Assembly: GCA_019306365.1 (NCBI GenBank)
Contig: JAFDLS010000040.1
Location: 1 to 33,597 of the forward strand
Length of the DNA: 33,597 bases
Origin: Deltaproteobacteria bacterium
Lineage (GTDB): Bacteria > Desulfobacterota > Desulfarculia > Adiutricales > JAFDHD01
Direction: 5' to 3'
A program made the translations under genes and the position numbers. Shown in pieces: positions 1 to 33,597 of this stretch. The number at the start of each line of letters is the position of its first letter. Position 1 is the first letter of the stretch. The notes under the pieces were generated by a model. It did no database searches and was not told where the DNA came from. It saw nothing but the letters and a program-made list of their open reading frames with translations.

Positions 1-5
1 ATCAT

Positions 6-82
6 TGGTGCCCCCGGCGTGACTCGAACACGCGACACCGGGATTAGGAATCCCGAGCTCTATCCACCTGAGCTACGGGGGC
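6..82 (-). tRNA. tRNA-Arg, anticodon CCT
   Basis: Read on the minus strand this is a full cloverleaf of 77 nt including an encoded 3' CCA (TGG at 6-8 on the plus strand). The acceptor stem GCCCCCG pairs with CGGGGGC. The anticodon stem CGGGA/TCCCG holds the loop TTCCTAA, which gives anticodon CCT and reads the rare Arg codon AGG. The T-arm carries TTCGAGT. It is transcribed out of the window. Confidence 0.95.
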
Positions 83-245
83 GTTAAGCGTTATTTTCAT
101 GTCATTTTAGTAACTTGGAAAGCATTACCCAGACATAAAGTTTTCTGTCAAAGAACCGGGAGGTGAGCGTTGTTTGAGCTTTCACCCCTTTGTCTTTCCA
201 TGTTCGATTCATGTTATAGCAGACAAGTCTTTAAAATTCAATCTT

Positions 246-386
246 GAGGCTTCTGTAAAACCAGTAATTTTGTTGAAATCGCGGAAGGCGAAAATTTAAC
301 CCGCAGGAATATTACTAATATTTCGAGGACTTAAATTTGAGCCTGACAAAGAGGTCAGCTAAAGGACGACGTTTTGCAGAGGTCTC
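246..386 (+). repeat. Family A MITE-like repeat, copy 1 (short form)
   Basis: A 141-bp non-coding element with imperfect terminal inverted repeats: GAGGCTTCTGTAAAAC at the left and GTTTTGCAGAGGTCTC at the right. The flanks ATCTT and ATCTC look like a 5-bp target duplication with one change. Its interior matches seven other places in the window, including the core AGGAATATTACTAATATTTC. The open frame at 337-525 begins inside it and is not a gene. Confidence 0.85.
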
Positions 387-502
387 ATCTCTGGAAACAA
401 CGAGATCGTCAAATGCCCCCGTTACGATTGAATTCCCGCCTGGGCTGGTGGATTTGAGGCGCTCTAAAGGGATTAAAGGACACAGGCCTGGAGAGGGGGA
501 GC

Positions 503-703
503 CTAATCCTGATGTGTTGACCTGAAACGCTTGAACCTGGGAGTGTTTTTGGGAGATTGCCGGGCAGGTTTTAATCGGGAAATGGAAGAGGAATGGGGAG
601 GGGGCTGTAACGCGGAATACGACATGCTCCTCAATATATCCTGCATCTTCTTTTTGCTGATTTTCTGCACTTTCGGCAGATGTTTACGTTTGATCTTGGG
701 CAC
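503..703 (-). pseudogene. Degenerate RiPP precursor peptide, leader homologous to the precursor at 10537
   Basis: From a GTG start at 703 with a possible AAAGAGGT ribosome binding site, the minus strand encodes 66 residues. They begin MPKIKRKHLPKVQKIS and continue KKKMQDILRSM. The intact precursor at 10537 begins MPRIKIKDLPKEQKIS and continues KEELKKIMGG. The two align without gaps over 26 residues, which is too close for chance. The GG cleavage site is RS here, and the acidic helix residues are replaced by basic ones. The rest (SYSALQPPPHSSS and a basic, Pro- and Arg-rich tail) does not resemble the other core. I read it as a decayed paralog, although a divergent functional precursor cannot be excluded. 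No modification enzyme lies beside it. A family A repeat and two tRNA-Arg genes surround it. Confidence 0.5.
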
Positions 704-1162
704 GATGGGGACCTCTTTGCGCGAACTATTTTAAATTTTTAATTATTGAATCTTCCGCCTAAAACCTTTTCATCTCATGCTTACTGATCTTCGTGTTCTT
801 TGGAAGCTTTTTAATTATAAACCTTTCTATGACGATTACAAGCCGTCTCCTATAAATAATTTTATCCAGAATATATTAATTAATATGATCAAACAAAAGC
901 GGTTTGTCAAGATTTTTTATACGATTAACAGAAAAATGTTCACTTTCAGTTCAATGACTCATTATTCAAATCGGCATGGGCTTGTATTTCGCAAACGGGA
1001 TAGGCTTATAAGAATCCACGCAGTTTTTATGGCGGAAAAATGAATCTCAGCATGGCATGAGGAATAAATATCTGAGGACTCAGCCCAACACGCGCCATTG
1101 GTAAAGCTGACATTCTTGAGGCTTGACATCCGGCCAAAGGTCGCTTAGCATGGTTCATTCAT
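704..1162. other. AT-rich intergenic stretch without a recognisable gene
   Basis: Apart from the minus-strand relic's presumed start region near 704-730, I see no supported gene, repeat or strong promoter here. The open frame at 777-1043 (88 codons) has no convincing ribosome binding site, an unremarkable composition and no family I recognise, so I leave it uncalled. Confidence 0.5.
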
Positions 1163-1239
1163 GGGCGATTAGCTCAGTTGGATAGAGCGTTGGTCTCCGG
1201 AACCAAAGGCCGCGCGTTCGAGTCGCGCATCGCCCACCA
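1163..1239 (+). tRNA. tRNA-Arg, anticodon CCG
   Basis: Complete 77-nt cloverleaf with encoded CCA. The acceptor stem GGGCGAT pairs with ATCGCCC. The D-arm is GCTC/GAGC, the anticodon stem is TTGGT/ACCAA with loop CTCCGGA (anticodon CCG, codon CGG), and the T-arm is GCGCG TTCGAGT CGCGC. A rho-independent terminator follows 10 nt downstream. Confidence 0.96.
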
Positions 1240-1248
1240 GGTTAAATC

Positions 1249-1279
1249 AAGGACTTATGACTTTTCGTAAGTCCTTTTT
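1249..1279 (+). terminator. Rho-independent terminator of tRNA-Arg(CCG)
   Basis: The perfect 9-bp stem AAGGACTTA / TAAGTCCTT has a 10-nt loop and runs into a T tract (TCCTTTTT). It lies 10 nt after the CCA end of the tRNA. Confidence 0.85.
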
Positions 1280-1325
1280 CTTTGAGGAAACGCCTACCCT
1301 GCCCTCAACAAAAATTCTAATATTT

Positions 1326-1481
1326 GAGACGCTGCAGCGCGGCATTGATCACCGCTTCGCTGACGCTGCAGCGGCATATGTCAGGCTCAAAATTAAGTCC
1401 TCGAAATATTGGCAATATTCCTGCGGATTAAATTTTCTCCTTCCGCGATTTCAGCAAAATTACTGGTCTTGCAGAGACCTC
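1326..1481 (-). repeat. Family A MITE-like repeat, copy 2 (long form, damaged)
   Basis: Reverse-oriented copy. It contains the inner segment CTGACGCTGCAGCGGCATAT, the conserved block TTAAGTCCTCGAAATATT, and an end reading TTGCAGAGACCTC. The outer part at 1326-1355 is rearranged: GAGAC runs straight into a second GCTGCAGCG block, so about 30 bp of the usual end is replaced. The element is about 156 bp and non-coding. Confidence 0.75.
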
Positions 1482-1720
1482 AAATACAGCTTTTCAATCA
1501 GAACGAAATTTTGGCAATCATTTTGACCACCGGTTATTCCTTCTCAAATAAACCCCTTGCGTTAAAAGCCTTCTATCTCACTGTTTATTCATTCGCTCTT
1601 CCCAATTTAATCACCTGTTTAAATCCTGATCAAAAAATTGAATTGCGCCGTTTTAACTACACCACGGTTCAGGCCGGGCGTGTCAGAATAATGGGAAAAA
1701 TCGCGCACGGTTCTTGATCG

Positions 1721-1753
1721 GGGAAATTACCCGATTTTCTGGGTAAATTTCCC
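1721..1753. repeat. Isolated 12-bp inverted repeat (hairpin)
   Basis: GGGAAATTACCC, an 8-nt loop and GGGTAAATTTCCC form a stem with one bulged T. There is no T tract, so it is a weak terminator candidate. Function unknown. Confidence 0.5.
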
Positions 1754-2282
1754 GGTTGATGGGAGTTCTGCCCCCCCTTAAAATGAATCCATCGCACCAT
1801 ATACAAAACAAAGCAAGCTAATCTAAACTGATGTTTAAGATATTTATCCACCGCTAAAAAGGGACGCTAGGCAGACCATGTTTAAGATTATATTTGGCTC
1901 CAGGGAAAACTCAGTTAGCGCTGATAGTACAATCTTTTTCGCCATCCCTTTAAAAAGCAGGAAACAAATTTCTTTCATCCGCACTGCTTAGCTTTTTGCA
2001 ACGCGCGAGGTGGGAGTTTCGAGATAATAAAACCTGAGCTCAAAAAATAAATTTACGGATTTTCAGGTAATGCATAAATCAAAGGAGTAATTTTATTTCG
2101 GCTCAGAAAACCAGGTTAAAGGTAAATAACCGGCAGGGAAAATTTATATCAGGAACCGTGTAGCGCAGGACTTGAGTAACGCTGAATCTGTATAGTGAAT
2201 GACTTCGCCAGGACTGGCCGCTTAATCGTGTTGTTTGGACCCTGCCGGTTTTTTACGTTTCAGCTAATGAAACCAAAACCAT

Positions 2283-2305
2283 GACCGGTGAATGCTTAAC
2301 CGGTC
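2283..2305. promoter_or_regulatory. Palindrome GACCGGT-N9-ACCGGTC just upstream of the permease gene
   Basis: Two perfect 7-bp arms are separated by 9 bp and end 28 bp before the permease start codon. The size and placement fit an operator for a dimeric regulator or a 5'-UTR hairpin. No regulator can be assigned from sequence alone. Confidence 0.4.
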
Positions 2306-2333
2306 AAAAGCTTATTCTCAAATGGAGTGTTAG

Positions 2334-3290
2334 ATGAGAGAGTATTTCATTAGAAGAGTACTGATAGTCATACCCACGATCTTCTTCGCTACCCTGCTTG
2401 TTTTCTTTTTAATTCGGCTTACTCCCGGTGACGTCATAGACATGATGGTCAGCCAAAATGACGTTAGCGCGGACGAGGTCACCCGGGAGAAGATCGAGCA
2501 GGCGCTGGGACTGGATGTGCCTGTATATATCCAGTACTTTCAGTGGATGAAGAATTTATTCCTGCACGCCGATCTCGGTGAATCCCTATGGATGGGAACG
2601 AAAGTAACGGATGAGATAATATCCAGGCTGCCTATAACCTTCGAACTCGGGATTATCGCCATTATCGTTGGCCTTTCGATAGCCTTTCCAATAGGTATTT
2701 ACTCGGCTGTACGTCAGGACACGATAGGAGATTATGTCGGGCGCACCTTTGCCATACTTGGCCTGGCCATCCCCGGTTTCTGGCTAGGCACCATGGTTGT
2801 GATTTTACCGGCAGTCTGGTGGGATTGGTCGCCGCCGCTGGAATATATCCCCATTACAGAGGACCCGATAGCCAACCTGAAGATGCTTTTAATCCCGGGC
2901 GTCATACTGGGCATGTCCCTGTCAGCCGTGACCATGAGGATGACGCGCACCATGATGCTGGAAGTGCTGAGGCAGGATTATATCAGGACCGCCTGGGCCA
3001 AAGGACAAAGAGAAGTGGTGGTTGTTTACAAACACGCCTTAAAAAACGCTCTCATACCTGTAGTCACCTTGATCGGGCTTCAGCTGCCCATCCTTATCGG
3101 CGGTACGGTGATTATCGAACAGATATTTGTCCTGCCGGGTATGGGCCTGCTGATGTTGGAATCCATCAACCAGAGAGACTACCCCCTGATCACTGGCTTG
3201 ATGCTTGTTATCGGCCTGGTGGTGTTGATAATTAACCTGATTGTCGATATCAGTTACGGCTTTTTCAACCCCAAAGTTCGATACAAATAA
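2334..3290 (+). CDS. Dipeptide/oligopeptide ABC transporter permease, DppB/OppB family
   Basis: Inner-membrane permease subunit of a peptide/nickel/glycoside-type importer. At 318 residues it is normal for DppB. It starts MREYFIRRVLIVIPTIF, the usual first membrane helix, and has the family block TPGDVID after it. The cytoplasmic EAA loop, which contacts the ATPase, is AWAKGQREVVVVYKHALKN at about residues 220-240. The end, ISYGFFNPKVRYK, matches the family's DPR-type C-terminus. It opens an operon: the second permease follows after 26 bp and the binding protein after that. No ATPase gene accompanies this set, so it may borrow the ATPases encoded at 23766-25741 or others outside the window. 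Family assignment is firm; the substrate is unknown. Confidence 0.93.
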   Translation: MREYFIRRVLIVIPTIFFATLLVFFLIRLTPGDVIDMMVSQNDVSADEVTREKIEQALGLDVPVYIQYFQWMKNLFLHADLGESLWMGTKVTDEIISRLPITFELGIIAIIVGLSIAFPIGIYSAVRQDTIGDYVGRTFAILGLAIPGFWLGTMVVILPAVWWDWSPPLEYIPITEDPIANLKMLLIPGVILGMSLSAVTMRMTRTMMLEVLRQDYIRTAWAKGQREVVVVYKHALKNALIPVVTLIGLQLPILIGGTVIIEQIFVLPGMGLLMLESINQRDYPLITGLMLVIGLVVLIINLIVDISYGFFNPKVRYK

Positions 3291-3316
3291 CGGCTAACCC
3301 TTGAAAGGTAACCTTT

Positions 3317-4288
3317 ATGGCAGAAACTGCGATAACTACAACAGCTGAAAATTTTCCGACCATGAGAAAGCGGAGTAACTTCTGGACGTCTTTTTTCCGC
3401 AGATTAATTAAGGAAAAGCCCCTTGGAACGGTTGGCGGCGTAATATGTCTGATTTTACTGCTCGTAGGCATATTCGCTAATTTCCTCGCGCCTTACGGAT
3501 ATGACGAAATTCACCCTACCGATTCTCTTGCGCGGCCCTCAATCAAATACCCTCTGGGCACTGATAACTTAGGGCGAGATCAGTTAAGCCGCATTATTTA
3601 CGGTGCGAGGCTCTCAGTAATCGTTGGCTTCGCGGCTACGACTTTTTCCATAGTCATTTCCGTATTTATAGGCTTAACCACCGGATATTACGGCGGCAAG
3701 TATGACCTCCTTGTGCAAAGGATTGTAGACGCCTGGATGTGCTTCCCGGGCTTGATAATCCTTATCGTGGCCGTGTCCTTTATAGGACCGGGCATGTGGC
3801 AGATCATTATTATCCTGGGATTACAATATGGGATCGCAGGATCGAGGATTGTCAGAGGAGCCGTCGTCACCACAAGAGAGAATATGTACATTGAGGCCGC
3901 GCGCTCAGCCGGCGCCACCTCAACCCGAATGCTCCTGCGTCATATCCTCCCTAATATCATGGCCCCCATCATCATTCTTTTCACAACACGGTTGGGGGCC
4001 GTTATTCTGGCGGAGGCCAGCATGAGCTTTCTTGGGCTCGGAATTCCGCCCCCGGCACCAAGCTGGGGAGGCATGCTGAGCGGCACAGGCCGCAGCTACA
4101 TGTTAATGGCCCCCTGGATAGCTATATTCCCCGGAATTGCCCTGAGTATAGTGGTTTACGGCATCAATGTTTTCGGAGACGCCGTTCGTGACCTGCTGGA
4201 CCCGAGGTTGAGAGGCGGGGGAGGACGCTATACCCTGGAATCTAAAAAGGACAAGAAACGTAAGAAGAAAATGAAAAAACAAAGGTAA
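3317..4288 (+). CDS. Dipeptide/oligopeptide ABC transporter permease, DppC/OppC family
   Basis: Second membrane subunit, which pairs with the product of the gene 26 bp upstream. It is 323 residues. The N-terminal cytoplasmic segment is followed by a membrane helix near residues 36-58. The family signature PLGTDNLGRDQLSRIIYGAR sits near residue 77, and the EAA loop is EAARSAGATSTRMLLRHILP. The motif FLGLGIPPPAPSWG near residues 240-255 is diagnostic for the DppC family. The C-terminus is unusual: after the normal end DPRLRGGG there is a strongly basic Lys/Arg tail of about 18 residues (ESKKDKKRKKKMKKQR). A ribosome binding site AAAGGT lies before the ATG. The tail may contact RNA, membrane lipids or the missing ATPase; that is guesswork. 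Confidence 0.93.
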   Translation: MAETAITTTAENFPTMRKRSNFWTSFFRRLIKEKPLGTVGGVICLILLLVGIFANFLAPYGYDEIHPTDSLARPSIKYPLGTDNLGRDQLSRIIYGARLSVIVGFAATTFSIVISVFIGLTTGYYGGKYDLLVQRIVDAWMCFPGLIILIVAVSFIGPGMWQIIIILGLQYGIAGSRIVRGAVVTTRENMYIEAARSAGATSTRMLLRHILPNIMAPIIILFTTRLGAVILAEASMSFLGLGIPPPAPSWGGMLSGTGRSYMLMAPWIAIFPGIALSIVVYGINVFGDAVRDLLDPRLRGGGGRYTLESKKDKKRKKKMKKQR

Positions 4289-4301
4289 AGCGAATTCTAT
4301 C

Positions 4302-4374
4302 CCCCCGTGAAAACACGGGGGTTAGAAAAGGGTATGTCAAAATAAGCCAAATGCCCAACTTATCTTTGACATAC
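4302..4374 (+). promoter_or_regulatory. Tandem intercistronic hairpins between permease and binding-protein genes
   Basis: The first stem is CCCCCGTG / CACGGGGG with an AAAA loop (4302-4321). The second is GTATGTCAAA-ATAAG / CTTAT-C-TTTGACATAC (4332-4346 with 4359-4374), 15 bp with one bulge. Neither has a T tract. They lie between co-oriented genes of one operon and directly before the binding-protein ribosome binding site AAGGAG. In other ABC operons such structures protect or partly terminate mRNA to raise binding protein over permease; here that role is inferred. Confidence 0.6.
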
Positions 4375-4401
4375 TCATATATAAAATAAGGAGAGAGAAG
4401 T

Positions 4402-6093
4402 ATGAAAAAGAAATTGACCCTTTCGCTTTTAATTGTACTGGCCTTTTCGTTTTGTTTTTTTACGCTGGCTAACAGTGCGGAAAAACCACAATATGGCGGT
4501 ACCATTAAAATTGTTACCGTCTATCCCACACTCAATGCCCTATCCTGGGATCCTTTTGACTGGAACTGGAAAAACAATCACGACGTATCTTTATACATGG
4601 AACATCTTCTCGTTGGTGACCTGCAAAAGGGACCGCGCGGCACCAATGAGTACCCCTTCGTGGCGGATGCCTACATCCCGCCCCAGTTCATCAAAGGTGA
4701 ACTGGCTGAAAGCTGGAAAATCCAGAACAACCCGCTGGCCATCGTGTTCAAAATCCGGAAAGGGGTTTACTGGCAGGAAAAGAAAGGCGTGATGAAAGCC
4801 AGGGAGTTCACGGCGGACGACGTGGTATATGCCATGGAACGTTTGAGATCCAGCCCAAAAACCATTCCGACATACCTGAGCTTTATTGATCACTGGGAGG
4901 TCAAAGACAAATACACCGCAGTATGTTACCTCAAGGAATTCAACGCCAACTGGCAGTATCGTTTTGCCTGGGGATATTATAATTCAATTGCCCCAAAGGA
5001 AATGGTTGAAGCTGGTCCGAAAGACTGGCGTAACGCTTGCGGAACCGGTCCATACATGATCACGAAGTATGTTAAAGGTGTCTCTCAAACCTATACCAAG
5101 AATAAAAAATACTGGGGCAAGACTGTTGTCGACGGTAAGGAGTACCGGCTACCCTTTGCCGACAAAGTTATCTATTATATCATTAAAGACGAATCCACAC
5201 GACTGGCGGCCTTAAGAACGGCCAAAATTGACGTGATGGAAGCTGTCAGCTGGAAATATGTCGATACCCTAAAAGAGAAAGCCCCCAAGCTTAAAGTATC
5301 AAAATGGTTGGACACGGCCGGCACGTTTATGGCCATGAGGCTGGATACCAAACCTTTCGGCGACATCCGGGTAAGACGTGCCCTGAACCTGGCCGTGAAC
5401 CAGCAGGAGATTATTGACAGCTTCTACAAAGGCAATGCCGAACTGCTGAACTATCCCTTCGCCACCACCTGGGCAGGACTATACGAACCACTGGAAAAGC
5501 ATCCTGATTCCATAAAAGAGCTTTTCTCTTACAACCCGGAAAAGGCCAAGAAACTTTTGGCTGAAGCCGGTTATCCCAATGGATTCACTTTTGAGGCTAT
5601 GGCATCAGCATCAAGCCAGGAAGGACTTGACCTGGCTTCCATGGTCTCGGCTTACTTTAAACAAGTAGGCGTCACCTGTAACATAAAGCCTCTGGAATAC
5701 GGCGCATTCTTAAGTTCAATGACGAAAAAGAAACATTCACCAGGATATTTCCTGCATAGCGGCCACACGAATCCATTCGCCGTGTTAAGAAAAAATTTCC
5801 TGACCAATCAAACCTGGAACCCGTCCATGTTTAATGACAAGTGGTTCAATGAAACATGGAAGGCGGCGCTCGCCAATGTGAATTTGGATGAACAAACCGT
5901 GGCGTTGAAAAAGCTGAATGAGTATGTTCTCGAGCAAACGCCTTATGTATGGCTGCCTTCACCTAACATCTATACCTACTGGTGGCCGTGGATCAAAAAC
6001 TACTACGGAGAAATTCGAGTCGGCGCTGTTCGCCCCGGCCCGATTTACGCCCGTATGTGGGTAGATCAGAAACTTAAGAAAAAAATGAAATAA
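4402..6093 (+). CDS. ABC transporter substrate-binding protein, family 5 (SBP_bac_5)
   Basis: Periplasmic solute receptor for the permeases encoded just upstream. It is 563 residues. It has a Sec signal peptide: MKKK, then a hydrophobic stretch LTLSLLIVLAFSFCFF, with cleavage likely after NSA near residue 26. Family 5 landmarks follow: LAESWKIQNNP, the FKIRKGVYW block, FTADDVVYAMERL, GTGPYMITKYV, DIRVRRALNLAVN, and YNPEKAKKLLAEAGYPNG. There is no lipobox, so it is probably soluble in the periplasm. The start is fixed by AAGGAG upstream. A strong terminator follows the gene at 6129-6160 and closes the operon. It is distantly similar to the Tat-type receptor at 19949. Substrate unknown: the family binds peptides, but also nickel, opines and glycosides. 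Confidence 0.94.
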   Translation: MKKKLTLSLLIVLAFSFCFFTLANSAEKPQYGGTIKIVTVYPTLNALSWDPFDWNWKNNHDVSLYMEHLLVGDLQKGPRGTNEYPFVADAYIPPQFIKGELAESWKIQNNPLAIVFKIRKGVYWQEKKGVMKAREFTADDVVYAMERLRSSPKTIPTYLSFIDHWEVKDKYTAVCYLKEFNANWQYRFAWGYYNSIAPKEMVEAGPKDWRNACGTGPYMITKYVKGVSQTYTKNKKYWGKTVVDGKEYRLPFADKVIYYIIKDESTRLAALRTAKIDVMEAVSWKYVDTLKEKAPKLKVSKWLDTAGTFMAMRLDTKPFGDIRVRRALNLAVNQQEIIDSFYKGNAELLNYPFATTWAGLYEPLEKHPDSIKELFSYNPEKAKKLLAEAGYPNGFTFEAMASASSQEGLDLASMVSAYFKQVGVTCNIKPLEYGAFLSSMTKKKHSPGYFLHSGHTNPFAVLRKNFLTNQTWNPSMFNDKWFNETWKAALANVNLDEQTVALKKLNEYVLEQTPYVWLPSPNIYTYWWPWIKNYYGEIRVGAVRPGPIYARMWVDQKLKKKMK

Positions 6094-6128
6094 GAACCAG
6101 GCTGTTCATAGACAGCTGTAATGAAGGG

Positions 6129-6160
6129 GTGTGACGGGGTAACCGTCACACTTTTTTTTT
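6129..6160 (+). terminator. Rho-independent terminator after the binding-protein gene
   Basis: The perfect 9-bp GC-rich stem GTGTGACGG / CCGTCACAC has a 5-nt loop and is followed by nine T. It is one of the clearest intrinsic terminators in the window and separates the transporter operon from the regulator gene. Confidence 0.95.
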
Positions 6161-6291
6161 ACCTCCAGTCAAATTTAAATGAGTTTCTCGCCTCAAAAGG
6201 CGAGGAATAAACTGAATGTAATAAAGGGGCTAATCCAGGTTGAGTTATTTTATGTTACGGGATTTTGTATAATTAAGATTTAGAAAAATTT

Positions 6292-6320
6292 TTGACAAAT
6301 TTGTTATAACATTATATTAT
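6292..6320 (+). promoter_or_regulatory. Sigma-70-type promoter with overlapping palindrome, for the GntR gene
   Basis: TTGACA (6292-6297), a 17-bp spacer, then TATTAT (6315-6320), which is near consensus. The perfect palindrome ACAAATTTGT (6295-6304) overlaps the -35 box, followed at once by GTTATAAC (6303-6310). Overlap of a palindrome with the promoter of a GntR gene suggests autoregulation; this is inference. The start codon is 31 bp downstream. Confidence 0.75.
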
Positions 6321-6351
6321 TATTTTCGAAGCGATTGCCTATGGAGAAACC

Positions 6352-7098
6352 ATGAAATTAAAAAAGGGGCCTATACCGCTCTATCATCAGCTAGAACGTA
6401 TAGTGCGAAAGCGTATACTGAGTGGCAAAATCTCGCCTTCTGAAGCCCTGCCTACGGATTACCAGCTCTGCAAGGAATTCGGAGTCAGCCGTATCACGGT
6501 CCGGCAGGCACTAAAAATCCTGGAAGATGACGGGCTTATCATGCGAGAACAGGGCCGTGGAACCTTTGTGACCGATCAAAGGCCCGACAAGTTTTTCTAC
6601 GAGATGTCCGGTTCCCTGGAGAAGTCTTTTGGATTCAGGGAGGCGTACAAGATAGAGTTAACTTCAAAGAAACTGGTTAAGGCGGATAAGCAAACCGCTG
6701 ATGATCTGGGGATTGAAGCGGGAGAGAAGGTTTATTTAATTGAGGGAGTTCAGGCCTTATCTAAAGATGAAAAACATTTCCAGTTTCTTCAAGCTTATGT
6801 CCCCAAGGATGCCGGCGTGAGAATTGATCTGGGGGAACTGGAACATCCGAGTTTCAGACCCACGCTGGAAAAGGCGTCTCTGGAAACGGCGGTGCAGTTT
6901 AACCAGGTAATATTCGCGACCGCCGCCACTAAAAAAATCGCTCCTGTCATGAACCTCAAACCAGGTCATCCGTTGTTAGTAAATAGAAACATCTTTATTT
7001 CTACAACAAACAAAGTGCTGGGCATTATCACCAGGTATACGCCTGGTGATATTTACCAGATCGTTCACAAAATGCGTTTTAAAAGACTAAAGGTGTAA
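6352..7098 (+). CDS. GntR-family transcriptional regulator, HutC/FarR type with UTRA domain
   Basis: DNA-binding regulator of 248 residues. The N-terminal winged helix-turn-helix covers residues 1-75: PIPLYHQLERIVRKRILSGK, LPTDYQLCKEFGVSRITVRQ, LIMREQGRGTFV. These are textbook GntR sequences. The C-terminal UTRA ligand domain covers about residues 95-240; family effectors include sugars, amino sugars, urocanate, fatty acids and phosphonates. It is monocistronic, with the promoter at 6292-6320 and ribosome binding site GGAGAAACC. It sits between a transporter operon and a sulfatase gene, which it probably controls in response to the imported substrate or its product. Family is firm, target and ligand are inferred. 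Confidence 0.93.
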   Translation: MKLKKGPIPLYHQLERIVRKRILSGKISPSEALPTDYQLCKEFGVSRITVRQALKILEDDGLIMREQGRGTFVTDQRPDKFFYEMSGSLEKSFGFREAYKIELTSKKLVKADKQTADDLGIEAGEKVYLIEGVQALSKDEKHFQFLQAYVPKDAGVRIDLGELEHPSFRPTLEKASLETAVQFNQVIFATAATKKIAPVMNLKPGHPLLVNRNIFISTTNKVLGIITRYTPGDIYQIVHKMRFKRLKV

Positions 7099-7120
7099 CG
7101 CCATACTCTTTTAGAAGCTA

Positions 7121-7286
7121 TCTCAAAATTAGTGTTTTGGTCTAAATCGCGAAGAAAGAAAATTTAACCCGCAGGAATATTACTAATATTTCGAGGACTT
7201 AAATTTGAGACTGACATATGCCGATGCAGCGTCAGCGAAGCGGCGCTCATGAGGTCAGCTAAAGGACGAAGTTTTACAGAGGTCTC
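7121..7286 (+). repeat. Family A repeat, copy 3 (chimeric ends)
   Basis: About 166 bp between the GntR and sulfatase genes. The left end (TCTCAAAATTAGTGTTTTGG) is that of copy 8, while the right end (GTTTTACAGAGGTCTC) is the common type. The interior is the long form with the inner GC hairpin. No matching terminal inverted repeat remains, so it looks like a recombinant of two subtypes. Confidence 0.75.
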
Positions 7287-7382
7287 AGATATCAAATGAA
7301 CCGGATAATACACTAGACAATCGATTTTTTCAGGCTGTGATTAATCATTATCAAACCATACCGAAAGGAAGGTGCAATCAAT

Positions 7383-8894
7383 ATGACGGACAAGCCTAAT
7401 ATTATTTATATCTTTTCCGATCAACACCGGGGTGACACTTTAGGCAGCGTTGGACATCCGGTTATTCAGACGCCTAATCTGGACAAATTAGCATCCGAGG
7501 GAGTCAATTTTACGCGGTGTTCAACCAGTTCCCCGTTATGCATGCCAGCCAGGGCTTCTATGATGAGCGGGCAGTATGTCTGCCAGCACGGCGTATGGAA
7601 TAATGATCTCGAAGCGGATCCGGACGGCCCTTCTCACGTGCGCAATATTCGTGACGCTGGCTATCACACCGCCCTCATCGGCAAAACCCACCTCTGGATT
7701 CACGGGGCGGCTAATACAGGAATCCATACCAAAGAAAAAGAGGAGGTAATAAAAAGATGGGGTTTTGAAGACATCCATGAACTGACCGGCCCCATCGCCT
7801 CTATGCGTACCGATTCGCCCTATACGGATTATCTGGAGGAAAAAGGCCTTTTGGAAACCCATCGTCAGTATATGCTTGATTACTGGAAAGGCTGGGCCAG
7901 CGGGGAAGCCAAACCATGGGAAGAACTTCCCTCCCCTTTGAGCAAGGAAGACCACCTGGACGGATACACCGGGCGAAAGGCAGTGGAATGGATAAATGGG
8001 TATGAGGGTGATAAGCCTTTTTATCTGCAGGTTCTGTTTCCCGGCCCCCACGATCCTTTTGATTCTCTGGCTGAACACAGGGCCATGTACAAGCCGGAGG
8101 ATATGCCGGTGGGAATCATGGACTGGCCCAAAGAGCCTCTGCCTCCTTATGTAAACATGGTACTTAACTGGAGCGGGCTCAAAGGCATGACGCCTGAACA
8201 AAAGCAGATTCTAAGAACCTTCTACTACGCTAAAATCACATTGATTGATGAATATATCGGACTCATCGTGAAGGCCCTGGAAGAAAAAAACATGCTGGAC
8301 AACACCTGGATCATCTACAATTCAGATCATGGCGAGATGCTGGGCGATCACATGATGAGCCACAAGATTGTCTTTTATGATGGCGCTTTGAATATTCCAT
8401 GTGTCTTCAGGCCGCCCAAGGGAGTTGAAAGCTGGCAGTCAGAGGCCCTTACGGATCACTTAGATATTACCGCCTCTCTTATTGATATCGCCGGAGCCAG
8501 GCCTCTGGAAGAAAGTGACGGACAGTCACTGATTCCCAAAATCCAGGAAGGACCGGACGGGGTAAATGCTCAAAAAGGGAAAGAAGTGGTTTTCAGCGAG
8601 GTCTACGGATGTTCCATGGCTTTTGATGGGCGTTACAAAATGACCATTTTTTCAGGGACTCAAGAACCTGTTGAGCTTTTTGATCTGGAAAATGATCCTG
8701 ATGAGTTAACAAATCTGGCCAACGATCCCGCACTTGAATCAGTTCGCCAGGAGTTTTTAGATAAGCACTTCAGCAATCTGTCCAGCCGGATAGATCAAGA
8801 CAGATACAATATTTTCCGACAGATGTTAAAAGACCGCACGAAAAAAGGGAAAGGCCCAAAATGGGCCAAGGGAATTTCTTTTATAAAAGATTGA
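7383..8894 (+). CDS. Type I (formylglycine) sulfatase / phosphonate monoester hydrolase-like hydrolase
   Basis: Alkaline-phosphatase-superfamily hydrolase of 503 residues. The nucleophile motif is C53-M-P-A-R57 within SSPLCMPARASMMSG, the CxPxR box whose Cys is converted to formylglycine. Metal ligands are visible at the start (FSDQHRGD, residues 11-18) and in the DHGEMLGDH block. GYHTALIGKTHLW is also typical. There is no signal peptide, so the enzyme is probably cytoplasmic and acts on an imported sulfate ester or phosphonate diester. The ribosome binding site is AAGGAAGG. It stands alone after a family A repeat, downstream of the GntR regulator. CxPAR instead of CxPSR is tolerated in the family. 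No sulfatase-maturing enzyme is recognisable in the window. Substrate unknown. Confidence 0.9.
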   Translation: MTDKPNIIYIFSDQHRGDTLGSVGHPVIQTPNLDKLASEGVNFTRCSTSSPLCMPARASMMSGQYVCQHGVWNNDLEADPDGPSHVRNIRDAGYHTALIGKTHLWIHGAANTGIHTKEKEEVIKRWGFEDIHELTGPIASMRTDSPYTDYLEEKGLLETHRQYMLDYWKGWASGEAKPWEELPSPLSKEDHLDGYTGRKAVEWINGYEGDKPFYLQVLFPGPHDPFDSLAEHRAMYKPEDMPVGIMDWPKEPLPPYVNMVLNWSGLKGMTPEQKQILRTFYYAKITLIDEYIGLIVKALEEKNMLDNTWIIYNSDHGEMLGDHMMSHKIVFYDGALNIPCVFRPPKGVESWQSEALTDHLDITASLIDIAGARPLEESDGQSLIPKIQEGPDGVNAQKGKEVVFSEVYGCSMAFDGRYKMTIFSGTQEPVELFDLENDPDELTNLANDPALESVRQEFLDKHFSNLSSRIDQDRYNIFRQMLKDRTKKGKGPKWAKGISFIKD

Positions 8895-8988
8895 AAGGAT
8901 TTAAGTATATTATTACCCCTGACTAAAATCAAGAGAAAAAAATAACCGGGGATGACGGGCAAATAAAACTGGAACAACATTTAAAAAT

Positions 8989-9034
8989 GCTATAACCAAA
9001 CAGGGCCGCAACCGCGGCCCTGTTTGGTTATAGC
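8989..9034. terminator. Perfect 21-bp hairpin downstream of sulfatase gene
   Basis: GCTATAACCAAACAGGGCCGC, tetraloop AACC, and its exact reverse complement to 9034. All 21 pairs match. It lies 95 bp after the sulfatase stop. There is no T tract on either side, so it may act as a strong transcript-end or mRNA-stability structure rather than a classical terminator. Confidence 0.6.
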
Positions 9035-9083
9035 GACCTAGAGAATTTCCTTCCAATTGAAAACAAAGGTCATGTCTCTCTTT

Positions 9084-9186
9084 GAGACCCCTGCAAAACT
9101 TCATCCTTCAGCTGACTTCTTGAGCATCGCTTCGCTAACGCTGCAGCGATATATGTCAGGCTCAAATTTAAGTCCTCGAAATATTG
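9084..9186 (-). repeat. Family A repeat, copy 4 (truncated)
   Basis: Reverse-oriented. It has the intact outer end GAGACCCCTGCAAAACTTC, the inner hairpin segment and TTAAGTCCTCGAAATATT, then stops abruptly. About 65 bp of the other end is missing. Confidence 0.75.
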
Positions 9187-9345
9187 TTACTTGAAATTTC
9201 AACTATTTTCATTTATTCTTTTTTAAAAAATAAAACAAAATACATAAAATGATTATTCACCTGAGAATTATGTCTGCTAATGAATAAACAGATGACGTAC
9301 AGCGCTCCTAATTCGTTTGGACTCTTTTAAACAAACTTAACCGTT

Positions 9346-9478
9346 ATGCCTATGTGATTAAAGATTTGAGCTAAGCTGACAACAGTTACACTTTCAACGA
9401 AACGGCAGGGGCTTTCGTGTTGATAGATCAATCTCCAAATACTTAACGCTTTTAAGAAAAAAAACGGAGGTGATGTTA
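9346..9478 (+). pseudogene. Possible relic of a Phd-like or leader-bearing gene
   Basis: An ATGCC at 9346 is followed by GATTAAAGATTTG (9356-9368), the same 13 bases that encode IKDL in the intact precursor, but shifted by a 4-nt deletion and followed by a stop. Further on (9392-9472) a frame reads FQRNGRGFRVDRSISKYL, then TLLRKKTEV. This resembles the Phd-like protein at 10339 (FLVNRQGRPVSVILSYKDYL, then ELVEQTEKRR) and also ends in ACGGAGGTG. The match is short and broken by indels, so this is a weak call. It would explain what fills part of the gap before 9605. Confidence 0.3.
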
Positions 9479-9493
9479 TCAGGGTCAGGAGAA

Positions 9494-9586
9494 ATGAAAA
9501 AGAGGCTTGACAGGTATATTGCCACAGACGGTTTTCAATTCTTACTAAAGTTAGATAAGAACGGACTTGCAAATTCAAAAAATTAA
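9494..9586 (+). CDS. Possible small peptide of 30 residues
   Basis: ATG at 9494 is preceded by CAGGAGAA. The frame gives MKKRLDRYIATDGFQFLLKL, then DKNGLANSKN, and ends 18 bp before the next gene. It could start at 9473 instead (37 residues, too close to GGAGG for normal spacing). No family is recognised and there is no leader motif. Real expression is uncertain; it may be a remnant that once followed the relic upstream, as the precursor follows the Phd-like gene. Confidence 0.3.
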   Translation: MKKRLDRYIATDGFQFLLKLDKNGLANSKN

Positions 9587-9604
9587 ACAAAAGAGGGGAT
9601 TATC

Positions 9605-10018
9605 ATGGCAAAGCGAGAAAAGGAATTTGAAATTTCTGTAGCGGAAGTGGTGGATTATTTAAGAATCACAGGTGAATTCTCGCCTGCGCTGCGTGAGGTA
9701 GTTCAAAGAAAAATCACGGCGGACGCGGCCAGGAAAGCCAAAATGAAAGTCACGGCCAAACAACTTCAGAAAGCGGCTGATGCTTTCCGTATCGCGCATG
9801 GTTTGAACAAAGCCAGAGACACGAACAAGTGGCTCAAAGAGAAAGGCATCTCACTCGAAGCCTTAGAAGAGTATCTTGAAACAAATCTATTGATTGACAA
9901 ATTTAAGGACGCGCTGAACAAGAAAGTCGCCAAACGCAAATATCTGGAAACCCAGGCTATTAAAGAGACCGTTAGAGAGATGATTTATCAGGATTGGATC
10001 AAGAAAGAAATGAAATAA
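9605..10018 (+). CDS. SurA/PpiC N-domain-like helical protein, RiPP-associated (no rotamase domain)
   Basis: A 137-residue, highly charged, helical protein. The middle resembles the SurA_N-like chaperone domain of peptidyl-prolyl isomerase-annotated proteins that accompany peptide-maturation clusters: ALREVVQRKITADAARKAK near residues 28-47, then KQLQKAADAFRIAHGL near 58-73, DTNKWLKEKGIS, and EALEEYLETNLLIDKF. The C-terminal third is a basic helix pair. No PPIase (parvulin) domain follows, and there is no signal peptide, so a cytoplasmic role in holding a substrate peptide is plausible. The ribosome binding site is GAGGGG. It is separated from the precursor by a family B repeat and a promoter, so it is the first gene of the island but perhaps its own unit. 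Similarity is from memory of the family pattern; function is inferred. Confidence 0.6.
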   Translation: MAKREKEFEISVAEVVDYLRITGEFSPALREVVQRKITADAARKAKMKVTAKQLQKAADAFRIAHGLNKARDTNKWLKEKGISLEALEEYLETNLLIDKFKDALNKKVAKRKYLETQAIKETVREMIYQDWIKKEMK

Positions 10019-10026
10019 CCTGAACT

Positions 10027-10224
10027 AGAGCGTTTGTCATAAATATATTCCGTTTGACCTTGTGGTTGAGGAAGGTTTAGTTTCGGCCATTTTCGTAAAC
10101 CGCCTTACGGCAAACGCCAGAACATCATGTAATTGCTATTTGTTATATCATGGCGGCCGCTGCAAGAGCCTTGATTTACCTTAGTAATCAAACGGAACGT
10201 AATTCTGGTAATTACTATCACTGG
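10027..10224 (+). repeat. Family B structured repeat, copy 1 (198 bp)
   Basis: It starts AGAGCGTTTGTCATAAATAT and ends AATTACTATCACTGG. A second copy of exactly the same length lies reversed at 30189-30386 with roughly 80% identity by eye. Both contain two adjacent inverted repeats (GCGTTTGTCATAA-type and TAATTGCCA-type), which fold into two stem-loops. Non-coding. Confidence 0.8.
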
Positions 10225-10270
10225 GTAAAAGGCAATCGAAACCCAATGAACGGAAAGATAATATAAGCAC

Positions 10271-10298
10271 TTGACAAACCGCACCGTAATATTATTAA
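10271..10298 (+). promoter_or_regulatory. Candidate promoter of the RiPP cassette
   Basis: TTGACA at 10271-10276 is followed after 16 bp by TATTAA (10293-10298). Downstream the sequence repeats ATTAAATTAGG twice (10294 and 10322 areas), with TATATAATTAAATTAATT between, before the start codon at 10339. The direct repeats could be an operator for the Phd-like protein, whose family usually binds its own promoter. The -10 box is only moderately good. Confidence 0.5.
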
Positions 10299-10338
10299 AT
10301 TAGGCATATATAATTAAATTAATTAAATTAGGATCTCA

Positions 10339-10533
10339 ATGGCGAAAATAAAAATAGCCGACCTTGAACAGATCCCCGCGACCAAGGCCAAACTCTTCTT
10401 CGGAGAAATTCTTCATCAGACCTCAGTGGAGGGAAAAAAGTTTTTAGTAAATCGTCAGGGAAGACCTGTATCCGTTATTTTAAGCTATAAGGACTACCTG
10501 GAACTGGTCGAACAAACAGAAAAACGGAGGTGA
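10339..10533 (+). CDS. Phd/YefM-like antitoxin-fold protein, solitary
   Basis: A 64-residue protein. Residues 19-55 match the Phd/YefM pattern: FFGEILHQTSVEGKKFLVNR, then QGRPVSVILSYKDYLELVEQ (the usual form is rGrPvAvLvsyedY). This family forms DNA-binding dimers that repress their own operon and neutralise a toxin encoded by the next gene. Here the next gene, 3 bp away, encodes a RiPP precursor, not a toxin. The N-terminus MAKIKIADLEQIP also resembles the precursor leader start. Its stop codon follows GGAGG, which serves as the ribosome binding site of the precursor, so the two are translationally linked. A role as regulator of the cassette is the simplest reading; leader binding is an alternative. 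Confidence 0.75.
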   Translation: MAKIKIADLEQIPATKAKLFFGEILHQTSVEGKKFLVNRQGRPVSVILSYKDYLELVEQTEKRR

Positions 10534-10536
10534 AAA

Positions 10537-10713
10537 ATGCCCCGAATCAAGATTAAAGATTTGCCCAAGGAACAAAAGATCAGCAAAGAAGAATTGAAGA
10601 AAATTATGGGAGGAATAACATTAAATCTTGGGAGCGCCCAACCCACGTTTAGCATTGATCAGATGTTTCTAAAATACGAGAGCTCGAACTGTATTGCGGG
10701 AGTGCGCGGTTAA
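10537..10713 (+). CDS. RiPP precursor peptide with GG-terminated leader
   Basis: A 58-residue peptide. Leader, residues 1-26: MPRIKIKDLPKEQKIS, then KEELKKIMGG, a charged amphipathic segment ending in a double glycine (G25-G26), typical of precursor leaders cut after GG. Core, residues 27-58: ITLNLGSAQPTFSIDQ, then MFLKYESSNCIAGVRG, with two Thr, four Ser and a single Cys (C52) as possible YcaO targets and several aliphatic and aromatic sites for radical chemistry. GGAGG lies 6 nt before the ATG and overlaps the end of the Phd-like gene. The gene is followed 44 bp later by a radical SAM gene. A decayed paralog of the leader sits at 503-703. I know of no named RiPP class with this core; the precursor assignment rests on leader shape and context. 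Confidence 0.85.
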   Translation: MPRIKIKDLPKEQKISKEELKKIMGGITLNLGSAQPTFSIDQMFLKYESSNCIAGVRG

Positions 10714-10757
10714 TTCGCCTGTATAATTGATTTGTATCAGTTAGGACCACAATAAAG

Positions 10758-12587
10758 ATGGATGCCAAAGCCATCCTCGTGGATCTAGGTCCGATCTATT
10801 CTCATAACCCCAAAAGGAATGGGTTAAATGACAACCTTGGCCTGGGTTATATCAGCGCTTATTGCCGGAGTGTTGGCCACGAAGTAGAAATACTGACTCG
10901 AGGTAATACAAGGTTCACCCTCGAAGAGATGGCCGCGTATATAATCTCCCGCGGCTATAAGGTCGTTGGGGTCAGCCTGACCCAGGAAAGGGTGGACATA
11001 GGTAATTATTTTATCAGGCTGTTGCGCGATAACGGCTGTAGCGCCCACATCACGCTCGGCGGATACCTGCCTACACTTGCTCCTGAAGCCGTGCTCGATA
11101 TTTTTTCAGGGATCGACTCGCTCGTGACAAACGAAGGGGAGTTGACCTTCGCAGAGTTACTCCAGGCCATAGAAAATAACCAGCCCCTTGAGATTCCAGG
11201 ACTGCTGACCCGGAAGACATTAAAAGTTGGAACATTTGTACCGAGGCCTTTGATCGAGGATTTGGACTCCCTTCCTTTTCCAGACCGTCCCGGCCAGGTC
11301 GGTCCTTCTGAAGTCACCTGGTTATACTCCAGCAGGGGATGCAGTTCGCGCTGTACTTTTTGCAGCATTCACGTTTTCTATCAAGACTGCGGCTGGCGCC
11401 CCCGCTCCGTGAGCAACGTTGTTGATGAAATCGAGCGCCTCGTGAAAGACAAGGGGGTGCGCGAAATTCAGTTTTGCGATGACAACTTTCTCTGCGGCCG
11501 TAAAGGAGTCAAAAGAGCCAGGCAAATAGCTGAGGCAATTATCAAACGGGGCCTTGATATTTCCTTCACTATTGAATGCCGGCTTGAATCAGTCGAGTTA
11601 GACCTGTTCGAGTTTTTAAAGAAAGCGGGTCTGGATACAGTCCTGGTTGGGGTGGAAAGCATCGACGAAGCCTCCCTGGAGCTCTTTAAAAAACATCGTC
11701 CTGAAGGGTTACTGGATCGAGCCTTAAGTATTTTAGACTCACTCGACATCCGGGTGCACCTCGGCTTTATCATGTTCAATCCAGCCAGTACCATTGAATC
11801 GATCCGAAAGAATATCGCGTTTTTAAGATCCAGGTTCAAACAGGGCAAGATATCGCCCTGGGAAATGTTTTTATGCTATACCAGCATACTGCAACCCAAT
11901 ACCGGTACTTCTCTGGTAGAACAACTGCTTCAAGCCTCCCGGCTTATCGAAGTATCTCCCTTGAAACTGGAAATGCACTACGAACAAACGCCTCTGGAGA
12001 TGCTGCTGGAAGTAAGGAATTCACTGCGTTACCAGATAGAGAGCTTTGTTTATGGAGTGCGTTCGATGTTTCGTACCGACAGTTATTCACCGGAAATGGT
12101 TAAAGCCGGAGAAAAGCTCGTTGACGAGTCGCACACTTTAGGCATTGAGATGATGGAATACCTTGCTAAAAAACTCGGCTCATCCGCAGAACCTGTTAAA
12201 AACGAGGAGCGGATTCAGGAAAAACTGCTGGCGAAGATTGACAGGCTTAATGATCACGCCGAACGTTATTTTAAAAAATATGAGAAGGCGGTGGAGTTTA
12301 GTTTCCATGGTATTAATGAAAATGGGAATGACTGGATCTACAACCCAAGCACCAACCAGCAAACCGCCCTCCCCGCGCAGACTCTTGACCTGCTGCATTT
12401 CTGGCAATACCGATATTATAGAAAAGACGATCCTCGCGCGGATAATATTAACAGTCAGGCTCGCACGGCCTGCAAAAAACTGATTAAACAAAACATGTTG
12501 GCCAGTACCCCGAGCGGAAAGATTTTCGGTGATACCGAAATAAGTCCTTTCATCCTCTGGGACGCGCTTGAAGGGTCTAATCAATAA
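10758..12587 (+). CDS. B12-binding radical SAM enzyme (first of three)
   Basis: A 609-residue protein. Residues 1-140 form a cobalamin-binding Rossmann domain (GLGYISAYCRSVGHEVEIL, ITLGGYLPTLAPEAV, LVTNEGELTFAELL). The radical SAM core begins with RGC195-SSR-C199-TF-C202, the CxxxCxxC motif that binds the 4Fe-4S cluster, and runs to about residue 360 (DNFLCG, LVGVESIDEASLELFKKH, HLGFIMFNPASTIE). A C-terminal region of about 200 residues has no obvious family. Such enzymes methylate unactivated carbons or carry out other radical changes with cobalamin. It is probably the direct partner of the precursor, being the next gene (44 bp, ribosome binding site TAGGA). It is a paralog of the enzyme at 16853; both share HITLGGY[LF]PT and FGFIMF/LGFIMF. 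The reaction is unknown. Confidence 0.9.
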   Translation: MDAKAILVDLGPIYSHNPKRNGLNDNLGLGYISAYCRSVGHEVEILTRGNTRFTLEEMAAYIISRGYKVVGVSLTQERVDIGNYFIRLLRDNGCSAHITLGGYLPTLAPEAVLDIFSGIDSLVTNEGELTFAELLQAIENNQPLEIPGLLTRKTLKVGTFVPRPLIEDLDSLPFPDRPGQVGPSEVTWLYSSRGCSSRCTFCSIHVFYQDCGWRPRSVSNVVDEIERLVKDKGVREIQFCDDNFLCGRKGVKRARQIAEAIIKRGLDISFTIECRLESVELDLFEFLKKAGLDTVLVGVESIDEASLELFKKHRPEGLLDRALSILDSLDIRVHLGFIMFNPASTIESIRKNIAFLRSRFKQGKISPWEMFLCYTSILQPNTGTSLVEQLLQASRLIEVSPLKLEMHYEQTPLEMLLEVRNSLRYQIESFVYGVRSMFRTDSYSPEMVKAGEKLVDESHTLGIEMMEYLAKKLGSSAEPVKNEERIQEKLLAKIDRLNDHAERYFKKYEKAVEFSFHGINENGNDWIYNPSTNQQTALPAQTLDLLHFWQYRYYRKDDPRADNINSQARTACKKLIKQNMLASTPSGKIFGDTEISPFILWDALEGSNQ

Positions 12588-12651
12588 ACCTTAATCCCGA
12601 TAGTTGAGATGAGAAGCCAGCGTTATTAAAAGACTCGTCTCGGAAATAAAC

Positions 12652-14091
12652 ATGGCACGGATAGTAATTAAGGATATTGTATCCCTGGAGCCAGGAAAAG
12701 GGAAACCACAGGTAAGGCTTTCCAGGACACGTAACGGTGATCCGCCTGACGTCACGCTTATAAACCTGAATCTGATGCTGATCAATAACGCCGGCCGCTT
12801 TGACCAGCAAAATTATATACCCCTGGGGCTGTTGTACATAGCCGCCTGCCTGGAGCGGGAAGGGTGCAACGTCGAATTCATTGATTACCAGCTGTTTTCT
12901 CATTCGAGAAATTTTGACGCTGATCTTTTTGTAAAGAAAATAATTTCACCAGCTAAAATAATCGGTCTTAGCTGCATGTCCAATCTCCTCCCTTTTACGA
13001 TCCTTTGCGCGGAAAAACTGAAAAAGCATCATCCAGAATGCAAAGTCATTCTGGGAGGCGTCGGCCCCTCGCCTGTTGCTAAAGAGATTATCAAAGCCTT
13101 CCCATTTATTGACAGCGTCGTGGAAGGAGAGGGTGAACTTGCGATGCTCGATTTCGTTCGAGGCCACATCGCGCCGCTTCCTCCCAGGCGCGTAATCAAG
13201 GATCTCGACACCCTCCCTCTGCCTTCTTACTCACTCCTGGACTTTGACTTTTACGACGCCGCGCCCAGCATTATCTCATCGCGCGGTTGTCCTTACCGGT
13301 GTACTTTCTGTACCGAACCGCATAACTTCAGTGGAGCGGTACGTTATCGAAGCGTTGATTCTGTGATTGAAGAACTGGAATTGGTACACTCACTTTCCGG
13401 CTGTGAGCTCTTTCTTTTTCAAGATGACATACTGCCGCTCGACCGTGCGCGTTTCAAAAAACTGTTCAAGGGCTTCGGTAAGCTTTCATTTCCCATCGAA
13501 TGGAAATGCTTCTCACGAGTTGATCTGATGGATGAAGATCTCATGCGCGAAATGACTGACAACGGATGCGTTCAGATTAGATATGGAATCGAGTCAGGAT
13601 CCAACAATACGCTCAAAAGAATAAAAAAAGGCTTTAAAATAGAAAAGGCTTACGAGATAGCTAAAAAATCAATTAAACATTTCCCAAGCGTTCATGCTTC
13701 CTTTATTTGGGGATACCCATTCGAAAGCATGGACGAATTTGAAACAACCCTGGATTGGGTATCCAGATTTGAAGACGCTGGCATAACCGTTCTTTTATTT
13801 GAATACAGCCCTCTGCCCGGTTCTCAGATCTACAGGGAATATAAAGGAGAACTCAATTTTTCCAAGGAGACCTATTCTTTTTTTATCGTAACCGGCCACG
13901 AAGTTGTCAGTACAGATGGTTTTAATACAAAGCCGAAAACCAGCCCCATTTACAAGATGATCATGAAATATCCTCAAATATTTTCCGGCTTCTACAAGTA
14001 TGAAAACACAACCTCTTACTGGAAAAATGAAAGGCTGGAGCAATATCGGTTGACCGGGCGAACTTCAGCCAGAAATGAATATGATCTTTGA
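12652..14091 (+). CDS. B12-binding radical SAM enzyme (second), with leader-like N-terminus
   Basis: A 479-residue protein. Unlike its two relatives, it has about 32 residues before the cobalamin domain, beginning MARIVIKDIVSLEPGKGK, which resembles the precursor leader start. The B12 domain runs from DVTLINLNLM (residue 33) through VILGGVGPSPVAKEII and VVEGEGELAMLDF. The radical SAM motif is RGC213-PYR-C217-TF-C220. Later blocks (FLFQDDILPLDRARF, IRYGIESGSNNTLKRIKKGF) are typical of the family. There is little sequence after the core, so it lacks the long C-terminal region of the first enzyme. It is 64 bp after the first enzyme and 9 bp before the SDR gene, so it is in an operon with both. 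The alternative that translation starts later is possible but no better start with a ribosome binding site is seen. Confidence 0.9.
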   Translation: MARIVIKDIVSLEPGKGKPQVRLSRTRNGDPPDVTLINLNLMLINNAGRFDQQNYIPLGLLYIAACLEREGCNVEFIDYQLFSHSRNFDADLFVKKIISPAKIIGLSCMSNLLPFTILCAEKLKKHHPECKVILGGVGPSPVAKEIIKAFPFIDSVVEGEGELAMLDFVRGHIAPLPPRRVIKDLDTLPLPSYSLLDFDFYDAAPSIISSRGCPYRCTFCTEPHNFSGAVRYRSVDSVIEELELVHSLSGCELFLFQDDILPLDRARFKKLFKGFGKLSFPIEWKCFSRVDLMDEDLMREMTDNGCVQIRYGIESGSNNTLKRIKKGFKIEKAYEIAKKSIKHFPSVHASFIWGYPFESMDEFETTLDWVSRFEDAGITVLLFEYSPLPGSQIYREYKGELNFSKETYSFFIVTGHEVVSTDGFNTKPKTSPIYKMIMKYPQIFSGFYKYENTTSYWKNERLEQYRLTGRTSARNEYDL

Positions 14092-14100
14092 GATTCAAAT

Positions 14101-14871
14101 ATGCCTGCCACCCAAAAAAAGAATATAAAAAATAAAGTCGCATTGATCACGGGGGGCGGATCCGGTATAGGCCGAGCCACAGCGCGGCTCTTTGCCAGGG
14201 AAGGAGCGTCCGTTGTGCTGATGGGGCGAAGAAAAGCTCCTTTGACCAGAGTGGCCCGCCAAATTTCCAAACAGGGTGGAAAAGCCCTGGCGATCAAAGG
14301 AGATGTTACAGACGAACAAAGCGTTCATCGGGTCATCCAAGCCGCCCTGAAAGATTTTAAAAAGATAGACATCCTGGTAAACAGCGCCGGCACAGCCGGA
14401 GAGGCTGCGCTTGTTCATGAAACTACAGATCAAATGTGGGAGGAATTGATCGACAGTAACCTGACGGGCACCTTTCGTATGATTCGCGCGATCTTGCCTC
14501 ATTTCATGGAAAAACGGAAGGGTGTCATTGTTAACATTGCTTCTATAGCGGCCCTGGCAGGCTTTAACCGCATGGCCGCTTACAGCGTCGCGAAAAGCGG
14601 AGTGGTTGCGCTGACGAAAAGTATTGCGGTGGAATACGGCCATCTGGGGATAAGATGTAACTGTATTTGTCCGGGTACGGTTGAGACAAACATGACCAAG
14701 GATTATCTTTCGTATCCCGGGGTATATGATAAAATCAGCGCCACCAACCCATTGAATCGAATCAGCCGGGCGGATGAGATTGCTCGAGGTATTTTTTACC
14801 TGGGATCTGAAGAATCTTCCTTTGTAACTGGAGCGGTATTGACGGTCGACGGGGGATTCACCGCTGGTTAA
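14101..14871 (+). CDS. Short-chain dehydrogenase/reductase (classical SDR)
   Basis: A 256-residue NAD(P)-dependent oxidoreductase. The cofactor motif is TGGGSGIG (residues 17-24). The structural NSAG stands at 94-97 in place of NNAG. N120 and the catalytic S148, Y161 and K165 (YSVAK) are all present. The end VTGAVLTVDGGFTAG is classical for FabG-like SDRs. It is 9 bp after the second radical SAM gene, so the two are likely co-translated. In a peptide pathway it could reduce or oxidise a modified side chain; recruitment from lipid or sugar metabolism is equally possible. FabG-type 3-oxoacyl reductase is the nearest general match. Confidence 0.9.
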   Translation: MPATQKKNIKNKVALITGGGSGIGRATARLFAREGASVVLMGRRKAPLTRVARQISKQGGKALAIKGDVTDEQSVHRVIQAALKDFKKIDILVNSAGTAGEAALVHETTDQMWEELIDSNLTGTFRMIRAILPHFMEKRKGVIVNIASIAALAGFNRMAAYSVAKSGVVALTKSIAVEYGHLGIRCNCICPGTVETNMTKDYLSYPGVYDKISATNPLNRISRADEIARGIFYLGSEESSFVTGAVLTVDGGFTAG

Positions 14872-14946
14872 AGAAACCTCGCCGCCAGTGGATTTTTAAG
14901 TTACCCCCTGCCCTGCTGATGAAAGATTGATTAAAAAGGCCTTATA

Positions 14947-15087
14947 GAGACCTCTGCAAAACCAGTAATTTTGTTGAAATCGCGGAAGGCGAAAATTTAA
15001 CCCGCAGGAATATTAATAATATTTCGAGGACTTAAATTTGAGCCTGACAAAGAGGTCAGCTAAAGGACGATGTTTTGCAGAGGTCTC
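14947..15087 (+). mobile_element. Family A MITE-like repeat, copy 5 (short form, perfect ends, 5-bp duplication)
   Basis: 141 bp with perfect 16-bp terminal inverted repeats GAGACCTCTGCAAAAC / GTTTTGCAGAGGTCTC, flanked on both sides by TTATA (14942-14946 and 15088-15092). The duplication shows it arrived by transposition. It lies between the SDR and YcaO genes, 65 bp before the YcaO start. No transposase is encoded. Confidence 0.92.
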
Positions 15088-15152
15088 TTATAATCATTAG
15101 GACGCCCTGAGTCAAAAGCTCCTCGCTTGAGGAAAAGAAAGTGTAAATCCAG

Positions 15153-16586
15153 ATGGCCCGGCTTCAAATAAAAGACCTTCCAGACACAAAAGCCATCGGA
15201 TTTTTCCCCCAAAAAACAGGGCCCATTTCCTTAAGTTCACGAATCCACACCTTCCATGAAAACGGCCACAGGGTAGTTAGTCCCAAACAGACAATCCAAA
15301 GGTTAGCCGGCGTCCTTAAGCAAAATCACATTAATTTTTCAAGCCAGCGAGTTCGTTCATCCCCGCGAAGCAAGCTGGATGAATATTTCTTTGTGCATAG
15401 GGTTACTTCTGATATTTTATGGGACAACTTTGGAAAAGATTACGCGTTGGGCAAAGGATTGACCCGCGATCAGTCGGTTGTCAGCGGCCTTAGTGAACTG
15501 ATCGAACGCTTTTCAGCGCTTTTACAACCGGAAGATGAGTTTTTGGAGTTGTCCGCGCATGACCTTAAAAAAAGGGGAGAACAAATTCTTCACCCCCGAG
15601 TCATGGGCCTGCCCGGCCCAAAACAGATAACCCTAAAAAAGCTTGATCCTTTTTATGAAGATCGCCCCATCAAGTGGGCTAAAGGTTGGCACCTGCTTAA
15701 TGAAAAGCCCGTTTTCGCGCCCATTGCTTACACTCACCTTTTCCCGGCCAGTGTAATTGGCGCTCCCAACCGGTTGGTAGAAAATCGTCCGAACGGGTTG
15801 GCGGCGGGTAATTGCCTGGAAGAAGCGATTCTCCAGGCCATACTGGAGCTTGTGGAAAGGGATGCCCAGGCCATATTTATCTGGAACCAGCTTCCCATGC
15901 CCGAAATCGATTTGAAGACACTGCCTCAAAAAAACAACTTCGAGCTCCACCGGGTCCTGAACGCGGCTCAGGCCAGCGGTCTCAAGGTAATTCTAAAGGA
16001 TATTACCTCTGATATAAAAATACCCACCATCTACGCGTTTGGTATAGATGAAATGGAAGAAGGCCCCGCTTTCCAATGGGGCGTGGGGTCACATCTGGAT
16101 CCGTCCATCGCTGTCTCACGCGCCCTCACTGAACTGATCCAGGTAAGAACGGTATTTTCGAGATTTAAAAAGGCCGTACCGAAAAATATTGAGGCTCAGC
16201 ATTCATCTCAATGGCTTTCAGAAAATGAGGAAGCCGTGCGGTTTATGAAATTCTGCTATCTGGACGCCTGGGAATCAGTCCGCTATATTACTCAAACGCG
16301 CCGGACCATTTCTTTTAAGGATATATCCGCCCCTTCTGACAAGGACATTCTGACTGAAATCAAATATTGTTTCGAGCAGATTTCCGGGGCGGGATTAACG
16401 GATGTGATTGCGATCAATCACACCCGTTTCGGTTTGGATTTTCCTGTGGTGCGCGTCCTTATTCCCGGTTTGGAGTTCATTCCCTGGGCGGATTATCGTT
16501 TTATTGATAATGCCAATCGCAGGCTGGCGCGTCCTTCTATCGACTACGTCTTTGGAAGCGGGAAGGATAGTAATTTTCTTCTTTGA
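15153..16586 (+). CDS. YcaO-domain ATP-dependent peptide backbone-modifying enzyme
   Basis: A 477-residue YcaO. Family enzymes phosphorylate peptide amides to make azolines, thioamides or amidines. ATP/Mg motifs are present: GKGLTRDQSVVSGLSELIER (E115, E118), then RPNGLAAGNCLEEAILQAIL, continuing ELVERD (N220, E224, E232, D237), then ALTELIQVR, and a late VVRVLIPGLEFIPWADYR. The C-terminus, SIDYVFGSGKDSNFLL, lacks the PxPxP end of classical cyclodehydratases. No E1-like/ocin-ThiF or TfuA partner is in the window, so it acts alone or with a distant partner. The N-terminus MARLQIKDLPDTKAIGF copies the precursor leader start (MPRIKIKDLP). A family A repeat lies just upstream and another just downstream. 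Enzyme family is firm; azole, thioamide and amidine outcomes are all open. Confidence 0.93.
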   Translation: MARLQIKDLPDTKAIGFFPQKTGPISLSSRIHTFHENGHRVVSPKQTIQRLAGVLKQNHINFSSQRVRSSPRSKLDEYFFVHRVTSDILWDNFGKDYALGKGLTRDQSVVSGLSELIERFSALLQPEDEFLELSAHDLKKRGEQILHPRVMGLPGPKQITLKKLDPFYEDRPIKWAKGWHLLNEKPVFAPIAYTHLFPASVIGAPNRLVENRPNGLAAGNCLEEAILQAILELVERDAQAIFIWNQLPMPEIDLKTLPQKNNFELHRVLNAAQASGLKVILKDITSDIKIPTIYAFGIDEMEEGPAFQWGVGSHLDPSIAVSRALTELIQVRTVFSRFKKAVPKNIEAQHSSQWLSENEEAVRFMKFCYLDAWESVRYITQTRRTISFKDISAPSDKDILTEIKYCFEQISGAGLTDVIAINHTRFGLDFPVVRVLIPGLEFIPWADYRFIDNANRRLARPSIDYVFGSGKDSNFLL

Positions 16587-16658
16587 ATGGCCATGGTTAT
16601 CTCAGCGAGAAGAGAGTATTAACAAAAATATCGAATCGATCTTCAATAAATCATTAAA

Positions 16659-16831
16659 GAGGCCTCTGCAAAACCAGTAATTTTGTTGAAATCGCGGAAG
16701 GTGAAAAATTAACCCGCAGGAATATTACTAATATTTCGAGGACTTAAATTTGAGCCTGGCATATGCCGCTGCAGCATCAGCGAAGCGGCGCTCATGAGGT
16801 CAGCTAAAGGACGAAGTTTTGCAGAGGTCTC
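16659..16831 (+). mobile_element. Family A MITE-like repeat, copy 6 (long form, 5-bp duplication)
   Basis: 173 bp, ends GAGGCCTCTGCAAAAC / GTTTTGCAGAGGTCTC, flanked by TTAAA on both sides (16654-16658 and 16832-16836). It contains the extra 32-bp GC hairpin (GCCGCTGCAGC...GCGAAGCGGC) that the short form lacks. It ends only 21 bp before the third radical SAM start codon, so it occupies that gene's 5' leader region. Confidence 0.92.
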
Positions 16832-16852
16832 TTAAAGGCAGTTAAATCTAAA

Positions 16853-18436
16853 ATGAAAGTCCTGCTCATTCAAAACAGCCCATTTGAAACACACCGCTCA
16901 TGGAATTACCTGGAACACCTTGGGCTTGGCTTTTTAGAAAAAGTTCTTACAGAACATGGCTTTTTGGTGGATGTTTTCGATGCGACCTGGAACTGGGATG
17001 ACGCGAAGTCAACAATTAAGAAGACATGGCCGCCGAAAAAAAATTATCACCTGATCGGATTTTCAGTAAACCGTTCAAACTTTGCGGCTTCGGCAGAAAC
17101 GATAAAACTGCTCAGGGAAAAGGGATTTAAGGGCCATATCACCCTGGGAGGTTATTTCCCTACTTTTCACTTCGAAAAAATACTCAGCAATTTTACCGAA
17201 ATCGACTCGATCGTTCTGGGACACGGTGAAAACACCTTTCTTAGACTCTGCCAATCTATTAGAGAAAACAAATCACCTGAAGATATACCGGGCCTAGCCT
17301 TTCGTTCTGACCATAAAAGAGTCAAGTCAAGCCCTAATTTTGAGACAGAAATTTTTTTGAAAACGGTGGGAATTCCCATCCATCGCCCTCGTTACGGCGT
17401 GGCCAGAATGATCACCAGTCGCGGTTGTCATTATCGGTGCACGTTTTGCTGTATAAACTCTTTTGACCGATACAATTTCAAAAGCAAACATCACAGACGC
17501 AGCCTGGATGAAGTACTGGAAGAAGTTGACCTGCTGGTTCATGAACATAATGTAAATCATATCTGGTTTTCTGATATGGAATTCATTGGTAAGGACAAGA
17601 AATTTGTAGGGGATTTTTGCGATCATATTATTAAAAAGGGTTACGATATTACTTTCGAGGCTGACTGCCGTGTCGATTCCTTAAATGAAACCGTAATAAA
17701 AAAAATGTCCAAAGCAGGGTTCAACGCCTTGTTCCTGGGTGTGGAAAGCTTTGCGGATCGTCAAACAGACGACTACAATAAGTTTAAAAAGAATTATGAT
17801 AAGAATAATATTTTCGAAATTGTTTCGCTAATGAAGAAGTATAATGTCACTCCTCGGTTTGGTTTTATTATGTTCGATAAAAACACGACCATAGATGACC
17901 TTATTCTCAATCATCAGGTCATATCATCCTCGGTCGGATACGGCACGTTGGACGGTCTTGCCAATAAACTGGCCGTGCTGCCTGGCACAAAAATCGAATC
18001 CGATTATCTAGAAGACAAAGAGCGCTGCTGGCAGGTTGAGATCGATAAAAACAACCGCCTTGAATCTCACCTCTATTACCCGCAGTATAAATTCAAAGAT
18101 CCCAGGGTTGTATTTTTATATGAAGTCAGTTTTTCATTTCGTAACAAGATTACACGGCTGCAAGAATTGTTTGATCAATATCTAAAAGAAGAGTCCTTGT
18201 CGTATGGAAAACACACGGCTATTCTCTGGGACATTCGTGATTTATTTGGGCAAATTTTTGAGCGTTTACTTTCTTTTGTTAAGGAGGAAAGTCCACCCTT
18301 TTATTATTCAGATGAATTGAGGCAGGAATTGGATGACATTTTCGTGGATTACTGTGCTCAGTTTGGGTTTGCATCACAAACTATTCAAAATATCCTTGAT
18401 GAGGAATATAAAAACCCGGGCATGCCCCACCCTTAA
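16853..18436 (+). CDS. B12-binding radical SAM enzyme (third)
   Basis: A 527-residue paralog of the enzyme at 10758. The cobalamin domain covers residues 1-140 (LGLGFLEKVLTEHGFLVDVF, HITLGGYFPTFHFEKIL, IVLGHGENTFLRLC). The cluster motif is RGC192-HYR-C196-TF-C199, followed by another Cys (C200). The core continues with DMEFIGKDKKF, LFLGVESFADRQTDDYNKF and RFGFIMFDKNTTID. A C-terminal region of about 170 residues follows the core, as in the first enzyme. There is no good ribosome binding site: a mobile repeat ends 21 bp before the ATG and may have altered its expression. It probably modifies the same precursor; which residue or reaction cannot be told. Confidence 0.9.
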   Translation: MKVLLIQNSPFETHRSWNYLEHLGLGFLEKVLTEHGFLVDVFDATWNWDDAKSTIKKTWPPKKNYHLIGFSVNRSNFAASAETIKLLREKGFKGHITLGGYFPTFHFEKILSNFTEIDSIVLGHGENTFLRLCQSIRENKSPEDIPGLAFRSDHKRVKSSPNFETEIFLKTVGIPIHRPRYGVARMITSRGCHYRCTFCCINSFDRYNFKSKHHRRSLDEVLEEVDLLVHEHNVNHIWFSDMEFIGKDKKFVGDFCDHIIKKGYDITFEADCRVDSLNETVIKKMSKAGFNALFLGVESFADRQTDDYNKFKKNYDKNNIFEIVSLMKKYNVTPRFGFIMFDKNTTIDDLILNHQVISSSVGYGTLDGLANKLAVLPGTKIESDYLEDKERCWQVEIDKNNRLESHLYYPQYKFKDPRVVFLYEVSFSFRNKITRLQELFDQYLKEESLSYGKHTAILWDIRDLFGQIFERLLSFVKEESPPFYYSDELRQELDDIFVDYCAQFGFASQTIQNILDEEYKNPGMPHP

Positions 18437-18478
18437 TTTAAATCCGGGTTCTCGTATCGCGTAGGGAATTTATATTTT

Positions 18479-18650
18479 GAGGCCTCTGCAAAACCAGTAA
18501 TTTTGTTGAAATCGCGGAAGGCGAAAATTTACCCGCAGGAATATTGCTAATATTTCGAGGACTTAAATTTGAGCCTGACATATGCCGCTGCAGCGTCAGC
18601 GAAGCGGCGCGCATGAGGTCGGCTAAAGGACGAAGTTTTGCAGAGGCCTC
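18479..18650 (+). repeat. Family A MITE-like repeat, copy 7 (long form)
   Basis: 172 bp with terminal inverted repeats GAGGCCTCTGCAAAAC / GTTTTGCAGAGGCCTC, a perfect 16-bp match. Includes the 32-bp inner hairpin. The flanks (ATTTT and AAATT) are not a clear duplication. It lies between the third radical SAM gene and the VOC gene, in the same orientation as copies 5 and 6. Confidence 0.9.
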
Positions 18651-18721
18651 AAATTGACAAATCGCCGGATATTTAATAACCTTCTCGTAAATCAACAAAT
18701 ATAACCAGGAGGCTGGATATT

Positions 18722-19168
18722 ATGGAAAAAGCAAAGAGCCCGGTACTACAGTTAAAAACGGTTGATCAAATAAGTATCGCGGTAAAGGATATCGACCAGG
18801 TAATTGAGAACTGGTCCTCGATGTTTGGCATCGGTCCCTGGACCTTCAGTGAAATTGGAGGCACCGACGCCAAGGGACGCAGCTGGAAGGCGAGGATGGC
18901 CTTTGCTTACCTCGGCCCGCTCCAAATCGAACTGGTACAGCCGGTGGAAGGTCGAATTTTCCAGTCTCGCTTTTTGGATACATTTGGCGAGGGGCTGCAT
19001 CACCTGGGGTTTTACGTGGATGATGTGGATCAGGAAGCTTCCAAACTTGAAGCAAACGGGGCCAAGATGCTGATCAACGATCCAGGCAATTTTGCTTACC
19101 TTGAAAGCGGCGGCCCAGGCGGTGTCATTTTTGAAGTTATGAAAAGGGCTCAGCAGCAGGAAACTTAA
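18722..19168 (+). CDS. VOC-superfamily (glyoxalase/methylmalonyl-CoA epimerase-like) protein
   Basis: A 148-residue protein with two beta-alpha-beta-beta-beta modules. The family positions are visible: VDQISIAVKDIDQVIENW at the start, LGPLQIELVQPVEG, LHHLGFYVDDVDQEASKLEA in the second module, and GGVIFEVMKR at the end. The first metal-ligand position, His in methylmalonyl-CoA epimerase, is Gln here (Q16). The other likely ligands (E in QIEL, H in LHHLG, E in IFEV) are kept. It has a strong AGGAGG ribosome binding site. It is the last plus-strand gene before a 780-bp gap, and it may be part of the RiPP cassette (isomerase or self-protection) or a separate catabolic enzyme. Confidence 0.85.
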   Translation: MEKAKSPVLQLKTVDQISIAVKDIDQVIENWSSMFGIGPWTFSEIGGTDAKGRSWKARMAFAYLGPLQIELVQPVEGRIFQSRFLDTFGEGLHHLGFYVDDVDQEASKLEANGAKMLINDPGNFAYLESGGPGGVIFEVMKRAQQQET

Positions 19169-19190
19169 GGCGAACAGTATTGATGTTTAT

Positions 19191-19239
19191 GGCGGCTTAA
19201 CTGGCGGGAAAGTTTTTAGAACTCAGTTATATGGCCGCC
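19191..19239 (+). terminator. Possible terminator after the VOC gene
   Basis: GGCGGC-TTAACTG (19191-19203) can pair with CAGTTA-TAT-GGCCGCC (19224-19239), with a short bulge, followed by CGTTTTATT. It would end the RiPP cassette transcript. The stem is imperfect. Confidence 0.45.
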
Positions 19240-19948
19240 CGTTTTATTAAAAAACATCTTTACCTGAAATGACTTAATCGCCCCGGTTGCGATACCTATA
19301 TTTTTAAAATGGGAAATGGGTGTAGATACCCACGGGGTACGCCCGTGGTCTTCAACGTTTTTACTGATAAAACCCGGATATTTCTAACCTGGGCCGGCCA
19401 AAGACCTCATTTCTTCCAAAGGCATCGCTCGTCGCCGTGACAAACCAGACCAAGACGAGCGACGCTTTATGAATAGGAAAGTTATATTTAAAATAGCAAT
19501 TATTTTAGTACGATAATACTTAAATTCATTGAATATTTTAAGCCGCAAAACAGCACCTAAAAAACACTATAATAATAATTATTATTAACTTGACATTCAT
19601 CTCTTTGAATTGTTACGGTGATTTAATTTCCAACACGTTAGTAATGGTCAGGTCTTTTTATCTCAAAATTAGCGTTTTGGTCTAAATCGCGGAGAAAGAA
19701 AATTTAACCCGCAGGAATATGTTAAATATTTCGAGGACTTAATTTTTTGTACGACAATGAGTTAGGGTAAACAAACTTTTTTGAGATGGCTTCAAGATAG
19801 AAGTTTATTGCTTACCACACGAGGCAATGAAGTCCGATCCCACAGTGAATCAAAAAACTATAAAGATCATTTCTTATCTTTCGAAACTAGTTTTCCCAAA
19901 ACCCAATCCACCCAATCCCCTAAACTATATTTATAAAGGAGGAAAAGG
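19240..19948. other. Intergenic region before the second Dpp-type operon
   Basis: No supported gene. It holds the hairpin CCACGGG / CCCGTGG at 19330-19348, a longer stem GCATCGCTCGTC / GACGAGCGACGC at 19422-19465 (one mismatch, 20-nt loop), the family A-related repeat at 19661-19786 and a TTGACA at about 19591 without a good -10 box. Confidence 0.5.
19661..19786 (+). repeat. Family A-related repeat, copy 8 (divergent ends)
   Basis: It shares the central block (AAATTTAACCCGCAGGAATAT and ATATTTCGAGGACTTAA) with the other copies. Its ends are different: TCTCAAAATTAGCGTTTTGG at the left and TTTTTTGAGA at the right, which form their own short inverted repeat. It defines a second subtype; copy 3 has this subtype's left end. 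Confidence 0.7.
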
Positions 19949-21652
19949 ATGACTAAACGACCAAAGGGTGTGACACGAAGAGAGTTTATAGAACTCGCCG
20001 CAGTTGGAACAGCAGGCGTGACGACTGTTGGTCTGGGAACATCATCTGCCTTTGCCGCAACACCCAAGCGAGGCGGAACCCTCAACTGCGGTATGCCGTT
20101 TTTGATTCAAAACCCTGACCCCCATCGACGCACAGGAACCTGGGCCCGCCAATTCATGGCCTTGAGCTGGGAAGGTTTGGTTACACCAACTTCCGTAGGG
20201 GAGCGCATGCGGATTACCAGGGAGAAAGGACCGGACGCTGTCCCGGAGGTGCAGCCCATGTTGGCTGACAGCTGGGAGATCGAGAAAAACGGCGCCCGGT
20301 ATGTTTTTCACCTCAAAAAGGGAGTGAAGTTCCACCATGGCAAAGAGCTGGATTCCGGGGACGTGAAATGGAGCTGGGAGCGAATTAAAGACCCGGCGCA
20401 CCGATCCACGGCGCGAGCTATTCTGACTCAATTTCTCGACACCGTTGAAACACCGGATAAATACACGGTCGTGGCCAACCTTTCAAGACCGTATGCCGCC
20501 TTCCTGATCGGCAATGCCTGGTGTAATACCTGCATTTTGCCCAAGGATTCTATACCCCAAGGAGCCATCTGGGGCGAAACCCCGACATTCAAGCCCGACA
20601 GGGTCGCCCCCCCGGGCACCGGCCCCTTTGAAGTCGCCGAGTATCAGCAGAAACACCAGGCGGTTTTCAAGAGGCACGAGAATTACCGTGTCCCCGGCCT
20701 GCCCTATCTGGACAAGGTTGTCTACAAAATCATCAGCAAACCTTCCCCGCGGACCATGGCCTTACGGGCTGCAAATATTGATTATGCTAACGGCTTGGAA
20801 TCAAACTGGGCAGGAAACATCCTGAAAGGGAAGATGGACAAGATTGAACAGCCGATCCATCTGAAAGAAGAAAAACTGATCGTATGGGCTCACCAATATG
20901 GCGGTACTCACGCCTTGTACCCGAACAGCCATGATAAGCTGGGGAATTCTCCCTTCAGGGACGTGCGGGTGCGCCAGGCCCTGGATCTCTGCATTGACCG
21001 CTACAAGCTGTGCAAGGTGCTTTACGGAGATCTCATGATTCCCAAGTACCAGGGCTTTCATCCAGCGATCTCGCCCTGGGGTTTTAAGGATATCAAACCA
21101 AAGCCGCCGAACATTGAAAAGGCAAAACAACTGCTTAAGGAAGCCGGTTATCCCAACGGTGTTGACGTGGATTTCTACGTTACACCTACCTGGGGTAAAC
21201 AGGACGTCATGGCTCAAATCGTTCAGCAGATGGCTAAACCGGCTGGATTCCGCATGAAGATCATCCCGCAGGTGGGCCTGCAGTACTGGGGCCATATCAG
21301 GGCGCGTAACTACCATATCATGGTCTATGGCCTTATGGGTGAAGACCCCATGAATTTTTATTACTATTACCTGCACGGCCGGCCTGAAAAACCCTGGGAT
21401 GGATATGGTATACTCGGGGCCAAAGATGAAATCATGAATCAGCTCCTGGACGATATGGCCGGAGAAATAAACCCGAAGAAGCGTAAGGCCAAGTTCAAAA
21501 AGGTGGTCTTAAGGTCTAATGAACTGGGCTATTTCATCCCTTACGGGGAGCCTATTACGGTGAACGGCTGGAACGAGAAATTAAAGAACTTCAAGCCGTG
21601 GAACTACTATTTTCCGGAGGAGGGTTTCAGGGAAGTCTGGATTGACACTTAA
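19949..21652 (+). CDS. ABC transporter substrate-binding protein, family 5, Tat-exported
   Basis: A 567-residue periplasmic receptor of the second Dpp/Opp importer. The N-terminus TRREFIELAAVGTAGVTTVG has a twin-arginine motif (TRREFIE) before a moderately hydrophobic segment, with cleavage likely after AFA (residues 33-35). The protein is therefore folded before export, unlike the Sec-type receptor at 4402. Family 5 blocks: GGTLNCGMPF, LADSWEIEKNGARYVFHLKK, DSGDVKWSWERI, GTGPFEVAEYQ, VRQALDLCIDRYKL, and KAKQLLKEAGYPNG. It starts after AAAGGAGG. The two permeases and two ATPases follow in order. Tat use may mean a bound cofactor or a need for cytoplasmic folding. Substrate unknown. Confidence 0.94.
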   Translation: MTKRPKGVTRREFIELAAVGTAGVTTVGLGTSSAFAATPKRGGTLNCGMPFLIQNPDPHRRTGTWARQFMALSWEGLVTPTSVGERMRITREKGPDAVPEVQPMLADSWEIEKNGARYVFHLKKGVKFHHGKELDSGDVKWSWERIKDPAHRSTARAILTQFLDTVETPDKYTVVANLSRPYAAFLIGNAWCNTCILPKDSIPQGAIWGETPTFKPDRVAPPGTGPFEVAEYQQKHQAVFKRHENYRVPGLPYLDKVVYKIISKPSPRTMALRAANIDYANGLESNWAGNILKGKMDKIEQPIHLKEEKLIVWAHQYGGTHALYPNSHDKLGNSPFRDVRVRQALDLCIDRYKLCKVLYGDLMIPKYQGFHPAISPWGFKDIKPKPPNIEKAKQLLKEAGYPNGVDVDFYVTPTWGKQDVMAQIVQQMAKPAGFRMKIIPQVGLQYWGHIRARNYHIMVYGLMGEDPMNFYYYYLHGRPEKPWDGYGILGAKDEIMNQLLDDMAGEINPKKRKAKFKKVVLRSNELGYFIPYGEPITVNGWNEKLKNFKPWNYYFPEEGFREVWIDT

Positions 21653-21672
21653 ATAAATATCAGTAAAGCGAA

Positions 21673-21705
21673 TCTCCGGGGCGGCTTAAACCCCCGCCCC
21701 GGAGA
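21673..21705 (+). promoter_or_regulatory. GC-rich intercistronic hairpin after the Tat-type receptor gene
   Basis: TCTCCGGGGCGG, a 9-nt loop and CCGCCCCGGAGA form a perfect 12-bp stem, followed by AT-rich sequence. It lies between receptor and permease genes and probably causes partial termination or protects the receptor mRNA. Confidence 0.7.
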
Positions 21706-21895
21706 ATAAAAATCAGATATTTTTTTGGATTTTTTAAGCATTTTATGATTATTTCTTTGTGTCAAATTTTAAGCCTACAAGAAATAATTTAGATTTCGTG
21801 GATACATATTCCCAGAAATGAAACCTTTCCTTCCCTTGCACAGCAAGGGATCTTTTGGCGAATCCTCATGAAATCGTATTTAAGGTGACACCGAA

Positions 21896-22849
21896 ATGAG
21901 TTTCACTCAATTTCTAATTAGAAGACTTCTTTATGTACTGCCTACCATATTTCTGGTGACGGTGGCCGTATTTTCCATCCTCCAGCTTGTTCCGGGAGAT
22001 CCGGTGGACGCCCTTCTGCAAGAAGGCATGCAGGATGAGGAAATGCGCGCAATTTTAAACAAGCAATACGGTTTTGATAAACCCATATATATCCAATATA
22101 CTCGATGGATGTCCAGGGTGATGCGGGGTGACCTGGGTGATTCGATCCTGCATGGCAGACCGGTCGCTACGATACTGAAGGACGCCCTTCCGCGTACGGT
22201 CTATCTGGCCGTCGCGGCCATGTCATTGGCCGTGACTCTTTCTTTTCCATTGGGCATTTTCGCGGCGGTGAAACGTAAAACCTGGATAGACTACACGGCC
22301 CAAGTCACCGCGCTGCTCGGTCTTTCAGTACCCGGGTTTTGGGCCGCTTTAATGTTGATGCTTTACTTCGGACTTATGCTGGGGTGGTTCCCGGTTGTGG
22401 GATATACGCCTCCCAGTGAAAATTTTTGGTCCTTTTTGCATCACCTTTTTCTTCCGGCTTTTACCCTAGGGCTCGAAATGGTTGCTGTTCAGACCAGGAT
22501 GACGCGTTCGACCATGCTGGATGAATTAAACAAGGATTACGTGCAGACTCATCAAGCACAAGGGCTTCCAGAGAGGACGATTATAGCGCGCTACACACTC
22601 AAAAACGCCATGATTCCAACCTTAACGATCGTTTCGATTCGTTTTGCCGCCCTCCTTGGAGGTACGGTGGTCATCGAGTCTGTATTCGCATGGCCCGGAA
22701 TCGGACTCACGATCTACGACGGGATCATGACTAAGGATTTTCCGGTGGTGCAGGGTGGAATTTTGGTGCTGTCCTTTTCTTTTATTTTTATAAATTTGCT
22801 GGTGGACATAGCCTACAAATGGCTCGATCCCCGGATCACGCTTGAATAA
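21896..22849 (+). CDS. Dipeptide/oligopeptide ABC transporter permease, DppB/OppB family
   Basis: A 317-residue inner-membrane permease. It starts MSFTQFLIRRLLYVLPTIFL (first helix), followed by LVPGDPVDALL, the usual periplasmic block. Later, VPGFWAALMLMLYFGLMLGW and the EAA loop AQGLPERTIIARYTLKNAMI are diagnostic, as is the C-terminal DPRITLE. It pairs with the DppC-type protein encoded 17 bp downstream. Related to the permease at 2334 but not a recent duplicate. It lies 243 bp after the receptor gene with a hairpin between them, so it may be translated at lower level than the receptor. Confidence 0.94.
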   Translation: MSFTQFLIRRLLYVLPTIFLVTVAVFSILQLVPGDPVDALLQEGMQDEEMRAILNKQYGFDKPIYIQYTRWMSRVMRGDLGDSILHGRPVATILKDALPRTVYLAVAAMSLAVTLSFPLGIFAAVKRKTWIDYTAQVTALLGLSVPGFWAALMLMLYFGLMLGWFPVVGYTPPSENFWSFLHHLFLPAFTLGLEMVAVQTRMTRSTMLDELNKDYVQTHQAQGLPERTIIARYTLKNAMIPTLTIVSIRFAALLGGTVVIESVFAWPGIGLTIYDGIMTKDFPVVQGGILVLSFSFIFINLLVDIAYKWLDPRITLE

Positions 22850-22866
22850 ACAGGTGGAAGAGTTTC

Positions 22867-23769
22867 ATGGAAAGTAAAACCACAGTATACGAAACAAGTG
22901 ACTGGAAAGGGGGCCTCGCCAGATTTTTTCGGCGATTATGGGCGTCCATCGCTCTTCTTTCCGAATCCCGTATCGCGCTGGTCGGATTAATTATATTCAT
23001 TATCATTATATTCGTGTCCCTGACCGCTCCGTGGTTAGCGACGCATGATCCACTTGAAGGGGATTTCCTTAATATCAACGCTTCATCATCCCGCGAGCAC
23101 TGGTTGGGCACTGATAATCTTGGAAGGGACATCTGGTCCAGACTGGTTTATGGCGCTCAAAACGCCATGCTGGTCTCGTTCACCGTAGTACCTCTCGGCC
23201 TGATATTGGGAGTGATCCTTGGGGGTATCCCGGGTTATTATGGCGGTAGAGTTGACAACATCATGATGCGCTTTACCGACGCCGCCCTTTCCTTTCCCGG
23301 CCTGGTTTTGTTCATGGCGATTCTGGCCATTCTCGGTCCAGGACTCTGGCAGGTCATCCTGGCCCTGATCCTGGGCGGGACGGCAAGCCTGGTTCGATTC
23401 ACGCGCGGCTTGGTTCTGGCCGAACGAGAGCGAGATTACGTTAAGGCCGCCAAGCTGATCGGTGAACATAATTTACGAATTCTTTTTATGCAGGTTATCC
23501 CAAATGTCTCCTCACCATTAATCGTGATGGCTACCGTACGCCTTGGTGGAACTCTACTTGTCTTTGCCGGACTGACTTACTTAGGACTGGGGCCTCCCCC
23601 ACCGGAACCCAGCTGGGGGCTGATGCTCAATGAAGCCAGGGATCTCATGGAAACCGCGCCATGGGTTGCCGTGTATCCTGGGCTGGCCATTTTCATCACC
23701 GTCTTAGGCGTGAACCTTTTAGGAGACGGGCTTCGAGACGTACTGGATCCAAGGCTGACTGAAAAATGA
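22867..23769 (+). CDS. Dipeptide/oligopeptide ABC transporter permease, DppC/OppC family
   Basis: A 300-residue partner permease. Landmarks: a cytoplasmic N-terminus, helix ALVGLIIFIIIIFVSLTAPW, signature HWLGTDNLGRDIWSRLVYGA, GYYGGRVDNIMMRFTDAALS, EAA loop KAAKLIGEHNLRILFMQVIP, and LGLGPPPPEPSWGLML. It ends DPRLTEK without the long basic tail of the DppC at 3317. The stop overlaps the ATPase start (ATGA), so it is translationally coupled to the next gene. Confidence 0.94.
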   Translation: MESKTTVYETSDWKGGLARFFRRLWASIALLSESRIALVGLIIFIIIIFVSLTAPWLATHDPLEGDFLNINASSSREHWLGTDNLGRDIWSRLVYGAQNAMLVSFTVVPLGLILGVILGGIPGYYGGRVDNIMMRFTDAALSFPGLVLFMAILAILGPGLWQVILALILGGTASLVRFTRGLVLAERERDYVKAAKLIGEHNLRILFMQVIPNVSSPLIVMATVRLGGTLLVFAGLTYLGLGPPPPEPSWGLMLNEARDLMETAPWVAVYPGLAIFITVLGVNLLGDGLRDVLDPRLTEK

Positions 23770-24740
23770 GTGAAAATAAAAAACTTCTCGACATTAAAGA
23801 CCTGCATGTTTCCTTTCATCTCAGGGCTGGAATATTACAAGCCGTCAGGGGCGTAAACCTGATTCTCAATGCTGGAGAAACCGTCGGTATTGTGGGCGAA
23901 TCTGGCAGCGGCAAGAGCGTTATGGCCAAGGCCATAATCCGTCTTAATCCCACCCCGCCGGCCAAAACCACAGGTGAGATATATCTGGATGGCATGGACA
24001 ACCTTTCCCTGTCTGCTTCGCAGCTGCGCGAGGTTAGAGGACGCAAGGTGTCCATGATTTTCCAGGAACCCATGACCAGCCTTAACCCGGTTTTTAATAT
24101 CGGTCAGCAAATAACCGCCGGGATTATCACGCACCTGAAAACGTCAAAATCAGAGGCTCTGGACAGGTCAGCCGACTTATTGGATAAAGTGGGCATTCCT
24201 TCGCCGCGTGAACGTTTGAAACAATACCCCCATGAGCTTTCAGGGGGCATGAGGCAAAGGGTCATGATGGCTATGGCGCTTTCCTGCAACCCAACCTTGT
24301 TAATTGCCGACGAACCTACTACAGCCTTAGACGTGACTATTCAAGCGCAAATATTGGACCTGCTGGCTGACACTATTGTTAAAAGGAATATGTCTTTGAT
24401 CTTGATTTCGCACGATCTTTACGTGGTGGCTGACGCCTGCGAAAAAATTTCCGTCATGTACGCGGGACGGCAGGTCGAAGTGGGACCGACCACGGAGGTT
24501 TTCAAAAATCCTCGTCACCCCTACACCATTGGACTGAAGGAATCACAGCCTGCTATTGGCCAAAAAACGGACTACCTGAAACAGATCCCCGGTATGGTGC
24601 CTGATATGCTGAAGGCGCCTTCAGGATGTGCCTTTCACCCCCGTTGCCAATACGCGGAAGAAAGATGCAGTGAAGAAATACCGGAGCTTAAGGCTATAGG
24701 CCCGGAGCACTCTATCGCTTGTCCCCCGTTTGAGAATTAA
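23766..24740 (+). CDS. Oligopeptide ABC transporter ATPase, DppD/OppD family
   Basis: A 324-residue cytoplasmic ATPase. Walker A GESGSGKS is at residues 44-51, the Q-loop FQEPMTSLNP near 99-108, the signature LSGGMRQR at 158-165, Walker B LLIADEP at 178-184, and the switch His in ISHD. The C-terminal oligo_HPY region has the conserved cysteines (CAFHPRCQYAEERC...SIACP), which in relatives can bind an iron-sulfur cluster. Its start overlaps the permease stop by 4 nt. It may also power the ATPase-less permeases at 2334-4288; that is inference. Confidence 0.95.
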   Translation: MSENKKLLDIKDLHVSFHLRAGILQAVRGVNLILNAGETVGIVGESGSGKSVMAKAIIRLNPTPPAKTTGEIYLDGMDNLSLSASQLREVRGRKVSMIFQEPMTSLNPVFNIGQQITAGIITHLKTSKSEALDRSADLLDKVGIPSPRERLKQYPHELSGGMRQRVMMAMALSCNPTLLIADEPTTALDVTIQAQILDLLADTIVKRNMSLILISHDLYVVADACEKISVMYAGRQVEVGPTTEVFKNPRHPYTIGLKESQPAIGQKTDYLKQIPGMVPDMLKAPSGCAFHPRCQYAEERCSEEIPELKAIGPEHSIACPPFEN

Positions 24741-24751
24741 ACTCAGAATAA

Positions 24752-25741
24752 ATGGTTAATATCATGCCATCAAGCAAAATCAGTAATTTCGATGATACCC
24801 GCGCGATCCTGCAAACCAGGAAGCTTTGTAAATACTTTACGGTTAGATCCCAAGGTAAGAAGGCCACGCTTAAGGCCGTGGATGAAGCCGATTTGAATAT
24901 CTACCCAGGCAAAACCCTTGGCCTTGTTGGAGAAAGCGGATCCGGAAAATCCACCATCGCTTTCACCATGGTCCAGCTCCACAAGCCCACCTCAGGCGAC
25001 ATTTTTTATGAGGGCAATTCCGTGACTAACCTGAAAGGGCTGTCTCTGAAACAATTTCGGGAGCAAGTCCAGATGATCTTTCAGGATCCATATAGTTCCC
25101 TTGACCCACGCCAAACGCTTAAAACTATCGTGGAGCGGCCTTTAAAACTGCATACAGACCTGAAGAGCGGACCTCGTCTGGAAAAGATAATCGAGATACT
25201 CAATCAGGTTGGTTTAGACACGGGCCAGCTTTATAGATATCCTCACGAATTTAGTGGAGGACAGCGCCAGAGGATCGCGATGGCCCGAGCCCTGGCCGTC
25301 AACCCAAGAATGATAGTGTGTGATGAACCGGTTTCAGCTCTGGATGTATCGGTCCAGGCTCAAATACTCAACCTGCTTAAAAAATTACAGGAAGATCTTA
25401 ACCTGGCCTATCTTTTCGTTTCCCACGACCTCAACGTGGTTAGGCATATTTCGCATGAGGTCGCGGTAATTTACATGGGCCGTATCGTGGAAAGCGCGCC
25501 GACGGAGGAATTGTTCAATAACCCTTCTCACCCGTACACCCGCGCTCTTTTAGTGTCCATGCCCGGCTTGGAAAGACAGGACCAAAGTTTAAAATTAATC
25601 GGAGAAATCAGTTCCCCTATCGATCCTCCTCCTGGATGCCGGCTGGCGTCCAGATGTCCTGTCGCCAGAGACGCGTGTAAAGAAGTAACGCCTGAGCTAA
25701 AGGAGGTTTCACCGGGGCATCTGGTTGCATGTCTTGATTAA
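24752..25741 (+). CDS. Oligopeptide ABC transporter ATPase, DppF/OppF family
   Basis: A 329-residue second ATPase. Walker A GESGSGKST is at residues 60-68, then FQDPYSSLDPRQTL, signature SGGQRQRIAMARAL, Walker B MIVCDEP followed by VSALDVS, and switch FVSHD. The C-terminus holds the oligo_HPY cysteines CRLASRC and DAC...VACLD. It starts 11 bp after the DppD gene; ATG 24752 and ATG 24764 are both possible and neither has a strong ribosome binding site. Last gene of the importer operon. A 160-bp gap without an evident T-tract terminator follows, so read-through to the sulfatase is possible. Confidence 0.95.
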   Translation: MVNIMPSSKISNFDDTRAILQTRKLCKYFTVRSQGKKATLKAVDEADLNIYPGKTLGLVGESGSGKSTIAFTMVQLHKPTSGDIFYEGNSVTNLKGLSLKQFREQVQMIFQDPYSSLDPRQTLKTIVERPLKLHTDLKSGPRLEKIIEILNQVGLDTGQLYRYPHEFSGGQRQRIAMARALAVNPRMIVCDEPVSALDVSVQAQILNLLKKLQEDLNLAYLFVSHDLNVVRHISHEVAVIYMGRIVESAPTEELFNNPSHPYTRALLVSMPGLERQDQSLKLIGEISSPIDPPPGCRLASRCPVARDACKEVTPELKEVSPGHLVACLD

Positions 25742-25908
25742 AACCTTTCAAAAAAACATCCCCCCGAAACTACCGGCCGGTTCTTTATCAATAACAGGCG
25801 CCGTAAAGGCATTGGAAGGCCAGTGCTTGGGACAGCGCGACGACTGCCTCATAATTCAGGATTCATATTCTCAAACGAATTTTTTAAAATAAAAACCAGG
25901 AGTTTGTG

Positions 25909-28170
25909 ATGTCAAATAAAGAAAATGAATTTGGTGGTATCATAGGCCGGACCTACAAAGAGTCAACATCCTACTGGCCGGAACCGGTAAAGGCTCCGGA
26001 TAGCAGCCCCAATGTGGTCTTCATCATCCTGGACGACGTCGGATTCTCACAAATAGGATGTTATGGGTCTGAAATCGAAACTCCGAACATGGACCGCCTG
26101 GCCCAAAACGGTCTTCTTTTTAATAACTTCCACACCACCGCCTTGTGTTCTCCAACAAGAGCCTGCCTGCTGACTGGCCGTAATCACCATTCGGTCGGCA
26201 CGGCCATCATCACCGATTTAGCCACAGGATACCCGGGTTACAACGGGAGGATACCGCGCAGCGCGGCGACCATCGCCCAGATACTTAAAGAGAATGGTTA
26301 CAACACCATGGCCGTGGGTAAGTGGCATAACACTCCGTCTGAGGATTTAAGCGCTGCCGGTCCTTACGACCACTGGCCGTTAGGCATGGGCTTCGAGCGC
26401 TTTTATGGATTTCTTGCCGGAGAAACGAATCAATGGAAGCCTGATCTTGTTTACGACAATCACCGCATCGAAACCCCGGATCGTCCAGGGTATCACGTAT
26501 CCGAAGACATTGTTGATAAGTCAATAGGGTTTATTCTTGATCAGAAGCAGGCTAACCCGGATAAGCCCGCTTTTCTCTGGTTGTCTTTTGGCGCAGGCCA
26601 CGCTCCGCATCACGCTCCAAAGGAATACATCGAAAAATACAAGGGGAAATTTGATAAGGGGTGGGACAAGGTTCGTGAGGAGGTTCTGATCCGGCAGAAG
26701 GAGATGGGTGTTGTCCCCCAAGACACGGAACTGGCGCCAAGCAATCCCCGCGTTAAACCCTGGGACACGCTGTCCGATGATGAAAGGAAATTATTCGCGC
26801 GCATGCAGGAAGTATACGCGGGCTTCATGGACCATACCGACCACCAAATAGGCCGTTTCGTGAATTTTCTTGAGAAGATTGGAGAACTGGATAATACCTT
26901 GATCATGCTTATTTCAGACAATGGCGCCAGCAGGGAAGGCGGTCCCAATGGTACTGTTAACGAAATTCGTTTTTTTAACGCGGTCAGAGAATCCCTTGAG
27001 GCCAACCTGGAAATGATTGACGAGCTTGGTGGTCCTCTCACCTACAATCATTACCCGCGCGGCTGGGCACAGGCCGGTAACAGCCCTCTTAAACGCTTTA
27101 AGCAAAATACTCACGGTGGAGGTATTCGTGATCCTCTCATTGTGCATTGGCCCAAAGGCATCAAAAATAAAGGTCAAATTCGTCAGCAGTATCATCACGT
27201 CATTGACCTTGTTCCCACGGTTTATGACATTATTGGGATCAACCCGCCTGATGAGTTCAATGGCATACAGCAAAAACCCATTGAAGGCATCAGTATGGCC
27301 TATACTTTTAATGATGGCGACGCGTCCACACGAAAAGAAATGCAATACTATGAAATGTTCGGTCACCGGGGTCTTTGGCATGACGGCTGGAAAGCGGTTA
27401 CTTATCATGAATGGGGTTCCAAAGGGAATTTTGATGACGATAAGTGGGAGTTGTATCACATAGATGAGGATTTTTCGGAATGCCATGATCTGGCGGAGCA
27501 GTATCCGGAAAAATTAAAGGAAATGATCGATCTTTGGTGGCGTGAGGCGGAAAAGTACCAGGTGCTGCCTCTTGATGACCGCACAAATGAGCGCTTCTAC
27601 ATCGACAAGCCCCCGCGCGATAAAGATCGAAAAACCTTCACCTATTATCCTGATACCTCCATGATGCCGAGCAGCGCCGCTCCTCCGATCCGAAATCGCT
27701 CTCACTTTATCCTGGCAGAGGTGGATATCCCTGAAGGCAGCGCTGAAGGCGTTCTCATCGCCCACGGCGGCCGCTTTGCCGGTTATGCCCTGTACATTAA
27801 GGATAACCGGCTGGTCTACGATCATAATTTTTTAGGAATCGAGCACTATATTGTTACTTCAGAAATTGATGTACCTGCCGGACCTTCAAACTTGGGGTTT
27901 AAATTCGAAAAATCAGGCGAGCATCAGGGTATTGGTCAACTGTTTATCAATGGGCAAAAGGTCGGTGAAGCGCCCATAGCGCGTACGATCCCGGTATCTT
28001 ATGGGCCGGAAGGCCTGGAAATCGGACGGGACACATTAACCCCGGTGAGTGAAAACTATACCTGTCCTTTTAAATTCACCGGCATCTTGAAAAAGGTTGT
28101 GGTTACCGTGGATGGCGAACCTCATCTCGACCCGGAGGGAGATTTTAAAGCAGCCATGGGCGAACAATAA
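25909..28170 (+). CDS. Arylsulfatase (type I, formylglycine), large form with C-terminal beta domain
   Basis: A 753-residue sulfatase (ATG 25909 with AGGAG 6 nt upstream; a GTG three bases earlier is less likely). The metal-binding LDD is at residues 41-43, and the formylglycine box is C80-S-P-T-R84 within TTALCSPTRACLLTGRNHHS. MAVGKWHNTPSED, then SDNGASREGG and THGGGIRDPLIVHWPKGI, are the usual metal and active-site loops. CSPTR is the form seen in bacterial arylsulfatases. Residues from about 600 (FILAEVDIPEGSAEGVLI) to the end form a separate beta-rich domain common to these long arylsulfatases. No signal peptide is visible, so the substrate is probably imported, perhaps through the importer encoded upstream. 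Confidence 0.93.
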   Translation: MSNKENEFGGIIGRTYKESTSYWPEPVKAPDSSPNVVFIILDDVGFSQIGCYGSEIETPNMDRLAQNGLLFNNFHTTALCSPTRACLLTGRNHHSVGTAIITDLATGYPGYNGRIPRSAATIAQILKENGYNTMAVGKWHNTPSEDLSAAGPYDHWPLGMGFERFYGFLAGETNQWKPDLVYDNHRIETPDRPGYHVSEDIVDKSIGFILDQKQANPDKPAFLWLSFGAGHAPHHAPKEYIEKYKGKFDKGWDKVREEVLIRQKEMGVVPQDTELAPSNPRVKPWDTLSDDERKLFARMQEVYAGFMDHTDHQIGRFVNFLEKIGELDNTLIMLISDNGASREGGPNGTVNEIRFFNAVRESLEANLEMIDELGGPLTYNHYPRGWAQAGNSPLKRFKQNTHGGGIRDPLIVHWPKGIKNKGQIRQQYHHVIDLVPTVYDIIGINPPDEFNGIQQKPIEGISMAYTFNDGDASTRKEMQYYEMFGHRGLWHDGWKAVTYHEWGSKGNFDDDKWELYHIDEDFSECHDLAEQYPEKLKEMIDLWWREAEKYQVLPLDDRTNERFYIDKPPRDKDRKTFTYYPDTSMMPSSAAPPIRNRSHFILAEVDIPEGSAEGVLIAHGGRFAGYALYIKDNRLVYDHNFLGIEHYIVTSEIDVPAGPSNLGFKFEKSGEHQGIGQLFINGQKVGEAPIARTIPVSYGPEGLEIGRDTLTPVSENYTCPFKFTGILKKVVVTVDGEPHLDPEGDFKAAMGEQ

Positions 28171-28480
28171 CTTCGTGTCGTTAGCTTCATAGAAATAGGA
28201 TCTTCTCCGAATAAGTTGATGATATTTAATGGCCAAATCCACCCTTTCCTCTGGTTCCCAAGCTCCGGCTTGGGAATCTATCCAGGGTTATCACGTTTCC
28301 AAGCTGGAGCTTTAGAACGAGTAGAAACACTCTGCTTGGAGATTTTCACTCGATGAAACGGAAAGTACTCACGTATACTCAAACTCGGCACCGGCTCTCC
28401 TTCTTCTTTCAAAAGTCTTTGATAAACCTATGGATAGCGGAAGATGCAGCCGATATCATTATATCTAATCCAGCATAGAC
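28171..28480. other. Intergenic region between convergent genes, with a small palindromic repeat
   Basis: The perfect hairpin TTCCCAAGC-TCCG-GCTTGGGAA is at 28255-28276, and degenerate relatives follow (CCAAGCTGGAGCTT near 28300 and CTGCTTGGAG near 28333). The pattern looks like a short interspersed palindromic repeat cluster. It may also serve as a two-way transcription end for the convergent genes. No gene is seen. Confidence 0.5.
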
Positions 28481-30028
28481 TCAGCAACTCTTTGGAAGAA
28501 GAGCCTTGTTAATAAACCTTTCTTTCAACTTGGACCTCAGCACCTTACCGATAGGGCTCTTAGGCAAAGAGTCAATAAATTCCACGAATTTGGGTTTCTT
28601 GAAGCTGGCCAGATTCTGCTTTGAAAACTCGATAACCTCCTCAGGTGTCATCTCTTCACCTTGTTTCAATACTACGGCCGCACAGACCTTCTCACCCCAG
28701 ATTTCATCCGGCGCGCCATAAACAGCGACTTCAATTATTTTTGGGTGACGGTAGAGAACCTCCTCGACTTCCTTGGGGTAAATGTTTTCCCCGCCGCTGA
28801 TGATCATGTTTTTCTTTCTTTCAACAATATATAGAAAGCCGTCCTCGTCAAACCGCCCAAGGTCCTGGGTATAAAGCCAGCCGTTCCGAAGCGCTTCCGC
28901 GGTTTTTTCAGGGTCTTTATAATATTCCCTCATAACATTGGGACCGCGCACAATGATCTCACCCACCTCCCCTGACGCCACATCTTCACCCTGGCCGTCA
29001 ACAACGCGCACCAGCTCGGAAATATGCGGGAGACCGACGGAAAAAGGTTTCTCCGCAGTGTACTCCTCTGATCTGCTGGTTGTGCCGCCGCAGGTCTCCG
29101 TCATACCGTAATTATCAATAATACCTGCGTTACAAAAAACTTTCTTGAGCTGGTTCCTCGTCTCATCAGGCATGACTTCAGACCCTGACATGAGATATCT
29201 GACAGAACTAAGATCATAACTACTGATTTCCGGCTGTTGTAAGATCATCTTGTAAACGGTCGGGGGATTCCCCAGCCGATTGATCTTCTCCTTTTGTATG
29301 AATTCAAGCATCTGTTTCGGATCGAACGCTTTCAGAATAACGAGAGTGTAGCCCGCGAAGATATTTCCAGTAAGGTTCGCTATGGATCCCGCGTGAAAAA
29401 GCGGATAGACTGTCATCGACTTCATGCCAGGCTCACGCGTCCTCCCAGCCGTGCTATTTATATTCATCCATATCCAGTTTTTATGGGTGGCCACCACTCC
29501 CTTTGGTTTGCCTGTGGTTCCGGCGGTATACAAAATGGTCGCCACCTCTTCCTCTTTAATTTCTCCAGACGGCTCTTGTGTTGATTGTTGGTCAGTTTTC
29601 ACCTCAAAATCAATGAATCCCTCTACCGGGTTTTTCCCGAATGAAAAAAATCTTTTAACCTCCTCAAGTTGTGGTTTAATCTGAGTTATGGTTTCATTCA
29701 ATGTGTCCAGAAACAAAACCGTGGAAACGTCTGAATGGTCGACAATGTAGGTAAGTTCACCTGGAGACAGTCGAATATTCAAGGGGACGAGAACGGCTCC
29801 TATCCGCCAGATAGCGTAAATTGTTTCCACAAGCTCCAGACAGTTAGAGGCCAGGGTGGCCACATGATCACCCTTTTTCACACCTAAACTCAGCAGCGCG
29901 TTAGCCCTTTTGTTTACGCGGTCATTGAGCTGAGAATAGGTGGCTCGCGCGTCATCGAAGATAACAGCCTCATCACGCGGATACTTCGCGGCATTTATTT
30001 TCAACATAGTTCCAAGTGTAATTTCCAT
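28481..30028 (-). CDS. AMP-dependent acyl-CoA synthetase/ligase (long-chain fatty acid-CoA ligase-like)
   Basis: A 515-residue ANL-superfamily ligase that activates a carboxylic acid to an acyl-AMP and then a CoA thioester. Motifs: P-loop LYTAGTTGKPKG (about residues 166-177), NYGMTETCGG, GWLYTQDLGRFDEDGFLYIV, RKKNMIISGGENIYPKEVEE, and the C-terminal catalytic Lys region PIGKVLRSKLK. It starts with ATG at 30028 with GGAG upstream. There is no signal peptide. It is the only annotated intact gene on the minus strand besides tRNA. Its acid substrate cannot be read from sequence; fatty, aryl or aryloxy acids are all possible. Confidence 0.93.
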   Translation of the reverse strand: MEITLGTMLKINAAKYPRDEAVIFDDARATYSQLNDRVNKRANALLSLGVKKGDHVATLASNCLELVETIYAIWRIGAVLVPLNIRLSPGELTYIVDHSDVSTVLFLDTLNETITQIKPQLEEVKRFFSFGKNPVEGFIDFEVKTDQQSTQEPSGEIKEEEVATILYTAGTTGKPKGVVATHKNWIWMNINSTAGRTREPGMKSMTVYPLFHAGSIANLTGNIFAGYTLVILKAFDPKQMLEFIQKEKINRLGNPPTVYKMILQQPEISSYDLSSVRYLMSGSEVMPDETRNQLKKVFCNAGIIDNYGMTETCGGTTSRSEEYTAEKPFSVGLPHISELVRVVDGQGEDVASGEVGEIIVRGPNVMREYYKDPEKTAEALRNGWLYTQDLGRFDEDGFLYIVERKKNMIISGGENIYPKEVEEVLYRHPKIIEVAVYGAPDEIWGEKVCAAVVLKQGEEMTPEEVIEFSKQNLASFKKPKFVEFIDSLPKSPIGKVLRSKLKERFINKALLPKSC

Positions 30029-30686
30029 AACGACATCTCCATTATCTCTTTTAATGTTTTAAATATTTTCCGTCATATTGACGGTTATGACGTCTAAAAA
30101 TTTAACCAACCTTAATTTTCAACACTTATCGCAAAAGGCATTAAGAGAAATTAAGGCAGTCTAATCAAATACAACATTCTGTTGTTATCCAGCTATAGTA
30201 ATTGCCAAAATTATCTTCCGTTCGGTTACTACGGTAAATCAAGACTTTAACGGCGGCTGCCATGATATAAAAAATGGCAATTACATGATGTTTTAGCGTT
30301 TGTCATAAGATGGCTTACGAGAACAACCGAAACTAAATCTTCTCCTATCCCAAGGTCAAACGGAAAATATTTATGACAAACGCTCTGATACTAACCGGAA
30401 GCTATTGAACACAATCATTATTGTCAATTATTTTTACCCTGTTATTTTAACTTGCCAAATGATCAATAGCAAAGGAAATTGGGGTCAAGGAAGCGCTTCG
30501 CCTTTAATTTTAAAAAAAGATTTGACTTGCGATAAGAGTTTTAGGAGCATTGACTATCTTAAATACTTTTTTATTTTGAGTTAAAGGGCCTGGCCAATTC
30601 AAACCGAACGTATTTAGCGAATAGACAATACCGGCTTTTAACTGGTGTTTGTATTTTTACTTAAACGCAATAGGGTGAGGTGATTC
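30029..30686. other. Divergent intergenic region, 658 bp
   Basis: It holds the second family B repeat (30189-30386) and otherwise AT-rich sequence. It must contain the promoters of the ligase gene (minus) and of the oxidase-like gene (plus), but no strong -35/-10 pair stands out. No supported ORF. Confidence 0.5.
30189..30386 (-). repeat. Family B structured repeat, copy 2 (198 bp, reverse)
   Basis: Reverse complement of the element at 10027-10224 and of identical length. Two perfect inverted repeats are visible: GTAATTGCCA / TGGCAATTAC (30198-30207 with 30275-30284) and AGCGTTTGTCATAA / TTATGACAAACGCT (30295-30308 with 30371-30384). They would fold into two neighbouring stem-loops. No coding capacity. 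Confidence 0.85.
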
Positions 30687-31643
30687 ATGAATCTTAGTGA
30701 GTTGTATGAAAAAGGAGAACGCGTTATCAGTGAACAGAGCTATGGCCTGCTTCTCGAAGGAGTGGAAACGGGTTTTGTGCTGGCCAATAACCGCCGCGTC
30801 ATGGAGCGGTACACCTTCAGGCAGAGTGTCATTGACGCCTCTGAAGCCACCACTAAATGTCAGGTTCTCGGGGTTGAACTGGGTACGCCGGTGATTATGT
30901 CGGCCCTTACCATGCCTATACCCGCTATCGCGGAAAACGGGCTCATGAAAGTCGCGTTAGGGCTCAAAGAAACTGGCTCCCTGATGTGGACCGGCACACC
31001 CGTCCCAGGCAATCTGAAAGAAATCGCGGCAACCGGTGTTCCTCTCGCCTCAACGGTAAAACCCTTTAAAGATAGAAAAAAGATCTTTGAAGAGCTCGAA
31101 CGCTTTCAGGACGCCGGAGTCACCTGGGCCGGGGTTGAAATAGACGTTGGTTACGGAACCAAAATCAAAGACAGGCCCATTGTTTCCGATTGCGCTCCCC
31201 TGTCACTGGCGGAACTCAAAGAAATCAGGAAAGCCGTATCAGGAACACTGATTTTCAAAGGAGTGCTTAGCGGTATCGACGCCTCAAAGTCAATAGAGGC
31301 GGGTGCGGACGCAATCGTGGCTTCCAACCACGGCGCTCATACACTGGACTACCTCCCTCATCCGTTTCAGGTAATGGAAGAAATCATGGAAGTTGCCCGT
31401 GGAAACACAGTGGTTATAGTGGATGGCGGATTTCGCCGTGGCAGCGACGTTATCAAGGGACTTGCCTTGGGAGCTTCTCTGGTCGGTCTGGGCAGACCGG
31501 TCCTCTATGCCCTGGCCGCTGATGGGCAAAATGGCATTCAAAGCCTTATCACGGAAATTACGGCTGAACTGAGCCGAATTATGGCGTTGGTCGGGGCCAA
31601 AGACCCTGCCAGCGTCAATCAAGACATACTGATAAGGGATTAA
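30687..31643 (+). CDS. FMN-dependent alpha-hydroxyacid dehydrogenase/oxidase-like protein with altered active site
   Basis: A 318-residue TIM-barrel flavoprotein of the glycolate oxidase / lactate dehydrogenase (LldD) family, somewhat short (usual about 350-380). Flavin and catalytic positions: K191 (IFKGV), catalytic H215 in ASNHGAHTLD, DGGFRRGSDVIKGLALGASL (residues 246-265) and GLGRPVLYALAADGQNGI. The family motif is SNHG[GA]RQLD, whose Arg binds the substrate carboxylate; here it is His (H218). Substrate use is therefore probably altered, or the protein works as a related isomerase or oxidase. It starts at ATG 30687, preceded by GGGTGAGGTG. A monocistronic plus-strand gene opposite to the ligase. 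Confidence 0.85.
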   Translation: MNLSELYEKGERVISEQSYGLLLEGVETGFVLANNRRVMERYTFRQSVIDASEATTKCQVLGVELGTPVIMSALTMPIPAIAENGLMKVALGLKETGSLMWTGTPVPGNLKEIAATGVPLASTVKPFKDRKKIFEELERFQDAGVTWAGVEIDVGYGTKIKDRPIVSDCAPLSLAELKEIRKAVSGTLIFKGVLSGIDASKSIEAGADAIVASNHGAHTLDYLPHPFQVMEEIMEVARGNTVVIVDGGFRRGSDVIKGLALGASLVGLGRPVLYALAADGQNGIQSLITEITAELSRIMALVGAKDPASVNQDILIRD

Positions 31644-31910
31644 ACTGATTTTCAAATTAAGGATCAGTGTTTTGGCAATCGCCTCATCAGGTGAGATAGT
31701 GTTGAGATCGGAGCTCCGGTAAAAATTTTATCTATTGAGTTCTCCCTGCCCTCATCTGATATCCGGCGGCGCCCTGAATGCACGAAAGCGTCATTATTGT
31801 ATTTGTGAGTGAACTAATTTGGGGTTATAGTACTCTAAGAGGAAATGACAAACCAAATCATACAAATAAGAGCTGAAAGACGAACTGTCCCGCTCGCAAT
31901 AAAGAAGGTT

Positions 31911-33461
31911 ATGGCCAAAAAAATCTTCATACTGCTCCTGATAGCATGCATCACTTTCCCCGGATGCGCGGTCAACCCGGTAACCGGCAGACAGGAATTG
32001 ACCCTGGTTTCCGAATCCCAGGAAATAAAACTCGGCCAAGAAAATTACGCGCCCAGCCGGCAAATGCAGGGAGGGGACTACACTGTTGATCCGGAACTGA
32101 CCGCATATGTAAAGAGTGTGGGCAGGCGGCTGGCCGCAGTCAGCGACCGGCCGAACCTGCCTTATGATTTCGCGGTCCTGAACAATTCCGTACCAAACGC
32201 CTGGGCCCTGCCCGGAGGCAAGATCGCCGTGAACCGCGGGTTGCTTCTGGAGCTTAAAAACGAAGCTGAACTGGCCGCGGTCCTGGGACATGAGATCGTT
32301 CATGCGGCGGCTCGGCACGGAGCCAAGAGCATGGAACGCGGGATGCTTTTACAGGGGGTCATACTGGCTACCGGCATTGCCGCGCGGGATTCCGATTATG
32401 TAAATTTCGTGGTCGGCGGCGCTCAAATCGCGGCGGGCCTGATCTACCAGAAGTACAGCCGGGAAGCGGAACGCGAGGCGGATTACTACGGCATGTTATC
32501 TATGTCACGAGCGGGTTATGATCCGCGAGCGGCGGTTAGTTTGCAAGAGGTCTTCGTTCGTTTATCCGAGGCCAGAAACCCAAACTGGCTCGAGGGATTG
32601 TTTGCCAGTCATCCGCCTTCCAGGGAACGCGTCGAGGACAATCGCGCCACCGCCAGCACACTGCCAGCCAAGGGGAAACTTAACACCGAACAATATCAAC
32701 TTAAAATCGCTCGATTAAAAGCGTCCAAACTAGGCTACAAGGCTCACGATGAGGGACGAAAGGCCCTCTCAAAGGGGAAAACCGGTCAAGCCCTGACACT
32801 GGTAAAAAAAGCTATCAAAATCGAACCCGGGGAAGCGACATTTTATGCCCTGAAAGGTGATATACATTCCAAGCAGCGCCGTTATAAAGACGCCCTGAAA
32901 GAATATAACAAGGCCTTAGAGTTGAACGACCGCTTTTTTTATTTTTTTCTTAGAAGGGGGCAGGCAAAGGAGAAACTGGGGGACATTCAGGGAGCCCGCA
33001 GAGATTTGGAAAATAGTATATCCCTGCTGCCCACCGCAACCGCCTATAACTCTCTGGGCAACCTTTACCTGGCTGAAGGCAACCGGCAGAAGGCCGCGCA
33101 GTATTTCAAAACCGCCGCCGGCTCCAAATCCGAACCCGGCAGGCAGGCGCTTCGTTCACTTATCCGCATGGACCTGCCCGAAAATCCGGGCAATTACCTC
33201 AAGGTTCGTCTCGGATTGAACAACCGGCGCTATGTAATCGCCCAGGTTTCAAATCCCAATCCCTTACCGGTTCGTAACGTGCAGTTAAGGATTCTTTACC
33301 GTGATTCCCAAAATCAACTGCGCCAGGCAATTCGAAATGTTGGCGGAATCATCGCCCCGGGCAAAGCCGCTCTCACATCTCTCGGGCTGGGGCCAATCAG
33401 TGACACCAACGCGCTGAAGAATATCAGGGTTCAAGTAATTCGCGCCCGGATTGCCGAGTAG
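31911..33461 (+). CDS. M48-family metalloprotease lipoprotein with TPR repeats (BepA/LoiP-like)
   Basis: 516 residues from ATG 31911 (an upstream ATG at 31845 would add 22 residues before the signal peptide and is less likely). The lipoprotein signal MAKKIFILLLIACITFPGC has a lipobox-like FPGC at C19. The M48 zinc motif is H127-E-I-V-H131 within VLGHEIVHAAARHG, with the third ligand in SREAEREADYYGM (about residues 183-195). Further blocks: NSVPNAWALPGGKIAVNRG and FASHPPSRERVE. Residues from about 265 to 415 form TPR-like helix pairs (ALTLVKKAIKIEPGEATFYA, ALKEYNKALELNDRFFYFFL, and GNRQKAAQYFKTAAG). About 90 C-terminal residues form a probable beta domain. Such proteins act in the periplasm on outer-membrane protein quality control. 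Confidence 0.9.
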   Translation: MAKKIFILLLIACITFPGCAVNPVTGRQELTLVSESQEIKLGQENYAPSRQMQGGDYTVDPELTAYVKSVGRRLAAVSDRPNLPYDFAVLNNSVPNAWALPGGKIAVNRGLLLELKNEAELAAVLGHEIVHAAARHGAKSMERGMLLQGVILATGIAARDSDYVNFVVGGAQIAAGLIYQKYSREAEREADYYGMLSMSRAGYDPRAAVSLQEVFVRLSEARNPNWLEGLFASHPPSRERVEDNRATASTLPAKGKLNTEQYQLKIARLKASKLGYKAHDEGRKALSKGKTGQALTLVKKAIKIEPGEATFYALKGDIHSKQRRYKDALKEYNKALELNDRFFYFFLRRGQAKEKLGDIQGARRDLENSISLLPTATAYNSLGNLYLAEGNRQKAAQYFKTAAGSKSEPGRQALRSLIRMDLPENPGNYLKVRLGLNNRRYVIAQVSNPNPLPVRNVQLRILYRDSQNQLRQAIRNVGGIIAPGKAALTSLGLGPISDTNALKNIRVQVIRARIAE

Positions 33462-33597
33462 CGGCCGAAGATTTATCGAGCGGGAAGCATTATCCCATGA
33501 TATTGGCCCAAGATATTGATCCAGGAAAAGGTATATTTCGTCCCGATCGTTAATGAAATGGCAGACCGCCATAGCTTATATAAATTGACTTAAAAAC

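Follow-up and report, generated by a model that had tools for sequence, protein, structure and literature searches.

The DNA analysed here (the window) is the whole 33,597-nt contig C2 of a draft genome of 3.59 Mb in 383 contigs (G000). An intact RiPP precursor gene, consisting of the leader MPRIKIKDLPKEQKISKEELKKIMGG and a core, is located at 10537-10713 on the plus strand, and the tail of this core is conserved in G001, the only genome of the same genus: the cores of C2 and G001:C72 share DQMF[LM]KYE[ST]xNC[IV]AGVRG. The precursor is followed on the same strand by B12-binding radical SAM enzymes at 10758-12587, 12652-14091 and 16853-18436 and by a YcaO enzyme at 15153-16586, the last three assigned by Pfam. 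A SurA/PpiC-related protein, which resembles TIGR04500 below the cut-off, is encoded at 9605-10018 (plus). About 10 kb away, between two tRNA-Arg genes, two degenerate copies of the precursor leader lie on the minus strand, relic B at 626-703 and relic A at 754-830.

The leaders of the precursor family follow the consensus MARIKIKDLPKDQKISKEExKKVxGG, and members are recognized as short genes that open with the pattern M-x-[RK]-I-K-I-K-D-L-P...K-I-S-K-E-E-x-K-K-[VI]-x-G-G. The initial annotation had reported, at 503-703, a minus-strand frame whose leader aligns without gaps with the intact leader over 26 positions and carries RS in place of GG. This frame is present, with 66 codons and a GTG start that had been read as 'M', and a Shine-Dalgarno-like AAGAGG stands approximately 9 nt upstream of it. 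The gap-free alignment to the leader at 10537 also holds, with 14 of 26 positions identical (counted by eye), and the codons at the double-glycine site are AGG and AGC (Arg-Ser), each one G>A transition away from a Gly codon. Relic B lacks I6, G25 and G26, all invariant in the family. When mismatches were scored by codon position against the leave-one-out consensus, relic B gave 13/3/13, compared to at most 6/3/17 for intact leaders, and seven of its first-position letters are never seen in the latter. The constraint on first codon positions is lost in relic B, and this suggests that its decay is older or faster. The open frame behind the leader (503-625, minus) matches none of the known cores of the family; because these cores are generally unrelated to one another, this says nothing either way. 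A possible relationship of this tail to a leader-bearing glycosyltransferase, suggested by SSISR in both, was rejected, since 1320 of 2000 shuffles reached the score of the tail. Relic B matched 0 families when scanned against NCBIfam.

Relic A, which the initial annotation did not see, lies just upstream of relic B on the same strand, at a spacing of 127 bases, and was delineated by DNA and protein profiles and by alignment. It reads IERFIIKKLPKNTKISKHEMK. The start codon is missing, with ATA at the expected ATG, and a single base is deleted in an A run directly before the (K)VLGG end, which consequently stands in another frame; the LGG end itself is kept, and the reading stops soon after. 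Its mismatches by codon position are 7/3/15, which suggests that relic A was lost recently. Because the double glycine is replaced by Arg-Ser in relic B and stands out of frame in relic A, both are designated pseudogenes of the leader family rather than working members of it.

The initial annotation had left the significance of the similarity to a profile search. A DNA profile was built from 12 intact leader genes, each extended upstream by 30 bases, the relics being excluded, and over the whole window it found three significant sites: the intact gene (E=5.8e-19), relic A (E=4.1e-8; match 820-755, minus) and relic B (E=4.6e-5 per window, or about 0.005 per genome; match 718-636, minus). With a HMMER protein profile of seven leaders, relic A reached E=1.3e-5 (2.5e-5 in a further protein profile search) and relic B E=0.108, so that relic B is significant by the DNA profile but not by this protein profile; its one-to-one protein comparison with the intact gene gave E=0.01, and comparison at the protein level would on its own leave it a borderline case. 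Relic A scores above relic B with both the DNA and the protein profiles. In an ungapped protein PSSM, relic B scored 29.0 bits and relic A 21.9 bits; order-2 random sequence amounting to 10.8 Mb yielded no more than 7.05 bits, and the highest score among 60 windows simulated with a first-order model was 11.2 bits. In control loci, many of which had been preselected because they ranked at the top of the profile hits in 59 further genomes, the best non-leader stretch scored 18.1 bits. In addition, tblastn searches with several other precursor frames hit the relic region independently. Both relics thus qualify as homologous DNA of the leader family, and the only intact leader in the window is that at 10537.

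It is improbable that relic B is a diverged precursor or peptide gene that is still in use with a processing site other than GG. Its frame runs for 66 codons without a stop behind a plausible ribosome-binding site, so that translation might persist, and a leader without GG (KRLRDS) opens an intact gene in G001, where it is fused to a glycosyltransferase-like protein of 384 aa. However, the three invariant residues and the first-position constraint are gone, no homolog was found for the tail, and relic B adjoins an unambiguous dead copy, relic A. Moreover, because GG is lost, the product should not be cut or exported even if it were made. Relic B is therefore presumed to be non-functional.

The relic pair belongs to a family that is scattered through the genome. 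Eight intact leader-core genes are found on six contigs, namely C2, C104, C341, C254, C286 (two) and C301 (two). The second copy on C254 (C254b) contains an internal in-frame TAA, and the copy on C313 is N-terminally truncated; there, at 2273-2428 (L020), what is present is the 3' half of the leader, including GG, together with a core, and it overlaps the end of an aminotransferase gene; this piece is either another remnant or a gene whose leader was lost by the overlap. A candidate second copy on C186 was rejected as a fragment of an unrelated frame. In G001, four intact leader-core genes are present, and a further leader, on G001:C30, is cut after 15 residues. Tandem precursor pairs similar to the relic pair occur on C254, on G001:C19 and at L103. 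The cores look unrelated in nearly every copy, the exceptions being the orthologous clusters and the C254 tandem; the two cores of C286 look partly alike. The earlier proposal that leader-core genes duplicate and disperse is thus borne out as far as dispersal is concerned, and the copies probably arose by duplication. The family is rare: in a sample of the phylum it was found in this genome and one other among 395, and in a collection of 84,980 species at five named loci; one Zodletone deltaproteobacterial MAG accounts for three of these, and the remaining two are labelled Latescibacterota and Clostridia. No leader was found in the plasmids and viral contigs searched.

The nearness of two tRNA-Arg genes and a MITE, pointed out in the initial annotation, is real, but a link to the relics did not emerge, since the tRNA genes diverge and the MITE is too common. 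Both tRNA genes, tRNA-Arg(CCT) at 6-82 (minus) and tRNA-Arg(CCG) at 1163-1239 (plus), are transcribed away from the relics. Because they diverge, their 3' ends, the parts used by integrases, face outward, and these bystander genes are probably next to the relics by coincidence. Copies of the MITE-like dispersed repeat stand at 256-386 (plus) and, in inverted orientation, at 1345-1472 (minus), and further copies in the window are located at 7124-7286, 9084-9190, 14956-15087, 16668-16831, 18488-18650 and 19664-19756. The repeat is about 130-164 bp long and was matched 17 times in the 91 kb of contigs that were sampled, or approximately once every 5 kb. Three precursors and the relic pair have a copy no more than 150 bp away; at this density such proximity is not clearly above expectation, and the repeat was rejected as a carrier. 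None was found in the sampled loci of G001, although the G001 precursors are also dispersed; the MITE-like family has possibly expanded recently in this genome. Another dispersed repeat, approximately 200 bp long, occurs in the window at 10027-10228 and 30185-30386, at L019 1944-2137 and 8641-8828, and at L016 3008-3198; two of its copies stand just upstream of the precursors of C2 and C301b. The inter-tRNA region has no match in G001, whose syntenic transporter locus carries neither tRNA nor leader, and in another genome (G005) the two tRNA genes lie apart, with no relic. No intact allele of the relic locus was found with which decay in place could be demonstrated.

Several precursors of this genome have no linked maturase. 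The precursor of C104 lies among housekeeping genes with coenzyme A and redox functions, and similarly that of G001:C100 lies among genes of the pantothenate pathway (identities read from translations). Such orphan precursors may be linked to enzymes beyond the contig ends of the 383-contig draft. In each of the two genomes exactly one C39 peptidase domain is detectable, on G000:C124 and G001:C19; it is part of an open frame, about 1040 aa long, which was read as an ABC exporter. On C124, the exporter and PPIase-like genes are present and a search for leader genes found none; the PpiC/SurA-like proteins beside the C39 exporter are related to the window protein at 9605. Since the leaders terminate in a double glycine, nearly all precursors must be cleaved and exported in trans if the C39 exporter handles them. 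Regarding the earlier suggestion that the enzymes act in trans, GG cleavage and export in trans can therefore be considered well supported in G000, where the exporter is unlinked, and modification may likewise occur in trans.

As an alternative, the initial annotation had considered that an old cassette was lost at this locus. A complete cassette of precursors and maturases, of which only the precursors are left, might be expected from the tandem precursors of C254 and C286, which adjoin maturases. However, when the region 83-2333 was searched by tblastn with 624 frames from the leader-bearing contigs, only MITE and leader matches were obtained. No maturase fragment and no other trace of a maturation gene was found there, and since orphan precursors are common in the family, the loss of a cassette here has a low probability, about that of a still-used relic B.

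Leader-like sequences are also found at the N-termini of enzymes. The next sites of the DNA profile after the three significant ones were the starts of the YcaO gene (15135) and of a B12-binding radical SAM gene (12643). The YcaO enzyme begins with MARLQIKDLP and the radical SAM enzyme at 12652 with MARIVIKDI, whereas the radical SAM enzyme at 10758 has no leader-like N-terminus. Scored over the first 12 leader columns, for which 180 control ORFs gave a maximum of 9.7, the YcaO N-terminus reached 24.3 (25.8 in G001), that of the radical SAM enzyme 16.4 (16.2 in G001), that of the G001 glycosyltransferase 20.7, and that of a 599-aa methyltransferase-like protein of L102, which has no family match, 18.2. 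A degenerate DNA motif pattern run over both whole genomes found 16 places, compared to zero for the reversed control, and these were exclusively precursor leaders (including the cut one of G001:C30), the YcaO gene of the window, and the radical SAM gene in both species. In these two enzymes the leader motif is conserved between the species and is followed by a variable linker and then by a conserved body. The leader-motif enzyme starts are located at 15153-15182 and 12652-12678 in the window, at L067 6606 and 4238, at L068 7329 (minus) and at L102 5047. Two weaker possible tags were observed in addition: MAKIKIADL (10339-10371) opens a small Phd/YefM-like protein that is encoded upstream of the intact precursor, and a 189-aa protein of C254, weakly similar to ApyI, ends with ARIKIRDLE (L017 1847-1876, minus).

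A docking tag would be the simplest reading of these N-termini. The fuller proposal is speculative: the leader may be a portable tag that the YcaO enzyme, one B12-binding radical SAM enzyme and the glycosyltransferase-like and methyltransferase-like proteins, having no recognition domain of their own, carry at the N-terminus as a copy probably captured from precursor genes, and through which a partner enzyme may recruit them by its leader-binding (RRE) domain; dispersing and dying precursors would then supply the modules. The C-terminal domain of the radical SAM enzyme at 10758 is possibly RRE-like, a weak indication: its model shows the beta-beta-beta-alpha-alpha order of RRE domains at a pLDDT of 44, which is too poor for the model to serve as evidence, and no PDB sequence relative was found. 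The structure model of the YcaO enzyme (pLDDT 30) was also too poor to use.

The existence of leader-tagged enzymes, one of them likewise without GG, raises the question of whether the relics are the leader-bearing 5' ends of genes of the YcaO, radical SAM or glycosyltransferase type and not of precursors. This is less probable still, since relic A retains its LGG end and stops shortly after it, the tail of relic B is unlike the glycosyltransferase, and no enzyme remains were found in the region 83-2333. Finally, the similarity might be due to chance in a lysine-rich translation, and the protein-profile value of relic B alone could be cited for this. Chance is, however, very hard to reconcile with two same-strand matches 127 bp apart at the DNA-profile values given above, with the independent tblastn hits and with null scores far below those of the relics, and on these comparisons it can be rejected both for relic A and for the two relics together.

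Taken together, the stretch at 626-830 on the minus strand is best explained, with a probability of roughly 0.87, as a tandem pseudogene pair of a lineage-specific, dispersed RiPP precursor family served by an exporter in trans. According to this explanation, precursor genes would multiply and scatter as small units of ribosome-binding site, leader and core, often without maturation genes, and GG cleavage and export would be the task, in trans, of a single unlinked ABC exporter with a C39 peptidase, assisted by accessory proteins of the PpiC/SurA-like type. Copies that are not needed would erode; relic A would have been broken through a frameshift and the loss of its start codon, and relic B would have diverged further until GG was gone. 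The dead precursor pair alone is of moderate interest, and it is the behaviour of the family and the leader-tagged maturases that raise it. A RiPP precursor family from outside the cyanobacteria would be seen here while its members arise, disperse and die; the dead copies establish which way the change runs, and many precursors would have to share one unlinked exporter. Genome mining that looks for precursors in the neighbourhood of maturases would overlook several of those in this genome. In addition, the leader-like N-termini of the maturases raise a testable question about the recruitment of multi-enzyme RiPP assemblies.

Several known systems bear comparison. Graspetide clusters with TIGR04500 PpiC-type proteins (PMC13097080) share with this system a PpiC/SurA-like protein beside the precursor or the exporter; here, the similarity to TIGR04500 is below the cut-off, and none of the scanned proteins was identified as an ATP-grasp ligase. 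The B12-binding radical SAM enzymes of the cluster resemble, among other families, ApyD of the aminopyruvatide type, although the ApyD equivalog cut-off is far from reached (142 vs 750 bits). The nearest named leader family is TIGR04149 (GG_sam_targ_CFB, Bacteroidetes), which likewise combines a short, K/L-rich leader ending in GG with radical SAM maturases; the similarity is weak and sub-threshold, the intact full-length precursors tested reaching at most 17.2 bits and one leader fragment alone 21.4 bits against a cut-off of 25 bits. In the prochlorosins and synechococsins (ProcA/SyncA and ProcM), many precursors with a common leader and different cores are scattered over the genome, singly or clustered, and are processed in trans (PMC10783134). 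Multiple unlinked precursors with a common leader and divergent cores are found here as well, so that the system works like the prochlorosins by dispersal, a likeness that does not itself establish class membership. The prochlorosins have a Nif11-like leader and one lanthipeptide synthetase; in contrast, the present system has another leader, without a Nif11 match when the leaders were scanned against NCBIfam, and B12-binding radical SAM, YcaO and SPASM radical SAM enzymes. Compared with the prochlorosins, dead copies and leader-tagged enzymes are features described here, from sequence only.
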